Source of the DNA: Maribacter sp.
GTDB taxonomy: Bacteria; Bacteroidota; Bacteroidia; Flavobacteriales; Flavobacteriaceae
NCBI GenBank assembly: GCA_024643345.1
Contig: JAHENB010000001.1
Location: forward strand, 26,856-90,855
Length of the DNA stretch: 64,000 nucleotides
Direction of reading: 5' to 3'
The translations under genes and the position numbers were made by a program. How positions within the stretch are numbered: position 1 is the first letter of the stretch; the number at the start of each line of letters is the position of its first letter. Positions 1 through 64,000 of this stretch are shown here, piece by piece. The notes beneath the pieces are model-generated. The model saw only the letters and a list, made by a program, of their open reading frames with translations, was not told where the DNA came from and made no database searches.

Positions 1-30
1 TTTTTTTTGAATTTTTAATTTAATGCACAC

Positions 31-3000
31 ATGAAAAAGATTTATTTGTTAGTAACCCTGGTCTTTGGACTTTTGATCGTTTCCTGCAGTAATAAAAGGG
101 AAGGTAATCCCAAAGTATTGGTTTTTTCGAATACTATGGGCTTTAAACATGCTTCCATTCCTGCCGGAATGGCGGCCGTCCAGAAATTGGGAGATGAAAA
201 CGGTTTTGAAGTAGATACGACCAAGAGCCCCGAAATGTTCAATGAAGATAGCCTGAAACAGTATTCCGCCATCATATTTTTGAGTACCACAGGGAACATT
301 TTGGATGCCAAACAAGAAGCGGCATTTGAACGATATATCCAGGCCGGCGGCGGTTTTGTGGGCATTCATGCCGCTGCGGATACCGAATACGATTGGGGCT
401 GGTACAACAAGTTGGTCGGTGCACAGTTTCAAAGCCATCCTTCCGGTACCCCGGAAGCCGATTTCATCATTAAGGATAAAAATTTTATCGCTACAAAATT
501 TTTTACCGATACCGTATGGCACCGCACCGATGAACTGTACAATTACAAAAATATCAATCCAGACGTTCATGTGCTGATGACCCTTGACGAATCAACATAC
601 CAGGGAGGCACCAATGGGGATTTCCACCCGATTGCCTGGTACCACGATTTTGATGGAGGGAGGGCCTTCTATACCGGAGCGGGACATACCGATGCCAGCT
701 ATACCGAAGATTTGTTCTTAAAACATTTATTGGGAGGTATCGAATACGCCATAGGGAAGAACGAAAATTTGGACTATTCGAAGGCCGTTACCCAGATTCC
801 TCCCGATATGAACCGGTTTTCCAAGGTTCCTTTGGTGGGCGGTGAATTTTTTGAGCCCACGGAAATGACCATATTGCCGAACAACGATGTGCTGATCGCC
901 CAACGAAGGGGAGAGATCATGTTGTACAAAGCAGATAGCAAGGAGCTTACCCAGGTGGCCGCTTTGGATGTCTATTCAAAAACCCTCAATACCCCTGGCG
1001 TGAATGCCGAGGAAGGGGTTATGGGCCTTCAAAAAGATCCCGATTATGCGACCAACCATTGGATCTATGTATACTATGCCCCAACCGGAGATGAATGGGT
1101 GAACCGATTATCAAGATTTAAATATGAGAACGGTGTTTTTGACTTGGCATCGGAACAGGTGATCCTGGATGTAGCGAGCCAAAGGGAAATTTGCTGCCAT
1201 ACGGGTGGATCGATCGCATTTGGCCCCGGGAACCTATTGTATCTGTCGGCAGGGGACAATTCAACGCCTTTTAATGAGAAAGGCGAGAAATATGTCAATA
1301 ACGGCTATGCACCATTGAACGATACTCCCGGCCATGAGCAATTCGATGCACGGCGTTCCTCGGGCAATACCAACGATCTTCGCGGTAAAATCATGAGGAT
1401 CAAGGTGAACGAAGATGGCAGCTATGATATACCCGAAGGCAATCTATTTCCTGTAGGGATGGAAAAAACGCGTCCGGAAATTTATACCATGGGCCATCGA
1501 AATCCCTACCGTATTTCGGTAGATCCCAAAAAAGGATATCTGTACTGGGGCGAAGTGGGTCCGGATGCCCGTGATGATTCTTTGGCCACCCGTGGACCAA
1601 GAGGCTATGATGAAATGAACCAGGCCCGTGCGGCGGGTAACTTTGGATGGCCATTGTTCATCGGGAACAACAAGCCTTACCATGCCTATAATTATGAAAC
1701 CGGTGAAAACGGTCCCTCGTTCGATCCCGAAAAACCCATCAATGATTCAAGGAACAATACAGGCTTAAGGGAGTTACCCCCGGCCCAACCCGCCTATGTT
1801 TACTACCCCTATGTAGATACCCAGGATTTTCCCCAAGTGGGATCTGGAAGTAGGAACGCGATGGCCGGCCCTACCTATTATTCCGATATGTATCCCAATG
1901 GTGGCGGGCTACCTTCTTATTATGATGGCAAGGTGATCATTTATGACTGGATGCGCGGTTGGATGATGGCCGTTACCCTGTTTGAAGATGGTACATTCAA
2001 TAAAATGGAACCCTTTGCCTCCGATATCAAATTGAACAATTTGATCGATATGGAAATGGGCCCTGATGGAAGGGTATACCTATTGGAATATGGGAGTGGA
2101 TGGTTCTCTAAAAACGACGATTCGGGTCTAAGCTATATCGAATATAACGGAGGCAACAGGCCCCCGGTTATCGATAATATGATCGTGGATAAGACCACCG
2201 GTAAATTTCCAATGACCGTAAACGCTAAGGTTGTGGCCGTGGACTTGGAAAATGACCCGGTTAGTTATGTATGGGATCTTGGTAATGGGGAAACCAAAGA
2301 AACGACAGAACCTGAAATATCCTATACCTACAATAATGCAGGAGAATATAATCTGGCCGTTGAGGCCAAGGATGATAAAAATGCGGCGGCTAATAGCAAT
2401 GCAACCCCTATTGTGGTTGGCAACAGCAGACCGGAAATCGCTATTGACCTTCAAGGTGGAAATTCTTCCTTCTTCATTGCTGGTGTACCCGTAAAATATA
2501 AGGTCACGGTAACCGATCCCGATGGAAATGAGGACATAGACCCCGCCAATATTTTTGTCTCCGTCGATTATTTGGAAGGGATGGATGAGGTGAACAAATC
2601 CTTGGGGCACCAACAGGTATCGGCTGCAGTGACAGGCAAAGCACTGACCTTAGGGTTAGATTGCAAAACCTGCCATAAGGAAGCGGAGGCCTCCATTGGG
2701 CCCAATTATACCGATGTCGCCCAAAAGTACAAAGATGACCGAAGGGCCACCGGCTATCTGCAAAGGAAAATCATCAACGGAGGTTCCGGTGTATGGGGAG
2801 ATGTGGTAATGCCGGCCCATCCGAAAGTCACCATGGATGAAGCTAGGCAAATAGCCCTTTATATTAGGTCTTTGGCCGATACCGGGGTCAAACAGAAATC
2901 GCTGCCATTGGCCGGAACGTTGGTGCCACAGCCCTCACCTACAGATAATGTTATGGTGCTCACGGCGAGCTATACCGATCAGGGCAATAATGGGGTCCGC

Positions 3001-3435
3001 CCATTGACTGGGGTAAACTCCATCAATTTAAGGGGCAGTACCGTACCGTTTTCCAGTGCTACCAAAGCCCAAGGATTTTCACCTGTCTCATTTGGGGGAA
3101 TGAATTTATTGCTTTTACCCGATACAGGCGGTTGGTTTGCCATGGACGATATCGATTTAAAAGGGGTAAACTCGGCCATGATCACCGCAAGTTGGAGAAC
3201 GGCGCCCATAGCGGGCGTTGATTTTGAAATGCGCTTGAACGCCCCTGATGGGGAATTGTTGGGAAGGGGCAGCATGCCGACCCCAGTGGCAGGACAGACC
3301 GGGGGAATGGTGACGATCAATTTAGATAAACCAATGGATGTAAAGGCCAGGGAAATCTATTTTGTCTATACCCCGAAAGAAGGGGAAGCACCCGGAACAA
3401 TAGCACTGAGTAACGTGAAGTTCAATGGGAAATAG
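31..3435 (+). CDS. ThuA / PQQ-type sugar dehydrogenase / PKD / cytochrome c multidomain lipoprotein
   Basis: A 1134-residue exported lipoprotein with lipobox IVSC at Cys19. The order of domains is: ThuA-like (about 27-240, with GIHAAADTEYDW and GAGHTDAS motifs), a glucose/sorbosone dehydrogenase-type six-bladed propeller (about 265-690), a PKD-like beta domain (about 705-790), a c-type cytochrome with haem motif CKTCH at 878-882 and likely axial Met927 in VVMPAH, and a C-terminal beta sandwich (about 1000-1134) resembling a carbohydrate-binding module. In this family the propeller oxidises sugars or sugar alcohols with PQQ, and the fused cytochrome would take the electrons; ThuA domains belong to disaccharide utilisation. 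Substrate is unknown. It is transcribed alone and closed by a terminator. The start is the only ATG that gives a signal peptide. Confidence 0.9.
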   Translation: MKKIYLLVTLVFGLLIVSCSNKREGNPKVLVFSNTMGFKHASIPAGMAAVQKLGDENGFEVDTTKSPEMFNEDSLKQYSAIIFLSTTGNILDAKQEAAFERYIQAGGGFVGIHAAADTEYDWGWYNKLVGAQFQSHPSGTPEADFIIKDKNFIATKFFTDTVWHRTDELYNYKNINPDVHVLMTLDESTYQGGTNGDFHPIAWYHDFDGGRAFYTGAGHTDASYTEDLFLKHLLGGIEYAIGKNENLDYSKAVTQIPPDMNRFSKVPLVGGEFFEPTEMTILPNNDVLIAQRRGEIMLYKADSKELTQVAALDVYSKTLNTPGVNAEEGVMGLQKDPDYATNHWIYVYYAPTGDEWVNRLSRFKYENGVFDLASEQVILDVASQREICCHTGGSIAFGPGNLLYLSAGDNSTPFNEKGEKYVNNGYAPLNDTPGHEQFDARRSSGNTNDLRGKIMRIKVNEDGSYDIPEGNLFPVGMEKTRPEIYTMGHRNPYRISVDPKKGYLYWGEVGPDARDDSLATRGPRGYDEMNQARAAGNFGWPLFIGNNKPYHAYNYETGENGPSFDPEKPINDSRNNTGLRELPPAQPAYVYYPYVDTQDFPQVGSGSRNAMAGPTYYSDMYPNGGGLPSYYDGKVIIYDWMRGWMMAVTLFEDGTFNKMEPFASDIKLNNLIDMEMGPDGRVYLLEYGSGWFSKNDDSGLSYIEYNGGNRPPVIDNMIVDKTTGKFPMTVNAKVVAVDLENDPVSYVWDLGNGETKETTEPEISYTYNNAGEYNLAVEAKDDKNAAANSNATPIVVGNSRPEIAIDLQGGNSSFFIAGVPVKYKVTVTDPDGNEDIDPANIFVSVDYLEGMDEVNKSLGHQQVSAAVTGKALTLGLDCKTCHKEAEASIGPNYTDVAQKYKDDRRATGYLQRKIINGGSGVWGDVVMPAHPKVTMDEARQIALYIRSLADTGVKQKSLPLAGTLVPQPSPTDNVMVLTASYTDQGNNGVRPLTGVNSINLRGSTVPFSSATKAQGFSPVSFGGMNLLLLPDTGGWFAMDDIDLKGVNSAMITASWRTAPIAGVDFEMRLNAPDGELLGRGSMPTPVAGQTGGMVTINLDKPMDVKAREIYFVYTPKEGEAPGTIALSNVKFNGK

Positions 3436-3463
3436 TGTGCCTATCAAAAAAAATCGGATCAAC

Positions 3464-3498
3464 AAAGGCTTACCAATTATGGTGAGCCTTTTTTTTTG
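3464..3498 (+). terminator. Rho-independent terminator after the ThuA/PQQ lipoprotein gene
   Basis: An 11-bp stem (3464-3474 with 3481-3491, one G-T pair) around a 6-nt loop is followed by a run of T to 3498. It lies 29 bp after the stop codon. Confidence 0.9.
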
Positions 3499-3537
3499 GA
3501 CTGGCATACCATAAAACCTAAAATTACGACACCCCTA

Positions 3538-4578
<1,041 letters not shown>

Positions 4579-4631
4579 GGTATAATGTTCGGATATTATC
4601 TCAGTTCTTGGAAATTTTTCAAATAAAAGCA

Positions 4632-6512
4632 CTATCGATCAATGGTCAGCATAATGGCGGAATCCCCGGGCATCTCCAGAAACCCATTTGATAGGTCGAC
4701 CGTTTTTTCGGTCAGTACATCCAGACCAACCTTGGCATCCCGAAGCTGTTCGGCAAAACGATCCAAATCTATTTTGACGCTCTTGGGGTTCTTGTTAAAA
4801 ATAGACATTACGGTAGTCGTCGCATCGTATCGGAACATGGTGTAGACCTCCTTCAACGGTGCGTAATGTCGTAAAGTACCGTTCTGCAAGGCCGTTGTTT
4901 TTTTTCTGAATTGGGCCAGTTTCCTGACCATATTCTTGACCGTCCGTTGTTCCTCGTTTAGTCCTTTCCCCGTAAAAGCATTGGCCAAATCCCCTTTCCA
5001 GCCCCCGGGCATATCAGAGCGTATCAGCCCATGATCGCTGCTGTTTATTTTGTTGCCCATTAAAACTTCCGTGCCATAGAAAATCTGTGGGATACCCCTT
5101 GTCGTGAATAAATACACGAGGCCCATTTTGAAGCGATCGATCTTGCCATGTACCTGATCGATGAAGCGGGGCATATCATGATTGTCCAAGAACACTACCA
5201 AATTAAAGGGATCTGGATAAAGAAAGTCATTCGCCAACATTTCATAAATTGGGTCGAGCGACTCTAGCTGTGGTTGTATTTCTTTGTTGAGCGATTCGGT
5301 TAAAGCAAATTGCAATGGAAAATCGAACAACGAAGGCAAATGGGACACGTAACCGTTCTTATTACGTTTTCCCGCCTGCCATCTTGAGACAATAGCCGGA
5401 TTAATCGACCATTCTTCGCCCACAATATTAAAATGGGGATATTCCTCCATGATGCGCTTCGACCATTCGGTCATGAATCCAGGATCGGGATAGGTGTATG
5501 TATCCTGTCTTATGCCGCCCAAATCGGCATATTCAATCCACCAAATCGAATTTTGGATCAAATAGTTCGCCAGAAGCGGATTTTTTTGGTTCAGATCGGG
5601 CATAGTGGGCACAAACCACCCATCGGAAAGCAATTCGATATCCGATTTTGTGGCGTAGGGATCGGATAAGCTTACCCTTTTATGGGAAGTCAGTGGTTTA
5701 TCCTGGTCGCCTTGAAAGTTATACCAATCCGGGGTAGGTTCGTCCCCTGTCCACCAATGGTAGAGGCCACAATGGTTGACGATCAAATCCATGATGATCT
5801 TGATGCCCCTTTTTTTTGCTTCGGCAGAAAGCCTAAGATAATCTTCATTTGTGCCAAAACGAGGGTCTACCTTGTAGTAATCGGTAGTGGCGTAGCCATG
5901 GTACGAATAGTTTGGCATATCGTTTTCCAGAACGGGGTTGATCCATAGTGCCGTGAAGCCCATGTCTTCAAGATAATCCAGATGATCGATGATGCCTTGT
6001 ATGTCTCCCCCATGCCGGCCCCCTTTTGCCTTGCGATTTGGTTTTTCCCGCATCCCCCTACTAAGATTATTGGTATCATCCCCGTTGGCAAATCGGTCGG
6101 GCGTGATCAAATACATGATATCCTTATTCGAAAACCCATCACGAATCCGGGATTCAGGTTCCCTTTGCCTCAGTTCGTAGGCATAGGTAAAAACGGTTTC
6201 CCCATTTCGATTGAATTCAATGGTAAAAATACCCGGCCGGGCATCAGGGGCAATGCTCAGATTTAAGAACAAGTAATTAGCATTTTCAACAGTGATGACG
6301 CCTTCGAGAAAAACGCTCTCGTGCTCGATCGAGGGAGAAAGATCTTGAATGTGGTCGCCATGCACCAAAAGCTGAAGATGAGGGTGGTGCATCCCTGTCC
6401 ACCAGGAACCTGGCTCGATCCGATCGATAATCATTTTTTTTTGGGCAAACAAAGGCAGCAATATTAAAATGAAGACCAATGTATTTACATTTTTTAATAT
6501 TCCCACTTTCAT
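4632..6512 (-). CDS. Secreted GH13 alpha-amylase family enzyme (cyclomaltodextrinase/neopullulanase-like)
   Basis: A 626-residue alpha-glucan hydrolase. After a signal peptide (about 1-24, ending in LLPLFAQ) there is an N-terminal beta domain of the cyclomaltodextrinase type (about 25-120), the catalytic barrel, and a C-terminal beta domain. The four GH13 regions are present: [14 protein letters not shown] with nucleophile Asp337, VGEEW with acid/base Glu366, and DNHD with Asp446. It should act on malto-oligosaccharides or cyclodextrins in the periplasm, like SusA of Bacteroides, but no SusC/D pair is next to it. The frame extends to 6584; the ATG at 6512 gives the signal peptide and is preferred. 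Confidence 0.9.
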
Positions 6513-6917
6513 CGATGCGTTTATTTGGAAGGTAACAAATCTTATCCAATTTTTTGCTTCCGATATAAAAATCACGATCGACATTAAGCTTTGCGGTATG
6601 CCTTTTTAAGATTTTCATTTACCATTCCAAAGTAGGGCCGATACACAAATTCTTTTTCTAAAAATGAAGTTGTAAGGGCAATTCCAAACCCTTGTCCCTA
6701 TTGCCGAACCGATAGGTGATTTGGTTGGCATACTATTATATTCAAATACAGGAATAAGAGCGTTCCTGGATATTGGCTAAAACGGCTCGAACTACATCAA
6801 AAATATCCTATAAAAATTCAATCATACATTTCAAAAAGGTGTCTAGATTGCCTAAATTACTCCTTAGAATATTTACCACGATAACATAACTGGACAGAAA
6901 ATTATTTATCAAAAAAT
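6513..6917. other. 405-bp divergent intergenic region
   Basis: AT-rich region between the divergently transcribed GH13 gene and the BNR propeller gene. It must hold both promoters. I found no exact TAnnTTTG element, no RNA gene and no coding frame with support. Confidence 0.6.
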
Positions 6918-9900
6918 ATGAATATGCCAAAGAACACTATCACCGCCCTCGTGACACTTATTGTCGCCTGTTTTTTTAATATTCCCCTTACCAGTGCGCA
7001 AACCCAAAAAACAAAAGCACTATCGGAAGCAGCGTCCGGTTTGCAATTGCGTGGCATCGGCCCAGCGCTTATGGGCGGCCGTATCGCTGATATTGCGGTA
7101 AACCCGAATGATCGAAGCACATGGTATGTGGCCGTAGGCTCTGGGGGCTTATGGAAAACCATCAATAGCGGTATCTCTTGGAACCCCATTTTTGACGACC
7201 AACCCTCGTATTCCATTGGTTCGATAACGATTGACCCAAACAATACGGATGTGGTTTGGGTAGGAACTGGAGAAAACGTAAGTGGCCGTCATGTGGCTTG
7301 GGGCGACGGGGTATATCGCAGTGTTGATGGGGGCAGTACGTGGCAGCAAATGGGACTTACAACATCGGAACACATTGGTAAAATTTTGGTAGACCCTAGA
7401 AATAGCGATGTGATATTTGTCGCTGCAGAAGGGCCGTTGTGGGCTTCCGGTGGCGAACGCGGATTATATAAGTCAAAGGATGGTGGCAAAACATGGGGAC
7501 TGGTTCTTGAAATCGATAAAAATACCGGTGTAACCGATGTGGAATTCGACCCATCAAATCCCGATGTACTCTATGCAGCGGCTTATCAGCGCCGAAGACA
7601 GACTTGGTCGCTTTTGGCAGGGGGCCCCAAATCAGGAATTTACAAATCAACCGATAATGGGGCCACCTGGCGACAGATCAAAACGGGTTTGCCAAAGGGA
7701 GATATCGGAAAAATAGGTCTGGCGGTAACTCCGGCCAATCCTTATTTGGTCTATGCCACCATTGAGGCAAGCGATGAGGAAAAGGGTTTTTATCGCTCAT
7801 TGGACAAAGGGGAAAGTTGGGAGAAACAAAACAGTTATATTTCCGGAGGAACCGGCCCCCACTACTACCAAGAAATCGAGGCGTCCCCTGAAAATCCCGA
7901 TTTGGTGTATCAGATGGATGTTTTTATCCAGGTTACGCGAGATGGGGGTAAGCAATTCCGGATTTTGGGAACGGGTCGTGAAAAACACAGTGATAATCAT
8001 GCACTGTGGATCGATGCTGAAAACGGCAAGCATCTACTGGCAGGGACCGATGGCGGACTATATGAATCTTTTGACGAGGGCACCACGTGGCGACATTTTC
8101 CGAACCTTCCCATATCGCAGTTCTACAAGCTGGGACTCGACAATGCCGAACCATTTTACAATATTGTAGGCGGGGCACAAGATCTCGGCACATTGATCGG
8201 TCCTTCACGGACCATGAATACCGAGGGAGTACGAAATCAGGATTGGTATGTACCATTAGGGGCCGACGGTTACGACGCGGCCTTTGACCCCAAAGATCCA
8301 AATATCGTTTATATGGAAATTCAACAAGGGCTGCTACATCGTTTGGACAGGCGCAGTGAAGAGGTATTGAATATCCAACCCCAAGCGGTGCCCGGTGAGG
8401 CGCCCGATAGATGGAATTGGGACAGCCCCATATTGATCAGTCCGCATAACAACGATCGCCTGTATTTTGGATCCCAACGGGTATGGCGTAGTGAGAATAA
8501 GGGTAATTCATGGGCGCCCATAAGCCAAGACCTAACGACCGATACGAACCGCTACGAGTTGGAAACCATGGACGGTCGGGTCTGGAGTTCCGATGCTTTA
8601 TACGATACGGGCGCTATGTCTAAATATGCGACACTGACCTCCATCGAGGAATCCCCAAAAGTCGAAGGGCTGCTCTACACCGGTTCGGATGATGGGATGA
8701 TTCATGTAAGCGAGGATGGTGGCCAGAATTGGCGAAAGAGTGGCGCACTTCCCAATGTACGGGCACGTTCCTTTATCAATGATATTGAGGCGTCGCGTCA
8801 TGATGCCAGTACGCTTTTTGCCATTGCGGATTCACATAAGTTCGGCGATTTCAGTCCGTATATCTTTATGAGCAGGGATCGTGGAAACACTTGGAAATCG
8901 ATTTCCGGCGATTTGCCTTCCGGTACTATTGTGTGGGTTTTGAAACAGGATCATATCAATGAAAACCTACTTTTAATAGGAACCGAATATGGCATTTATT
9001 TTTCTCCCAATATGGGACAGAACTGGATTAAGTTGGATGGTGGAGTGCCTACCATCTCCTTTCGAGATCTGGAATTGCACCAAAGGGACAACGATTTGGT
9101 AGGGGCCTCTTTTGGCCGTGGTTTTTATGTATTGGATGATTACTCCCCATTGAGGGAGCTCAGTAATGCAATAAACAAAAAGGCGAACACGCTTTTTTCT
9201 GTAAGGGACGCTTGGTGGTATATTCCCAGCGTACCGATGCAGGCCAAAGGGATGCCTAGTCAGGGTACCACAAGTTTTGTTACCGATAATCCACCTTTTG
9301 GGGCTGTTTTCACCTATTATTTAAACGAATTGCCCACCACGGCGAAGGAACAACGCAAGGATTCCGAAAAAGCGTTGCGGGAAAAGAATATGAGCATTCC
9401 TTTTCCCGGTTGGGAGCGTCTGAAAGAAGAATCCAATGAAAATGAACCCCAGTTATTGCTCTTGGTCCGTGATGCCAATGGCAATGCAATTCGATGGATA
9501 AAAGGTACGGCCAAGAAGGGATTGCACCGTACGAATTGGGATTTAAGACTTCCAGCACCCGATCCGGTCGACTTGACCGAGCCCGATTTCAAACCGCCAT
9601 GGGCCAGTGATGCCGAAGGTCCCTTGGCTGCCCCTGGAAAATACACGGTAGAACTATTTGTTGTCCAAAATGGAAAATTACAATCCCAGGGAGCCGCGCA
9701 AGAGTTTATGGTCAGGCCCGTAGCAAATATGGTTGAGGGCACAGATTATAATGCGGTGGCCGAATTCCAACAAAGAACCAGTGCGCTTTCTAGGCAGATT
9801 TCGACTGCCGGGAGAAAAATGGGCGAGGCGGGCAATCGGTTACAACACATGAAGGCAGCACTACTGGAAACTCCAAAAGCGACAACCTCACTTTTTGAAG

Positions 9901-10205
9901 GGTTAGAGGGGTTGGACAAAAAACTATCGGGTTTACGAGCACGTTTATACGGCGACCCTATTCGCCAAAGATTCAATGAAGCTACGGTACCTTCCATTCA
10001 ATCGCGTGTTGGAATTGTAGCAAGTAGCCATTGGCAAACACGCCAAAACCCAACAGAAACCCAAAAAATGAACATCGAAATCGGCCAAGCTGATTTTAAA
10101 ACCTTCAAAGAAGATTTGGTCGACTATTTTAATCAACTCGAATCCTTTGAGGCCGCCATGGAGGCCGCCGGGGCACCCTATACGCCGGGACGGAAGATCG
10201 AATAG
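6918..10205 (+). CDS. Very large secreted BNR/sortilin (VPS10)-like beta-propeller protein
   Basis: A 1095-residue exported protein with signal peptide (about 1-28, ending TSAQ). Residues about 40-760 are made of BNR/Asp-box repeats of the form S-x-D-x-G-x-T/S-W; at least seven are clear, including SVDGGSTW, SKDGGKTW, STDNGATW, SLDKGESW, SFDEGTTW, SEDGGQNW and SRDRGNTW, consistent with two stacked propellers as in VPS10/sortilin and xyloglucanase-like folds. Residues about 760-1095 form a C-terminal part with an FlgD/Ig-like segment and a helical stretch. Such proteins are often annotated as glycosyl hydrolases, but no catalytic residues can be assigned here; binding or hydrolysis of a polymer is an inference. 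A second ATG lies two codons downstream. Confidence 0.85.
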   Translation: MNMPKNTITALVTLIVACFFNIPLTSAQTQKTKALSEAASGLQLRGIGPALMGGRIADIAVNPNDRSTWYVAVGSGGLWKTINSGISWNPIFDDQPSYSIGSITIDPNNTDVVWVGTGENVSGRHVAWGDGVYRSVDGGSTWQQMGLTTSEHIGKILVDPRNSDVIFVAAEGPLWASGGERGLYKSKDGGKTWGLVLEIDKNTGVTDVEFDPSNPDVLYAAAYQRRRQTWSLLAGGPKSGIYKSTDNGATWRQIKTGLPKGDIGKIGLAVTPANPYLVYATIEASDEEKGFYRSLDKGESWEKQNSYISGGTGPHYYQEIEASPENPDLVYQMDVFIQVTRDGGKQFRILGTGREKHSDNHALWIDAENGKHLLAGTDGGLYESFDEGTTWRHFPNLPISQFYKLGLDNAEPFYNIVGGAQDLGTLIGPSRTMNTEGVRNQDWYVPLGADGYDAAFDPKDPNIVYMEIQQGLLHRLDRRSEEVLNIQPQAVPGEAPDRWNWDSPILISPHNNDRLYFGSQRVWRSENKGNSWAPISQDLTTDTNRYELETMDGRVWSSDALYDTGAMSKYATLTSIEESPKVEGLLYTGSDDGMIHVSEDGGQNWRKSGALPNVRARSFINDIEASRHDASTLFAIADSHKFGDFSPYIFMSRDRGNTWKSISGDLPSGTIVWVLKQDHINENLLLIGTEYGIYFSPNMGQNWIKLDGGVPTISFRDLELHQRDNDLVGASFGRGFYVLDDYSPLRELSNAINKKANTLFSVRDAWWYIPSVPMQAKGMPSQGTTSFVTDNPPFGAVFTYYLNELPTTAKEQRKDSEKALREKNMSIPFPGWERLKEESNENEPQLLLLVRDANGNAIRWIKGTAKKGLHRTNWDLRLPAPDPVDLTEPDFKPPWASDAEGPLAAPGKYTVELFVVQNGKLQSQGAAQEFMVRPVANMVEGTDYNAVAEFQQRTSALSRQISTAGRKMGEAGNRLQHMKAALLETPKATTSLFEGLEGLDKKLSGLRARLYGDPIRQRFNEATVPSIQSRVGIVASSHWQTRQNPTETQKMNIEIGQADFKTFKEDLVDYFNQLESFEAAMEAAGAPYTPGRKIE

Positions 10206-10283
10206 AAGGCGTTCTCAGTTGAATGATCAAACCTGACCATTATAATTAATCAGATATTTAAAACACCTTTCTTGGAACGGGTT

Positions 10284-11912
10284 TCATTTAATCTCTTCCT
10301 TTTCAACATAAAAATTCCGATCGACTTTAAAAGTACTGGCATTTGGGTCGGCGTTTTCCGTTTTCCATTCTGCCGTTGGATAAAGCCATTGCGCCCCATC
10401 ATCTATAAAAACACGTAGTGGCATCTCAAAACCATCGACCACATGGGTATAACGATATTTGAGCACGTTGCCATCTTCTATTTTATATTCAAAAACAGGA
10501 ATCATGGTAGTTCGAAGGTATTGGTCAAAAACTCTGGAAAGGTTCAGTCCCGATTTTTCGCTGATATAGTTTTCGATTTGTTGGGTGGTGACGGTCTGGT
10601 GGTAAAAATCTTTGTTCAAACCGCGTAGGATCTGACGCCATTTTTCATCATCGTTTACGACTTGCCGAATGGTATGCAGCATACTGGATCCTTTAGAATA
10701 CATGTCGCCACTGCCTTCTTTGTTTACATTGTAATAACCGATGACGGGGCGATCATTCCGTATGTTATTCCTTAATCCTACTTGATATTCATGGCCCGCT
10801 TCCTTGCCGAAATGATACTCTACGTACAAATTCTCACTATAGGAAGTGAAACCCTCGTGTACCCACATATCGGCAATATCCTTATAGGTGATATTATTGG
10901 CGAACCATTCGTGACCGGCTTCATGGATTATGATATAATCGAATTTCAGACCCCAGCCACTGCCCGATAGATCCCGCCCCAAATATCCGTTTTGATATTG
11001 ATTGCCATAGGTAACCGAACTTTGGTGCTCCATGCCCAGATAAGGCACTTCCACCAGTTTAAAACCATCTTTATAGAAGGGGTAGGGGCCGAACCAATGT
11101 TCGAAGGCCTCCATCATCATGGGGGCTTGCTTGAATTGTTCCTTGGCCTTTTCCAGATTGTCCCTAAGTACGTAGTAGTCCATGGTCAAAGGTCCTTGCT
11201 CGCCTTGATATGTTTCCCCGAAATGTGCATAATCGCCTATATTGACATTGACTCCGTAATTGTTGATAGGGTTCGCCACGAACCAGTGGTAGGTGTTGGT
11301 ATCGGTCTGTTCCTCTATTTTACGGAGACGCCCGTTGGAAACATCCATTAAACCTTTGGGCACCGTGACACTGATCAGCATGCTATCGACCTCATCGTAC
11401 ATATGATCTTTATTGGGCCACCAGACACTGGCACCCAGGCCTTGGCACGAAGTGGCAACGAAAGCTTGGCCGTTACTGTCTTTTGACCAAGAGAAACCGC
11501 CATCCCATGGGGCGTTCTTGGCCACTTTTGGATGGCCGGAATAGGTTACGACCACTTCATTGAATTCCCCTTTTTTCTGTGGTTTGTTCAAAGTGACGAA
11601 ATGGGCATTTCCGTTATCCATCACGGAGAGCGCTTGGCCATCTTGGGTTACCTTTTCTATTTTTAAGGGGGGTTGCAGATCAATTTGTAGCAATTGTTTT
11701 TCTTCCAAGACCTTATAGCGAACGGTATTGCTACCTGAAATGAATTTCTGTTCCGGATCTACCTTGATGTCCAAATGATAATAGTTGAGATCCCACCAGC
11801 TCCTTTCGGGGGTGATACTGCCACGTAAGCTGTCTTGTTGGGTAAATTCTTGGCTCTGACAAAGCGTTGCAATGGCCAAAAAGGGCGCTAATAATAGAAA
11901 CTTGGAATTCAT
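10284..11912 (-). CDS. Secreted M1 family zinc aminopeptidase
   Basis: A 542-residue metallopeptidase with signal peptide (about 1-20, ending CQSQ). The zinc-binding HEAGH is at 330-334 and the third ligand Glu353 follows at the expected 18-residue spacing. The exopeptidase motif that is GAMEN in classic M1 enzymes reads GMEHQ, as in many Bacteroidota homologues. It would release N-terminal residues from peptides in the periplasm or outside the cell. It starts 18 bp after the M28 peptidase gene, so the two are likely one transcript for extracellular peptide use. Confidence 0.92.
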   Translation of the reverse strand: MNSKFLLLAPFLAIATLCQSQEFTQQDSLRGSITPERSWWDLNYYHLDIKVDPEQKFISGSNTVRYKVLEEKQLLQIDLQPPLKIEKVTQDGQALSVMDNGNAHFVTLNKPQKKGEFNEVVVTYSGHPKVAKNAPWDGGFSWSKDSNGQAFVATSCQGLGASVWWPNKDHMYDEVDSMLISVTVPKGLMDVSNGRLRKIEEQTDTNTYHWFVANPINNYGVNVNIGDYAHFGETYQGEQGPLTMDYYVLRDNLEKAKEQFKQAPMMMEAFEHWFGPYPFYKDGFKLVEVPYLGMEHQSSVTYGNQYQNGYLGRDLSGSGWGLKFDYIIIHEAGHEWFANNITYKDIADMWVHEGFTSYSENLYVEYHFGKEAGHEYQVGLRNNIRNDRPVIGYYNVNKEGSGDMYSKGSSMLHTIRQVVNDDEKWRQILRGLNKDFYHQTVTTQQIENYISEKSGLNLSRVFDQYLRTTMIPVFEYKIEDGNVLKYRYTHVVDGFEMPLRVFIDDGAQWLYPTAEWKTENADPNASTFKVDRNFYVEKEEIK

Positions 11913-11930
11913 GGGCTGGGTTTTATAAGA

Positions 11931-13262
11931 TTATCTAAGGATGGCATTTGGAAAAACGACCGGACTTTCAAAGCCATTTTCACCGACTGCAGCGATTCCA
12001 AAAAAGAAGTTATCGATGACAATGCCCTCCAAGGTAAATTGATCAACATCGCCCACAAAACGGCTATGGTCCCAGGTAGGGGAAGTGGTATCTCTCCAAT
12101 ATATTTTATACCCCTTGGCGCCATCGACCTTGCTCCACTGAAATTTGGCCGAGGCTTCCACAATCCCACCGATCTTAACTTCTTTGGGTGCTGGAGGCGC
12201 CCAGGCAATGGAAGCCAAATTGATGGCATTGACCGCGGTAAGCTTTCTGGCGTACCCGAAATTGACATGCTCCAGCACATCACCATAGTCGATTCCATTT
12301 TCTGTTCGAATATCCTGGTGTTGTTGGGTGTAGTTTTCATGGGCCTCCATGATACGGATACCGGCAAAACCGGCATCGTTAAAGGGTCGATGGTGGCCAC
12401 CACGCCCAAATCGATCTAAACGGTACACCATCATCGGGTTCATTTCGGGCATATAGGTCTTTACATTGTGGTGCACGTATCGTGCCAATTGTCTTGAGAT
12501 ACCATCGACCTCACCCCCATAAAATCTTCTTGCCATTCGCTCTTTTTCCGTTTCGGTAGGGGGAACCGGTTCTGAAAATATCCTAAAATCTACATTGCTC
12601 ACAATACCATCAACACCACTGGTATTACCGATCATATCGTTATTGAGGATACCAATGATTTCCCAACCTTGCTCCTTGGCATGGGCCGCCAAGCCTTTAC
12701 CGCCAAAAAGACCTTGTTCTTCCCCGGAAAGCCCGGTATAAATAATACTGTTTTCAAATCTGTATTTCGATAATACCCTTGCTGCCTCTAAAGTGCCTGC
12801 CATGCCACTGGCATTGTCATTGGCACCGGGGGCGTCTGAAGTATTATTGTTGGGATCGCTCACCCTTGAGTCGATATCGCCACTCATGATGATAAATCGA
12901 TTCGGATATTTGGTGCCACGCTGTATGGCCAAGACGTTCACGACCCAAACATCTTTGGTAATACGGTCATTATCGCCCTTTTTCACCAGGTTTTTTTGAT
13001 ACAAGACGTCCAGGCAGCCATTACAGGCTTTGGAAGTTTTTTCAAATTCGGCCTTGATCCATCTTCTTGCGGCACCTATTCCACGAGTCTGGGAAAGCGT
13101 GTCGCTTAGGGTATGTCGGGTGCCAAAGTTGGCCAGGGTGGTCACATCGCTTTGAATATGTTCGGAAGATACGGCATCGATAATGTCGTAAATACGGGTA
13201 TCGGTCTGGGAAAAGGTAGTACATGTGAATAAGAGCAGTACTAGGAAAAGAATCTTTTTCAT
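11931..13262 (-). CDS. Secreted M28 family zinc peptidase with C-terminal Fn3-like domain
   Basis: A 443-residue exported peptidase with signal peptide (about 1-18, ending TTFSQ). The M28 co-catalytic zinc site is visible: SGDIDSR, the Asp of PGANDNASG, the SGEEQGLFG catalytic Glu segment, and the late His-containing HENY region. Four cysteine or linker features before the core and a C-terminal Fn3-like domain (about 355-443) complete it. It should cleave N-terminal amino acids or dipeptides outside the cytoplasm. It is the gene before the M1 peptidase and follows the MFS transporter on the same strand. Confidence 0.9.
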   Translation of the reverse strand: MKKILFLVLLLFTCTTFSQTDTRIYDIIDAVSSEHIQSDVTTLANFGTRHTLSDTLSQTRGIGAARRWIKAEFEKTSKACNGCLDVLYQKNLVKKGDNDRITKDVWVVNVLAIQRGTKYPNRFIIMSGDIDSRVSDPNNNTSDAPGANDNASGMAGTLEAARVLSKYRFENSIIYTGLSGEEQGLFGGKGLAAHAKEQGWEIIGILNNDMIGNTSGVDGIVSNVDFRIFSEPVPPTETEKERMARRFYGGEVDGISRQLARYVHHNVKTYMPEMNPMMVYRLDRFGRGGHHRPFNDAGFAGIRIMEAHENYTQQHQDIRTENGIDYGDVLEHVNFGYARKLTAVNAINLASIAWAPPAPKEVKIGGIVEASAKFQWSKVDGAKGYKIYWRDTTSPTWDHSRFVGDVDQFTLEGIVIDNFFFGIAAVGENGFESPVVFPNAILR

Positions 13263-13324
13263 TTTAAATTTTTTTATGCTGCCTAAAGTACAGCGATCAT
13301 TCAGGATATATTCTTAAAAATATG

Positions 13325-14488
13325 TTAAGGGATCTTTCCTTTAAGTCCGGCCAATCCAAGAACCGGACCCAAGACCAAAAACAAGAAAAGATAGTTCACG
13401 TTCATTCGGTCCACCAAATAAGCAAGTAGTTGAATGCTAACAATACTGATGGCAAAACCAATACAATTGACCAGGGTGAGCGCTGTTCCTTTTAATTCTA
13501 TAGGCACACTATCTGCCACAAGCCTTGAAAATTGAGGGGAATCGGCAATTACCGCCATACTCCATAGAATCCAGCCGGCGATAAAAAGCGGTGCCGCCAA
13601 CCAAAATAAAAAGGGTGAGGCCAGACATAAACTGCCTGAAAGGGCCAAACTGATCAAAGCTACATTTTTGCTGCCATGTCTGAGAGAAATAAGCCCACCC
13701 AGCACGCAGGATATGCCTCCAGTAGCAATGATACCAAAAGTGGTCAGTGCTACGGGCATGGCCGTGTGGTGAATACCATTGTAGGTTTCTATGGCCAGAG
13801 GGGTAAACGCCCAAAAGGCATACAATTCCCACATGTGCCCAAAATAACCAAAGGCAGCACTTCGAAAACCCTTTATTTTAAATAGATCCGGCCCGGCGCG
13901 CAAGACCAATTTTGTACTGTGCTTACGATAAGGCCCGTTCGGTACCAGAGCCCAAAGCATAAAACCACCCAAGACCGCCAATCCCGAGGTGATCATAATG
14001 ACGGCTCCGTAATCCCGTCCCCATTCCAAACCGTTTATCAGAAATGGAAAAGCACTTCCCAAAACCAAAGCACTAACCAAAAAGCCCAAAGCCTTTCCCA
14101 GGCCTTTTTCATAGTAATCGGCGGCAATCTTCATCCCCACAGGATAAATGCCGGCCAGAAAGAAACCGGTTCCAAAACGCGCCATAAGGAGCAACCCCTT
14201 TGATAGTGATGCTGACAGCAAAATAAAGTTGCAAAAAGAGGCCAGTAAGGCACAGAACATGAACACCCGTGCAGGGGGATATCGATCGGCGATCATTAAA
14301 AGGGCGAAAACCAAAGTCCCCACGATGAATCCAAGTTGCACAGAGGAAAGTGCATAGCCAATGATTTCCAGCCCCATTCCGGTCTTGAGCATGAGCGGCT
14401 CGATAATGGCATTTCCGGCAAACCATAAACTGGTACAGGCGAATTGGGAAATGATAATAACCGGCAGAATATGGAGTTTTGGTTTCAA
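13325..14488 (-). CDS. MFS transporter
   Basis: A 387-residue inner-membrane protein with about 11-12 hydrophobic segments and the MFS pattern between segments 2 and 3 (MIADRYPPARVF), typical of drug, sugar or metabolite exporters and importers. Substrate is not recognisable. The only in-frame start is a TTG at 14488 just after an in-frame TGA at 14501-14503; no ATG precedes the first membrane segment. It lies between the TolB-like gene (16 bp upstream) and the M28 peptidase gene (62 bp downstream), so a peptide or amino acid role is possible but unproven. Confidence 0.8.
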   Translation of the reverse strand: MKPKLHILPVIIISQFACTSLWFAGNAIIEPLMLKTGMGLEIIGYALSSVQLGFIVGTLVFALLMIADRYPPARVFMFCALLASFCNFILLSASLSKGLLLMARFGTGFFLAGIYPVGMKIAADYYEKGLGKALGFLVSALVLGSAFPFLINGLEWGRDYGAVIMITSGLAVLGGFMLWALVPNGPYRKHSTKLVLRAGPDLFKIKGFRSAAFGYFGHMWELYAFWAFTPLAIETYNGIHHTAMPVALTTFGIIATGGISCVLGGLISLRHGSKNVALISLALSGSLCLASPFLFWLAAPLFIAGWILWSMAVIADSPQFSRLVADSVPIELKGTALTLVNCIGFAISIVSIQLLAYLVDRMNVNYLFLFLVLGPVLGLAGLKGKIP

Positions 14489-14504
14489 CCTATGGGTTTG
14501 TCAA

Positions 14505-15389
14505 CTATTGTTTTTTTAGGGACGGGGCAGTTTCATCGGCCACCATTAAAAGTTTCGTGGAAATTGCGTTCGCCCGCAGTCTTGTGATATTGTTGATGTT
14601 TTTCTTCCCAAAGGTTTTGAGCGACTTCCATTGCTTATCATTTTTAGGATCGAATTGCGATAGGATATTCCCATTACCCATCAAAATGGTGCCATTGCTC
14701 AGCCAACACATGTCTTCCCTTTGGGGGATGGTCTTGCAGAGGGTTTGGGAAGCACCGGAAATGGGGTTTAAAGATCTTATTTCCCAGTCTTCGTTCTCTT
14801 TGCTGATATAACTGACCAGTTCGGTATTCGGAATTCTGTGCAATGACCGCCCCACATTTCTTTGAAAGGTGTAATGGGTTCGGTCTTTTAAATTGGAGAC
14901 GACCAAATCCATTCTATCCTCGATCAATACCGCCGAAACAAGTATGTCTTTATTGAACCAAACGTGGTATCCAACCTTTAGATCTTCTAAGAGCAAGGTA
15001 GATTTTCCGGTCTCAAAGTCGTATCGGTAAAGGCGCTGCAATCCGTCTTTATCCAATCGAATAGCGGAAACTTCATTTTTACCTGGAATTTTTAAAGGGG
15101 AATACTCACCTCCCTCGGGCGTATCGGTAAGCCAGGAGCGTGCAGAATCCCTGACATTATATTTTGCGATATCGGTCTGCCCAATGCGGTTGGAGGAGAA
15201 CAGCACTATATTATCATTGTAAAACGAGGGTTGATTGTCGTAGCCGATATTATTGGAAATATTTTTCGGACTTCCCAATTCAATTCCATTTGCGCTCGCA
15301 TAGATATCGAGAAGATAAACATCGGTATCGGTTTGGGCCTGCAGATGGGAAAAGCCTAGAACGATACTCAGGGCCAATGTTTTTTTCAT
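14505..15389 (-). CDS. Secreted TolB-like propeller protein
   Basis: A 294-residue exported protein with signal peptide (about 1-19, ending HLQAQ). It contains repeating blades with SSNRIGQTDIAKYN- and RLYRYDFETGK-like strands, as in WD40-like PD40/TolB propellers. The length allows a single six-bladed propeller and nothing else. No catalytic site is seen, so it is likely a binding or scaffold protein. It is the first gene of the minus-strand run that continues with the MFS transporter and the two peptidases. Confidence 0.7.
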   Translation of the reverse strand: MKKTLALSIVLGFSHLQAQTDTDVYLLDIYASANGIELGSPKNISNNIGYDNQPSFYNDNIVLFSSNRIGQTDIAKYNVRDSARSWLTDTPEGGEYSPLKIPGKNEVSAIRLDKDGLQRLYRYDFETGKSTLLLEDLKVGYHVWFNKDILVSAVLIEDRMDLVVSNLKDRTHYTFQRNVGRSLHRIPNTELVSYISKENEDWEIRSLNPISGASQTLCKTIPQREDMCWLSNGTILMGNGNILSQFDPKNDKQWKSLKTFGKKNINNITRLRANAISTKLLMVADETAPSLKKQ

Positions 15390-15409
15390 GTCTCCATAGG
15401 AATTAATTG

Positions 15410-17617
15410 CTATTCAACGAATTTTTGGAGCAGGCCACGCACTTCCCCAATACTGTCCAGGAAATATCGGGCTTGAGTTTTTTGTCGGCCCACCTTGACG
15501 GTGACCGTCTCGTCCGGTAGCTCCTGGAACATAAATTCATCGGTCCAATCGTCACCGATAGCAAAAACAAAATCATAATCACCTTCCCCTAAAACGCGAG
15601 CCGTGGCGCGGCCTTTGTTCACGTTGCTACTTTTTATTTCCATTACTTTATTGCCATTGAGTACACTAAGATCGTCATTGGCGATCAGACTGGTCAGTAC
15701 CGTATTCAATTCAGAGGCCCGCAGATTTCCAAAATCGGGATCGGTTTTGCGGTAGTGCCAGGCCAGCGAATAATTTTTTTCCTCTATAAAACTTCCTGGG
15801 GTTCGGTCTACAAAAGATTCTAAAACGGGTCTAATGTTTTCCATCCAATCATTTTTAATGTTTTCCAACATTCTGAACTTTTCTCCCTTTCTCGAGATCC
15901 AAACCCCATGTTCTACGATCATATTGTATTTTTTATGAAGGAACCAATCTTCAAAAGTGTCCTTATCACGGCCACTGACCAGGAACAACTCCATATTTTT
16001 TTGTTGGCTTAGTTCATCGAGCAATCTATAAAGATCTTCATCGGGAGAGGCCTTTTTGGGGTCAACATGGAAACCGGCCAAAGTGCCGTCATAATCTAAA
16101 AATAACAATCGTTTTTGGGCCTTTTCAAATTTTTTAAGAATAGGGGCCAAAAGGCTATCCGTCAATTTTTTGGAAATATTGTAGGCCTCACGGTTCTTTT
16201 GCGCCTGGAGGGAATTCATAAAGCTGTTCGCCCATTTTTCGACATTGTACCGCTCCAAGCGCCGCTGCAAGACCTCATTGCGGGCCTTTTGCTCCTCTAT
16301 CGGCATATTGATGGCTTCGTTCAGCGCATCGGCTATCTGTTCAAAGTTATTTGGGTTTATCAGGAGAGCTTCGTTCATTTCATTGGCCGAACCCGCCATT
16401 TCGCTCAAGATCAGAACGCCCGTTTTATGGGTTCTCGTGGCGATATATTCCTTGGCGACCAGATTCATCCCATCCCTCAACGGGGTCAGCCAGGCGATAT
16501 CGCTGGAAGTATATAGGTCGATCAGATTTTCAAAGGGCATGGATCGATAGAAGTACCAAATCGGTGTCCAGCTTACCGTGGAGAATTCCCCGTTTATTCT
16601 ACCGACCAATTCATCCACTTCTTTTTTCAGCAATTGGTATTGCGGAACGTTAGATCTTGAGGGCACAGCCAAGATCACAAGGCGGACCTTTTCCTTATAC
16701 TGAGGATATTTGTTCAAAAAATACTCAAAAGCGTTGAGCCGTTTGGCAATGCCTTTGGAATAATCCAACCGGTCTATCGACAATAAGAATTTGGCCTCAG
16801 GGTCATTTTTCTTATGCTGATTGAGGCGTTGTTGCAGTTCTGATTGCTGGTTTGAATCGGTGTTTTCATGGACTTTCGCCGCATCGTGGAACTTTTTATA
16901 ATCGATGCCCATGGGGAACGAATCGACCTTTATCACGCGATTCTCCAAATAGATTTCATTAAAGCTCACTTCAAGACCCAACAATCGCCTTACGGAGCTC
17001 AAAAAATGACGTTCATAATCATAGATATGAAAACCGATCAGGTCGGCGCCCAAAAGGCCCTCCAAAATCTCCTTTCGCCAGGGCAGGGTACGGAATATTT
17101 CAAAAGAGGGAAAGGGAATGTGCAAGAAAAACCCAATGGAAATGTCTAGCCTCTTTTGCCTTACCATTTGCGGCACCAACATCAGTTGATAGTCGTGGAC
17201 CCATATGGTATCATTATTATCGGCATGTTCCAAAATGGCATCGGCAAACTTTTGGTTTACCGTCTTATAAGTATTCCAACTTTCTAGCTCAAATTCGGAA
17301 TATTCCAAAAAGTAATGGAATAAAGGCCATATGGTACGGTTGCTAAATCCGTAATAAAAACCCTCCACCTCTTTATCCGATAGGTTTACCTTCGCTGCTC
17401 CATGTGCCGCCAGTGCCTTATCGATGTCTTTTACCAATTCGTTCGGTATTTCCTCGTCGGTGAGTCCGCTCCATCCAATCCATAGACTATCACCCCCTTT
17501 ATGCACCGATTTCATTCCCGTTGCAAGGCCTCCAACACTAGGTACGGCGGTGATGCTTCCGTTGCTAATTTGCAATTGAACCGGTAGTCTATTTGAGATT
17601 ATGATAGTTTTACCCAT
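15410..17617 (-). CDS. Bifunctional trehalose-6-phosphate synthase/phosphatase (OtsA-OtsB fusion)
   Basis: A 735-residue cytoplasmic enzyme that joins both steps of trehalose synthesis. Residues 1 to about 480 are a GT20 trehalose-6-phosphate synthase (ISNRLPVQ start, WVHDYQLMLVP, GFFLHIPFPS, SIDRLDYSKGI, and the LRDGMNLVAKEY sugar-nucleotide site). Residues about 500-735 are a HAD-type trehalose-6-phosphatase with the nucleophile motif DYDGT at 508-512 and a GDDWTDE motif near the end. It makes trehalose from UDP-glucose and glucose 6-phosphate, usually for osmotic or desiccation tolerance. It diverges from the GH15 gene across 102 bp. Confidence 0.95.
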   Translation of the reverse strand: MGKTIIISNRLPVQLQISNGSITAVPSVGGLATGMKSVHKGGDSLWIGWSGLTDEEIPNELVKDIDKALAAHGAAKVNLSDKEVEGFYYGFSNRTIWPLFHYFLEYSEFELESWNTYKTVNQKFADAILEHADNNDTIWVHDYQLMLVPQMVRQKRLDISIGFFLHIPFPSFEIFRTLPWRKEILEGLLGADLIGFHIYDYERHFLSSVRRLLGLEVSFNEIYLENRVIKVDSFPMGIDYKKFHDAAKVHENTDSNQQSELQQRLNQHKKNDPEAKFLLSIDRLDYSKGIAKRLNAFEYFLNKYPQYKEKVRLVILAVPSRSNVPQYQLLKKEVDELVGRINGEFSTVSWTPIWYFYRSMPFENLIDLYTSSDIAWLTPLRDGMNLVAKEYIATRTHKTGVLILSEMAGSANEMNEALLINPNNFEQIADALNEAINMPIEEQKARNEVLQRRLERYNVEKWANSFMNSLQAQKNREAYNISKKLTDSLLAPILKKFEKAQKRLLFLDYDGTLAGFHVDPKKASPDEDLYRLLDELSQQKNMELFLVSGRDKDTFEDWFLHKKYNMIVEHGVWISRKGEKFRMLENIKNDWMENIRPVLESFVDRTPGSFIEEKNYSLAWHYRKTDPDFGNLRASELNTVLTSLIANDDLSVLNGNKVMEIKSSNVNKGRATARVLGEGDYDFVFAIGDDWTDEFMFQELPDETVTVKVGRQKTQARYFLDSIGEVRGLLQKFVE

Positions 17618-17719
17618 TTATTTGCAGTTTTCCTTTGTTTTGAACATTATTTCTCTAAATTTCGACAAAATCGAGGGTAAAAGCAATTGATCACCGTCAT
17701 ACTTTAAGAATATTGCGAA

Positions 17720-19522
17720 ATGGATAATTTAAACTATGGAATAATAGGAAATTGCAGGAGTGCTGCGTTGATTTCCGAAACCGGATCATTGGAATGGTGC
17801 TGTTTGCCCGAATTTGACTCTTCTTCGGTGTTTGCAAAATTGTTGGATGAAAAAATCGGTGGAAGTTTTGAAGTTTTGGTGGGGGACGGTTATACCATCA
17901 AACAACGATACAAAAAACACACCGCCATTTTGATAACCCACTTCTCCGACGGTCAGAATGCTTTTGAAATAAGGGATTTTATGCCTCGATATCGAAAGGA
18001 AGGCGGAGGATACAATTCCCCCCCAGAAATCATCCGATATTTTAAACACCTATCGGGGAAACCGAAATTTAAGATTTTATACGACCCAAAATTGGAATAT
18101 GCCTCGGGTAAAACCGAAACCTTTGTCAAAAGAAACTTCGTGGTAAGCCTCACCCAAGGCCAAAAATTCGATACCGTTTTCCTTTATACCTCTTTTAATA
18201 AAAATGCCGTGGTTGAGGGTCGGGAAATCATACTTTCAGAGGATGGTTATTTTCTTTTGGGCTACAACGAGAAAATTTTGCAACCGTCACGTCGAAAAGT
18301 GTACAATGAGTTTGAGCGTACCAAAGTATATTGGCTCAACTGGAGCAGCAAAACCCCAAATTACAGAAAATACAATTCGCAAATAAGTCGCAGCGCCATC
18401 ACCCTGAAATTATTGAGCTATGACAAAACTGGGGCCGTATTGGCCGCCGCCACCACCTCCCTGCCGGAAACCATAGGCGAGGTTCGCAATTGGGACTACC
18501 GTTTTTGCTGGATTCGTGATGCCTCAATGGCAATCAGGGTCATAGGTGAATTGGGCCATAAAAATGTGGCACGAAGGTACCTCCAATTTATCGTGGACCT
18601 GATTCCCGATAAGGATGAAAAATTGCAGATCATGTACGGTATCAACAAAGAAAAGCAACTTACGGAGAAAACGCTTGACCATCTCAGTGGATATAAGGGT
18701 TCGAAGCCAGTTCGAATCGGCAATGCGGCCTATAAACAGAAACAGAACGATATCTATGGTATTTTGATGGACGTGATCTATGAACAACTGGCCAAGTACA
18801 GCAACGATATTGAGAACGGGGAAGAACTATGGGGCATCACCAAGGGTATTGTATGGATCGTATCGAACCACTGGAAGGAAGCCGATAAGGGCATTTGGGA
18901 ATTTCGGACCGAAGACCGGCATTTTACCTTTTCTAAAGTGCTTTGTTGGGTTGCCATCGATCGTGCAATTAAAGTGGCCCGTATTCTCCGCAAAACGGGA
19001 AAATTGGAAAAATGGACGGTACTCGAACAGGAAATTAAGAAAGACATCCATGCCAATGCCTGGAATACCGAAGTGGGTGCATTTACCCAATCCTATGGGT
19101 CAAATTATTTGGATGCTTCGGTGCTTTTGATGGAATCTTATGGATTTATCCACGCAAAAGATCCTAAATATGTGCGTACCGTGAAAGCCATTGAAAAAGA
19201 CTTGAGCCATGACGGGCTGCTATACCGTTACAAAAACGAGGACGACTTTGGTTTGCCATCTTCTTCTTTCACCATTTGTACCTTTTGGTTTATCAACAGC
19301 CTTTTTAAAATTGGGGAGGAGGAGAAGGCCAAGGCCTATTTTGATAGGCTCCTTGGCTATGGTAACCATTTGGGCCTTTTTAGCGAGGACATCGATTTTA
19401 AGTCAAAGCGACTTTTAGGGAATTTCCCGCAGGCCTATTCCCATCTTGCCTTGATCGAATGTGCCATTAATTTTTCCAGGAAAGAAAGTGAGGCACGGAT
19501 TATGGAATCCATAAAGGTGTGA
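17720..19522 (+). CDS. GH15 family trehalase/glucoamylase-like enzyme
   Basis: A 600-residue protein without signal peptide, with an N-terminal beta domain (about 1-230, starting NYGIIGNCRSAALIS) and an alpha/alpha toroid containing WDYRFCWIRDAS, the GH15 substrate-site motif, and a late SSSFTICTFWF segment. Cytoplasmic GH15 proteins of this type include trehalases and glucoamylases. Lying back to back with the OtsAB fusion, it is most simply the intracellular trehalase that recycles the same sugar, but glucoamylase activity cannot be excluded from sequence. Confidence 0.85.
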   Translation: MDNLNYGIIGNCRSAALISETGSLEWCCLPEFDSSSVFAKLLDEKIGGSFEVLVGDGYTIKQRYKKHTAILITHFSDGQNAFEIRDFMPRYRKEGGGYNSPPEIIRYFKHLSGKPKFKILYDPKLEYASGKTETFVKRNFVVSLTQGQKFDTVFLYTSFNKNAVVEGREIILSEDGYFLLGYNEKILQPSRRKVYNEFERTKVYWLNWSSKTPNYRKYNSQISRSAITLKLLSYDKTGAVLAAATTSLPETIGEVRNWDYRFCWIRDASMAIRVIGELGHKNVARRYLQFIVDLIPDKDEKLQIMYGINKEKQLTEKTLDHLSGYKGSKPVRIGNAAYKQKQNDIYGILMDVIYEQLAKYSNDIENGEELWGITKGIVWIVSNHWKEADKGIWEFRTEDRHFTFSKVLCWVAIDRAIKVARILRKTGKLEKWTVLEQEIKKDIHANAWNTEVGAFTQSYGSNYLDASVLLMESYGFIHAKDPKYVRTVKAIEKDLSHDGLLYRYKNEDDFGLPSSSFTICTFWFINSLFKIGEEEKAKAYFDRLLGYGNHLGLFSEDIDFKSKRLLGNFPQAYSHLALIECAINFSRKESEARIMESIKV

Positions 19523-19556
19523 ACCACCTCTGTGCGCTATTTTATCTGTGGTATGG

Positions 19557-20999
19557 TTATGTATTGCCCGGGAACATCAGTTCGGCCTTTGCTACGATAG
19601 CATGCAACAACGCCTCCAGATCGGCCATGGTCGTAAAAGGATTCATTAAAGTAGTGCGTAGATAGTGTTTGCCCCTTAATTGTGTCTGCACCAAATAGAA
19701 CTTTCCTTCTTCTAAAAGCTGTAACCTTATTTGGACATTGATGGCGTTTAAGGCCATGTTGTCGAGCGTTTCATCGACAAATCGAAAACAGACGATGTTT
19801 GATACCGGACGTACCGCCAGTTCAAAACGGGGATTACTTTCTATGCGTGCGCCAAATGCCCTGCCCAGATCGAATAGCGGGGTCAGGTATTGATCAAAAA
19901 TACCTTCACCATAGGTTTTGAGAAGCGTATACCAATGGATGCTCATCATGGTCTTGGTGCACTCAAAGGTGCGTTTGCCCGAATTGTACCAATCTTCATC
20001 ATCCGATTGGGTCAATAAATAGTCAGCTTTCTGACTGAAGGTAGCTGCAGCGTTTTTGCCATTCCTGAACAATAGAGCTGTGGTAATAATGGGCATCATC
20101 ATCATTTTATGGCCATCGATGACCACTGAATCTGAATCTTGTATCCCGTTGAGCAAATGGCGATATTTCTCAGAAAAAATGGCGGCCCCACCGTGGGCAC
20201 CATCAACATGGAACCATAGGTCGTGTTTTTTGGCAAAATCGGCTATGGCCCTTAGATTATCGTAAATACCGGTAGCCGTGGATGGTGCGCTTCCCACAAT
20301 GGCAAAGATTTGGATGCCTTTTTCCTGTGCTTTTTGATAATGGTCTTGCAGTAGGGAGATATCCATGGCATAATTGGACATTGCCGGGATCTTGATAATA
20401 CCCTTCTCACCGAGGCCCATAATTTTAGCGGCACGATCGATGCAGTAATGTGCTTCTTCGCAAACCATGATCCCCAATGCATTTGAGTGGCCGTTGTTCC
20501 AGACATCATCCGTTAATTTGGCCTTTCTTGCCGAAAGCAAAGCGGTGAGGTTCGCCAGGGTACCTCCCGACGTTAAAAACCCCCTTGATTGGGCATCATA
20601 TCCCAATTTGGAGCACAACCAATCTGTGATGACCCTTTCAATGGCCGAGGGGGCCATGCCCATTTCATAAACGGCCATGCCATTGTTCAACAGGGATCCG
20701 GTCATTGCCGAGAGCGCGGTTATCGGAGCGGTTGGGGCCACTTGGTGGCCCACATATTTGGGATTGTGAATGTTGGTGGTGCGTTTAACGATTTCAGGGA
20801 ACAGCTTACGCTCGTCCCCATGGGCCAGGAAGTCCGTCCAGTATTCCAGCGCTTCCGAAGGTGGAGACCAGCATAAAGCGGGCGCTTTCGGATCATTCAA
20901 TTGTTTTGACAGGTGGTCTGCCAATTCATCGACCAAACGATGTCCGCGTTTCCTGAAGTCATCCGGGGAATAGACCTGCTTTAAGAATTCGTTCTTCAT
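19557..20999 (-). CDS. PLP-dependent group II decarboxylase
   Basis: A 480-residue fold-type I decarboxylase of the glutamate/aromatic/diaminobutyrate group. The cofactor lysine is Lys298 in IDGHKMM; HVDGAHGG provides the PLP-ring aspartate, and TSGGTLANL the phosphate region. It removes the alpha-carboxyl of an amino acid to give an amine. The HKMM form after the aspartate resembles aspartate 1-decarboxylase (PanP) and diaminobutyrate decarboxylase more than aromatic decarboxylases (usually HKW), but the substrate is an inference. It converges on the GH15 gene (34 bp gap) and stands apart from the fad operon by a terminator. Confidence 0.88.
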   Translation of the reverse strand: MKNEFLKQVYSPDDFRKRGHRLVDELADHLSKQLNDPKAPALCWSPPSEALEYWTDFLAHGDERKLFPEIVKRTTNIHNPKYVGHQVAPTAPITALSAMTGSLLNNGMAVYEMGMAPSAIERVITDWLCSKLGYDAQSRGFLTSGGTLANLTALLSARKAKLTDDVWNNGHSNALGIMVCEEAHYCIDRAAKIMGLGEKGIIKIPAMSNYAMDISLLQDHYQKAQEKGIQIFAIVGSAPSTATGIYDNLRAIADFAKKHDLWFHVDGAHGGAAIFSEKYRHLLNGIQDSDSVVIDGHKMMMMPIITTALLFRNGKNAAATFSQKADYLLTQSDDEDWYNSGKRTFECTKTMMSIHWYTLLKTYGEGIFDQYLTPLFDLGRAFGARIESNPRFELAVRPVSNIVCFRFVDETLDNMALNAINVQIRLQLLEEGKFYLVQTQLRGKHYLRTTLMNPFTTMADLEALLHAIVAKAELMFPGNT

Positions 21000-21030
21000 T
21001 TGATAAAATTATGGGGTTGGAAACATTAAA

Positions 21031-21065
21031 ACAAATAAAAAACCATCCGCCAAGCGGATGGTTTT
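21031..21065 (-). terminator. Rho-independent terminator of the fad operon
   Basis: A perfect 12-bp stem (21039-21050 with 21054-21065) with a 3-nt loop; on the minus strand it is followed by a T-rich run. It lies 29 bp after the fadE stop and separates the operon from the decarboxylase gene. Confidence 0.92.
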
Positions 21066-21093
21066 CCTTCTGTAAAAAAGGAATCAATCTGAA

Positions 21094-22905
21094 TTAGTCA
21101 AAGGTGTAACCTTTTTCCGCAGCTACTTTATCGGCTATCTGCTCCCTTAGGGCTGCGACGTTGGGGTTATTGGTATATTTTGTGAAGCGTTTCAGTCCCA
21201 TTAGCATCATACGCTGTTCGTCGCCCTCCGCGAACGAAACGATGGCTTCTTTCCCTTTGCGGATAATCGTGTCCACGGCATCGTAAAGGTAGAGTCTTGT
21301 CATTGCGATTTGGGTGGATTGCGCAGACTCCCCAAAGCGCTTGGCGTTCTTTTCGGTCCTTAAGATGGCCGATTCGGCCATATACACTTCGATCAGGATA
21401 TCGGCTGCTGCCAACATCAATTGTTGGTGTTTTTCCAATTCGGGCCCGAATTTTTGAACGGCACTACCGGCTACCATCAGAAACACCTTTTTAAGACGTG
21501 CGACCAAATCTTTTTCCTCGGCAAAAAGCGCTGAAAAATCAGGAGTTTCAAAAGAGGGTATTCCCATTAGTTCTTCTCCGACCTTTGTGGCGGGTCCCAG
21601 CAAATCAACATGTCCTTTCATAGCCTTCTTGATCAACATCCCTACGGCCAGCATCCTGTTGATTTCATTGGTGCCTTCATAGATCCGCGCTATCCGGCTG
21701 TCCCTCCATGCCGATTCCATGGGCGTGTCTGCACTGAAGCCCATACCGCCAAAAATCTGGATACCTTCGTCGGTGGTGATCTGACAATCTTCTGAAACGG
21801 CCACTTTAAGAATCGAGCATTCGATGGCATATTCCTCGACACCTTTCAATTCGGCTTCTTGATGGGTGTTGCCTTCCGCCTCCCTAATTGCAATTCGATC
21901 TTCAATATTTTTGGCTGCCCTATAACTGGCAGATTCCCCAACATAGGCATTGGTGGCCATGATCGCTATTTTGGCCTTAATGGCCCCAAAGTTGATGATC
22001 GGTGTCTTGAACTGGATCCTTTCGTTTGCATATCGAACCGCTTCGGTGAGTACCCTTCGCTGTGCCTCCAAACAAGCAGCTGCCAATTTGATGCGGCCAA
22101 TGTTCAAGGCGTTCATCGCTATCTTGAAGCCATTGCCCCGTTCTGACAACATGTTCTCTACCGGTACCTTGGTTTCATTGAAAAAAACCTGTCGGGTAGA
22201 GGAGGAATGGATGCCTAGTTTTTTTTCTTCCTCCCCAAGGGTGATGCCGTTTTCCGGATTATTTTCTACAATAAAGCCGGTGATATTTTTATCGTCTTCA
22301 ATACGGGCAAATACGATGAACATATTACAGAAACCCGCATTTGAAATCCACATTTTTTGCCCTGTAATGCTATAGAATTTTTTATCTGCGCTCAACACCG
22401 CCTTTGTTTTTCCTGAATTTGCATCAGATCCAGCACCGGGTTCGGTTAGGCAATAAGCGCCAAACCATGCTCCAGTAGCCAATTTGGGTACATATTTTTG
22501 TTTTTGTGCTTCTGTGCCATATAAGGTAATTGGCATGGTGCCGATTCCCGTGTGCGCACCGAAAGCAGTACTGAAAGATCCCGTTGCACCGGAGATATAA
22601 TCACAAACCAACATGGTCGACACAAATCCCATTCCCATTCCCCCATAGGCCTCAGGTACGGCCACGCTCAAAAGTCCCAGTTCCCCGGCTTTTTTCATAC
22701 AGGCCTCGGTATAGGCATAATCTTTTTTCTCGAATCGCTCCCAGTGCGCCCAAAGTTCGCGATCCACGAATTCTTTGGTACTTTCCCGCATCATTTTTTG
22801 TTCTTCCGATAGATCTTCCAATGTAAAAACATCTTCACACTTGGATTCCTTTACGAGAAACTGTCCACCCCGTATGATTTCTTTGTTAATAGTTGTGGTA
22901 CTCAT
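21094..22905 (-). CDS. fadE: Acyl-CoA dehydrogenase (FadE-type)
   Basis: A 603-residue FAD enzyme that makes the first double bond in fatty acyl-CoA beta-oxidation. It has the acyl-CoA dehydrogenase N-terminal, middle (CLTEPGAGSDANSG and WISNAGFCNMF FAD motifs) and C-terminal helical domains, with the QIFGGMGFSADTPMESAWRDSRIARIYEGTNEI signature split across the active-site loop, and an additional C-terminal helical region of about 180 residues that explains the length above the usual 380. The length and position after fadN and fadA match FadE of the Bacillus fadNAE operon. It ends at a clear terminator. Confidence 0.92.
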   Translation of the reverse strand: MSTTTINKEIIRGGQFLVKESKCEDVFTLEDLSEEQKMMRESTKEFVDRELWAHWERFEKKDYAYTEACMKKAGELGLLSVAVPEAYGGMGMGFVSTMLVCDYISGATGSFSTAFGAHTGIGTMPITLYGTEAQKQKYVPKLATGAWFGAYCLTEPGAGSDANSGKTKAVLSADKKFYSITGQKMWISNAGFCNMFIVFARIEDDKNITGFIVENNPENGITLGEEEKKLGIHSSSTRQVFFNETKVPVENMLSERGNGFKIAMNALNIGRIKLAAACLEAQRRVLTEAVRYANERIQFKTPIINFGAIKAKIAIMATNAYVGESASYRAAKNIEDRIAIREAEGNTHQEAELKGVEEYAIECSILKVAVSEDCQITTDEGIQIFGGMGFSADTPMESAWRDSRIARIYEGTNEINRMLAVGMLIKKAMKGHVDLLGPATKVGEELMGIPSFETPDFSALFAEEKDLVARLKKVFLMVAGSAVQKFGPELEKHQQLMLAAADILIEVYMAESAILRTEKNAKRFGESAQSTQIAMTRLYLYDAVDTIIRKGKEAIVSFAEGDEQRMMLMGLKRFTKYTNNPNVAALREQIADKVAAEKGYTFD

Positions 22906-22919
22906 ATACTTTTAATTTA

Positions 22920-24113
22920 CTAATTCAAAAATTCAAATATTCCTGCTGCGCCCTGACCGGTTCCGACGCACATGGTGACCATGCCGTATTTTCCCTTCAT
23001 TTTACGCTTTCTCATTTCATCAAAGAGCTGGACCGATAATTTGGCCCCCGTACATCCCAAGGGGTGGCCCAAGGCAATGGCCCCGCCGTTCACATTTATG
23101 ATATCAGGGTTGAGTTTCAATTCTCTAATCACCGCAAGGGACTGTGATGCAAAGGCTTCGTTCAATTCAATCAATTCGATGTCATCTTGTCTCAACCCCG
23201 CTTGCTTTAATGCCTTGGGAACCGCTTTTACCGGACCGATCCCCATGATTCTGGGTTCTACTCCTGCAGCGGCGTAATTCACCAAACGCGCAATAGGCTC
23301 CAGCTTCAGTTCTTTCACCATTTCTTCGCTCATTACCATAACGAAAGCGGCACCATCGCTCATTTGGGATGAATTTCCGGCAGTAACACTGCCTCCGGCT
23401 GCAAAGACGGGCCGCAGTCCTGCCAACGCTTCTAGGCTCGTCCCCTTTCTAGGACCTTCGTCTTTGGTTACGGTATATTTTTTTGTGGCCTTCTTTCCGC
23501 TTTCATCAATATAGTTCTGCTCCACTTCAATGGGCACGATCTGACTTTGAAAACGGTCTTCTGCCTGGGCTTTCAATGCTTTCATGTGCGAATTATAGGC
23601 AAATTCATCCTGATCTTCCCTGGAGACCTTGAATTGCTCGGCTACGGCCTCGGCCGTATTTCCCATTCCCCAATAATAATCTTCATGACCCGATTTGACC
23701 AAATCGTAGTTCAGTTCGGTTTTGAAACCTGTCATGGGCACCGAACTCATGCTTTCCGCACCCCCTGCAATAATACAATCGGCCATGCCTGCCTGAATTT
23801 TCGCCGTAGCGATGCCTATGGTTTCAATACCTGAAGAGCAAAACCTGTTCACGGTCACTCCCGGTACATCTATGATATTCAACCCCATCAAAGAAATCAA
23901 TCGAGCCATATTAAGGCCTTGTGCGCCTTCAGGCATTGCGTTGCCCACGATGACGTCATCGATACGTTTTTTATCCAACATGGGTAACTCCTTCATCATG
24001 TATTGGATCGTCTCAGCAGCGAGTTCGTCGGTTCTTTTAAATCTAAAGACGCCTTTTGGGGCTTTGCCCACGGCGGTTCTGTAGCCCTTGACTATATATG
24101 CTGTTTTGCTCAT
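22920..24113 (-). CDS. fadA: Acetyl-CoA acyltransferase (3-ketoacyl-CoA thiolase)
   Basis: A 397-residue thiolase that splits 3-ketoacyl-CoA to acetyl-CoA. The acyl-accepting Cys92 lies in NRFCSSGIE; NEAFASQ and the C-terminal CVGTGQGAAG with its second cysteine and GHPLGCTG with the catalytic histidine are all present. It lies between fadN (20 bp upstream) and fadE (14 bp downstream), forming one operon. The catalytic degradative type is favoured over the biosynthetic acetoacetyl type by this context. Confidence 0.94.
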   Translation of the reverse strand: MSKTAYIVKGYRTAVGKAPKGVFRFKRTDELAAETIQYMMKELPMLDKKRIDDVIVGNAMPEGAQGLNMARLISLMGLNIIDVPGVTVNRFCSSGIETIGIATAKIQAGMADCIIAGGAESMSSVPMTGFKTELNYDLVKSGHEDYYWGMGNTAEAVAEQFKVSREDQDEFAYNSHMKALKAQAEDRFQSQIVPIEVEQNYIDESGKKATKKYTVTKDEGPRKGTSLEALAGLRPVFAAGGSVTAGNSSQMSDGAAFVMVMSEEMVKELKLEPIARLVNYAAAGVEPRIMGIGPVKAVPKALKQAGLRQDDIELIELNEAFASQSLAVIRELKLNPDIINVNGGAIALGHPLGCTGAKLSVQLFDEMRKRKMKGKYGMVTMCVGTGQGAAGIFEFLN

Positions 24114-24133
24114 AATTTTTTGTTGTCTTTACT

Positions 24134-26539
24134 CTAATTTCTTAGTGGTTTTCCGGTCTTCAGCATGTGCTGGATTCGTTCCAAGGTCTTTTTCTCGGTA
24201 CAAAGCGATAGGAAGGCCTCCCGCTCCAGATCCAACAAATATTGCTCATCTACCAAGGTCGGTTCCGAAAGATCGCCGCCGGCCATGACATAGGCCAATT
24301 TATTGGCAATTTTCTTGTCGTGTTCGCTGATATAATGGCTGGCTTCCATCGAATCGGTTCCCACAAGGAACATACCCAAGGCTTGTTTTCCCAACACTTT
24401 CACATCTTTGCGCCTAACAGGTTGCGTATAACCCGATTCGGCCATTAATTTTGCATAGGCCTTTGCAGTGGCAATTTGGCGGTCTTTGTTAACCACTACC
24501 AGATCTTTGCCTTTTTGCAGAATACCCAAATCAAAGGCTTCATAGGCAGAGGTAGAAACCTTTGCCATTCCTATCGTCAAAAAATATTCCTGTAGAACAT
24601 TGAGCTCGACGTCGTTCTTTTTAAAGGTGTCTTGGGCCCTCAAAGCCATTTCCTTGGAACCCCCACCGCCCGGAATCACGCCTACGCCAAATTCGACCAA
24701 ACCGATATAGGTTTCTGCGGCCGCGACCACCTTGTCGGCATGCATCGACAATTCACAGCCTCCGCCCAAGCACATGCCGTGAGGTGCGGAAACCGTGGGA
24801 ATACTGGAGTAGCGCATGCGCATCATGGTGTCTTGGAACATTTTGATCGCCATATTCAGCTCATCGTATTCTTGTTCAACGGCCATCATAAAAATCATTC
24901 CGATATTTGCACCGACTGAAAAATTGGCCGCCTGATTGCCCACAACAAGACCTTGAAAGTCTTTCTCGGCCATACTGATGGCCTTATTTAGGCCCGCCAA
25001 GACGTCACCGCCGATGGTGTTCATCTTCGATTGGAATTCAACATTTAAAATACCATCGCCCAAATCCTCAACAACAACCCCACTGTTTTTGAAAACTTCC
25101 TTGGATTTCCGGATGTTGTCCAAAATGATAAAGGCATCCTGTCCGGGGATTTTTTGGAACGATTTCTTTGGAATGTCATAATAGTAGCTGGCCCCTTCCT
25201 TTATGCTATAAAATGAGCTGACCCCGGCAGTTTTCATGGCTTCTATCCAATCGGCCGCTTTCAAGCCCTCGTTTTTGATCAGTTCCAATCCCTTGTCCAA
25301 ACCGATGGCATCCCAAATCTGAAAGGGGCCGTGTTCCCATCCAAAGCCAGCTTTCATGGCATCATCTATTTTATAGGGCTCCTCGGTAATTTCGGGGATA
25401 CGGTGCGATACATAGGCAAACAGGGCTCCAAAACTTTTTCTATAGAAGTCCCCGGCTTTGTCTTTTCCATTGATCAAAACCTTAAAACGATCGATGACCT
25501 TTTCAATGGTTTTGGTACCTTCAAGGGTAGAAAAACCAGCTTTTTTGTTGGCACGATAGTCTAGTGTATTAAGATCCAAGGTCAATATTTCACTCTTACC
25601 TCCAGCTGTGGTTATTTTCTTGTAAAATCCCTGTCCCGATTTGCTGCCCAACCATTTTTTTTCCATCATGGTATCGATGAAGTCGGGCAGTTTAAAAAGT
25701 TCGTGGCGTTCATCGTCCTTGCAGTTCCCGTAAATTCCATTGGCCACGTGCACCAAAGTATCCAGGCCGACTACATCGACGGTTCTGAAGGTGGCAGACT
25801 TAGGTCTTCCAATGACAGGCCCGGTTAATTTGTCAACTTCCTCCACGGTAAGACCCAATTCCTTGACCATATGAAAAAGACTCTGGATACTGAATATTCC
25901 GATACGGTTGCCTATAAAGGCCGGTGTATCTTTGGCGACCACTGATGTTTTGCCCAAAAACTTTTCCCCGTAACCATTAAGAAAATCCAGTACTTCCTTG
26001 GAGGTTTTAGGCCCCGGGATGATTTCAAATAATTTCAAGTATCTCGCCGGGTTGAAAAAGTGGGTCCCGCAGAAGTGTTCCTGAAAGTCATCACTTCGAC
26101 CTTCACTCATAAATTTTATAGGAATCCCCGATGTATTGGAGGTGATCAGGGTACCGGGTTTTCTATGTTTGTCAAGATTTTCAAAAACGATTTTTTTGAT
26201 GTCCAATCGCTCTACGACCACCTCAATGATCCAATCCGCGGTCGAAACTTTTGCAATATCGTCCTCAAGATTTCCGGTGCTGATCCTTTGTGCAAAATCT
26301 TGATGGTAAATAGGGGAGGGCTTTGATTTAAGTGCATTGGCCAGGGATTCGTTAACAATTCGGTTCCTTACTCCTTTGTTTTCCATGGTAAGCCCTTTTG
26401 TCTTTTCCTTCTCGGTAAGTTCCCGTGGAACGATGTCGAGTAACAGTACTTCGACCCCGATATTGGCGAAATGGCAGGCAATACCGCTTCCCATGATACC
26501 AGAACCGATTACAGCTACCTTATTGATGTGCTTGTTCAT
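24134..26539 (-). CDS. fadN: 3-hydroxyacyl-CoA dehydrogenase/enoyl-CoA hydratase (FadN-type)
   Basis: An 801-residue bifunctional beta-oxidation enzyme. The order is dehydrogenase first (Rossmann motif GSGIMGSGIACHFA at the start, then two 6PGDH-like helical domains to about 480) and hydratase/isomerase last (about 490-800, with ANFSVGANIGMI, GMCLGGGCELSMHAD and VGVIPGGGGSKEM). This is the reverse of E. coli FadB and the same as B. subtilis FadN. It lies 12 bp after the MarR regulator gene and 20 bp before fadA, all one operon. Confidence 0.93.
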   Translation of the reverse strand: MNKHINKVAVIGSGIMGSGIACHFANIGVEVLLLDIVPRELTEKEKTKGLTMENKGVRNRIVNESLANALKSKPSPIYHQDFAQRISTGNLEDDIAKVSTADWIIEVVVERLDIKKIVFENLDKHRKPGTLITSNTSGIPIKFMSEGRSDDFQEHFCGTHFFNPARYLKLFEIIPGPKTSKEVLDFLNGYGEKFLGKTSVVAKDTPAFIGNRIGIFSIQSLFHMVKELGLTVEEVDKLTGPVIGRPKSATFRTVDVVGLDTLVHVANGIYGNCKDDERHELFKLPDFIDTMMEKKWLGSKSGQGFYKKITTAGGKSEILTLDLNTLDYRANKKAGFSTLEGTKTIEKVIDRFKVLINGKDKAGDFYRKSFGALFAYVSHRIPEITEEPYKIDDAMKAGFGWEHGPFQIWDAIGLDKGLELIKNEGLKAADWIEAMKTAGVSSFYSIKEGASYYYDIPKKSFQKIPGQDAFIILDNIRKSKEVFKNSGVVVEDLGDGILNVEFQSKMNTIGGDVLAGLNKAISMAEKDFQGLVVGNQAANFSVGANIGMIFMMAVEQEYDELNMAIKMFQDTMMRMRYSSIPTVSAPHGMCLGGGCELSMHADKVVAAAETYIGLVEFGVGVIPGGGGSKEMALRAQDTFKKNDVELNVLQEYFLTIGMAKVSTSAYEAFDLGILQKGKDLVVVNKDRQIATAKAYAKLMAESGYTQPVRRKDVKVLGKQALGMFLVGTDSMEASHYISEHDKKIANKLAYVMAGGDLSEPTLVDEQYLLDLEREAFLSLCTEKKTLERIQHMLKTGKPLRN

Positions 26540-26551
26540 TAATGTATTGGG

Positions 26552-27004
26552 TTAATTTGTTTTTGTAACCTTATTATAGATGCTTTTTTCGGCGATCAGT
26601 TGATTGATCGTTTCCATGACTTCAAAAAAACAGTCCAATTTTTCTTTGGATACGCTCGCTTTGACCACTTCGTTGAATTGAAGAACCACCGCTTTGGAGT
26701 CCGATCTTTTTTCCAAACCAAAAGGGGTTAAATGGATCAAGACACCCCTGCCATCGTTTGGATTTGGCTTTCGTTCGATCAACCCTTTTACCTCCATACT
26801 CTTCAAGATACGACTGAGGCTCGTGGCTTCCATTCCCATTTTAGGCCCCAAGGCCGTTGATGGCGTGCCCGTCTTGGGATCGATGCTCAATAGGGTAAAA
26901 CCGACCGCCATGGTTGTATCAAAGATTTTGGCTTCCTCGTTGTACATTCGGGCCACTGCTTGCCAAGTGGCACGCAAGGCATAATCTATTGTAATATCCT
27001 TCAT
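26552..27004 (-). CDS. MarR family transcriptional regulator of the fad operon
   Basis: A 150-residue winged-helix protein with the MarR pattern: helix-turn-helix at about 50-80 (STALGPKMGMEATSLSRILKSM), a wing with RKPNPNDGRGVLIHLT, and dimer helices at both ends. It is the first gene of the operon marR-fadN-fadA-fadE, 12 bp ahead of fadN, so it probably represses its own operon and responds to an acyl-CoA or fatty acid. An 18-bp palindrome at the promoter is a good candidate for its site. Confidence 0.9.
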   Translation of the reverse strand: MKDITIDYALRATWQAVARMYNEEAKIFDTTMAVGFTLLSIDPKTGTPSTALGPKMGMEATSLSRILKSMEVKGLIERKPNPNDGRGVLIHLTPFGLEKRSDSKAVVLQFNEVVKASVSKEKLDCFFEVMETINQLIAEKSIYNKVTKTN

Positions 27005-27023
27005 ACTTTTTGTTGTGGGCTCT

Positions 27024-27031
27024 CAAATATA
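27024..27031 (-). promoter_or_regulatory. Predicted -7 element of the marR-fadNAE promoter
   Basis: Reads TATATTTG on the minus strand, matching the Bacteroidota consensus TAnnTTTG, 20 bp ahead of the marR start codon. No TTG at the ideal upstream distance is seen; the palindrome occupies that position. Confidence 0.55.
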
Positions 27032-27040
27032 CCAAAAATA

Positions 27041-27058
27041 TATTATGCATGCATAATA
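27041..27058. promoter_or_regulatory. 18-bp perfect palindrome, candidate MarR operator
   Basis: TATTATGCATGCATAATA is perfectly self-complementary and starts 9 bp upstream of the predicted -7 element, covering the -33 region. A dimeric MarR repressor bound here would block polymerase. The assignment to the adjacent regulator is an inference. Confidence 0.65.
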
Positions 27059-27178
27059 AATAATAAATTTTTTAGGGACTATCGAACGCAATGGAATCCG
27101 TTATAGAAACAGGACCTAAGAATGCCCGTTCACATCTATTAACGTCTTGTTCTACCCGGAATCAAATGGAAATAAAAC

Positions 27179-28954
27179 TTAAGAATGTTGATAGATCGAG
27201 TTGTAGAGATCGATATAGATTTCTTTGATGACTTTTCGTTTTAGTTTCATGGTAGGGGTCAGGTGGCCACCTGCGATGCTCCATACATCTTGGGTTAATC
27301 GAAACTGTTTTACCTTTTCCCATTTGGCGAAATGTTCGTTGGCCGAATCAACATCTTCTTGGAAACGTGCCAAAACCTTTGGGTCTTTGATCATTTCGGC
27401 ATCGGACGAAAAGGTCAGTTGATGCCTTTTTGCCCAGTCCTTCAAAAACATAAAATCGGGTTGAATAAGGGCAGCCGGCATTTTTTCGCCCTCCCCGACC
27501 ACCATGATCTGTTCTATGAAGCGCGATTGTTTGAAACGGTTTTCCAGTAATTGCGGGGCAACATATTTCCCGCCGGAAGTTTTGAACATCTCCTTTTTTC
27601 TATCGGTGATCTTCAAAAAGCCATCGGCATCGATTTCCCCAATATCACCCGTGTGGAAGTAGCCATCGATCATCACTTCCGCAGTTTTCTCTGGATCTTT
27701 ATAATAGCCCATCATCACTTGTGGGCCCTTGACACATATTTCCCCATCGGAAGCAATTTTAACCTCTGTGTTTTCAATTATCCTACCCACTGACCCGATT
27801 CGAAAACCACCATTTTTCATATCATTGATAGAGATGACGGGAGCAGTTTCCGTAAGGCCGTAACCTTCCATGACCCCTAATTCTGCGGCGTTAAAAATTC
27901 GCGCCAAACGGGGCTGCAATGCGGCACTTCCCGAGCCGATCAGCGACAGATTTCCGCCCAGGCCTTCCTTCCATTTGCTAAAAATAAGTTTACGGGCCAA
28001 GGCCAATTGCTGTTCGTACCACCAGCCGTTTTGGCCATAGGGTTCATATTTCATTCCTATTTCTATCGCCCAAAAGAACAACTTCTTTTTTATTCCGGTA
28101 AGTTCGGAACCCTTGGCGATGATTTTGTCATATACCTTTTCCAATAAGCGGGGCACGGCGGTCATTAAATACGGCGACACCTCTTTGAGGTTTTCGCTGA
28201 TCTTGTCCATAGACTCCGCGTAATAAATAGACACTCCAGTATATTGATAGAGGTATATCATCATGCGTTCATAAATATGACAGACAGGCAAAAAACTGAG
28301 ACATTTGGACTTGCCATGTTCAATGTCCAGACGTTTGCTACAAGCCAAAACATTGCCTACCACATTGTGATGGGACAGCATAACCCCTTTTGGTTTTCCG
28401 GTCGTGCCCGAGGTATAGATCAAAGTGGCCAAAGCTTCTGGATTTACTGCCTCCTTCAGTTTTTCAACTTCGTTTTGGTTTGTGGTATCGGCCCCTAATT
28501 CGAGCAATTCTTCCCAGTTCTTGCAATTGGAAAGCTGATCGAAGGAATACACCCCTTTTAGGGAAGGCACCTGATCTTGTACGGCCTTTACTTTTTCATA
28601 GATCTCACTGCACGATACAAAACAGTATTTCGATTCGGAATGGTTGAGCACATAGGCATAGTCTTCCTGGGAGATGGTAGGATAGATGGGAACGTTTTGC
28701 GCCCCCAGCTGAAGGATACCAATATCCATGATATTCCACTCGGTTCGGTTGGTCATTGAGATCAACGCGATTTTATCGTTGGCTTTTACCCCTAGCCGCA
28801 GCAGGGCCCGACTGATCGCATTGGCCTTGTCCAAATATTCCTTGGTGGAAGTGGCGATCCATTTGTCCCCGTATTTCGTCACAAGGCATGCTTTGAGATC
28901 GTATTGCTCTAATTGGTAATAAGGGAAGTCGAAAAGGCGGGTAATATTTTGCAT
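27179..28954 (-). CDS. Long-chain fatty-acid--CoA ligase (AMP-forming)
   Basis: A 591-residue adenylate-forming enzyme that activates fatty acids as acyl-CoA, feeding the fad operon just downstream. Motifs: YTSGTTGKPKGVMLSHHN (P-loop), GYGLTETAP, GDIGEIDADG and the C-terminal hinge DRKKEMFKTSGGKYVAP. The arrangement matches the FadD15/long-chain eukaryotic-like bacterial group, which usually has about 590-600 residues. It is separated from marR by 174 bp and has its own predicted promoter region between it and purL. Confidence 0.92.
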   Translation of the reverse strand: MQNITRLFDFPYYQLEQYDLKACLVTKYGDKWIATSTKEYLDKANAISRALLRLGVKANDKIALISMTNRTEWNIMDIGILQLGAQNVPIYPTISQEDYAYVLNHSESKYCFVSCSEIYEKVKAVQDQVPSLKGVYSFDQLSNCKNWEELLELGADTTNQNEVEKLKEAVNPEALATLIYTSGTTGKPKGVMLSHHNVVGNVLACSKRLDIEHGKSKCLSFLPVCHIYERMMIYLYQYTGVSIYYAESMDKISENLKEVSPYLMTAVPRLLEKVYDKIIAKGSELTGIKKKLFFWAIEIGMKYEPYGQNGWWYEQQLALARKLIFSKWKEGLGGNLSLIGSGSAALQPRLARIFNAAELGVMEGYGLTETAPVISINDMKNGGFRIGSVGRIIENTEVKIASDGEICVKGPQVMMGYYKDPEKTAEVMIDGYFHTGDIGEIDADGFLKITDRKKEMFKTSGGKYVAPQLLENRFKQSRFIEQIMVVGEGEKMPAALIQPDFMFLKDWAKRHQLTFSSDAEMIKDPKVLARFQEDVDSANEHFAKWEKVKQFRLTQDVWSIAGGHLTPTMKLKRKVIKEIYIDLYNSIYQHS

Positions 28955-29170
28955 ACTGTCATTCTATCTGATCACTGCAAAATAAGAAAAGGGAACGGTA
29001 TAATAAAATGGAAACATCAATAAAAAGTAACCCTCATTATGATGTCATGAAGGGAACTCCTTATTTCTTGGAAATATGATAATCTAAGATTGATGACCCA
29101 TAACATTAACGACAGCAACGATAGGATGGCAGCATGCTATCCGGAAGTCTTGTTTTCCTCAGGGCATCAA

Positions 29171-29187
29171 TACTTATTCAATAAGTA
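29171..29187. promoter_or_regulatory. 17-bp palindrome downstream of purL, upstream of the acyl-CoA ligase
   Basis: TACTTATTGAATAAGTA is a perfect inverted repeat (8-1-8) immediately downstream, on the minus strand, of a TAAATTTG element. It could be an operator at the transcription start of the acyl-CoA ligase gene. It could also be a weak hairpin after purL, but no T-run follows. Confidence 0.4.
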
Positions 29188-29215
29188 CAAATTTATTTTT
29201 GAGGGTGTTTTTCAA
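29188..29215 (-). promoter_or_regulatory. Predicted promoter for the acyl-CoA ligase gene
   Basis: On the minus strand TTG (29215-29213), a 17-bp spacer and TAAATTTG (29195-29188) fit the Bacteroidota promoter form. It overlaps the purL stop codon and would give a leader of about 220 nt for the ligase gene. Confidence 0.4.
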
Positions 29216-32200
29216 TCCAAAGCCGGGCATTCACAAAGGCCTCCAACCATGGCGAGACTTTATCTTGGCGCTCAGTGGGGTAGTGGGCCCAGTTCCATGG
29301 AAAGGTAGATCGCTCGATATGTGGCATGGTCACCAAATGGCGACCGGTACCGTCGCAAAGCATGGCCGTATTATAGTCACTCCCGTTAGGATTTGCAGGG
29401 TATTCCGCATAACCATATTTGGCGACGATATGGTAAAGATCTTCGGTTTGCGGCAATTTAAATTTTCCTTCTCCATGGGAGATCCAAACCCCCAAAGTAG
29501 TTCCCGCAAGTGTTGATAGCATTACGGATTTGTTTTTCTGAACGGTGACGGAGGTAAAGTTGCTCTCATGTTTATGGGAATCATTATAGGTCATCCTGCC
29601 ATGGGTTTCGTGTTCGGGATTGATCAGATCAAGTTCCATGAATAGCTGGCAACCGTTGCAGATCCCTACAGACAGCGTGTCGGGCCTTGCGAAAAACCGT
29701 TTTAAGGCTTCATTGGCCTTTTTATTGTATTTGATTGCCCCTGCCCACCCTTTGGCACTGCCCAAGACATCTGAATTGGAGAATCCGCCCACAGCGCCTA
29801 GAAATTGAATTTCCTCCAAGGTTTCCCTTCCCGAAATCAGGTCGGTCATATGTACGTCTTTTACCTCAAAACCGGCAAGAAACATTGCGTTTGCCATTTC
29901 GCGCTCAGAATTACTGCCTTTTTCGCGCAGGATCGCTGCCTTGGGTTTTTGACCGGTCGGTCGAGGTGAAAGATGTCCCGTAAAATGGGCCGGGAACTGG
30001 TATTGCAATGGCTGTTGCTTATAATTCTCGAACCTTTTCTTTGCCAAGCCAGTTGTGGTTTGCTCACGATCTAACAGATAAGATGTCTTGAACCAAGTAT
30101 CGCGCAGGGATTTGATGTTCAAGCCTAATTCTACGCTCCCGTTCTTAATGATCAGGGTATTTTGGGATACCACCTTTCCAATTTTCTTAAAATCGATTCC
30201 CGTATCCGTTAAAAATCTTTCCAATTCAGGGGCAGCCGATTGAAAAACAATACCGACATTTTCGGAGAACAGTATTTTCATGGTATCGGCCTCCCCTAAT
30301 GTTGACAAATCCAATTCAGCTCCCAGATTATTATCGGCAAAACACATTTCCAATAAAGTGGTGATCAACCCGCCCGATGCCACATCATGGCCCGCTTCAA
30401 TTTGCCCTTTCTTGATCAATTCCTGCATGGCGTTGAAGACCTTGCCAAAATAAACGGTGTCGACAATGGTGGGCGCTTCATTTCCTATACCTTTCAAAAT
30501 TTGCGCAAAAGACGATCCGCCCAATTTATAATCGTCCTTGGAAAGGTTGATATAAAATATGGCTCCGCCATTCCTTTTAAAAACCGGTTCCACCACTTTG
30601 GTGATATCCGAACAATTACCTGCCGCGGAAATGATTACGGTTCCTGGAGAAATCACATCCCCATCTTGATATTTTTGTTTCATGGAAAGGGAATCCTTTC
30701 CGGTAGGCACGTTGATGCCAAGGGCTATCGAAAAATCGGAAACTGCCTCTACCGCTCGGAACAATCGGGCATCTTCGCCTTCATTTTTACAGGGCCACAT
30801 CCAATTGGCAGAGAGGGAAACCGATTTCAGGCCCTCTTTTAAAGGGGCCCAAACAATATTGGTCAAGGCTTCCGCGATGCTGTTTCTACTACCTGAGACC
30901 GGGTCGATCAAACCAGAAATGGGGGAATGGCCAATACTCGTCGCTATTCCTTCCTTTCCATTAAAATCCAACGCCATAACGCCACAATTGTTCAATGGAA
31001 GCTGCAAAGGCCCAGCGCATTGTTGCTTGGCCACACGTCCGCCCACACAACGGTCTACTTTATTAGTGAGCCAATCTTTACAGCCCACCGCCTCCAATTG
31101 CAAGAGCTGTTCCAGATAGACATGAAAATGTTCTAAGGAATAATGTAAGGGGCCATAATCACGGTCAATGGTCACATCGGTCATCACCGTTTTGGGAGAA
31201 CTTCCGAACATATCTTCCAAATCGATGTCCATGGGCTTTTCACCGGTACTGACCGACTGAAAGGTAAATCTGTGATCACCGGTGACTTTGCCCACGTCAT
31301 ATAGTGGAGCGCGCTCCCTTTCAGCGATCCGTTCTAGAAGTGCCATGTCTTTTTTTCCCATAACCAGCCCCATGCGCTCTTGGGACTCATTTCCAATGAT
31401 TTCCTTGGCCGATAAAGTAGGATCTCCAATGGGCAGCTTATCCAAATCGATTTTGCCCCCGGTGTCCTCTACCAATTCGGAAAGACAATTGAGGTGTCCG
31501 CCCGCACCGTGGTCATGGATTGAAACGATGGGGTTGTGATCACTTTCCACCAAACCCCGGATGGCATTGGCGGCCCTTTTCTGCATTTCGGGATTGGACC
31601 GCTGCACCGCATTGAGTTCAATAGCAGCACTGAATTCACCGGTATCCGCACTGGAAACCGCCGCACCGCCCATTCCGATGCGATAATTGTCGCCACCCAA
31701 AATCACAATACTGTCTCCAACTTTCGGAGTATCTTTTAGGGCTTGCTCCGCTTTGCCATATCCAATACCGCCAGCTTGCATGATCACTTTGTCGTAGCCC
31801 AGTCGTCTTGAGGCTTCCTTATGTTCAAAGGTAAAAACGGAGCCCGTAATCAAGGGTTGGCCAAATTTATTGCCAAAATCAGAAGCGCCATTCGATGCTT
31901 TGATCAAAATATCCATTGGGGTCTGGTACAGCCATTTGCGTTCGGGCAAGGCTTTTTCCCAGGCACGGTTTGCTTCCAAACGCGAATAGGCCGTCATGTA
32001 AACCGCAGTCCCCGCCAAGGGCAAAGATCCCTTTCCTCCAGCCAAACGATCACGGATTTCACCTCCCGAACCGGTCGCCGCACCATTGAAGGGTTCAACG
32101 GTGGTAGGAAAATTATGGGTTTCCGCTTTCAGTGAAATCACCGAATCAAATTCATTTTCCTCATAATAATCGGGCTTATCGGCTCTTTTTGGGGCAAATT

Positions 32201-32861
32201 GAACCACTCTTGGTCCTTTGAGGAAGGCCACATTGTCTTTATAGGCAGAGATAATGGTATTTGGATTGGCTTTGGCGGTTTTTTTGATCATTTGAAACAA
32301 GGAATTGGTCATTTCCTTGCCATCGATCACAAACGTGCCATTGAAGATTTTATGCCGGCAATGTTCCGAGTTGACCTGGCTAAAGCCAAACACTTCCGAA
32401 TCGGTCAACTTGCGCTTCATTTTTTTGGCGAGAAGTTCTAAATACACCACTTCGTCATCGCTTAATGACAGTCCCTCCTTTAGGTTATAGGCCGATATAT
32501 CTTCAATTTCCAAAATGGGTTGGGGCACCGCATCTACCCTGAAAATATTTTGGGTCAGATGGGGGTATTTTTGGAAAAGCATTGGATCAAAAGCAGTATC
32601 ATCGGCATGTGTCTCTTGAAAAGACTCAATACGAATGATTCCGGAAATGCCCATATTCTGGGTAATTTCAGTGGCATTGGTACTCCAAGGCGTAACCATC
32701 GCTGCACGTGGACCAACAAAAAAGGCGTCGATTGACGCCCTATTTAATTTAGGTTGGTTGCCGAACAACCAGCTGAGTTTGTTATTGTCTTCCTGTGACA
32801 GGTCATTCACGGTCTGTACCGCAAATACCTTGGTGCTCGCATCCCCGAAAAAGTGAATCAT
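29193..32861 (-). CDS. purL: Phosphoribosylformylglycinamidine synthase, single-chain type
   Basis: A 1222-residue enzyme of purine synthesis that turns FGAR, glutamine and ATP into FGAM. It carries the N-terminal PurS-like part, two PurM/PurL-like ATP domains (VSLKAETHNFPTTVEPFNGAATGSGGE region; HDHGAGGHLNCLSEL; SADTGEF) and a C-terminal class I glutaminase with nucleophile Cys1068 in GICNGCQ and SHGEGKF. This is the long single-chain form of gammaproteobacteria and Bacteroidota, not the PurSQL complex. A TAAATTTG element lies 32 bp upstream of the start. Transcribed alone. Confidence 0.96.
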   Translation of the reverse strand: MIHFFGDASTKVFAVQTVNDLSQEDNNKLSWLFGNQPKLNRASIDAFFVGPRAAMVTPWSTNATEITQNMGISGIIRIESFQETHADDTAFDPMLFQKYPHLTQNIFRVDAVPQPILEIEDISAYNLKEGLSLSDDEVVYLELLAKKMKRKLTDSEVFGFSQVNSEHCRHKIFNGTFVIDGKEMTNSLFQMIKKTAKANPNTIISAYKDNVAFLKGPRVVQFAPKRADKPDYYEENEFDSVISLKAETHNFPTTVEPFNGAATGSGGEIRDRLAGGKGSLPLAGTAVYMTAYSRLEANRAWEKALPERKWLYQTPMDILIKASNGASDFGNKFGQPLITGSVFTFEHKEASRRLGYDKVIMQAGGIGYGKAEQALKDTPKVGDSIVILGGDNYRIGMGGAAVSSADTGEFSAAIELNAVQRSNPEMQKRAANAIRGLVESDHNPIVSIHDHGAGGHLNCLSELVEDTGGKIDLDKLPIGDPTLSAKEIIGNESQERMGLVMGKKDMALLERIAERERAPLYDVGKVTGDHRFTFQSVSTGEKPMDIDLEDMFGSSPKTVMTDVTIDRDYGPLHYSLEHFHVYLEQLLQLEAVGCKDWLTNKVDRCVGGRVAKQQCAGPLQLPLNNCGVMALDFNGKEGIATSIGHSPISGLIDPVSGSRNSIAEALTNIVWAPLKEGLKSVSLSANWMWPCKNEGEDARLFRAVEAVSDFSIALGINVPTGKDSLSMKQKYQDGDVISPGTVIISAAGNCSDITKVVEPVFKRNGGAIFYINLSKDDYKLGGSSFAQILKGIGNEAPTIVDTVYFGKVFNAMQELIKKGQIEAGHDVASGGLITTLLEMCFADNNLGAELDLSTLGEADTMKILFSENVGIVFQSAAPELERFLTDTGIDFKKIGKVVSQNTLIIKNGSVELGLNIKSLRDTWFKTSYLLDREQTTTGLAKKRFENYKQQPLQYQFPAHFTGHLSPRPTGQKPKAAILREKGSNSEREMANAMFLAGFEVKDVHMTDLISGRETLEEIQFLGAVGGFSNSDVLGSAKGWAGAIKYNKKANEALKRFFARPDTLSVGICNGCQLFMELDLINPEHETHGRMTYNDSHKHESNFTSVTVQKNKSVMLSTLAGTTLGVWISHGEGKFKLPQTEDLYHIVAKYGYAEYPANPNGSDYNTAMLCDGTGRHLVTMPHIERSTFPWNWAHYPTERQDKVSPWLEAFVNARLWIEKHPQK

Positions 32862-32892
32862 GAACCGTATGGGTGTTAGGTTTAAGAAAGCA

Positions 32893-32900
32893 CAAATTTA
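32893..32900 (-). promoter_or_regulatory. Predicted -7 element of purL
   Basis: Reads TAAATTTG on the minus strand, 31 bp ahead of the purL ATG. The upstream TTG at the ideal spacing is not present. Confidence 0.45.
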
Positions 32901-32959
32901 CATCTTTTTACCCAATGATTTTTGGTGAATAGTTAACAGATTTCTAACGTAATTGTTGA

Positions 32960-34174
32960 TTACTTCTTTGACAATCTTGCCATATAAAACCCATCGTAAC
33001 CGCTTTTGGAGGCATATAATTTACGTTCATCTTCCAAACAAAAATCCCTGCCTTCTTCGGAAGCCAAAAATTTCTGGATCTGTTCGTTGTTTTCTTGGGG
33101 GAGGATTGAACAGGTGGCATAAACCATTTTACCTCCGGATTTGACCATTTTACTATAGCTTAAGAGGATTTCCTGCTGGGTCTGCATTACTTTTTCCAAA
33201 AATTCGGGTTGCAGTTTCCACTTGGCATCCGGATTTCTCCTGAGTACCCCAAGCCCGGTACAAGGTGCGTCGATAAGGACACGGTCTGCGGTGCCATAGA
33301 GTTTTTTGATTATTTTGGTGGAATCAATTTCGCGGGGTTCAATATTATGCGCCCCGTTTCTTTTGGCCCTTCTCTTGAGCTCCTTTAATTTGTTTCCATA
33401 AATGTCGAGCGCGATAAGTTGGCCTTTATTTTCCATTAGGGCCGCCAAATGGAGTGTTTTTCCGCCTGCTCCCGCACAGGTATCGATGACCCTTTGACCT
33501 GGTTTTACTTCCAAGAATTCGGACACCGATTGGGAATTGGCATCCTGAACTTCAAAATAACCATTTTTAAAAGCGCCGGTAATGAACACATTGGCCCTTT
33601 CTTCCAGCTTTAACGCATCGACATGCCCTTTTATAGGTTCGGCAACGATGCCCTCATCCAATAAGTTCTTGCATAAATGCTCCCGGGTCGTTTTTAGCGT
33701 ATTGGTGCGCAACACCACTTCGGCCTGTTGATTTAGTGCGGTGATTTCTGCAGACCATAGTTTATTGCCAAGTGCCTTTTCCCCAAGTTCATCGAGCCAG
33801 TCGGGAATGGATTCCTTGAATTTTCTGATTTTCGAAAGCTCGTCGAACCGCCCTTTAATTTTTCTGGCCGGAACGGGTTCCAGTTGCTTCCAGTCGGGAA
33901 GCTCTATACCCCTAAGAACTGCCCAAACGGCGAACATCCTAAACAACTTGGGTCTGGTATAGGGCGATTTTACTTCCGCTATTTCGGCATAAAGTCTTTT
34001 GTAACGCACCATATCGTATGTGGTTTCTGCAATAAAACCACGATCTCTCGCGCCCCATCGTTTATCGTATTTGAGCACCTTTTCCACTACTTTATCGGCA
34101 TATTCCCCTTCGTTGAAGATGAAATTAAGTGCGTCGACTACCGCAAAGACCAGGTTTCTATGTAATCTCATCAT
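32960..34174 (-). CDS. RsmB/NOP family RNA (cytosine-C5) methyltransferase
   Basis: A 404-residue SAM-dependent RNA methyltransferase, probably acting on 16S rRNA. It has an N-terminal NusB-like helical part, and the methyltransferase core with VIDTCAGAGGKTLHLA (SAM site), the LIDAPCTGLGVLRR catalytic cysteine and the YATCSILPQENNEQ second cysteine. Cytoplasmic. The frame is open to 34339, but the methionine at 34174 (or the next codon, 34171) matches the family N-terminus MRLHRNL and sits just downstream of a TACCTTTG promoter element, so the longer start is rejected. Confidence 0.9.
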   Translation of the reverse strand: MMRLHRNLVFAVVDALNFIFNEGEYADKVVEKVLKYDKRWGARDRGFIAETTYDMVRYKRLYAEIAEVKSPYTRPKLFRMFAVWAVLRGIELPDWKQLEPVPARKIKGRFDELSKIRKFKESIPDWLDELGEKALGNKLWSAEITALNQQAEVVLRTNTLKTTREHLCKNLLDEGIVAEPIKGHVDALKLEERANVFITGAFKNGYFEVQDANSQSVSEFLEVKPGQRVIDTCAGAGGKTLHLAALMENKGQLIALDIYGNKLKELKRRAKRNGAHNIEPREIDSTKIIKKLYGTADRVLIDAPCTGLGVLRRNPDAKWKLQPEFLEKVMQTQQEILLSYSKMVKSGGKMVYATCSILPQENNEQIQKFLASEEGRDFCLEDERKLYASKSGYDGFYMARLSKK

Positions 34175-34188
34175 AAAAATTAAGGCAG

Positions 34189-34196
34189 CAAAGGTA
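34189..34196 (-). promoter_or_regulatory. Predicted -7 element of the RsmB-type gene
   Basis: Reads TACCTTTG on the minus strand, 14 bp ahead of the ATG at 34174, implying a leader of only about 8 nt. Confidence 0.45.
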
Positions 34197-34218
34197 TGGT
34201 ATTCAAAAAGAATCCGTT

Positions 34219-34226
34219 TACTTTTG
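34219..34226 (+). promoter_or_regulatory. Predicted -7 element of the BNR lipoprotein gene
   Basis: TACTTTTG lies 9 bp ahead of the ATG at 34236, so the transcript would be almost leaderless from that ATG, or have about 9 nt before the ATG at 34242. Confidence 0.45.
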
Positions 34227-34235
34227 AAAAACTTT

Positions 34236-35276
34236 ATGCCCATGCGAGCTACCGCTCTTTCATTGTTTTTTGTTTTTATAATTTCTTGCAACACCAAAGA
34301 CAAACGAAGCCCGATCGCTTCGGTTGAAATAGAAATCATTTATGAGGATTCACTGAGCATCAGGGCCATTGAAATAATGGGCAATAGTTTGGCATTTGCG
34401 GCGAACAAAGGTGTTTTTGGAACGATCGATCTTCAAAACGGGAAGCTGCGCTCAAAAGTGCAGCGATTTGACACCCTTGTTCCCGAATTCCGTTCTGTGG
34501 CCCATACCTCGACCGATTTTTTTATGCTTTCGATAGGTAACCCTGCTTTATTGTATAAAACGGGCGACAATGGAGGTATGGCGTTGGTTTATAAAGAAGA
34601 GGGCGAAGGGGTATTTTACGATGCCATGGCTTTTTGGAACGATAGCGAAGGTATCGCTTTTGGAGATAGCACAAATGGTTGTTTAAGCGTTATCATCACA
34701 AGGGATGGGGGTTTGAATTGGTTAAAACTGCCCTGTTCAGACCTGCCCGAGGCTTTGGAAGGCGAAGGGGCATTCGCCGCCAGCAATACCAATATTAAGA
34801 TCATTGATGACCAGGTTTGGATAGGCACCACGACCGGGCGCGTGCTGCACTCGTCCGACAAGGGACTTCATTGGGAAGTCTTTACAACGCCTATCATCAA
34901 TGAAAAGCCCACCGAAGGTATCTATTCCATTGATTTTTACGATCAAAATATAGGTTTCGCGATAGGTGGGGACTATACGGATCCTGAGAAAAACAATGCG
35001 AACAAAGTTGGGACTATCGATGGCGGCAAATCATGGCAGGTCATGGCAGGGGATTCGGATCCCGGGTATCAAAGTTGTGTTCGGTTTTTGCCAAATTCCG
35101 ATGGCAAGGAACTGGTGAGTTTAGGTTTTACGGGAATATATTATTCAAACGACTTCGGAAACCATTGGAAAAAGCTATCGGAGGAACCCTTTTACACTTT
35201 TAGGACGATCAATGATTCCATGGCCATTGCGGCAGGCAAGAATCGCATTGCAAAACTAACTTTTCGAAAAGAGTAA
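34236..35276 (+). CDS. BNR-repeat (YCF48-like) lipoprotein
   Basis: A 346-residue exported lipoprotein with lipobox IISC at Cys18. The rest is a propeller with at least four Asp-box repeats (TRDGGLNW, SSDKGLHW, TIDGGKSW, SNDFGNHW), as in YCF48/Hcf136-like photosystem assembly factors and sialidase-like folds. In Flavobacteria such proteins are sometimes called oxidoreductases without evidence. No catalytic site is seen. The frame is open from 34020, but the signal peptide and a promoter element place the start at 34236 (or 34242). It diverges from the rRNA methyltransferase gene over 61 bp. Confidence 0.8.
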   Translation: MPMRATALSLFFVFIISCNTKDKRSPIASVEIEIIYEDSLSIRAIEIMGNSLAFAANKGVFGTIDLQNGKLRSKVQRFDTLVPEFRSVAHTSTDFFMLSIGNPALLYKTGDNGGMALVYKEEGEGVFYDAMAFWNDSEGIAFGDSTNGCLSVIITRDGGLNWLKLPCSDLPEALEGEGAFAASNTNIKIIDDQVWIGTTTGRVLHSSDKGLHWEVFTTPIINEKPTEGIYSIDFYDQNIGFAIGGDYTDPEKNNANKVGTIDGGKSWQVMAGDSDPGYQSCVRFLPNSDGKELVSLGFTGIYYSNDFGNHWKKLSEEPFYTFRTINDSMAIAAGKNRIAKLTFRKE

Positions 35277-35285
35277 TTGCTGATT

Positions 35286-35735
35286 TTAGGGATGACCACC
35301 GTTCTTCTGACGGTACTGCCTTATCAATTGACGTTTAAATTCCTCTTCGGAGCGCAGCAATACCAAGGTTTTTTTGGCGGAGATCAATTTTGACATCTTT
35401 TTGAGGAAATCTTGTTCGAGCAATTCTTCTTCCTTTTCCAAGTCGCTGTATTGGCTCAATAAATCCGAGGCCTCTTTCTCAGAAAGTGCGTCTGCGTTCC
35501 TTATTTTTTCACGGATTTGAACGCGTTCTTTGCGACGCAGTGCCTCCCGGTCTTGCTCATATTCATTATAAACCGGCCAAAAAGCTTGCGCCTCTTTACT
35601 GCTGAGATTCAGTTTTTCAGTGAGGAAGGCCACTTTTAATGCCTTGATCTTATCGCCGTCTGGTCTATCCTGTCCGTAAAAAGCCATACTGGACAGAAAA
35701 CAAGCCATAAACATCATGCGTTTGATATTATTCAT
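35286..35735 (-). CDS. Spy/CpxP-like periplasmic protein, last gene of the sigma factor module
   Basis: A 149-residue exported protein with signal peptide (about 1-22, ending MAFYGQ). The mature part is highly charged and helical, with a repeated LNLSSKEAQAFWPVYNEY pattern like the LTxxQ helix hairpins of Spy/CpxP chaperones. It overlaps the preceding gene by 8 bp and closes the operon sigma-membrane protein-this gene, so it is probably the periplasmic sensing partner of the sigma factor. Similar proteins are labelled sensors of ECF sigma factors in Flavobacteria. The role is inferred from family and position. Confidence 0.75.
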   Translation of the reverse strand: MNNIKRMMFMACFLSSMAFYGQDRPDGDKIKALKVAFLTEKLNLSSKEAQAFWPVYNEYEQDREALRRKERVQIREKIRNADALSEKEASDLLSQYSDLEKEEELLEQDFLKKMSKLISAKKTLVLLRSEEEFKRQLIRQYRQKNGGHP

Positions 35736-36240
35736 CAGTGTTCAAATTTAATTCTTCGAATTCATCTGTATTGTTATTCAGATAATCAATAACATTTTCT
35801 TCATTCAGCCTATTTTCCAAAATATCGCTTATTTCCAGTTCATCCACCGGAATAACTTCCGCGATTTCCATTGTAGACAGGCCAAATTCATTGGTTTCAA
35901 AATATTTTTCGATATCGGAGTTTGCCAAATCCTCAAATCGCACTTCTTGGGGTGCATTCCATTGGACACCGAGGTAGAGCACCATTGCTGCCGCAACGGC
36001 TGCCGCTGCAAAATAATATTTACGATACCGATGTAGTGCGATTACCTTGACTTGGGGACCGGCCAATTTATTTTCAATATTGCTGTGCAGATCATCGAAA
36101 TAACCATCGGGAACCGTAAAACCTTCCGATTTCTTTATACGGGGGACTTCTTCGGAGATTTGACCCATAAGTCGTCCCGTAAAATCCTCAAAGTAATCTT
36201 CCGGGGTCTTAAAGGGATTCTTGTTATTCAATTCCTTCAT
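35728..36240 (-). CDS. Putative membrane anti-sigma protein
   Basis: A 170-residue single-pass membrane protein. Residues 1-75 would be cytoplasmic and contain a duplicated motif: NPFKTPEDYFEDF (8-20) and EGFTVPDGYFDDL (39-51). A basic patch HRYRKYY precedes the hydrophobic segment at about 76-94. The rest (95-170) is acidic and should be periplasmic. It has no recognisable ZAS zinc motif of classic anti-sigma factors. It starts 32 bp after the sigma factor gene and overlaps the Spy-like gene by 8 bp. Position and topology suggest a sigma-binding partner; this is inference. Confidence 0.65.
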   Translation of the reverse strand: MKELNNKNPFKTPEDYFEDFTGRLMGQISEEVPRIKKSEGFTVPDGYFDDLHSNIENKLAGPQVKVIALHRYRKYYFAAAAVAAAMVLYLGVQWNAPQEVRFEDLANSDIEKYFETNEFGLSTMEIAEVIPVDELEISDILENRLNEENVIDYLNNNTDEFEELNLNTDE

Positions 36241-36272
36241 TTATGTATTTGACTTCGTTCAGTGCAAATGGT

Positions 36273-36815
36273 TTAATTTGACCTTAAATAAGCTTCAATT
36301 TTCTTCACCGCCAAATGGTAAGAGGCCTTTAGTCCACCTACCGAGGTTTCCAATATTTCCGAAATCTCTTCATACTTCATTGCTTCGAAATATTTCATAT
36401 TAAAAACCAATTTCTGTTTTTCTGGAAGCGTGCCGATCGCTTTTTGCAACTTGAGCTGTATCGCATCGCCTTCAAAATAAATATCGGCCTCTAAATTGTT
36501 GGCCATGGTTTCTTGATAGCCCTGCAAATCCTGACCCAATATTTTCGATTTTGATTTTATGAAACTAAGGGCCTCATTGGTCGCTATGCGATACATCCAA
36601 GAGTATAATTTGCTGTCTCCTTTAAAGCCTTCTATATTTCTAAAGACCTTAATAAAAGTATTTTGAAGCACATCATCGGTATCATCATGGTCCAAAACAA
36701 TGCGGCGGATATGCCAATATAACGGTTTTTTGTAAGTATTGACCAATACCTCAAAAGCCGAAGCCCTGGTATTCCCATCTTTTAGTTCGTATACTAATGT
36801 TTCTTCCGTTAACAA
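36273..36815 (-). CDS. ECF-type RNA polymerase sigma factor
   Basis: A 180-residue sigma-70 of the ECF group. Region 2 includes HDDTDDVLQNTFIKVFRNIE with the usual acidic/aromatic core; region 4 includes LPEKQKLVFNMKYFEAMKYEEISEILETSVGGLKASYHLAVKKIE, a typical helix-turn-helix. Only a TTG at 36815 is available as start: the frame has no ATG before region 2 and is closed by a stop at 36852-36854. It heads a three-gene operon with a membrane protein and a Spy-like periplasmic protein, so it probably answers an envelope stress signal. Confidence 0.9.
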   Translation of the reverse strand: MLTEETLVYELKDGNTRASAFEVLVNTYKKPLYWHIRRIVLDHDDTDDVLQNTFIKVFRNIEGFKGDSKLYSWMYRIATNEALSFIKSKSKILGQDLQGYQETMANNLEADIYFEGDAIQLKLQKAIGTLPEKQKLVFNMKYFEAMKYEEISEILETSVGGLKASYHLAVKKIEAYLRSN

Positions 36816-36966
36816 TGATTTGGCAGTAAGGTTGTTGTTAAGACCATAAAATTACCGAAAGGTTTAACGAACCCCAAATGCAATTTTGAGGTGTTGCATG
36901 CCTTAAGATCCTCAAAACTGATTTAAATCCAACTTCCCATAAGGAAAATTGGAGGTGGCCATATCG

Positions 36967-38787
36967 CTAAAAAGATTGCATTTCCACCAACTTTTTGTAG
37001 ACCCCATTTTTGGCCAAAAGGTCGGCATGTGAACCCTGTTCCACGATTTCCCCTTTTTGGAGCACCACGATGTTATTGGCGCCCTGTATGGTCGATAGTC
37101 TGTGGGCAATGACAATTGAAGTTCGGTTGCGCATCATTTTTTCTAGCGCATCCTGTACCAAGCGCTCGCTTTCAGTATCGAGAGCCGAAGTGGCTTCATC
37201 CAAAATCATGATCGGGGGGTTTTTTAGGACGGCCCTTGCGATCGAAAGCCGTTGCTTTTGCCCGCCGCTCAATTTATTGCCGCTGTCTCCAATATTCGTG
37301 TCGTAGCCCTCTGGAAGTTCCGAAATGAATTCATGGGCATTGGCAATTTTTGCGGCAGCCATAATTTCTTCAATACTAGCATTTGGTTTGCCCAGACCTA
37401 TATTGTTCTTGACCGTATCGTTGAACAAAATCGAATCTTGGGATACGAGTCCGATCAGGTTGCGAAGCGATGCCTTGGAGATTTCCTTGATATTGATTCC
37501 ATCGATGAAAATTTTCCCTTCGTTCACATCGTAAAAGCGGGTCGCCAAATTGGCAATCGTGCTTTTCCCGCTTCCCGATTGGCCCACCAGTGCTACGGTA
37601 TGCCCTTTTGGTACGATCAAGCTGAAGTTTTTCAGGACAGGATCCTCATCATATCCAAATGTAATGTCAGCTATATGTACCTCGGTCTCGAAGCCCAGTT
37701 TTTCAATCGCATTGGCTACATCCCGTATCGGATTTTCGGTTTCCAAAACTTCCAACACGCGTTCCGCGGCCGCATTTCCCTTTCTAACCCCATAAGCCGC
37801 TTTACTGATCGCTTTGGCCGGTGTAAGTATGTTATAGGCCAAGCCCATATATGCAATAAAGGAGGAGGCATCCAGGGAACCCTCCACCAAAACCATTTTC
37901 CCCCCGAACCAGAGTAGAACACCGATGACCAATATTCCCAAAAACTCGCCCGATGGCACGGCCAAATTTTGACGGTTCAACAATTTGTTCGAAAAGTCGA
38001 AGAATCGCTTGGTCGAAGCTTTAAAGATTTGATAGAAATGGGACTCGGCATTGAAGGCCTTCACCACGCGGAGACCTCCTAGGGTTTCTTCCACAATCGA
38101 TAAAAAATGGCCTTGTTCGCGCTGTACATTATCTGACTGTCGCTTAAGTGATTTGCCTATGGATGAAATGATCATCCCTGAAACGGGAATGAAGATGAAC
38201 ACAAAAATGGTGAGTTTCACACTGATTAAAAACATGATCAATATGGTAAACAAAATTGTGAGTGGTTCCCTGACGATCAGTTCGAGTACCGAAAGGAAGG
38301 AATGCTGGATTTCCAAAACGTCCGACGTGATTCGGGCAATGATATCGCCCTTGCGTTTCTCAGAATAATAGGCGATGGGCAATTCGGTGATTTTTTGGTA
38401 CAATTTGTTCCTGATATCCATCAATACACCGTTTCTGAGAAAGGTGATGAAGTACATGGCCAAATAGTTGAAGATGTTTTTCATTAAAAAAAGCACCAAA
38501 ACCAGGCCAATGACCAGAATGAGCCCGTTCATTGGGTCATCTTGGGAAAGCCGACCAACCTGATAGTTCATGTAGTCAAGGTAGTAATCCTTGAGCTTGC
38601 CGATACCTTCAAAATTTGGAGCTGATTTGATTTGTTTGGTTTTGTCGAACAAGACCTCCAGCATTGGTATAAGTGCAGCGAACGAAAGGGCGCTGAACAG
38701 CGCATAAAGGATATTGAATAAAATGTTCAGGTAACCGTATTTGCGATAGGGTTTCGCAAAACGAAGGATTTTTTTGAAATAATCCAT
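36967..38787 (-). CDS. MsbA-like ABC exporter (fused permease-ATPase)
   Basis: A 606-residue half-transporter, active as a homodimer in the inner membrane. Residues 1 to about 330 hold six transmembrane helices; the ATPase part has Walker A GQSGSGKST, signature LSGGQKQR, Walker B IMILDEAT and switch histidine in VIAHRLS. It is similar to lipid A/multidrug flippases. It overlaps the phosphohexomutase stop codon by 1 bp and ends the operon DUF4199-GT2-mutase-exporter, suggesting export of a lipid or glycolipid. Substrate is inferred only. Confidence 0.9.
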   Translation of the reverse strand: MDYFKKILRFAKPYRKYGYLNILFNILYALFSALSFAALIPMLEVLFDKTKQIKSAPNFEGIGKLKDYYLDYMNYQVGRLSQDDPMNGLILVIGLVLVLFLMKNIFNYLAMYFITFLRNGVLMDIRNKLYQKITELPIAYYSEKRKGDIIARITSDVLEIQHSFLSVLELIVREPLTILFTILIMFLISVKLTIFVFIFIPVSGMIISSIGKSLKRQSDNVQREQGHFLSIVEETLGGLRVVKAFNAESHFYQIFKASTKRFFDFSNKLLNRQNLAVPSGEFLGILVIGVLLWFGGKMVLVEGSLDASSFIAYMGLAYNILTPAKAISKAAYGVRKGNAAAERVLEVLETENPIRDVANAIEKLGFETEVHIADITFGYDEDPVLKNFSLIVPKGHTVALVGQSGSGKSTIANLATRFYDVNEGKIFIDGINIKEISKASLRNLIGLVSQDSILFNDTVKNNIGLGKPNASIEEIMAAAKIANAHEFISELPEGYDTNIGDSGNKLSGGQKQRLSIARAVLKNPPIMILDEATSALDTESERLVQDALEKMMRNRTSIVIAHRLSTIQGANNIVVLQKGEIVEQGSHADLLAKNGVYKKLVEMQSF

Positions 38788-40496
38788 TAATTGAGTTTGA
38801 GTTCCTTAAGGATACGATCGATTTTCGAATCGAGTTCCGCTTCCACTTTTTGGAAGTCTTCGGCTTTTTCCAGTAAGCCATTGACGCTGAAATAGAATTT
38901 AATTTTGGGTTCTGTGCCGCTAGGTCTTGCCGCCATTCGCGTTCCATCATTGGTAGTATAGATCAACACGTTCGATTTTGGTATATCGATACTGCTGGTC
39001 TCACCAGAGATTAAATTCTTGGAGGTGGAAGTATTGTAATCATCCACAATGATTACCGGAGAACCGTCAAGCTGTTTTATGGGATGTTGCTTGAAATCTA
39101 CCATCATCTGTTTTATTTCTTCGGCGCCGGAGATTCCTTTTTTGGTAAGGGAAATCAGTTTTTCCTTATAAAATCCATATTTCACATAACAGCCGATCAA
39201 GTCTTTATAAAAGGAGCTGCCATGCGCTTTGGCCTGGGCACCGATTTCACAGGCGAGTAGGGTTGAGGTTACGGCATCTTTATCGCGCACAAAATCCCCG
39301 ACCATATAACCGAAGCTCTCTTCGCCGCCTCCCACAAAATATTGATTTGGGAAATCCTTGATCATTTTAGCGATCCACTTAAATCCGGTAAGGGCAATTT
39401 TACATTCAACGCCATATGCATCTGCCAATTTCCCTATCATGGGCGTAGAGACTATTGTAGAAGCGATGAACTCATTCCCCGATAATCCCTTTTTCTTCCG
39501 TTGTTCCAAAAGAAATTTGGTCATCATGATCATGGTCTGATTGCCATTGAGAAGTTCCAATTTTCCTTCGAGATTTCTTACCGCTATGCCAAAACGATCG
39601 CTATCGGGATCGGTGCCGACCACCATATCTGCCCCAATGGCCTCCGCCTCCTTGATGGCCATGGAGAGCGCTTCAGGTTCTTCCGGGTTTGGGGATTTTA
39701 CCGTTGGGAAGTTGCCATCGGGCACGGCCTGGGCGGCTATGATGTTTACATTTTTGTATCCGGCAAGCCGCAAAACTTCTGGAATGGCAGTGATTGAAGT
39801 GCCGTGAAGGGAAGTAAAAACAATTTTAAATTGATCTTTTCCATCGGCATTGAAATTACCATTGGATACCGAAGCTTCGATAAAAGCTTCATCAACTTCC
39901 TTATCGATCAATTGGATCAGGGATTCCGAAGCCTTAAAGTTGATATCTTCAAAGGAGAGGCGATTTATTTCCGAGATGATTTCACCGTCTTGCGGGGGAA
40001 CGATTTGACCACCATCGGTCCAATATACCTTATATCCGTTGTATTCGGGCGGATTATGGGAAGCCGTTAAGACAATACCGGCATGGCAATTCAAATATTT
40101 GACCGAGAAAGAAAGTTCAGGGGTAGTACGCATGGCCGAGAACAGGAAAACCTTGATACCATTGGCGGAAAAGACCTCTGCCACTGTTCTGGCCAAAGAA
40201 TCGCTGTTGTGGCGGCAATCATAGGCGATGACCACTTTGATCTGCAATCCCGGATATGTTTTTTTAAGAAAATTGCTCAAGCCTTGGGTGCTTTTGCCCA
40301 AGGTGTATTTGTTGATACGGTTGGTGCCCACGCCCATTATACCCCGCATGCCCCCTGTGCCAAATTCCAAATTCTTGTAAAAACGGTCATTGAGGTCTTC
40401 CGGATCGTTTTTGATCAGGTTTTCGACTTCGCTTTTGGTCTTCGGGTCAAAAAAATCAGTGAGCCAGCCCTTTGCGGTTTGAAGCGTATCATCCAT
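38787..40496 (-). CDS. Phosphoglucomutase/phosphomannomutase family enzyme
   Basis: A 569-residue alpha-D-phosphohexomutase that moves phosphate between C6 and C1 of a hexose. The phosphoserine is Ser146 in TASHNPPEYNG; the metal site is GTDPDSDRFG; the sugar loop GGGEESFGYM; and the C-terminal phosphate loop RPSGTEPKIKFY. The length fits the long PgcA/PGM2 group. An upstream TTG (40505) gives three more residues, but the ATG at 40496 is preferred. Lies in the operon with a glycosyltransferase and the MsbA-like exporter, so it may supply sugar 1-phosphate for cell-surface glycan. Confidence 0.93.
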   Translation of the reverse strand: MDDTLQTAKGWLTDFFDPKTKSEVENLIKNDPEDLNDRFYKNLEFGTGGMRGIMGVGTNRINKYTLGKSTQGLSNFLKKTYPGLQIKVVIAYDCRHNSDSLARTVAEVFSANGIKVFLFSAMRTTPELSFSVKYLNCHAGIVLTASHNPPEYNGYKVYWTDGGQIVPPQDGEIISEINRLSFEDINFKASESLIQLIDKEVDEAFIEASVSNGNFNADGKDQFKIVFTSLHGTSITAIPEVLRLAGYKNVNIIAAQAVPDGNFPTVKSPNPEEPEALSMAIKEAEAIGADMVVGTDPDSDRFGIAVRNLEGKLELLNGNQTMIMMTKFLLEQRKKKGLSGNEFIASTIVSTPMIGKLADAYGVECKIALTGFKWIAKMIKDFPNQYFVGGGEESFGYMVGDFVRDKDAVTSTLLACEIGAQAKAHGSSFYKDLIGCYVKYGFYKEKLISLTKKGISGAEEIKQMMVDFKQHPIKQLDGSPVIIVDDYNTSTSKNLISGETSSIDIPKSNVLIYTTNDGTRMAARPSGTEPKIKFYFSVNGLLEKAEDFQKVEAELDSKIDRILKELKLN

Positions 40497-40524
40497 AGTA
40501 TTCAACTTTCTTTATAAGATAAAA

Positions 40525-41499
40525 TTACGAAGAATATTCTTTTTGTTTTTGGGGAAGGTTCCGCTCCTCGGCGATGGTATAGCGCGCTTCATTTTTTCGC
40601 GAACGGATCAGAATTTCACCTAAAAAGCCGGCCAAAAACAATTGGGTCCCAATGATCATCGCGGTCAACGCGATAAAGAATTGAGGGCGATCCGTAATCA
40701 ATCGGCCCGAAGGGTTTAGGAATAATTTATCAATACCTAGATACAGTGCAAATCCCAAGCCGATGATGAACATCAACACCCCTAGGGCTCCGAACAGGTG
40801 CATGGGCCTACGACCGAATTTGGAAACGAACCAAATCGTGATCAAATCCAAAAAACCATTGATAAATCGTTCCATGCCAAACTTTGTTTTTCCGTATTTT
40901 CTTGCCTGGTGCCGTACCACCTTTTCGCCTATTTTGGCAAATCCTGCGTTCTTTGCCAGAACGGGTATGTATCGGTGCATTTCACCGGAGACCTCTATCG
41001 TCTTTATGACCGATTTTCGATAGGCCTTCAATCCACAATTGAAATCGTTCAATCGAACACCGGAGGTCTTTCGTGCGGCCCAATTGAATAGCTTGGAGGG
41101 CATATTCTTGAACAATAGCGAATCGTATCTTTTCTTTTTCCAACCCGAAACCAGATCAAAACCTTCTTCTTTGATCATCCTGTACAATTCGGGAATTTCC
41201 TTGGGATCGTCTTGCAGATCGGCATCCATGGTGATGATGACTTCGCCCTCTGCGGCCTTAAAACCGGCATGCAAGGCTTGCGACTTGCCATAATTTTTTT
41301 GGAAACGGATACCCTTTACGTTCGGGTTTTCAAGCGATAGTGCCGTAATGAGTTCCCAAGAACTGTCGCTACTGCCATCATCGATAAACACGATCTCATA
41401 AGAGAATAGATTGGAACGCATTACCGCTGCGATCCAATCATGAAGTTCTTTTAAGGATTCTTCCTCGTTGAGCAGAGGAATTACGATGGACAGGTTCAT
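40525..41499 (-). CDS. Glycosyltransferase family 2 (DPM1/undecaprenyl-phosphate type)
   Basis: A 324-residue inner-membrane enzyme. The GT-A domain (1 to about 220) has SIVIPLLNEEESL, the MDADLQDDP metal motif and FIDDGSSD; two transmembrane segments follow (about 230-255 and 270-295). Such proteins transfer a sugar from a nucleotide sugar to a polyprenyl phosphate. It starts 36 bp after the DUF4199 gene's stop and precedes the phosphohexomutase gene. The acceptor and sugar cannot be read from sequence. Confidence 0.9.
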   Translation of the reverse strand: MNLSIVIPLLNEEESLKELHDWIAAVMRSNLFSYEIVFIDDGSSDSSWELITALSLENPNVKGIRFQKNYGKSQALHAGFKAAEGEVIITMDADLQDDPKEIPELYRMIKEEGFDLVSGWKKKRYDSLLFKNMPSKLFNWAARKTSGVRLNDFNCGLKAYRKSVIKTIEVSGEMHRYIPVLAKNAGFAKIGEKVVRHQARKYGKTKFGMERFINGFLDLITIWFVSKFGRRPMHLFGALGVLMFIIGLGFALYLGIDKLFLNPSGRLITDRPQFFIALTAMIIGTQLFLAGFLGEILIRSRKNEARYTIAEERNLPQKQKEYSS

Positions 41500-41535
41500 G
41501 CGTTACTGCTGAAATATTTTCAAAAGTAAGTAAAT

Positions 41536-42057
41536 TTAAGCGTCCGGTTTTTGTTTTTTCATGATCAATCCGGTAATCCAACCGATAACCAAACCAAGAA
41601 TAATACTGAATATTAAAATGAAAGGATAGGCCAACCAAGCGAATTTTTTTTGCATATCCGCACCCTGCTGCCATTGTTCATCAGTAATTCTCGGATTATC
41701 TTCCAAGGCTTTTACCTTCGCTATGTCCATGGCTTTATCCATAAAATCGGGTTCCATGACATTGGTTAATATGGCGTAATACATAAGGCCTATGATGGCA
41801 GAGACAAGACCGATGCCCATTCCAAGTTTCAATGCTTCCGAAACCTTTAGGTACCCTGAATTTGCCTTTTTGAATTGTGAAGTGGCAATAACAATAACTA
41901 TGGCGGTCATTAAAATTCCAATGGCTTGAACGGGCCAGCTTTGTTCGTAATGCATTTCCATTGTAAATAGCATGAACGAGAAGGCCACGCTCGCCAGACC
42001 GAGAATGAGGCCGAAGGTCCATGAAAATTTTCCAACTTTAGGTTGATTTTGTTCCAT
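41536..42057 (-). CDS. DUF4199-like four-helix membrane protein
   Basis: A 173-residue inner-membrane protein with four predicted transmembrane segments: about 8-28, 40-58, 72-92 and 138-160, with a hydrophilic stretch between the third and fourth. This matches the DUF4199 family, which in Flavobacteria commonly precedes a GT2 gene as here. Function is unknown. The frame extends to 42114, but the ATG at 42057 gives the compact family form. It is the first gene of the operon that ends with the MsbA-like exporter. Confidence 0.75.
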   Translation of the reverse strand: MEQNQPKVGKFSWTFGLILGLASVAFSFMLFTMEMHYEQSWPVQAIGILMTAIVIVIATSQFKKANSGYLKVSEALKLGMGIGLVSAIIGLMYYAILTNVMEPDFMDKAMDIAKVKALEDNPRITDEQWQQGADMQKKFAWLAYPFILIFSIILGLVIGWITGLIMKKQKPDA

Positions 42058-42159
42058 TTTAAATAAGTTTTTAATTGTTTGAAAGGTTAGTTGAATTTCA
42101 CAATTTTTTGTCACAAATAAAGATACGATAATTTGTTTCTTTTTTTTTCAGGTATAAAA

Positions 42160-42189
42160 TTGTCGGTTTGTGAAATTTGCTTAAATTTG
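42160..42189 (+). promoter_or_regulatory. Promoter of rpmE2
   Basis: TTG (42160-42162), a 19-bp spacer, then TAAATTTG (42182-42189): an exact match to the Bacteroidota promoter form, 35 bp ahead of the ATG. Confidence 0.75.
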
Positions 42190-42224
42190 CAGCCTGAATT
42201 CCAGAAGAATTAAAGCGTTCGGCG

Positions 42225-42557
42225 ATGAGAAAAAACATACACCCAGAAAATTTTAGATTGGTAGCCTTTAAGGACATGTCGAATGACGATGTCTTTCTTA
42301 CCAAATCTACCGCAGACACCAAAGAAACCCTTGAAGTTGACGGAGTGGAATATCCATTGGTTAAATTGGAGATTTCAAGGACTTCGCACCCTTTTTATAC
42401 CGGGAAGGCAAAATTCTTGGATACAGCCGGACGTATCGACAAGTTCAAGAGCAAATACGACAAATTTAAGAAAGCAGCTCCCGTTGCCGCCAAAGAGGAG
42501 CCTATACAGGCGCCAGAAGTTAAGAGTAACGACAAAGCGGGCAAAGAAGAAAAATAA
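42225..42557 (+). CDS. rpmE2: 50S ribosomal protein L31, type B
   Basis: A 110-residue L31. Residues 1-84 have the family sequence (MRKNIHPENFRLVAFKDMSN, SRTSHPFYTGKAKFLDTAGRIDKFKSKY). It lacks the four zinc-binding cysteines of the A type, so it is the zinc-independent form. A lysine/alanine/glutamate-rich tail of about 26 residues follows the usual C-terminus. It stands alone between a consensus promoter and a strong terminator. Confidence 0.95.
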   Translation: MRKNIHPENFRLVAFKDMSNDDVFLTKSTADTKETLEVDGVEYPLVKLEISRTSHPFYTGKAKFLDTAGRIDKFKSKYDKFKKAAPVAAKEEPIQAPEVKSNDKAGKEEK

Positions 42558-42581
42558 TAGTATTCTTTACAAAAGACTTAG

Positions 42582-42609
42582 GCCTCCGATATTCGGGGGC
42601 TTTTTTTTT
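42582..42609 (+). terminator. Rho-independent terminator of rpmE2
   Basis: An 8-bp GC-rich stem (42582-42589 with 42593-42600, one G-T pair) and 3-nt loop, then nine T, 25 bp after the stop codon. Confidence 0.92.
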
Positions 42610-42735
42610 GGACCTACCCACATTACGGACCCATTGTAGCAAAGATTTATTTTGTTTATTTGAACTGACCAATTAATTGGAATTCTCCTCCAGCTTCTCT
42701 TTGGATTGGCTATTTTTGACATAAATCATTTGGGC

Positions 42736-43911
42736 ATGAACTATATTCTTTTCGATGGGACCGCCAGGAACCACTTGCTCCCTTTTACATTTACCAGACC
42801 GGTAGCAGACATCAGAGTGGGCATAATGACCATTCGTGAAAAGTGGGAGTTTTATTTGGGCAACACCACGACCACGATTACCGAAGATTACCTTTCTGAA
42901 AAATTCCCAATGGTGGAAATGGAAGAAAATGTCCTGATCAACGCCTCTTATTTGCCGAATAGGGTATTGGTGGATATGGTAGAAGGGCTTAACGAAAACG
43001 AAGCGATTTTTCATGGGGAAGACGTTATTGCCTTCTTTGCCAAAGACACCCAGGAGGAGGTTGATTTTTTGAAGTACAAGGCCATCGATTTCGTTGGCGA
43101 ACTATTGCATATCGCGCATACTTGGGATATTTTTTCGTTGAATGGCGAGGCCCTTCAGGCCGATTTTGATTTGATTACCTCAGGCAGGAAAAGTGCCCCA
43201 ATTTCCAAGACCAACCACTTGATCCATCCCGAAAATATTTTCTTGGAAGAGGGGGCCAAGGTCGAACACAGTATACTGAATGCCACAGATGGCCCCATTT
43301 ATCTGGGTAAGGATTCGGAGGTCTGGGAAGGCAATCTCATTCGCGGTGCCTTTGCCCTATGTGAGCACGCCATCGTTAAAATGGGCGCAAAAATTTACGG
43401 TGCCACAACGGTTGGTCCATTTAGCAAGGTATGCGGCGAGATCAGCAACTCGGTCATCTTTGGTTATTCCAGCAAAGGCCACGAAGGCTATTTGGGAAAC
43501 GCGGTTTTAGGGGAATGGTGCAATATCGGGGCCGATTCCAACAACTCCAACCTCAAGAACAATTACGCCAAGGTACGCATGTGGGATTATGCCACTGAAC
43601 GATTTGAGCAAACGGGCCTGCAGTTCTGTGGCCTGATGATGGGCGATCATAGCAAAACAGCGATCAATACCATGTTCAATACCGGAACGGTAATCGGCGT
43701 CAATTGCAATATTTATGTACCGGGATTCCCTAGAAATTTCGTGCCCAGCTTTAGTTGGGGAGGCGCCTCGGGTTTTTCTACATATCCTACTGCGAAGGCA
43801 TTTGAGGCGGCAAAGGTAATGATGGCAAGGCGGGGCGTTGATTTTAACGATATGGAAGCAAGGATATTGGAAGCGGTCTTTGAATTAACCCAAAAATGGC
43901 GAAATTATTGA
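42736..43911 (+). CDS. GlmU-like sugar nucleotidyltransferase family protein
   Basis: A 391-residue protein with an N-terminal region like nucleotidyltransferases (LFDGTARNHLLPFTFTRPVADIRVG) and a C-terminal left-handed beta-helix of hexapeptide repeats (about 190-360). The usual GlmU-type nucleotide loop (GxGTRM) is not present as such, so activity on a sugar 1-phosphate is uncertain. Members are common in Bacteroidota and are labelled GlmU family proteins. The frame is open from 42706; the ATG at 42736 begins the conserved MNYILFDG and is chosen. Confidence 0.8.
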   Translation: MNYILFDGTARNHLLPFTFTRPVADIRVGIMTIREKWEFYLGNTTTTITEDYLSEKFPMVEMEENVLINASYLPNRVLVDMVEGLNENEAIFHGEDVIAFFAKDTQEEVDFLKYKAIDFVGELLHIAHTWDIFSLNGEALQADFDLITSGRKSAPISKTNHLIHPENIFLEEGAKVEHSILNATDGPIYLGKDSEVWEGNLIRGAFALCEHAIVKMGAKIYGATTVGPFSKVCGEISNSVIFGYSSKGHEGYLGNAVLGEWCNIGADSNNSNLKNNYAKVRMWDYATERFEQTGLQFCGLMMGDHSKTAINTMFNTGTVIGVNCNIYVPGFPRNFVPSFSWGGASGFSTYPTAKAFEAAKVMMARRGVDFNDMEARILEAVFELTQKWRNY

Positions 43912-44074
43912 TCGTAGCAAGTCCATTTTCAGGATTCGTATTGGGGTTTTGAAGGTTGAGCTATCCTTTTCATGAGTTGGGATCAGGCCCTTTTGAATAT
44001 CAAAAAACGTGGTACAAATGCCCTTATCGTCCAAAATGCTTGTCGCTCGCTACAAATCTGCCGCCGAAACTGCG

Positions 44075-44082
44075 TATCTTTG
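44075..44082 (+). promoter_or_regulatory. Predicted -7 element of mtaB
   Basis: TATCTTTG, 27 bp ahead of the ATG at 44110. It lies downstream of a possible earlier start (43972), which supports the shorter gene. Confidence 0.55.
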
Positions 44083-44109
44083 CATTCCCTAAAACATACT
44101 TGGCGACTC

Positions 44110-45438
44110 ATGAAAAAGAAGGTGGCATTCCATACCCTTGGCTGTAAGCTCAATTATTCGGAAACTTCTACCATTGCTAGAGGATTCCAGGAAAAGGGTT
44201 TTGAACGTGTTGACTTTTCGGAGTGGGCGGACATGTATGTAATCAATACCTGTTCGGTGACCGAAAATGCCGATAAACGTTTCAAGACCATCGTAAGGCA
44301 GGCCTTAAAAGAAAATCCCATGGCCTTTATAGCGGCCATAGGTTGCTACGCACAGTTAAAACCCGAAGAATTGGCTGCTGTTGACGGCGTGGATCTGGTA
44401 TTGGGGGCGACAGAAAAATTCAAGATCACCGATTATCTCAATGACCTCAGCAAAAACGATTTCGGAGAAGTACACTCCTGTGAAATTTCGGAAGCCGATT
44501 TTTATGTCGGAAGCTATGCCATAGGAGAGCGAACGAGGGCCTTTTTGAAGGTCCAGGATGGTTGTGACTACAAATGTACCTATTGCACCATTCCATTGGC
44601 CAGGGGCATATCCCGAAGCGATGCCTTGGAAAATATACTTCATAATGCCCAAGAAATCGCGGCCCAGGACATTAAGGAAATCGTTTTGACCGGTGTGAAC
44701 ATCGGAGACTATGGCAAAGGGGAGTTTGGGGACAAAAAGCATGAACACACTTTCCTCGATTTGATTAAAGCGTTAGATAATGTAGAGGGGATCCATCGCT
44801 TGCGGATTTCATCGATCGAACCCAATCTGTTGCAAAACGAAACCATCGATTTTGTGGCCGGTAGCAACGCGTTTGTGCCCCATTTCCACCTCCCATTGCA
44901 AAGTGGTAGTGACGCCATCCTCAAATTGATGAGAAGGCGCTACCTAAGTGAGCTTTATACCGAAAGAGTGGCACGCATTAAAAAAACCATGCCCCAAGCC
45001 TGTATCGGGGTCGATGTGATCGTAGGTTTTCCTGGGGAAACCGAGGAACATTTTATGGAAACCTACCATTTCTTGAACAATTTGGACATTGCCTATCTGC
45101 ATGTGTTCACTTATTCAGAACGGGACAATACCTTGGCGGCCAAGATGACGGGAGTGGTGCCAATGAAGGTTCGCAACAAAAGAAGCAAGATGCTTAGGGC
45201 GCTTTCGGTCAAAAAAAGAAGGGCCTTCTATGAGCAGCAATTGGGGAGTTCTCGAACCGTGCTTTTTGAAGGTGAGAATAGGGAAGGCTATATTCTTGGA
45301 TTCACCGAAAATTATGTCAGGGTAAAAGCACCTTGGAATCCAGATTTAGCAAACACCATGCAACGGGTGATACTGAACCATATAGATGAGGACGGTTTGG
45401 TTCGTTTTGAACATACAGACCAGAAAGTTAAGGCATAA
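44110..45438 (+). CDS. mtaB: tRNA t6A37 methylthiotransferase MtaB
   Basis: A 442-residue radical SAM enzyme that adds a methylthio group to t6A at position 37 of tRNAs reading ANN codons. The N-terminal domain has Cys12, Cys48 and Cys79 for the auxiliary 4Fe-4S cluster (GCKLN, NTCSVT, GCYAQ); the radical SAM motif is Cys152, Cys156 and Cys159; a TRAM-like RNA-binding part closes the protein. The GCKLNYSET start identifies the MtaB rather than MiaB branch. The frame is open from 43972, but a promoter element and the family N-terminus put the start at 44110. Confidence 0.94.
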   Translation: MKKKVAFHTLGCKLNYSETSTIARGFQEKGFERVDFSEWADMYVINTCSVTENADKRFKTIVRQALKENPMAFIAAIGCYAQLKPEELAAVDGVDLVLGATEKFKITDYLNDLSKNDFGEVHSCEISEADFYVGSYAIGERTRAFLKVQDGCDYKCTYCTIPLARGISRSDALENILHNAQEIAAQDIKEIVLTGVNIGDYGKGEFGDKKHEHTFLDLIKALDNVEGIHRLRISSIEPNLLQNETIDFVAGSNAFVPHFHLPLQSGSDAILKLMRRRYLSELYTERVARIKKTMPQACIGVDVIVGFPGETEEHFMETYHFLNNLDIAYLHVFTYSERDNTLAAKMTGVVPMKVRNKRSKMLRALSVKKRRAFYEQQLGSSRTVLFEGENREGYILGFTENYVRVKAPWNPDLANTMQRVILNHIDEDGLVRFEHTDQKVKA

Positions 45439-45442
45439 AAAA

Positions 45443-45461
45443 ACCTCCCTTTTTGGGAGGT
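45443..45461 (-). terminator. Terminator between converging mtaB and GNAT-like gene
   Basis: A 7-bp stem (45443-45449 with 45455-45461) with a 5-T loop. On the minus strand a run of T follows, so it ends the GNAT-like gene; on the plus strand the T-run is weak, though it may still help end mtaB. Confidence 0.75.
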
Positions 45462-45472
45462 CTAACCTTTGA

Positions 45473-45766
45473 TCAGATCCGGATGCCTACCGGTAGCATC
45501 TCTTTGTATTGCCTGTTCTTCCTTAAAAACCCGGCGATTTGTGGACTTGTGGGAACCACTCTTAAGTTCTTTTCCTGAATATGGTTCAGGACCGACTTAA
45601 TGAATTGTTCCTTAAAGCCTTCAACAATAATCTCTTCTGGAATCACCAACTTGGTTAAAAACACCTTTCTTTCTTGGGAAGAATATTCAATCTTTGCTAA
45701 ATGGCCGTCTACCCTAGTTTCAAATTGGCGCAAGAAACTGTTGTCCTTAATTTCTACTTCATTCAT
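45473..45766 (-). CDS. Short GNAT-like (YjdJ-type) protein
   Basis: A 97-residue cytoplasmic protein. The C-terminal half (LTKLVIPEEIIVEGFKEQF, RVVPTSPQIAGFLRKNRQYKE) follows the pattern of the short N-acetyltransferase family that has VxPxCPxxxxyxxxHPEY, but the acetyl-CoA loop (Q/RxxGxG/A) is poorly kept. It may be a weak or inactive acetyltransferase. The frame is open to 45796; the ATG at 45766 gives the family start. Confidence 0.6.
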   Translation of the reverse strand: MNEVEIKDNSFLRQFETRVDGHLAKIEYSSQERKVFLTKLVIPEEIIVEGFKEQFIKSVLNHIQEKNLRVVPTSPQIAGFLRKNRQYKEMLPVGIRI

Positions 45767-45932
45767 ATAGTTGAGTTTAAAATTGGTCTTAGACAAAAAA
45801 ATTACGACGTTCCCTTATCGTAATTTCTGATTTGAGCTCACATTGTTAAAACATGAGTGTATTTTGGCAATCTTATACAAAAGTAGTAAAAAAATTGCTA
45901 ATTTCCTAACCAAATAGGAAGCACCTTAAATA

Positions 45933-46595
45933 ATGGCAGAGGATAAAATCCATGTTTATTTTATGCCTGGAATGGCTGCCAATCCATCTATTTTTAAAAA
46001 CATCAAACTTCCCAAATTACAATTCGAGAAGCATTTACTGGAGTGGTTCATACCCACGGAAGGAATGGATATCAAGGACTACGCCTATGAAATGTCAAAA
46101 AAAATCAAACACGAAAATCCTGTTCTGGTCGGGGTTTCGTTTGGGGGGATTTTGGTACAAGAGATGGGACGATTTATTCCGACCAAGAAGATTATTGTGG
46201 TTTCGAGCATTAAGCATGAATCGGAATTGCCTAAACGCATGATTTTTGCCAAATATACACAGGTACATAAGCTTCTTCCCACCGGTTTAATTAACAATAT
46301 TGAGCTATTGACCAAATATGCATTTGGTGAGATTGTGACCAAGCGCCTCAAACTTTATGAGGAATACCTTTCTATTCGTGATAAATATTATATCGATTGG
46401 TCTATTGACCAAATGGTCAACTGGAGGCAAACCAAAATGCCTGAAGTTCTGGTACATATCCACGGTGAAAAGGATGCCGTGTTTCCGGTCGGAAATATAA
46501 AAGACTGTATCATCATCAAAAATGGGACCCATACAATGATCATTCATCGGGCAAAATGGTTCAATGAACATCTGCCCACAATTATTTTGCAATAA
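45933..46595 (+). CDS. Alpha/beta hydrolase
   Basis: A 220-residue cytoplasmic hydrolase. The nucleophile elbow is GVSFGG with Ser69; HGEKDAVFP gives the acid and GTHTMIIH the histidine. There is no signal peptide. Substrate is unknown. It is followed after 43 bp by the lytic transglycosylase gene on the same strand and may be co-transcribed with it. Confidence 0.82.
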   Translation: MAEDKIHVYFMPGMAANPSIFKNIKLPKLQFEKHLLEWFIPTEGMDIKDYAYEMSKKIKHENPVLVGVSFGGILVQEMGRFIPTKKIIVVSSIKHESELPKRMIFAKYTQVHKLLPTGLINNIELLTKYAFGEIVTKRLKLYEEYLSIRDKYYIDWSIDQMVNWRQTKMPEVLVHIHGEKDAVFPVGNIKDCIIIKNGTHTMIIHRAKWFNEHLPTIILQ

Positions 46596-46638
46596 GTCAG
46601 TTGTATTAATACCTTTACCATAAAAGAAATATAAAATC

Positions 46639-47586
46639 ATGAAGACCATAAAAAACATATTGATGCTCTTAGGCGTATTTTTTGTCATAAGTACGCTGGT
46701 TTTTGCCGTGCAGAGTGGTGATGTCGATGCCGCCGATGTAGCGGAGAACGATGTTGCGACCGAATCCAATACAAGTTATCGGATCACTGCCATTGAAATC
46801 CCTGAAAATCTGAACTTCGCAGGGGAATCGGTACCACTTGAAGATCCAGAGGTTATGGAACGGGTAGATAGGGAATTTTTGGTCAATACCTATTGGCAGT
46901 CGAATGCCCTCTTATTGATGAAAAGGGCACATAAATATTTCCCTGTGATCGAGCCCATTCTGGCCAAAAATGGCGTCCCAGACGATTTTAAATACCTTGC
47001 ATTGGCAGAAAGTGGGCTTCAAAATGTGGTTAGCCCTGCAGGGGCGACGGGTTTCTGGCAAATCATGAAGGGTACCGGCAGGGATTATGGTCTTGAAGTG
47101 AACGAAAACGTGGATGAGCGGTACCATCTGGAAAAAGCTACCGAAGTGGCCTGCAGGTATATTTTAAATTCGAAGGAAAAGTTCGGCACCTGGACACTTG
47201 CCGCGGCTTCTTATAATGCCGGTCCAGGATCTATCAATAAATTTATGGGAATTCAGAAGGCCGAAAACTATTATGACTTGCTATTGGGTGAGGAGACTGG
47301 CCGTTATGTATTTCGAATCATGGCAATCAAGGAAATTTTGAACAATCCTGAAAAATATGGTTTTCACCTAGATTCCAAAGACATGTATTCGGCCGTGCCA
47401 ACCTTTAAGGTCGAGGTCTCCGAACCTGTGCTCAGTTTTGCCGATTTCGCCCATAAATATGAAATCAACTACAAGATTTTGAAAAGGCATAATCCATGGC
47501 TCCGTGAGCCACATTTGGCAAATCAATCCAAGAAAACCTATACTTTGGAAATTCCCAATAAAGGGTATTACCACATAGGGAAGTAA
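46639..47586 (+). CDS. Lytic murein transglycosylase (GH23, MltD-like)
   Basis: A 315-residue exported enzyme with an N-terminal signal peptide or anchor (about 1-27) that cuts peptidoglycan between MurNAc and GlcNAc with 1,6-anhydro formation. The catalytic Glu124 lies in YLALAESGLQ, followed by SPAGATGFWQIMKGT, LAAASYNAGPG and YVFRIMAIKEI, the SLT motifs. The C-terminal 60 residues (YEINYKILKRHNPWLR ... YTLEIP) look like the end of an MltD with one reduced LysM-like repeat. It acts in the periplasm. Confidence 0.9.
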   Translation: MKTIKNILMLLGVFFVISTLVFAVQSGDVDAADVAENDVATESNTSYRITAIEIPENLNFAGESVPLEDPEVMERVDREFLVNTYWQSNALLLMKRAHKYFPVIEPILAKNGVPDDFKYLALAESGLQNVVSPAGATGFWQIMKGTGRDYGLEVNENVDERYHLEKATEVACRYILNSKEKFGTWTLAAASYNAGPGSINKFMGIQKAENYYDLLLGEETGRYVFRIMAIKEILNNPEKYGFHLDSKDMYSAVPTFKVEVSEPVLSFADFAHKYEINYKILKRHNPWLREPHLANQSKKTYTLEIPNKGYYHIGK

Positions 47587-47593
47587 GCGCACA

Positions 47594-48109
47594 TCAGATT
47601 TTTTTCATCTGTTGCTGCATCATTTTGATCTGCTCGGTGAGCATATTGTTTTTATCCAATTTTTTTGCTTCCTGCAATAAGGTGGTTGCCTCGCGCTTTC
47701 GACGTTTCTGCATGGCTATACCAGCTAGGCTTAATTTGGCCATGGCCACATCGTAATCCATGGTCAACCCGAATTTCAGCGCCTTCTTAAAATACTTTTC
47801 GGCCTCGGTAAGGTTTTTTTGCGAATAGATGATACCATGAAGGTAATTGAAGTATCCCTGCTGCTTTTGGGTTAGAGCGGCGGCGGGGTTATTGATCTTA
47901 TCCAACCATTTTTGGGTGCCGATCATATCCTGTTTTCGCATTCTAAGAAAGGCAAGTAATATCATTTCATTTCTAAAATAGAGGAAAACGAAAATAAGCG
48001 ACAGTAAGATCAGGAATATGCCGTTGCCTATGTTGCCCTCAATGAACTGGTAAACCGCATAGGCGATGATAAGCCCCGTGATGACCAATTTGAAGTTTTT
48101 GTTAAACAT
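47594..48109 (-). CDS. TPR-like protein with two N-terminal membrane segments
   Basis: A 171-residue protein with two hydrophobic segments (about 6-24 and 28-46) and a soluble part with tetratricopeptide-like helices (LHGIIYSQKNLTEAEKYFKKALKFG and MAKLSLAGIAMQKRRKREATTLLQEAKKL). TPR parts bind other proteins; partners are unknown. It starts 4 bp after the stop of the next upstream secreted protein gene and both are probably co-transcribed. It converges on the transglycosylase gene with a 7-bp gap. Confidence 0.7.
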   Translation of the reverse strand: MFNKNFKLVITGLIIAYAVYQFIEGNIGNGIFLILLSLIFVFLYFRNEMILLAFLRMRKQDMIGTQKWLDKINNPAAALTQKQQGYFNYLHGIIYSQKNLTEAEKYFKKALKFGLTMDYDVAMAKLSLAGIAMQKRRKREATTLLQEAKKLDKNNMLTEQIKMMQQQMKKI

Positions 48110-48113
48110 TGTG

Positions 48114-48995
48114 TTATTTTATTAATTGATAGCTGATACTTGTTTTTATCGTGGTAGGTATTACCTGTTTCCCTAATTGCTCCATGGTGGCAATACCATC
48201 TGACAGGCCCTCGACCTTCATGAATTCTATAAAACCGGAATTTAGGTCTGCAGTGATTTCGGTGACATGGGTACCTTCCAATTTCATGGTCGTACCGGGT
48301 TCTGTCACATCCATGCCAACCTGGCCCCGACCACTTATTTCGACATGGCTATTGTTCAGCGCGTTCAAGACCCATTTATTTTTTGCCGTGAGTTTGCCTT
48401 CATAAACATTTTCCCAGCTGTCCCCGACCTTTAGGGCTTTCTCTGGATAAATAAAAGTCATCTGTTCATAGCTGTTCGACAACGCTTCGGACCCAAATTC
48501 ATCGCTGAGCGATTTTTTCATCAGATGTAATGAAAATTCGTCGGTAAGACCTGAGGCTTTGGCCATTTTAGCCACCAAACTGTCCCCGCCCATCACCGAA
48601 AGTATGTCCCCGGTTTTTGCCAGCGTAATTTCAATGGGACTATCGAGCAGGCTATTGAATATCTGGGACTGCATATCGTCCTTTTTAACTTCCTTCGCCC
48701 GTACATTCATCATTTCACCTTGGAGACTGGAGATCATCTTCATGTTGAGGTCTTTAAAAGTAAGGGTAATTTCATAATTGCCTTCTTTTTCCCCCATTAC
48801 CTTAAATTCCAATAGACCATCAATATCGTTCGTTATTTCGTGTTCGGCACCATCCAAGTTTTGTGTGATCACTTGATGGGCTTTCTGCCTTATCATAAAA
48901 ACTTCGTTTTTTTCTAGGTGATAGGACAAGGTGGTTTGGCCAAAACCCACAAGCGCCGAAAAGAGGAAAAATACGATGTACATGGTGATTTTCAT
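48114..48995 (-). CDS. Secreted protein of unknown function (DUF6263-like)
   Basis: A 293-residue exported protein with signal peptide (about 1-19, ending GFGQ). The mature part is beta-rich with regular strands (FEFKVMGEKEGNYEITLTFKDL-like, YPEKALKVGDSWENVYEGKL) and an all-soluble profile, resembling the DUF6263 family of Bacteroidota. No function is known to me. A GTG two codons upstream (49001) is possible, but the ATG at 48995 is better placed. Diverges from rpmH. Confidence 0.65.
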   Translation of the reverse strand: MKITMYIVFFLFSALVGFGQTTLSYHLEKNEVFMIRQKAHQVITQNLDGAEHEITNDIDGLLEFKVMGEKEGNYEITLTFKDLNMKMISSLQGEMMNVRAKEVKKDDMQSQIFNSLLDSPIEITLAKTGDILSVMGGDSLVAKMAKASGLTDEFSLHLMKKSLSDEFGSEALSNSYEQMTFIYPEKALKVGDSWENVYEGKLTAKNKWVLNALNNSHVEISGRGQVGMDVTEPGTTMKLEGTHVTEITADLNSGFIEFMKVEGLSDGIATMEQLGKQVIPTTIKTSISYQLIK

Positions 48996-49068
48996 AGCCA
49001 CAATCTCTCGATTTTTTTGAATGCTGCAAAAGTAACAAAAACAATTCGAAACATTTTTTTAAATGGAT

Positions 49069-49098
49069 TTGCCAAAGCAAAAACTCTTTGTATATTTG
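49069..49098 (+). promoter_or_regulatory. Promoter of rpmH
   Basis: TTG (49069-49071), a 19-bp spacer, then TATATTTG (49091-49098), the same exact architecture as the rpmE2 promoter. The ATG is 56 bp downstream. Confidence 0.75.
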
Positions 49099-49154
49099 CG
49101 CCCAGTTTTGCGGGTGAGCCTGCAACAAAACGAAATAACAAAAAGGTTTAGAAA

Positions 49155-49322
49155 ATGCCCGGACAAAAGAGAACATATCAGCCATCCAAAAGGAAGAGAA
49201 GAAATAAACATGGTTTTAGGGAACGCATGGCAACCGCGAACGGACGAAAGGTTTTGGCAAGGAGAAGGGCCAAGGGAAGAAAGAAGTTAACCGTATCGTC
49301 AGACCCGAGACACAAAAAATAA
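49155..49322 (+). CDS. rpmH: 50S ribosomal protein L34
   Basis: A 55-residue basic protein reading [20 protein letters not shown] and then [20 protein letters not shown], the L34 signature, with a short extra C-terminal tail [12 protein letters not shown] typical of Flavobacteria. Part of the large ribosomal subunit near the peptide tunnel. It is alone between its own promoter and terminator; dnaA and rnpA are not next to it, unlike in many bacteria. Confidence 0.97.
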
Positions 49323-49345
49323 TGACGTATTTTTTAAAATATTTT

Positions 49346-49379
49346 GGTGTTACTTTTCCGAAAGTAGCACCTTTTTTTT
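49346..49379 (+). terminator. Rho-independent terminator of rpmH
   Basis: An 11-bp stem (49346-49356 with 49361-49371, one G-T pair) and 4-nt loop, then eight T. It begins 24 bp after the rpmH stop. The carB start is 28 bp further on, so carB may depend on readthrough or a promoter hidden here. Confidence 0.92.
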
Positions 49380-49406
49380 GTCTAATAGTTATTTAAAAGA
49401 GGATAA

Positions 49407-52259
49407 ATGCCAAAAAGAGAAGATTTAAAGTCGATTTTGATCATCGGTTCCGGACCCATCGTGATAGGACAGGCCTGTGAATTCGATTATTCCGGTTCGC
49501 AAGCGTTGCGTTCATTAAGGGAAGATGGTATCGAGACCATTTTGATCAATAGCAACCCAGCGACCATCATGACCGACCCTTCCATGGCCGACCATATTTA
49601 CTTGAAACCACTGACGACCAAATCGATCATTGAAATATTGAAGGAACATCCCCAAATTGATGCGGTATTGCCGACCATGGGTGGCCAGACCGCACTCAAC
49701 CTCTGCATCGAAGCGGGTGAAAAAGGGATATGGGACGATTTTAACGTAGAGATCATAGGGGTCGATATCGATGCGATAAACATTACGGAAGACCGTGAAA
49801 AGTTTCGGGAACTGATGTTGAAAATAGGAATCGGCATGGCCCCGCAAACCACGGCCACTTCTTTTTTGAAAGGGAAGGAAATCGCCCAAGAATACGGTTT
49901 TCCATTAGTAATTCGAGCCTCTTTTACCCTAGGGGGCGCTGGCGCTTCCATCGTATACAAACCGGAAGAGTTCGATGAACTCTTAAGTCGGGGGCTTGAG
50001 ATTTCTCCGATCCACGAGGTGATGATCGATAAGGCGATGATGGGCTGGAAGGAATTTGAATTGGAATTGTTGCGGGACCATAACGACAATGTGGTGATCA
50101 TCTGCGCCATTGAAAACATGGACCCCATGGGCATCCATACAGGGGACTCCATTACCGTGGCCCCGGCGATGACCCTATCCGATAAAACTTACCAGAGAAT
50201 GCGCGATATGGCCATCAAGATGATGCGGAGTATCGGGGATTTTGCAGGTGGCTGTAACGTTCAGTTTGCCGTAAGCCCTGATGAAAAGGAAGATATCATC
50301 GCCATAGAAATCAATCCAAGGGTTTCCAGGTCATCGGCCCTTGCTTCAAAGGCGACCGGATATCCCATCGCAAAGATCGCCGCCAAATTGGCCATCGGTT
50401 ACAACCTTGATGAGTTGGAGAACCAGATTACCAAATCTACTTCGGCCCTTTTTGAACCTACCTTGGATTATGTAATCGTTAAAATACCGCGATGGAATTT
50501 CGATAAGTTCGAAGGATCGGACCGTACGCTTGGGCTACAGATGAAATCGGTTGGAGAGGTCATGGGCATCGGACGTTCTTTCCAAGAAGCATTGCACAAG
50601 GCGACCCAGTCGCTCGAAATCAAAAGAAATGGTCTGGGCGCAGATGGCAAAGGTTACCGCGATTATGACCAAATCATCAGTAAACTTACCATTCCCAGCT
50701 GGGATAGGGTTTTCGTGATCTACGACGCCATACAAATAGGCATTCCTTTGAGCAGGATACATGAAATCACGAAGATCGATATGTGGTTCCTGAAGCAGTA
50801 TGAAGAGCTGTACCAATTGGAAAAGGAAATATCGAAGTATACTATCGCCAGTCTTTCGAGGGAATTGTTGCTCGAGGCCAAACAAAAGGGTTTCGCGGAT
50901 CGGCAGATCGCACATATGCTGGATTGCTATGAAAGCGAAGTTTACAATAAGAGGATTGAGCTCAATATCAATAGGGTATACAAGCTGGTCGACACCTGTG
51001 CCGCTGAGTTTAAGGCGATGACACCTTATTATTACTCTACCTTCGAGGCAGAGATCGAAACCGAAGACGGCAACCGATTTGTGGAGAACGACAGCGTGGT
51101 CACCGACCGAAAGAAAATCGTGGTCTTGGGTTCGGGGCCCAACCGTATCGGACAGGGTATCGAATTTGACTATTGCTGCGTACATGGGGTTTTGGCCGCA
51201 TCGGAATGCGGATACGAAACGATCATGATCAACTGCAACCCCGAAACGGTCTCTACCGATTTCGATACGGCGGACAAATTGTATTTCGAACCCGTATTTT
51301 GGGAGCACATCTATGATATCATTCGACATGAAAAGCCCGAGGGCGTTATTGTTCAATTGGGAGGGCAAACGGCCTTGAAACTGGCCGAAAAACTCGATAA
51401 ATATGGCATTAAGATTATTGGCACCAGTTTCAAATCGCTCGATCTTGCCGAAGATCGTGGAAGCTTTTCGAATCTCCTGAAAGACAATAACATACCCTAT
51501 CCCCGTTTCGGTGTGGCGGAAACCGCTGATGAGGCCCTATCCCTTGCCGATCAACTGGGCTTTCCGCTTCTGGTGAGACCTTCCTATGTATTGGGAGGGC
51601 AAGGGATGAAAATCGTCATCAATAAGGAAGAATTGGAAGCCCATGTAGTGGACCTTCTAAGAAAAATACCCAACAACAAATTATTGCTCGACCACTATTT
51701 AGATGGTGCCATTGAAGCGGAGGCCGATGCCATATGTGATGGGGAAGAGGTTTATATCATAGGCATCATGGAACATATTGAACCCTGCGGTATACATTCA
51801 GGAGATTCCAATGCCACCTTGCCACCGTTTAACCTGGGCGAGTTCGTGATGCAACAGATCAAAGACCACACCCATAAAATTGCCCTTGCACTCAATACGG
51901 TAGGGCTGATCAATATACAGTTTGCCATCAAGGACGACATCGTTTACATTATAGAAGCGAATCCAAGGGCTTCCCGTACCGTACCTTTTATTTCCAAGGC
52001 ATATAAGGAGCCCTATGTGAATTATGCCACCAAAGTGATGCTCGGTGAGAAAAAGGTTAGGGATTTCAACTTTAACCCGCAATTGGAGGGCTATGCCATC
52101 AAACAACCCGTGTTTTCCTTTAACAAGTTCCCCAACGTCAACAAAAATCTGGGACCGGAAATGAAGAGCACTGGTGAAAGTATTCTGTTCATCGATAGTT
52201 TAAAGGACGACGAATTTTATAACCTTTATGGGCGCAGGAAGATGTATTTGAGTAAATAA
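49407..52259 (+). CDS. carB: Carbamoyl-phosphate synthase large subunit, short form
   Basis: A 950-residue enzyme subunit that makes carbamoyl phosphate for pyrimidines and arginine. Two homologous ATP-grasp halves are present (GSGPIVIGQACEFDYSGSQA and GSGPNRIGQGIEFDYCCVH), joined by the oligomerisation region. The protein ends right after the second ATP-grasp half (GRRKMYLSK), so the C-terminal MGS-like allosteric domain of the 1073-residue E. coli enzyme is absent. The start has an AAGAGG-like sequence upstream. carA is not in the window. It follows rpmH closely on the same strand. Confidence 0.95.
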   Translation: MPKREDLKSILIIGSGPIVIGQACEFDYSGSQALRSLREDGIETILINSNPATIMTDPSMADHIYLKPLTTKSIIEILKEHPQIDAVLPTMGGQTALNLCIEAGEKGIWDDFNVEIIGVDIDAINITEDREKFRELMLKIGIGMAPQTTATSFLKGKEIAQEYGFPLVIRASFTLGGAGASIVYKPEEFDELLSRGLEISPIHEVMIDKAMMGWKEFELELLRDHNDNVVIICAIENMDPMGIHTGDSITVAPAMTLSDKTYQRMRDMAIKMMRSIGDFAGGCNVQFAVSPDEKEDIIAIEINPRVSRSSALASKATGYPIAKIAAKLAIGYNLDELENQITKSTSALFEPTLDYVIVKIPRWNFDKFEGSDRTLGLQMKSVGEVMGIGRSFQEALHKATQSLEIKRNGLGADGKGYRDYDQIISKLTIPSWDRVFVIYDAIQIGIPLSRIHEITKIDMWFLKQYEELYQLEKEISKYTIASLSRELLLEAKQKGFADRQIAHMLDCYESEVYNKRIELNINRVYKLVDTCAAEFKAMTPYYYSTFEAEIETEDGNRFVENDSVVTDRKKIVVLGSGPNRIGQGIEFDYCCVHGVLAASECGYETIMINCNPETVSTDFDTADKLYFEPVFWEHIYDIIRHEKPEGVIVQLGGQTALKLAEKLDKYGIKIIGTSFKSLDLAEDRGSFSNLLKDNNIPYPRFGVAETADEALSLADQLGFPLLVRPSYVLGGQGMKIVINKEELEAHVVDLLRKIPNNKLLLDHYLDGAIEAEADAICDGEEVYIIGIMEHIEPCGIHSGDSNATLPPFNLGEFVMQQIKDHTHKIALALNTVGLINIQFAIKDDIVYIIEANPRASRTVPFISKAYKEPYVNYATKVMLGEKKVRDFNFNPQLEGYAIKQPVFSFNKFPNVNKNLGPEMKSTGESILFIDSLKDDEFYNLYGRRKMYLSK

Positions 52260-52444
52260 GGGCGCTCAATTGAAATTTACCCAAGAAAAGGACAATTTTA
52301 TCAAATAGCGAAATGCTAGGATAGGTACACTTGGCCTCAAGTGCAGCACCAAAAGTTGCGCTACACTTTTCTTGTAATCTTTTGGTCGGCTTTTCGATAT
52401 TCCATGCCCCTTGAAGCTTTCATCTTTAGCCTATAGGCAAGAAA
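52260..52444. other. 185-bp gap between converging carB and gnd
   Basis: Contains a 6-bp hairpin CACTTG-GCCT-CAAGTG (52328-52343), with no T-run, and a looser AAAAG/CTTTT pairing beyond it. It may serve as weak termination for carB. Nothing else is recognised. Confidence 0.4.
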
Positions 52445-53848
52445 TTACCACTCGGTATGGAAAATACCTTCCTTATCCAATCTTTCATACGTATGCGAGC
52501 CAAAATAGTCGCGTTGGGCCTGTATCAGGTTCAACGGCAAACGCGACGCTGTGTAAGCATCGAAATAGGTAAGGGAGGCAGCTAGGCCCGGCAGTGGAAT
52601 CCCGTTTTTGGCCGCATAGGCCACCAAAGTTCGGGCAGAAGCGACCGTGCCCTGTACTTTTTCAATGAAGGCAGGGGATAGCAATAGATTGGGAACGGCT
52701 GGGTCGGCTTCAAAAGCGGTGGCGATATCGGCCAAGAGGCCTGCCCTGATGATACATCCCGCCCGCCATATCTTTGCGATTACCGCCATGTTGAGCTGGT
52801 AGGCATAGTCTTTAGAGGCCTCTGAAAGTTGGTGCAGGCCTTGGGCATAGGTGATGATGAAGGCAAAATATAATGCCGATTCGGTCAGTTTTTCAAGTTC
52901 TTCCTGGGCCATCGATTCGATTTGTGGACGGTCGTATAGCCCATCTGCCTTGATGCGTTCGTCTTTTAGTGCGGATATCTCCCGCATGCTTACCGCCATA
53001 TCGATAGTGGGAATGGGTATCCCAAGATCCATGGCATTTTGGGACGTCCATTTTCCGGTACCTTTTTGTTTTGCCTTGTCCAATATCTTATCGATCAACC
53101 TGCCCTCGCCCTGGTCATCTTTTTGCAAAAATATTTCCGAACTGATTTCTATCAAAAATGATTGCAATCGGCCCTCGTTCCATTTTTTGAATAAATGGTG
53201 CAGCTGGTCATTGTTGTAATTGCCCCCTTTTTGGAGCAGGTCATAGATTTCCGAGGTCAACTGCATCAATCCATATTCGATGCCGTTGTGTACCATTTTC
53301 ACATAATTACCCGCCGATTTGGGTCCCAAATAGGCTACACAGGGCTCGCCTTGGTATTTCGCCGCCACGGCCTCAAAAATGGGCTGAACCACTTTATAGG
53401 CACTTTTTGAACCCCCTGGCATGATACTGGGTCCTTTTCTTGCCCCTTCAGCGCCCCCTGAAACGCCGGCACCAAAGAAAAAGATACCTCGGGTTTCGAG
53501 ATGGGCCTCCCTACGATCGGTATCGGTAAAAAAAGAATTGCCGCCATCGATGATCATATCGCCACGGTCTATTTGGGGCAAAAGGTTTTCAATGACCGTA
53601 TCCACTATTTTTCCGGCAGGTACCAACAACATGATCTTTCTTGGCTGTTTCAGGGAATTTACAAAGGTTTTAATACTTGTACTGGCATCTACTTTGGTCA
53701 GATCGCCACCTTCTCCCTTTAAGGCGTTCACTTTTTCGGGATCGGTATCGTGGCCAAATGCGGTAAATCCGTTATCGGCCACATTTAAAATGAAATTTCG
53801 CCCCATGACGCCCAAACCAATCAATCCAAAATCGTATTTCCGCTCCAT
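52445..53848 (-). CDS. gnd: 6-phosphogluconate dehydrogenase, decarboxylating
   Basis: A 467-residue NADP enzyme that turns 6-phosphogluconate into ribulose 5-phosphate and CO2. It has the Rossmann start GLIGLGVMGRN, the SGGAEGARKGPSIMPGG substrate loop, the active-site KMVHNGIEYGLMQ, and the all-helical C-terminal dimer domain. The length is that of the long E. coli-like form. It diverges from zwf across 125 bp, and with zwf and pgl forms the complete oxidative pentose phosphate branch. Confidence 0.96.
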   Translation of the reverse strand: MERKYDFGLIGLGVMGRNFILNVADNGFTAFGHDTDPEKVNALKGEGGDLTKVDASTSIKTFVNSLKQPRKIMLLVPAGKIVDTVIENLLPQIDRGDMIIDGGNSFFTDTDRREAHLETRGIFFFGAGVSGGAEGARKGPSIMPGGSKSAYKVVQPIFEAVAAKYQGEPCVAYLGPKSAGNYVKMVHNGIEYGLMQLTSEIYDLLQKGGNYNNDQLHHLFKKWNEGRLQSFLIEISSEIFLQKDDQGEGRLIDKILDKAKQKGTGKWTSQNAMDLGIPIPTIDMAVSMREISALKDERIKADGLYDRPQIESMAQEELEKLTESALYFAFIITYAQGLHQLSEASKDYAYQLNMAVIAKIWRAGCIIRAGLLADIATAFEADPAVPNLLLSPAFIEKVQGTVASARTLVAYAAKNGIPLPGLAASLTYFDAYTASRLPLNLIQAQRDYFGSHTYERLDKEGIFHTEW

Positions 53849-53875
53849 TTGTTATGTTCTAGTTACCGAAAGAAT

Positions 53876-53883
53876 CAAAAATA
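53876..53883 (-). promoter_or_regulatory. Predicted -7 element of gnd
   Basis: Reads TATTTTTG on the minus strand, 27 bp ahead of the gnd ATG, and lies 24 bp from the palindrome. Confidence 0.4.
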
Positions 53884-53907
53884 AATCAAATTACCGAGTT
53901 TTATCGG

Positions 53908-53921
53908 TTATCGATCGATAA
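53908..53921. promoter_or_regulatory. Palindrome between gnd and zwf, candidate operator
   Basis: TTATCGATCGATAA is a perfect 14-bp palindrome; a further TTATCG lies just to its left (53901-53906). It sits between the two divergent promoters. The binding protein is unknown. Confidence 0.5.
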
Positions 53922-53973
53922 ACTCAATTAGCTTTAATATATTCATACCTCTTAATTTAGACAAGACTGTAAT

Positions 53974-55506
53974 ATGGCCAAAACAGCAAATCAAATGCTC
54001 ATCATCTTTGGGGCATCTGGTGATTTAACCGCCCGAAAGCTGGTTCCAGCCCTTTCCAATTTGTTCAGGGAAGGCCACCTTCCGGATAATTTTGTTGTGC
54101 TCGGGGCGAGCAGATCGGACCTGAGCGATGAGGCCTTTCGGAAAAAAGTGGTCCTGGAAAGTGGGTTTTTGAAAGAAAGGGATTTGGATCAAACCAAAAG
54201 CCGTGTTAAGGCATTTTCCGAGAAAATATTTTATGCAGACCTGGGAAAAGACTATGATACCGACTATGGCAAACTTGCTCAAAGAATTGGGGAATTGGAT
54301 ACAAAGCATAATACTGAACAAAATTATATTTTTTACCTGTCAACCCCTCCCAGTTTGTACGAAGCCATTGCCAAGAACATTTCCGATCAAGGCCTAGCGA
54401 ACGAGAAAGTGGGTTGGAAACGCTTGATCGTGGAAAAACCTTTTGGGTATAGTCTGGAAAGTGCAAAGGCCTTAAACGAGGGTTTACATCGTTATTTTAA
54501 AGAATCACAGATTTACCGTATCGATCATTATTTGGGCAAAGAGACGGTCCAGAATTTATTGGTCACGCGCTTTGCGAACAGTATTTTTGAACCCCTTTGG
54601 AACCGGAATTATATTCACCATGTCGAAATCACCAATGCCGAAAGTGGGGGAGTGGAAAAACGAGGTGGGTATTATGATAAATCCGGGGCCCTTCGTGATA
54701 TGTTCCAAAGTCACCTGCTCCAGATCGTGGCCTTGGTGGTCATGGAGCCTCCGTTGAGCGCGAACGCCGATGAAATAAGGAATGAAAAGCTCAAAGCGCT
54801 CAAATCGCTTCGCATCATGAACGATCATGAAACCCTTCATCGAAATACCATTAGGGCCCAATACGTGTCGTCGATTATCGATGGCAAAAAAATACCGGGC
54901 TATAGGGAAGAGGAAGGTGTAGATCCGGAATCGACTACAGAAACCTATGCGGCCGTCAAGTTTTTTGTCGATAATTGGCGATGGGCAGATGTTCCCTTCT
55001 ATGTGCGCACTGCAAAACGCATGCCGACCAAGGTCACTGAAGTGGTTATCCATTTCAAATCGCCCCATCATCAGATTTTTAAAAACTCGGGAATGGATAG
55101 CAAGGATAACAAACTGATCATCCGCATACAACCCGATGAAGGGATATTGATCAAATTTGGAGTAAAGGTACCGGGCCAGGGGTTTATAGTGGAACGCGCA
55201 AACCTCGATTTCTATTATTCGAGCCTTACCGAAACCCATGTGATGCAGGCCTACGAACGCTTGCTCCTGGATGCCATGCAGGGCGATGCAACCCTATACG
55301 CCCGCGCAGATGAGGTCGAAGCGGCTTGGGCATTCGTGGATCCCATTTTGAATTATTGGAAAAATGGAGAAGGCGTTAAGATATATGGATATTCCGCCGG
55401 TGTTTGGGGTCCCGCGAACGCAGACGACCTGCTTGAGGGCAATTCTATCTGGCGCAACCCAGGCGAAAACTTGGCCGATGATCCCGGCTTTTGCGTCATC
55501 AGCTGA
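53974..55506 (+). CDS. zwf: Glucose-6-phosphate 1-dehydrogenase
   Basis: A 510-residue NADP enzyme that makes 6-phosphogluconolactone from glucose 6-phosphate. The cofactor motif is GASGDLTARKL and the active site RIDHYLGK has His185 and Lys189. The C-terminal beta domain is complete (HVMQAYERLLLDAMQGD). First gene of a two-gene operon with pgl, whose start lies 53 bp past the zwf stop, and divergent from gnd. Confidence 0.96.
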   Translation: MAKTANQMLIIFGASGDLTARKLVPALSNLFREGHLPDNFVVLGASRSDLSDEAFRKKVVLESGFLKERDLDQTKSRVKAFSEKIFYADLGKDYDTDYGKLAQRIGELDTKHNTEQNYIFYLSTPPSLYEAIAKNISDQGLANEKVGWKRLIVEKPFGYSLESAKALNEGLHRYFKESQIYRIDHYLGKETVQNLLVTRFANSIFEPLWNRNYIHHVEITNAESGGVEKRGGYYDKSGALRDMFQSHLLQIVALVVMEPPLSANADEIRNEKLKALKSLRIMNDHETLHRNTIRAQYVSSIIDGKKIPGYREEEGVDPESTTETYAAVKFFVDNWRWADVPFYVRTAKRMPTKVTEVVIHFKSPHHQIFKNSGMDSKDNKLIIRIQPDEGILIKFGVKVPGQGFIVERANLDFYYSSLTETHVMQAYERLLLDAMQGDATLYARADEVEAAWAFVDPILNYWKNGEGVKIYGYSAGVWGPANADDLLEGNSIWRNPGENLADDPGFCVIS

Positions 55507-55559
55507 TTTTCCCTATCAGCGACCTGACCCAAAACTTGAAGTCATTTACTGAACAAACC

Positions 55560-56285
55560 ATGACATTGAATATCTCAAAAAATAAAGCAGAAGTCGCCAA
55601 AAACTTCGCCACATTTTTGGTCTCCCTGATCAAATCGAACGAAACGTTGCATATCGCTCTATCTGGAGGCAGTACCCCCAAAACCGTTTTTGATGAACTG
55701 TCCCAAAACTATCGCGATTTGGAAGCATGGCAAAATGTGCAATTTTATTGGGGCGATGAGCGCTGTGTGACCCCAACCGACGATGAGAGCAACTATAAAA
55801 TGACACAAAACCACCTATTGTCCAAAATAAAACTACCGGAAACCAGTATCCATAGGATCAAAGGCGAGGAGGAGCCCGAAAAGGAAGCCAAACGTTATGC
55901 CCAAGCTTTGAAAGATACCTTGCCCATAGTGAATGGTCTTCCCCAATTCGACCTGGTGATCCTGGGATTGGGCGATGACGGCCATACCGCTTCAATATTT
56001 CCAAATGAGATCGACCTCTGGGATTCTCAAAATTTCTGTGAAGTGGCAATCCATCCCGATTCGGGACAACGACGCATCACGATTACCGGAAGGGTTATCA
56101 ACAATGCTAAAACAGTTGCCTTTTTGGTTACAGGAGCGAATAAATCGGGGAGAGTACGGCAAATTTTACAACGGGAACCCGGTTTTGAAAAGTTGCCCGC
56201 CAGTTTGGTGGCCCCTATTTCCGGAAATTTACTTTGGTATTTGGATGGTGATGCCGCCAAGGACATTACTAGAGCGATACCTTGA
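55560..56285 (+). CDS. pgl: 6-phosphogluconolactonase
   Basis: A 241-residue lactonase of the DevB/SOL type that hydrolyses 6-phosphogluconolactone. Motifs: LSGGSTPKTVFDEL, FYWGDERCVTPTDDESNYKM, LGLGDDGHTASIFP and VAPISGN. It follows zwf directly, as expected for this pathway. The frame extends to 55491 inside zwf, but the ATG at 55560 gives the family N-terminus. Its last 17 bp overlap the end of the thioesterase gene on the other strand. Confidence 0.94.
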   Translation: MTLNISKNKAEVAKNFATFLVSLIKSNETLHIALSGGSTPKTVFDELSQNYRDLEAWQNVQFYWGDERCVTPTDDESNYKMTQNHLLSKIKLPETSIHRIKGEEEPEKEAKRYAQALKDTLPIVNGLPQFDLVILGLGDDGHTASIFPNEIDLWDSQNFCEVAIHPDSGQRRITITGRVINNAKTVAFLVTGANKSGRVRQILQREPGFEKLPASLVAPISGNLLWYLDGDAAKDITRAIP

Positions 56286-56811
56286 TGTTCTCATTTTCGA
56301 GAAACTTAAGGTGGGCCATGGCGTCAAAATTGGCCTCATCGAATCGGCTGTCGCGCTGGGATGACGCTTCCTTTCTGAATTTGCTTCTTGCAAATCGCCT
56401 GATGCCTTGTGCATCTATCACCAAAAGGCCCGGTACTGCCAGGTTATTACCTTCTTCGTTCTTGGCTACCATGGTGAAGTAAGAAGAATTGCAATGCTTT
56501 TTTTTGCCTGTGGTTATGTTTTCCGATTCTACCCGAACTCCTATTACCATGGAGGTCGAACCTGTATAGTTAACAGATGCCTTCAATGTGACCAATTCGC
56601 CTACTTCTATGGGATGGAGGAAATCGACGCGATTTACCGAAGCGGTGACGCAATAGCTCCTTGAATGTTTGGAAGCGCAAGCAAATGCGATTTGATCCAT
56701 CAAGTTAAGGATGTGGCCACCATGTACCTTTCCCCCGAAATTGGAGTGGGAGGGAAGCATTAATTCCGTAATCGAGATTCGCGACTCCTTTGCCGATTTA
56801 AAGGTTTTCAT
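56269..56811 (-). CDS. Acyl-CoA thioesterase (hotdog fold)
   Basis: A 180-residue thioesterase of the YciA/Acot12-like group that releases free fatty acids from acyl-CoA. The hotdog core is GGKVHGGHILNLMDQIAFACASKHS with the catalytic Asp, then VTASVNRVDFLHPIEVGEL and GSTSMVIGVRVESENI. A C-terminal helix of about 40 residues follows. The start is the ATG at 56811; an upstream TTG at 56817 lies within the previous stop and is not used. It starts 2 bp after the upstream small membrane protein gene. Confidence 0.9.
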   Translation of the reverse strand: MKTFKSAKESRISITELMLPSHSNFGGKVHGGHILNLMDQIAFACASKHSRSYCVTASVNRVDFLHPIEVGELVTLKASVNYTGSTSMVIGVRVESENITTGKKKHCNSSYFTMVAKNEEGNNLAVPGLLVIDAQGIRRFARSKFRKEASSQRDSRFDEANFDAMAHLKFLENENIKVSL

Positions 56812-56813
56812 TG

Positions 56814-57176
56814 TCAATTTTTGAAAGGACTTTTTTCCTTCTCCACTTTGGTGATGAAATATTTGGTGTCGCCCAACCAGGCAAAAGTGGCATAACGTTC
56901 TATATAATTCAATTTTACGTACTGGCCCTGGAAATCCTTCAATTGTTCTATGACCTCCTTATCCTTGTCCAAAACCGAAAAAGTGAAGATCTGGGCCCCG
57001 GAAATGCCTTGGCTTAGTTCCCCTTCCCAAGTTTTGATGAGCACTCCTTTATGGCTAATTTTGATTAGTTCGCCCGAACGGATGCCATCGCTATAGGGCA
57101 CAAAATAAATAAAGGCATAAACCGCAATGATGATTGCCATAATAATGGCCAATCCATAAAACAATATTTTTTTCAT
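56814..57176 (-). CDS. Small membrane-anchored protein of unknown function
   Basis: A 120-residue protein with one N-terminal hydrophobic segment (about 4-26) and a periplasmic beta-rich remainder (DGIRSGELIKISHKGVLIKTWEGELS...). I do not recognise a defined family; similar short proteins occur in Flavobacteria with no known role. It starts 1 bp after the RmuC stop and ends 2 bp before the thioesterase start, so it sits in a tight operon. Confidence 0.55.
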   Translation of the reverse strand: MKKILFYGLAIIMAIIIAVYAFIYFVPYSDGIRSGELIKISHKGVLIKTWEGELSQGISGAQIFTFSVLDKDKEVIEQLKDFQGQYVKLNYIERYATFAWLGDTKYFITKVEKEKSPFKN

Positions 57177-57177
57177 A

Positions 57178-58527
57178 CTATAATTCCAGTTTTGGTTCTT
57201 CTTCCAAATCGACCTCAGTGGCGCGTTTCAAAATCGATTCGGGAAGGGATTTTTTCGTTTTTGCGCCCATTTTTTTTAATTTTTCAATACTAGTAATAAT
57301 ATTGCCACGCCCATCCACCAATTTGTTCATCGCTCCCTTATATTCAGATTTTGCTTCATCCATTTTTTTGCCCACCCTGGTAAGATCGCCAACGAAGCCT
57401 TCAAATTTATCATAAAGGGCGCCGGCCTGACGGGCGATCTCAATCGCGTTGCGTTGTTGTTTTTCATTGTTCCACATACTGTCAATGGTGCGGAGCGTGG
57501 CCAACAGTGTCGATGGGGTGACAATAACAATATTTTTTTCAAAGGCTTTGTTGTAGAGGGAACTGTCACTGTTCAGCGCTATGGCAAATGCCGGTTCTAT
57601 AGGGATGAACATCAACACAAAATCCGGACTTTCCATTTCATAAAGGTCTTCATATTTTTTAGCGGAAAGTTGATCGACGTGTTTGTTGAGGGAATTGACA
57701 TGATCTTTCAAAAATTTGTCCTTTAATCCGTCATCATCCGAATTTACAAAGCGTTCATAATCGGTAAGGGAAACCTTAGAATCAACAACCATTTTTTTAC
57801 CGTCGGGCAGGTGAATGATCACATCGGGGAGCACCCTTGAACCATCGCTAAGGGTAAAACTCTGCTGTACGCTATATTCCCGATCTTTTTCAAGACCCGA
57901 TTTTTCCAAAACGCGTTCCAATACCAATTCTCCCCAATTGCCCTGCATTTTGCTATCACCTTTCAGGGCCTTTGTGAGGTTTTCGGCCTCCTGCGTTATT
58001 TTAAGGTTTTGGCTCTGTAAGTTCAACAGTTGTTCCTTTAAAGCGGAATGAATGCTGATGTTTTCTTTTTGACTTTCCTCTACTTTCTTTTCGAACAAAA
58101 GTATCTTATCCTGTAAAGGATTCAATATGTTTTTTATGTTCAACTGGTTCTGTTCCGTGAATTTGGTGCTTTTTTCATCGAGGATCTTGTTGGCAAGGTT
58201 TTCGAACGCCATGGTGAACTTCTCCTGTAATTTTTCAACTTCCTCTTTCTGTGATTCGTTCTTACGATGTAAATTTTCCATATCGGCCTCATAGCGCACG
58301 ATTTGGTTGCCCAAGAGTTCCTTTTCGGTCTGGAGTTTGTTTTTTAGGTCTTCCATGAGAGCCAACCGTGCTTCAAGGTCGGAAACCCGGTAAAGAAGCT
58401 GACGTTCTTCCGCTTCGAGCTTGCTCAATCCCGATTTGGTCTTGAGCCCTTGTATGTAATTGCCCATAACGTAACCGACCGCCGAACAAAGCAATCCTAC
58501 CCCTAAAAAAATCAAATATTCGTTCAT
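57178..58527 (-). CDS. rmuC: DNA recombination protein RmuC
   Basis: A 449-residue RmuC. It has an N-terminal membrane segment (about 4-22), a long coiled coil (about 35-190, rich in Glu, Lys, Leu) and a nuclease-like core with KGDSKMQGNWGELVLERVLEKSGL, LPDVIIHLPDGKKMVVDSKVSL and FIPIEPAF. Acts on chromosomal DNA and limits recombination at inverted repeats. First gene of the operon rmuC-small membrane protein-thioesterase. Confidence 0.93.
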   Translation of the reverse strand: MNEYLIFLGVGLLCSAVGYVMGNYIQGLKTKSGLSKLEAEERQLLYRVSDLEARLALMEDLKNKLQTEKELLGNQIVRYEADMENLHRKNESQKEEVEKLQEKFTMAFENLANKILDEKSTKFTEQNQLNIKNILNPLQDKILLFEKKVEESQKENISIHSALKEQLLNLQSQNLKITQEAENLTKALKGDSKMQGNWGELVLERVLEKSGLEKDREYSVQQSFTLSDGSRVLPDVIIHLPDGKKMVVDSKVSLTDYERFVNSDDDGLKDKFLKDHVNSLNKHVDQLSAKKYEDLYEMESPDFVLMFIPIEPAFAIALNSDSSLYNKAFEKNIVIVTPSTLLATLRTIDSMWNNEKQQRNAIEIARQAGALYDKFEGFVGDLTRVGKKMDEAKSEYKGAMNKLVDGRGNIITSIEKLKKMGAKTKKSLPESILKRATEVDLEEEPKLEL

Positions 58528-58592
58528 CCTCTTTCTGAAATCCTAAAAGTAAAGATACGAGTTTGACATTAAAATTATAAGACCTACTGTTT

Positions 58593-59378
58593 TTACTTTT
58601 CGATACGGAAAGAGCCCGTATTCGCGTCAAAGGAAACCGTGTCCGAAGGAAAGAGCTGATCAAAGGCCTTTTGTTCTATCAAGGTACAGGGTGGCCCGAA
58701 GGGGTTCTCAACCCCATCAAGAAGCAGCATACTATCACAGAGCTGAATGGCCAATTCGATCTCATGACTGGTGAAAACAATGGTTTTAAGGGTTTGCCTG
58801 GAAATTGATTTTAATAGCTTCAAGATTTTAACTTTATGATACAGGTCAAGGTGGGTAGTGGGTTCATCCAATAAAATAAGAGAAGTATCTTGAGCGAATG
58901 CCCTTGCAATCATCACACGTTGCAACTGACCATCACTAAGTTCAAAACACTTTTGGTTTTTTAAAGGAAGCAATTCCAATATCACAAGGGCATGGTTTAT
59001 TTTTTCGCGATCCTCCTTGGTCAAAGAACCCAACCAATTGGTATAGGGTTGTCTTCCCAAAGCGACCAGTTCAAAAACGGTTAAATTTTTGGAGGCAACG
59101 GGTTCGGTCAGCACCATACTGATTTCTAAGGCCAATTCTTTTGGCGGCAATTTTTCCAAAGACTTTTCATTGATTTCGATGGTCCCCGAAATTTTTGATT
59201 GTACGTTGCCCAAGGTTCGCAATAGGGTCGATTTGCCAATTCCGTTTATGCCTACTATGGCCATGAACTCCCCTTGATGGAGGTCGAAATTGATGGTCTT
59301 GGCCACCATATGGTCGGGATAACCAATAGCTAGGTCCCTAGCCAGCAATATAGTTTGATCATGGTTCTGCCCGCTCAT
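58593..59378 (-). CDS. Cobalamin/iron ABC importer ATPase (BtuD-like)
   Basis: A 261-residue ATPase of the FecE/BtuD group with Walker A GINGIGKST, signature LSDGQ, Walker B LILLDEPTTHLD and a switch region FTSHE. It lies after the permease and binding-protein genes of the same uptake operon. The start at 59378 gives a usual length; a longer frame reaches 59438 inside the permease gene. The divergent riboswitch-controlled receptor makes vitamin B12 the likely substrate, though iron chelate cannot be excluded. Confidence 0.88.
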   Translation of the reverse strand: MSGQNHDQTILLARDLAIGYPDHMVAKTINFDLHQGEFMAIVGINGIGKSTLLRTLGNVQSKISGTIEINEKSLEKLPPKELALEISMVLTEPVASKNLTVFELVALGRQPYTNWLGSLTKEDREKINHALVILELLPLKNQKCFELSDGQLQRVMIARAFAQDTSLILLDEPTTHLDLYHKVKILKLLKSISRQTLKTIVFTSHEIELAIQLCDSMLLLDGVENPFGPPCTLIEQKAFDQLFPSDTVSFDANTGSFRIEK

Positions 59379-59401
59379 TATGCTTTTGCGTTTGTTTATT
59401 T

Positions 59402-60433
59402 CTAAAATATCATTTTCCGTTTTCTGACCAGCAACCAAATGACCACTGGGGCCCCTAAGATACTTGTGATGGCATTGATGGGCAACACATTTGCCGAATT
59501 GGGCATTTGCGCCACCGTGTCGCAGAGCAGCATCAAAATGGCGCCATATACCAAAACCGCTGGCAATAGGATGCTATGGTCGGTGGTATTGAAGATTTGA
59601 CGGGCCAGATGCGGAACCGCCAACCCTACGAAGGCTATGGGACCTGCAAAGGCGGTTATGCCCCCCGCCAACAATCCCGTGGCGATGATAATGATATATT
59701 TTGCCTTTTTTAGGTCGACACCCAAACTTTTGGCATAGTTTTCTCCTAAAAGTAGCGCGTTCAAGGCCTTGATCGAAAGGATGCCCAAAGCGCTTCCCAA
59801 GAATAGTATACCCATGAGCATCAAGAGCTGTGTCCATGAAAGATTGCCAATGCTGCCGAAAGACCAAAAGATATATTGCCGCAACTTTTCGGCATTTGTA
59901 AAATACGAAAGTACGCTCACAATCGCCGCCGTGATGCTACCGAACATCAAGCCAATGATCAAAAGGGCCATGGTATCCTTTACCTTTGAAGCAACGATCA
60001 TTACCGCCATCAGCACCAGAAAACTCCCGATGCTCGATGCCAGTGCAAGTGTCATGTCGTTCACCAAATCCAGGGTCCATATGCCTGCAACAAGAGAACC
60101 GCCCATAATCAGTAGCGCAGCCCCTAAACTTGCCCCTGAGCTGATACCAAGAACAAAAGGGCCTGCCAAAGGATTTCTGAAAAGGGTCTGCATCAAGAGG
60201 CCGCTCAAGGCCAGGCCACTGCCTACCAAAACGGCGGTAAGGGCTTTTGGAATCCGGTAGTTCCAGATAATATACGCCCATGTACGGTTTTCCAATGTAC
60301 CACCAAAAATCGATTTTAGGGTATCTCCAAAAGGAATGGTCACCGACCCAAGACTGATGTTCATGACCAACGCCAGTAATAAAGCGATCAACAATAAAAG
60401 AAACGATAATCGATATGTTCCCGATGCGTTCAA
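59402..60433 (-). CDS. Cobalamin/iron ABC importer permease (BtuC/FecCD-like)
   Basis: A 343-residue inner-membrane permease with about ten hydrophobic segments and the FecCD pattern (RIPKALTAVLVGSGLALSGLLMQTLFRNPLAGP; GPIAFVGLAVPHLAR coupling helix). It is the channel of the importer. No ATG is available: the frame opens with TTG directly behind the in-frame TAA of the binding-protein gene. Co-transcribed with the ATPase and binding-protein genes. Confidence 0.9.
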   Translation of the reverse strand: MNASGTYRLSFLLLLIALLLALVMNISLGSVTIPFGDTLKSIFGGTLENRTWAYIIWNYRIPKALTAVLVGSGLALSGLLMQTLFRNPLAGPFVLGISSGASLGAALLIMGGSLVAGIWTLDLVNDMTLALASSIGSFLVLMAVMIVASKVKDTMALLIIGLMFGSITAAIVSVLSYFTNAEKLRQYIFWSFGSIGNLSWTQLLMLMGILFLGSALGILSIKALNALLLGENYAKSLGVDLKKAKYIIIIATGLLAGGITAFAGPIAFVGLAVPHLARQIFNTTDHSILLPAVLVYGAILMLLCDTVAQMPNSANVLPINAITSILGAPVVIWLLVRKRKMIF

Positions 60434-61579
60434 TTATTCCAAGGGTTTAAAAAAGTAAAGTTGATGGTTGGGCAGCAGTTCGGGATGTAAAATAGCAATC
60501 AAATCTTTAAGCACCAAATCGGGCCGTTGTGGGGCAAGTTCATAATAGATCATCCCTCCTGTGGGCCCTAAGGTTTTGGCAACGGTATATATCTTTTTGT
60601 TCTGGTAAGGTCTGAACCTTACATAGTGCCTACTGCCCTCTTCCAAGTCATTGTAAGAAGTATATTGTGCGGGGGAAACCCAGAAATCGGCGTCTTGCGC
60701 TTTTTCCAAAACAGATTCCCAGCTGAGTGACAGGCTTCCATTGCTTTGTTGGTCTGCCCATAAATAGTTGCTGTTCGCATCTTTCAGAAATGCGGCTGCC
60801 CAACTGTCGCCTCCCGGCAGGTACCAAATATCTTTGTAAAGGGCACCGCTCATCACCGTAGGTCGGTATATGGCTTCGGCCGCCAAAGCCTTTACTTCGG
60901 AATAGGAACTTTCAATTTCGTTAAAAATGCGAATTGCCAACTCTTCTTTTTGAAAAAAAGCAGCAAAAAATTTAATCCATTCCGCCTTGCCCAAGGGGGT
61001 TTCTTCGGTCCAGTCGCCATTGTATACCACGGGAATACCTGCACGTTCAATGGTTTCATAGGCCTTATTACGCCCATCTATACCGAACCCTACGACCAAT
61101 TCCGGATTCAAAGACAAGACCATTTCGGTATTGATGGCTTCATTGTTGCCGAGTTCTTTTACCAATTGGGTATCGATCCGTTTTCTCGTTTGTTCGGAGG
61201 ACACGTATTTGGTGTCGGGAAAACCTACCAATCGATCTGCCACGCCCAGCGCTTCCAAAGCAGGAATATGGGTGGTAGAGGTGACCACTATGCGATCTAC
61301 CGGAACCGGAACAATGGCATCATATCCTTTTGCAATGGGCATCAAACGCTCCATTTTATCTTTGGGGATCAAAGCATAGATAAGTGCCGAACTGGCATCG
61401 GACCACGGAGAAGTAATTTTAAGGAGGGTGATTCCTGAATCCAATCGTTCTATCATAAAACCTTTAGCATGGTTTATTTCAGAATGATTTTGTGGTTTGG
61501 CCATTGACGAAACGGCCTTTACGTTCCTTTGGCAGGCTAAAAAAGGAACCAACAAGATGAAGCATACTATTTTTTTCAA
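60434..61579 (-). CDS. Cobalamin/iron ABC importer binding lipoprotein (BtuF-like)
   Basis: A 381-residue exported lipoprotein with lipobox FLAC at Cys16 that captures the ligand in the periplasm. It has the BtuF/FhuD-type two-lobed fold, with DRIVVTSTTHIPALEALGVADRLVGFP and NPELVVGFG in the N-lobe and a C-lobe ending in FRPYQNKKIY and LHPELLPNHQLYFFKPL. A TTG at 61579 is the only available start before the signal peptide. It diverges from the BtuB-like receptor gene and precedes the permease gene with no spacer. Confidence 0.88.
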   Translation of the reverse strand: MKKIVCFILLVPFLACQRNVKAVSSMAKPQNHSEINHAKGFMIERLDSGITLLKITSPWSDASSALIYALIPKDKMERLMPIAKGYDAIVPVPVDRIVVTSTTHIPALEALGVADRLVGFPDTKYVSSEQTRKRIDTQLVKELGNNEAINTEMVLSLNPELVVGFGIDGRNKAYETIERAGIPVVYNGDWTEETPLGKAEWIKFFAAFFQKEELAIRIFNEIESSYSEVKALAAEAIYRPTVMSGALYKDIWYLPGGDSWAAAFLKDANSNYLWADQQSNGSLSLSWESVLEKAQDADFWVSPAQYTSYNDLEEGSRHYVRFRPYQNKKIYTVAKTLGPTGGMIYYELAPQRPDLVLKDLIAILHPELLPNHQLYFFKPLE

Positions 61580-61600
61580 AGGTCAAATCTGATTGTATTC

Positions 61601-61608
61601 CAAAAGTA
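61601..61608 (-). promoter_or_regulatory. Predicted -7 element of the btuFCD-like operon
   Basis: Reads TACTTTTG on the minus strand, 21 bp ahead of the TTG start, implying a leader of about 15 nt. That is too short for a riboswitch. Confidence 0.4.
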
Positions 61609-61729
61609 GTATTATTTCATGTTTACCCTTGACTAAAGCAATAAATGTTTAATTTGGCGCCGAATCTTGGTTTCTATCCCCTATTATAAGTGGATTGGAA
61701 TTAAAAGGGAATCCAGTGATTTGATTTTA

Positions 61730-61918
61730 ACATTGGTGGTTCGTAACCATTACATAGATTAAAAGGCAAAAATTCTGGAACTGTTCCCGCAACTGTGAGC
61801 TCTGTCCCTAAAAAAGTAGGGATGGCCGCCATTTTCTTCGAATACCACTGTTTGGGCAGAACCTTGTTTGCCAGATGGGAAGGTCGATGTCGGTACGCAA
61901 GTCAGGAGACCTGCCAAA
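61730..61918 (+). ncRNA. Cobalamin riboswitch
   Basis: The conserved core is plain: CCCGCAACTGTGAG at 61786-61799 (consensus CCCGCAACTGTnA) and the B12 box GTCAGGAGACCTGCC at 61901-61915. Between them lie the peripheral stems. A purine-rich AAAAGGCAAAA stretch and the preceding GGTGG give the start of the aptamer; the outer limits are approximate. It controls the TonB receptor downstream, repressing it when adenosylcobalamin is plentiful. No second copy is found before the ABC operon. Confidence 0.93.
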
Positions 61919-61984
61919 TTCAAAAGTCGTTATTAAACTTTCGGGATAAAAGTTTAGGTATGGTGACCAGCATATCGTATGCCC

Positions 61985-62000
61985 GTTCAATTCATTGAAC
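61985..62000 (+). promoter_or_regulatory. Hairpin beside the btuB-like start codon
   Basis: GTTCAAT and ATTGAAC pair perfectly around a 2-nt loop, 3 nt ahead of the ATG at 62004. A second stem (AAACTTT 61935-61941 with AAAGTTT 61949-61955) lies upstream. One of these is probably the expression platform of the riboswitch, acting on translation initiation. Confidence 0.5.
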
Positions 62001-62003
62001 TAT

Positions 62004-63863
62004 ATGAACAAAATTCTTATTCGCCTTTGTGCTGCCGCTATTTTATTTAGCGGCACAGCACAGCAACAAAACGATTCGACCAATCTCCAAGTCTTGGATG
62101 AGGTAGTAGTGAGCGATTCGCGCTTTGCCCTGAAAAGGGAGCATTCGGGGAAGACAGTGATCAAGATTACCGACGAGGAACTGAAGCGCCACCAAGGGCA
62201 AAATGTCGCAGAGATCATCAATGCCAAAAGCGGTATAGAAATTAATGGGAGCAGGGGCAGGCCAGGGGCCGTTCTTGGGGTATTTGCCAGAGGTGGAAGG
62301 GGGAGACAGGTTTTGGTCGTCATTGATGGGGTTCGTGTTTCCGACCCCGCTTCCTCTTCTTCGGAATACGATTTGCGTTTGTTATCTATTTCCAATATCG
62401 AGTCGATAGAAATCATTAAAGGGTCGTCCAGTACGCTTTATGGTGCGAATGCGGCCACTGCAGTCATCAATGTGATCACAAAAAAAGCGTCAAAGGCCAA
62501 CGCTGCTTTACAAGTCAATACCATTTGGGGCACCAACCAGACTTCAGAAAATCAAAATTATAACCTGTCCGATGCCAATAACAATGTTAGTTTTGGGGGG
62601 ACATTGGGAAGATTCACCTATCATACGGTATTTGCCAATAGATATACAGAGGGGCTTTCAGCAGTGATTACCCCAGAAAACCAAGAAGATCCTTTTTCAT
62701 CCCACAACATCGATTTCAAGTTGGGGTATCAAACGCCTAAAGGTATCAGTCTGTTTGTTTATGGCAACGAATCCCATTTGAAAACGGGTTATGATGATGC
62801 TTTTGGGTTCACCGATGCCCCATTTGAATTTAAAAGTGCACAAAAAAGGGTAGGACTCCATAGCACATTTCCCATTTCGAAAACATCGTTAAACTTGAAC
62901 TTTGCCTTTACCGACTATCGGTCAGAAAATATTAGTGACTTTCCCAATACTTTCAATGGCAAGAATCTGGTGGCTGACTTATATCATAAATATGATATGA
63001 ATGGCATGTGGTATTCGATTGTAGGTCTAAACTATATCAATGATAGCGCCCTATTTGGATCTTCCCAAGATATCACCATCATAGACCCATATGCCAATAT
63101 GGTCTTTATCTCTAAACTTGGGCTCAATCTTAATGTAGGAATCCGACTGAACAACCATTCAGCATATGGTTCACATATGGTCTATAACTTCAACCCATCG
63201 TTTACCGTAAAAACCAAAAATGGCTATGGTAAATTCATGGGCTCATTAGCCACTTCCTATATTACACCTTCATTAAACCAATTGTTTGGTTTTTTCGGGG
63301 CGAATTCGGCACTAGAGCCCGAGACCAATCAAACCATCGAAACTGGTCTTGAATTGGCCTCCACTGGTTTGCGGTTCAGTACCCTATATTTTAATAGGAA
63401 AGAAAATAATTTCGTATTTTATGATAACCAAAACAACGTTTATGAAAATGCGGCCAATCCAACTCGGGCTCATGGTTTTGAGGTAGAAGTTGATTGGAAA
63501 ATCATCGAAAGAATTCGACTTACCGGCAATTATTCATATACCGAACGCAAAGGCGATACTGCGATACGAATTCCCAAACATAAGGCAAACCTTGATTTGG
63601 GCTATAGTATCTCCGAAACAGTCTATATATCAGGTAATTATGCCCTTACTGGATCTCGATCGGATACCAATTTCAGTACCTCTGAAAATGTTGAACTACC
63701 TCTATTTTCTTTGTTCGGGCTATATTTTTCCAAGGAGTTGGTCATCGATAAATTAAAGGTTTTTATGAGGGCCGATAACCTTCTCAATGAAAACTATATA
63801 GAGGTTCTTGGTTATACTTCAAGGGGAAGAAATATAGCGGTTGGGCTATCATTATCGCTATAA
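62004..63863 (+). CDS. btuB: TonB-dependent outer-membrane vitamin B12 receptor (BtuB-like)
   Basis: A 619-residue outer-membrane beta-barrel. After a signal peptide (about 1-20) comes a TonB-box-like LDEVVVSDSR, the plug domain (about 30-150, GIEINGSRGRPGAVLGVFARGG, VLVVIDGVRVSDPA, IEIIKGSSSTLYGANAATAVINVITKK), then the barrel, ending GRNIAVGLSLSL. The cobalamin riboswitch ahead of it and the divergent BtuFCD-like genes identify the ligand as B12 or a corrinoid. A TTG at 61995 is in frame but the ATG at 62004 is preferred. Confidence 0.92.
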   Translation: MNKILIRLCAAAILFSGTAQQQNDSTNLQVLDEVVVSDSRFALKREHSGKTVIKITDEELKRHQGQNVAEIINAKSGIEINGSRGRPGAVLGVFARGGRGRQVLVVIDGVRVSDPASSSSEYDLRLLSISNIESIEIIKGSSSTLYGANAATAVINVITKKASKANAALQVNTIWGTNQTSENQNYNLSDANNNVSFGGTLGRFTYHTVFANRYTEGLSAVITPENQEDPFSSHNIDFKLGYQTPKGISLFVYGNESHLKTGYDDAFGFTDAPFEFKSAQKRVGLHSTFPISKTSLNLNFAFTDYRSENISDFPNTFNGKNLVADLYHKYDMNGMWYSIVGLNYINDSALFGSSQDITIIDPYANMVFISKLGLNLNVGIRLNNHSAYGSHMVYNFNPSFTVKTKNGYGKFMGSLATSYITPSLNQLFGFFGANSALEPETNQTIETGLELASTGLRFSTLYFNRKENNFVFYDNQNNVYENAANPTRAHGFEVEVDWKIIERIRLTGNYSYTERKGDTAIRIPKHKANLDLGYSISETVYISGNYALTGSRSDTNFSTSENVELPLFSLFGLYFSKELVIDKLKVFMRADNLLNENYIEVLGYTSRGRNIAVGLSLSL

Positions 63864-63881
63864 ATTGGCAATCATTGATAC

Positions 63882-63915
63882 AAAAAAACCACCGACTTTG
63901 TTCGGTGGTTTTTTT
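63882..63915 (+). terminator. Bidirectional terminator after btuB
   Basis: A 14-bp A/T-flanked stem (63882-63895 with 63902-63915) around a 6-nt loop, with T-runs on both strands. It closes btuB and the gene converging from the right. Confidence 0.93.
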
Positions 63916-63929
63916 ATGGATATCTTAGA

Positions 63930-64000
63930 TTATTCCATCTTAATATTTAAAGGATTGTCCTCAACCATGTTGTCTTTAATTGGGGTGAACATTTTGGAAC
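63930..64000 (-). CDS. C-terminal fragment of a gene entering from the right
   Basis: A minus-strand frame open to the window edge, ending at a TAA (63930-63932) with last residues FTPIKDNMVEDNPLNIKME. It lies 14 bp from the bidirectional terminator, which supports a real gene end. Too little is visible to name it. Confidence 0.5.
   Translation of the reverse strand, partial: SKMFTPIKDNMVEDNPLNIKME

Follow-up and report, generated by a model that had tools for sequence, protein, structure and literature searches.

A C-rich discriminator following the TAnnTTTG box is associated with translation genes, including rpmE2 and rpmH, in Maribacter and related Flavobacteriaceae

The rpmE2 locus raises the question of whether a single, well-formed promoter before a ribosomal protein gene belongs to a wider class, and which part of its sequence marks that class. 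The window, by which we mean the whole stretch of 64,000 nucleotides of Maribacter sp. DNA analysed here, carries TTG-N19-TAnnTTTG before rpmE2 (42160-42189), and the initial annotation noted the same architecture before rpmH (49069-49098), proposing from this a shared strong, growth-linked class for single ribosomal protein genes. Both sites were read directly in the sequence, and both are conserved in orthologues. The features of the two loci are as follows.

42160..42162, + strand: -33 element TTG of the rpmE2 promoter, read directly and kept among orthologue upstream regions
42182..42189, + strand: -7 box TAAATTTG of the rpmE2 promoter, read directly and kept among orthologue upstream regions
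42190..42195, + strand: C-rich discriminator CAGCCT of rpmE2, from the class comparison
42225..42557, + strand: rpmE2, type B ribosomal protein L31 (NF002462, E 1.2e-33)
42580..42602, + strand: intrinsic-terminator-like hairpin 3' of rpmE2
49045..49066, + strand: A/T tract resembling an UP element, upstream of the rpmH -33 element (agreement with the E. coli UP consensus at 12 of 15 positions, placement within 2 nt)
49069..49071, + strand: -33 element TTG (inside TTTG) of the rpmH promoter, read directly and kept in orthologues
49091..49098, + strand: -7 box TATATTTG of the rpmH promoter, read directly and kept in orthologues
49099..49103, + strand: discriminator CGCCC of rpmH, read directly and from orthologues
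49105..49131, + strand: hairpin close to where the rpmH transcript is predicted to begin (-9.0 kcal/mol, z -1.88)
49155..49322, + strand: rpmH, ribosomal protein L34 (TIGR01030, E 1.7e-22)
49346..49371, + strand: intrinsic-terminator-like hairpin 3' of rpmH

The rpmE2 site thus reads TTG, 19 nt, TAAATTTG, CAGCCT, 29 nt and the ATG at 42225, and the rpmH site reads TTG, 19 nt, TATATTTG, CGCCCA, 50 nt and the ATG at 49155. The -33 context is ATTG at rpmE2 and TTTG at rpmH, and the free positions of TAnnTTTG are AA and TA, respectively. Because a terminator-like hairpin follows each gene, one-gene transcripts look likely for both, and 42160-42195 is almost certainly the promoter from which rpmE2 would be transcribed as a single gene. 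From the sequence, the rpmH transcript is predicted to start at the A at 49104. On the - strand, a TACTTTTG box (49027-49034) lies 31 nt before a divergent gene starting at 48995 and some 35 bp away from the -33 element of rpmH. Further along the window, a carB-like protein of 950 aa (49407-52259) matches its 1058-position model to position 915 only and, judging from this alignment, seems to lack the C-terminal portion normally found in large subunits.

The core boxes are those of a known form. In the excerpted text of PMC6847099, PMC7366714 and PMC9723704, the Bacteroidota primary sigma factor (sigma-ABfr) form is given as TTTG at -33 and TAnnTTTG (TAHHTTTG) at -7, and the rpmE2 and rpmH sites match it in both boxes and in spacing. 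The excerpts also name the primary sigma factor as the reader of TAnnTTTG, put the starts of Flavobacterium johnsoniae transcripts 4-5 nt after the box (PMC6847099) and, for F. psychrophilum, place the box from -12 to -5 (PMC9723704). Borrowing the F. johnsoniae distance as excerpted, the rpmE2 transcript is predicted to start at approximately 42194-42197; the 6-8 bp initially expected is close to that value, which is 5-6 bp downstream of the box (PMC6847099). The -33 motif is described in the F. johnsoniae excerpt as much less evident, whereas TTG is near-invariant at rpmH. A scan for E. coli sigma-70 promoters was uninformative (15 promoter-like sites against 17.0 expected), including the rpmH site at 10/12 and omitting the rpmE2 site. 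A TTGACA/TATAAT core with 16-18 nt spacing was set aside, as conservation at rpmH tracks TTG-N19-TATATTTG and rpmE2 is not among the sites of the scan.

Conservation was followed in two sets of upstream regions. The rpmE2 set comprised the window and the best 80 of 548 matching relatives, of which the named ones mostly carry titles from genera of the Flavobacteriaceae (Maribacter, Arenibacter and Aequorivita, for example); two of the 81 sequences were too short, leaving 79. TAnnTTTG is present in 78 of these (L084 being the sole exception) and TAAATTTG in 69. The TTG stands at a distance of exactly 19 nt in 60/79 and of 18-20 nt in 72/79. The rpmH set held 118 upstream regions, taken from 110 of the 115 matching genomes (120 family genomes searched) and from eight further genomes of the genus. 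Here the box is found in 118/118, TATATTTG in 112 and TTG at exactly 19 nt in 111. In column profiles of the sequences with enough flank (113 for rpmH, 74 for rpmE2), box and TTG rise above their surroundings.

The bare motif is nevertheless not the mark of a class. TTG-N19-TAnnTTTG occurs six times in the window against 1.6 expected (20 first-order simulations), and the four matches other than rpmE2 and rpmH lie inside called open reading frames, none of them before a called gene. Across the assembly (3.70 Mb, 67 contigs) there are 125 matches against 51 for the reversed pattern. Being common in both window and genome, the motif is weak evidence when taken alone. As a class mark it was dropped, both for the four of six window matches inside reading frames and for a TTG at 18-20 nt in 4 of the 65 other boxes described below. 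It is the general housekeeping form of the Bacteroidota.

The five bases that follow the box are more telling. Both sites carry C at +1 and +5 after the box (CAGCC at rpmE2, CGCCC at rpmH), and we derived this C1+C5 rule from the tRNA units of the same genome before trying it on other genes. The 33 tRNAs form 27 units, 25 of them with a locus, and TAnnTTTG lies within 220 nt upstream in 20 of the 25, the other five lacking it. Eighteen of the 20 boxed units have C at both positions. In the two exceptions the tract is shifted (GCACCC) or reads CCCGTC. Among the ribosomal protein genes of the genome, whose comparison had been recommended at the outset, all six with a box follow the rule. L13, S6 and S15, three of five ribosomal protein families then searched in the genus, are among these, S20 sits behind a tRNA-Glu unit that follows it, and S6 and S15 were new to the rule (the L13 and rplS sites had already surfaced in a search with a coarser pattern). 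In the orthologous sets the rule holds for 97/118 rpmH upstream regions, and C at +5 is seen in just 44/79 for rpmE2. Here as in the other counts, when a region had more than one box, the one chosen had C after it or TTG at 18-20 nt, a choice that tilts the counts towards the rule.

Within the genus, the rule holds at every locus with a match (36/36): L13 10/10, S6 8/8, S15 9/9 and tRNA-Glu/S20 9/9, counts that come from related and so non-independent sequences. The S15 promoters lack TTG at 17-21 nt in 9/9 loci. Two tRNA-Glu genes lie between the box and rpsT (S20) in all nine genus loci with a match (L242, on contig C34 of the same genome, L241 and L243-L249), with rpsT just 3' of the pair, and rpsT may share the tRNA-Glu promoter. 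The L20 operon was dropped as a class member, as no class box was found within 1400 nt in 10/10 genus loci, own genome included.

The rRNA operons of the family extend the pattern. A 16S search of 18 genomes gave 31 full-length genes in 13 genomes from 13 genera (12 assembled in one contig, one in three), and 25 of the genes had a locus; the six other full-length genes and partial matches were left outside the count. All 25 operons have one to three rule-following boxes within 700 nt, with 53 upstream boxes following the rule and 11 departing from it, and TATATTTGCACCCGCT is present in 26 of the 53. A 16S gene was not found in the Maribacter assembly itself. Its contig C3 ends in an rRNA-promoter-like sequence (L145), which we take to be its own rRNA promoter because promoter and leader closely match those of the relative G002.

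How specific the mark is to translation genes can be judged from the remaining boxes, and this bears on the main rival explanation, namely that the discriminator is a mere trait of strong housekeeping promoters without shared regulation of translation genes. The contig that holds the window was covered over 340 kb, where called open reading frames are preceded by 69 boxes; five of these follow C1+C5, those of rpmE2, rpsF, rplS, smpB and an aminopeptidase-like gene. The caller accepted frames of at least 80 codons, did not call rpmH and took a wrong frame at rpmE2. With the four translation genes left out, the rule is followed by 1/65 other boxes, a group defined solely by position upstream of called ORFs. 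Set against this, the 18/20 tRNA units and 6/6 ribosomal protein genes give a Fisher p of 1.3e-18, which is descriptive because the rule was set on the tRNAs; rplS, L13, S6 and S15 alone give 5.8e-6, two of them (rplS and L13) having surfaced earlier. The 65 boxes argue against the rival, but they are not a set of strong promoters. In its favour, pyrimidine-rich discriminators one base off the rule (CCCCTC, CTCCTC and CTTCTC) are found at three metabolic genes of the contig. One of these genes is lipoamide dehydrogenase, and the other two we take to be isocitrate dehydrogenase and glyA.

The coarser pattern, TTG-N18-20-TAnnTTTGCNNC, gives a similar picture genome-wide, with 33 sites against 6 when the pattern is reversed. 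Thirty of the sites have a locus; 22 of them lie before translation genes, 19 of which are rRNA, tRNA or ribosomal protein units. The translation sites include eight tRNA units, the probable rRNA operon, rpsL, rpsP, rplM, rplS, rplU, rpmB, rpmE2, rpmH, lysS, tig and rimP. Others precede a yceD-like gene with rpmF 0.6 kb further on, and a phosphoribosyl-pyrophosphate-synthase-like gene with rplY 1.1 kb further on (the names yceD and prs are our own reading, with no family match). The eight remaining sites include a TetR-like gene, a heme o synthase gene, L146, and L147, L148 and L151 in long open frames, as well as genes that we read as receptor-like and secreted-protein-like. Three further sites without a locus, all on the window's contig, lie inside an opposite-strand gene, before an unnamed gene and before lipoamide dehydrogenase. 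The presence of heme o synthase, receptor-like and secreted-protein-like genes among the 30 sites also favours a trait of strong promoters, and the mark may be tied to high expression rather than to translation. On balance we consider this explanation possible, though rather unlikely.

In the Flavobacteriaceae, the only family covered by the class comparisons, every one of 41 genomes searched has more matches to the coarser pattern than to its reversed control, with totals of 1662 and 365 (1440 and 362 without one outlier). The family genome G031 has 222 class-pattern matches against 3 reversed, approximately six times the usual count, perhaps owing to a repeated element.

These comparisons return an answer to the question posed by rpmE2. 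A class mark, C-N-N-N-C after the -7 box and before the predicted start, is associated with translation genes. Judged from sequence comparison, the rpmE2 site is very probably a member of a class of translation-apparatus promoters that takes in rRNA, tRNA and most of the ribosomal protein units examined, and promoter and membership taken jointly are only a little less assured. The original proposal of a shared class therefore stands insofar as rpmE2 and rpmH fall in one class linked to ribosome synthesis, but its mark is better sought in the C-rich discriminator than in TTG-N19-TAnnTTTG. Restricting the class to single ribosomal protein genes was too narrow, as rRNA, tRNA and multi-gene ribosomal protein units have it too. 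That such promoters are "strong" and "growth-linked" is something we infer.

The two promoters are alike in core boxes and spacing but differ upstream and in the spacer. Scored at 15 positions of the E. coli UP consensus, the window promoters reach 12/15 (rpmH) and 9/15 (rpmE2), and the means against shuffled sequence are 12.07 and 8.97 for rpmH orthologues (113 sequences), 10.41 and 9.00 for rRNA (41 distinct promoters), 9.32 and 8.94 for rpmE2 orthologues (74), and 7.45 and 7.29 for other boxes (65). The UP-like A/T tract before rpmH is conserved across the family. At rpmE2, a UP element was dropped as a candidate, given an orthologue mean near that of shuffled sequence. Most of the 113 rpmH spacers also share AAA at -17 to -15, AAAAA at -12 to -8 and TTTG at -4 to -1 from the box. 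The A-run is common to rpmH, the rRNA promoters and the rpmE2 orthologues, and the window's rpmE2 reads GAAATTTGCT there, so that neither UP-like tract nor A-run is clear in this copy.

The spacer letters kept in most rpmH upstream regions could point to a dedicated DNA-binding regulator that recognises spacer and upstream tract and is the source of the class behaviour. However, the window's rpmE2 spacer lacks those letters, and F. johnsoniae promoters in general carry AT-rich motifs centred at -18 and -28, according to the excerpted text of PMC6847099. We find such a regulator improbable.

Another explanation places the action of the C tract in the RNA, within or beside a 5' hairpin that protects or regulates the mRNA. 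The rpmH leaders lend it something: their first 34 nt fold at -4.88 kcal/mol, compared to -2.42 for mononucleotide shuffles (116/118 leaders), and stem pairing scores 12.9 with the native 3' parts but 11.2 when these are exchanged between leaders, each of the 20 swaps falling below the native value; the window's own leader reaches -9.0 kcal/mol. The last 34 nt show no excess folding (-0.55 against -0.97 shuffled; 60 leaders). On the other side, the tract at +1 to +5 precedes the predicted start, the rpmH leader of the window is modest (z -1.88), and the rpmE2 leader folds no better than its shuffles (z 0.14), for which reason a hairpin there was rejected. Moreover, the 5' ends of tRNA and rRNA are products of processing. 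We judge an action in the RNA distinctly improbable. No Rfam family matched at its gathering score in 41500-49500 of the window, and a known ribosomal protein leader RNA was dropped as a candidate there. A hairpin-like stretch similar in sequence to GTGCCCGTCGGAATGGGTGC is seen in the rpmE2 leaders L012, L018, L056, L068, L069 and L072, several of them titled Maribacter, and is absent in the window copy. Control of rpmE2 by Zur is known from other phyla.

A chance match of a loose motif, which six window matches with four inside reading frames might suggest, is practically refuted by conservation in 78/79 rpmE2 and 118/118 rpmH upstream regions; this conservation puts both sites beyond chance, and TTG at 18-20 nt together with C at +1 and +5 finds these two sites alone in the window, against 0.3 expected.

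With the C-rich translation class as the preferred reading, a mechanism can be proposed from known systems. The Bacteroidota primary sigma factor would read the rpmE2 promoter through TTG and TAAATTTG. The C-rich discriminator would then shorten the life of the open complex, which is the effect of G+C-rich discriminators at stable-RNA promoters of E. coli, and initiation would follow growth signals, whether the initiating nucleotide, ppGpp or an RNA-polymerase-binding factor. CAGCC has 4/5 and CGCCC 5/5 G+C, which is G+C-rich as in stringent-type discriminators. By this analogy, we see a growth or stringent mechanism for the class as evenly poised. The stringent rrn P1-type promoters of E. coli are likewise marked by a G+C-rich discriminator, by rRNA, tRNA and ribosomal protein targets and by tandem rRNA promoters, and their UP element may have a counterpart in the UP-like tract at rRNA and rpmH, but they differ in their core boxes and sigma factor, and rpmE2 differs from them in having no UP-like tract.

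In the excerpts of PMC6847099, PMC7366714 and PMC9723704, a C-rich discriminator is not named as the mark of a gene class. The F. psychrophilum excerpt does describe SM1-3, sigma-A motif variants around TAnnTTTG whose differences, its authors suggest, may affect regulation (PMC9723704). The class described here is likewise a variation around that box in these terms, and one of SM1-3 may already capture it. Among the matches listed from open-licence literature, there was no description of a C-rich discriminator in Bacteroidota and no study of promoter-level matching of ribosome production to growth in this phylum.

As a single promoter the rpmE2 site is ordinary; the class mark for ribosome synthesis deserves a specialist test. 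A mark common to rRNA, tRNA and ribosomal protein promoters opens the question to a direct test through the exchange of five bases, lets such promoters be predicted in genomes without RNA data, and could aid the choice of growth-linked promoters for genetic tools in Bacteroidota. We give about equal weight for and against the fuller proposal, that one C-rich primary-sigma class (TAnnTTTG-CANCC and near variants) controls ribosome synthesis in the Flavobacteriaceae and answers ppGpp or another growth signal. Its members would be rRNA, tRNA and nearly all ribosomal protein units, with UP-like tracts at rRNA and rpmH. If true, the family would possess its own equivalent of the stringent discriminator of enterobacteria, set beside core boxes of quite another kind.
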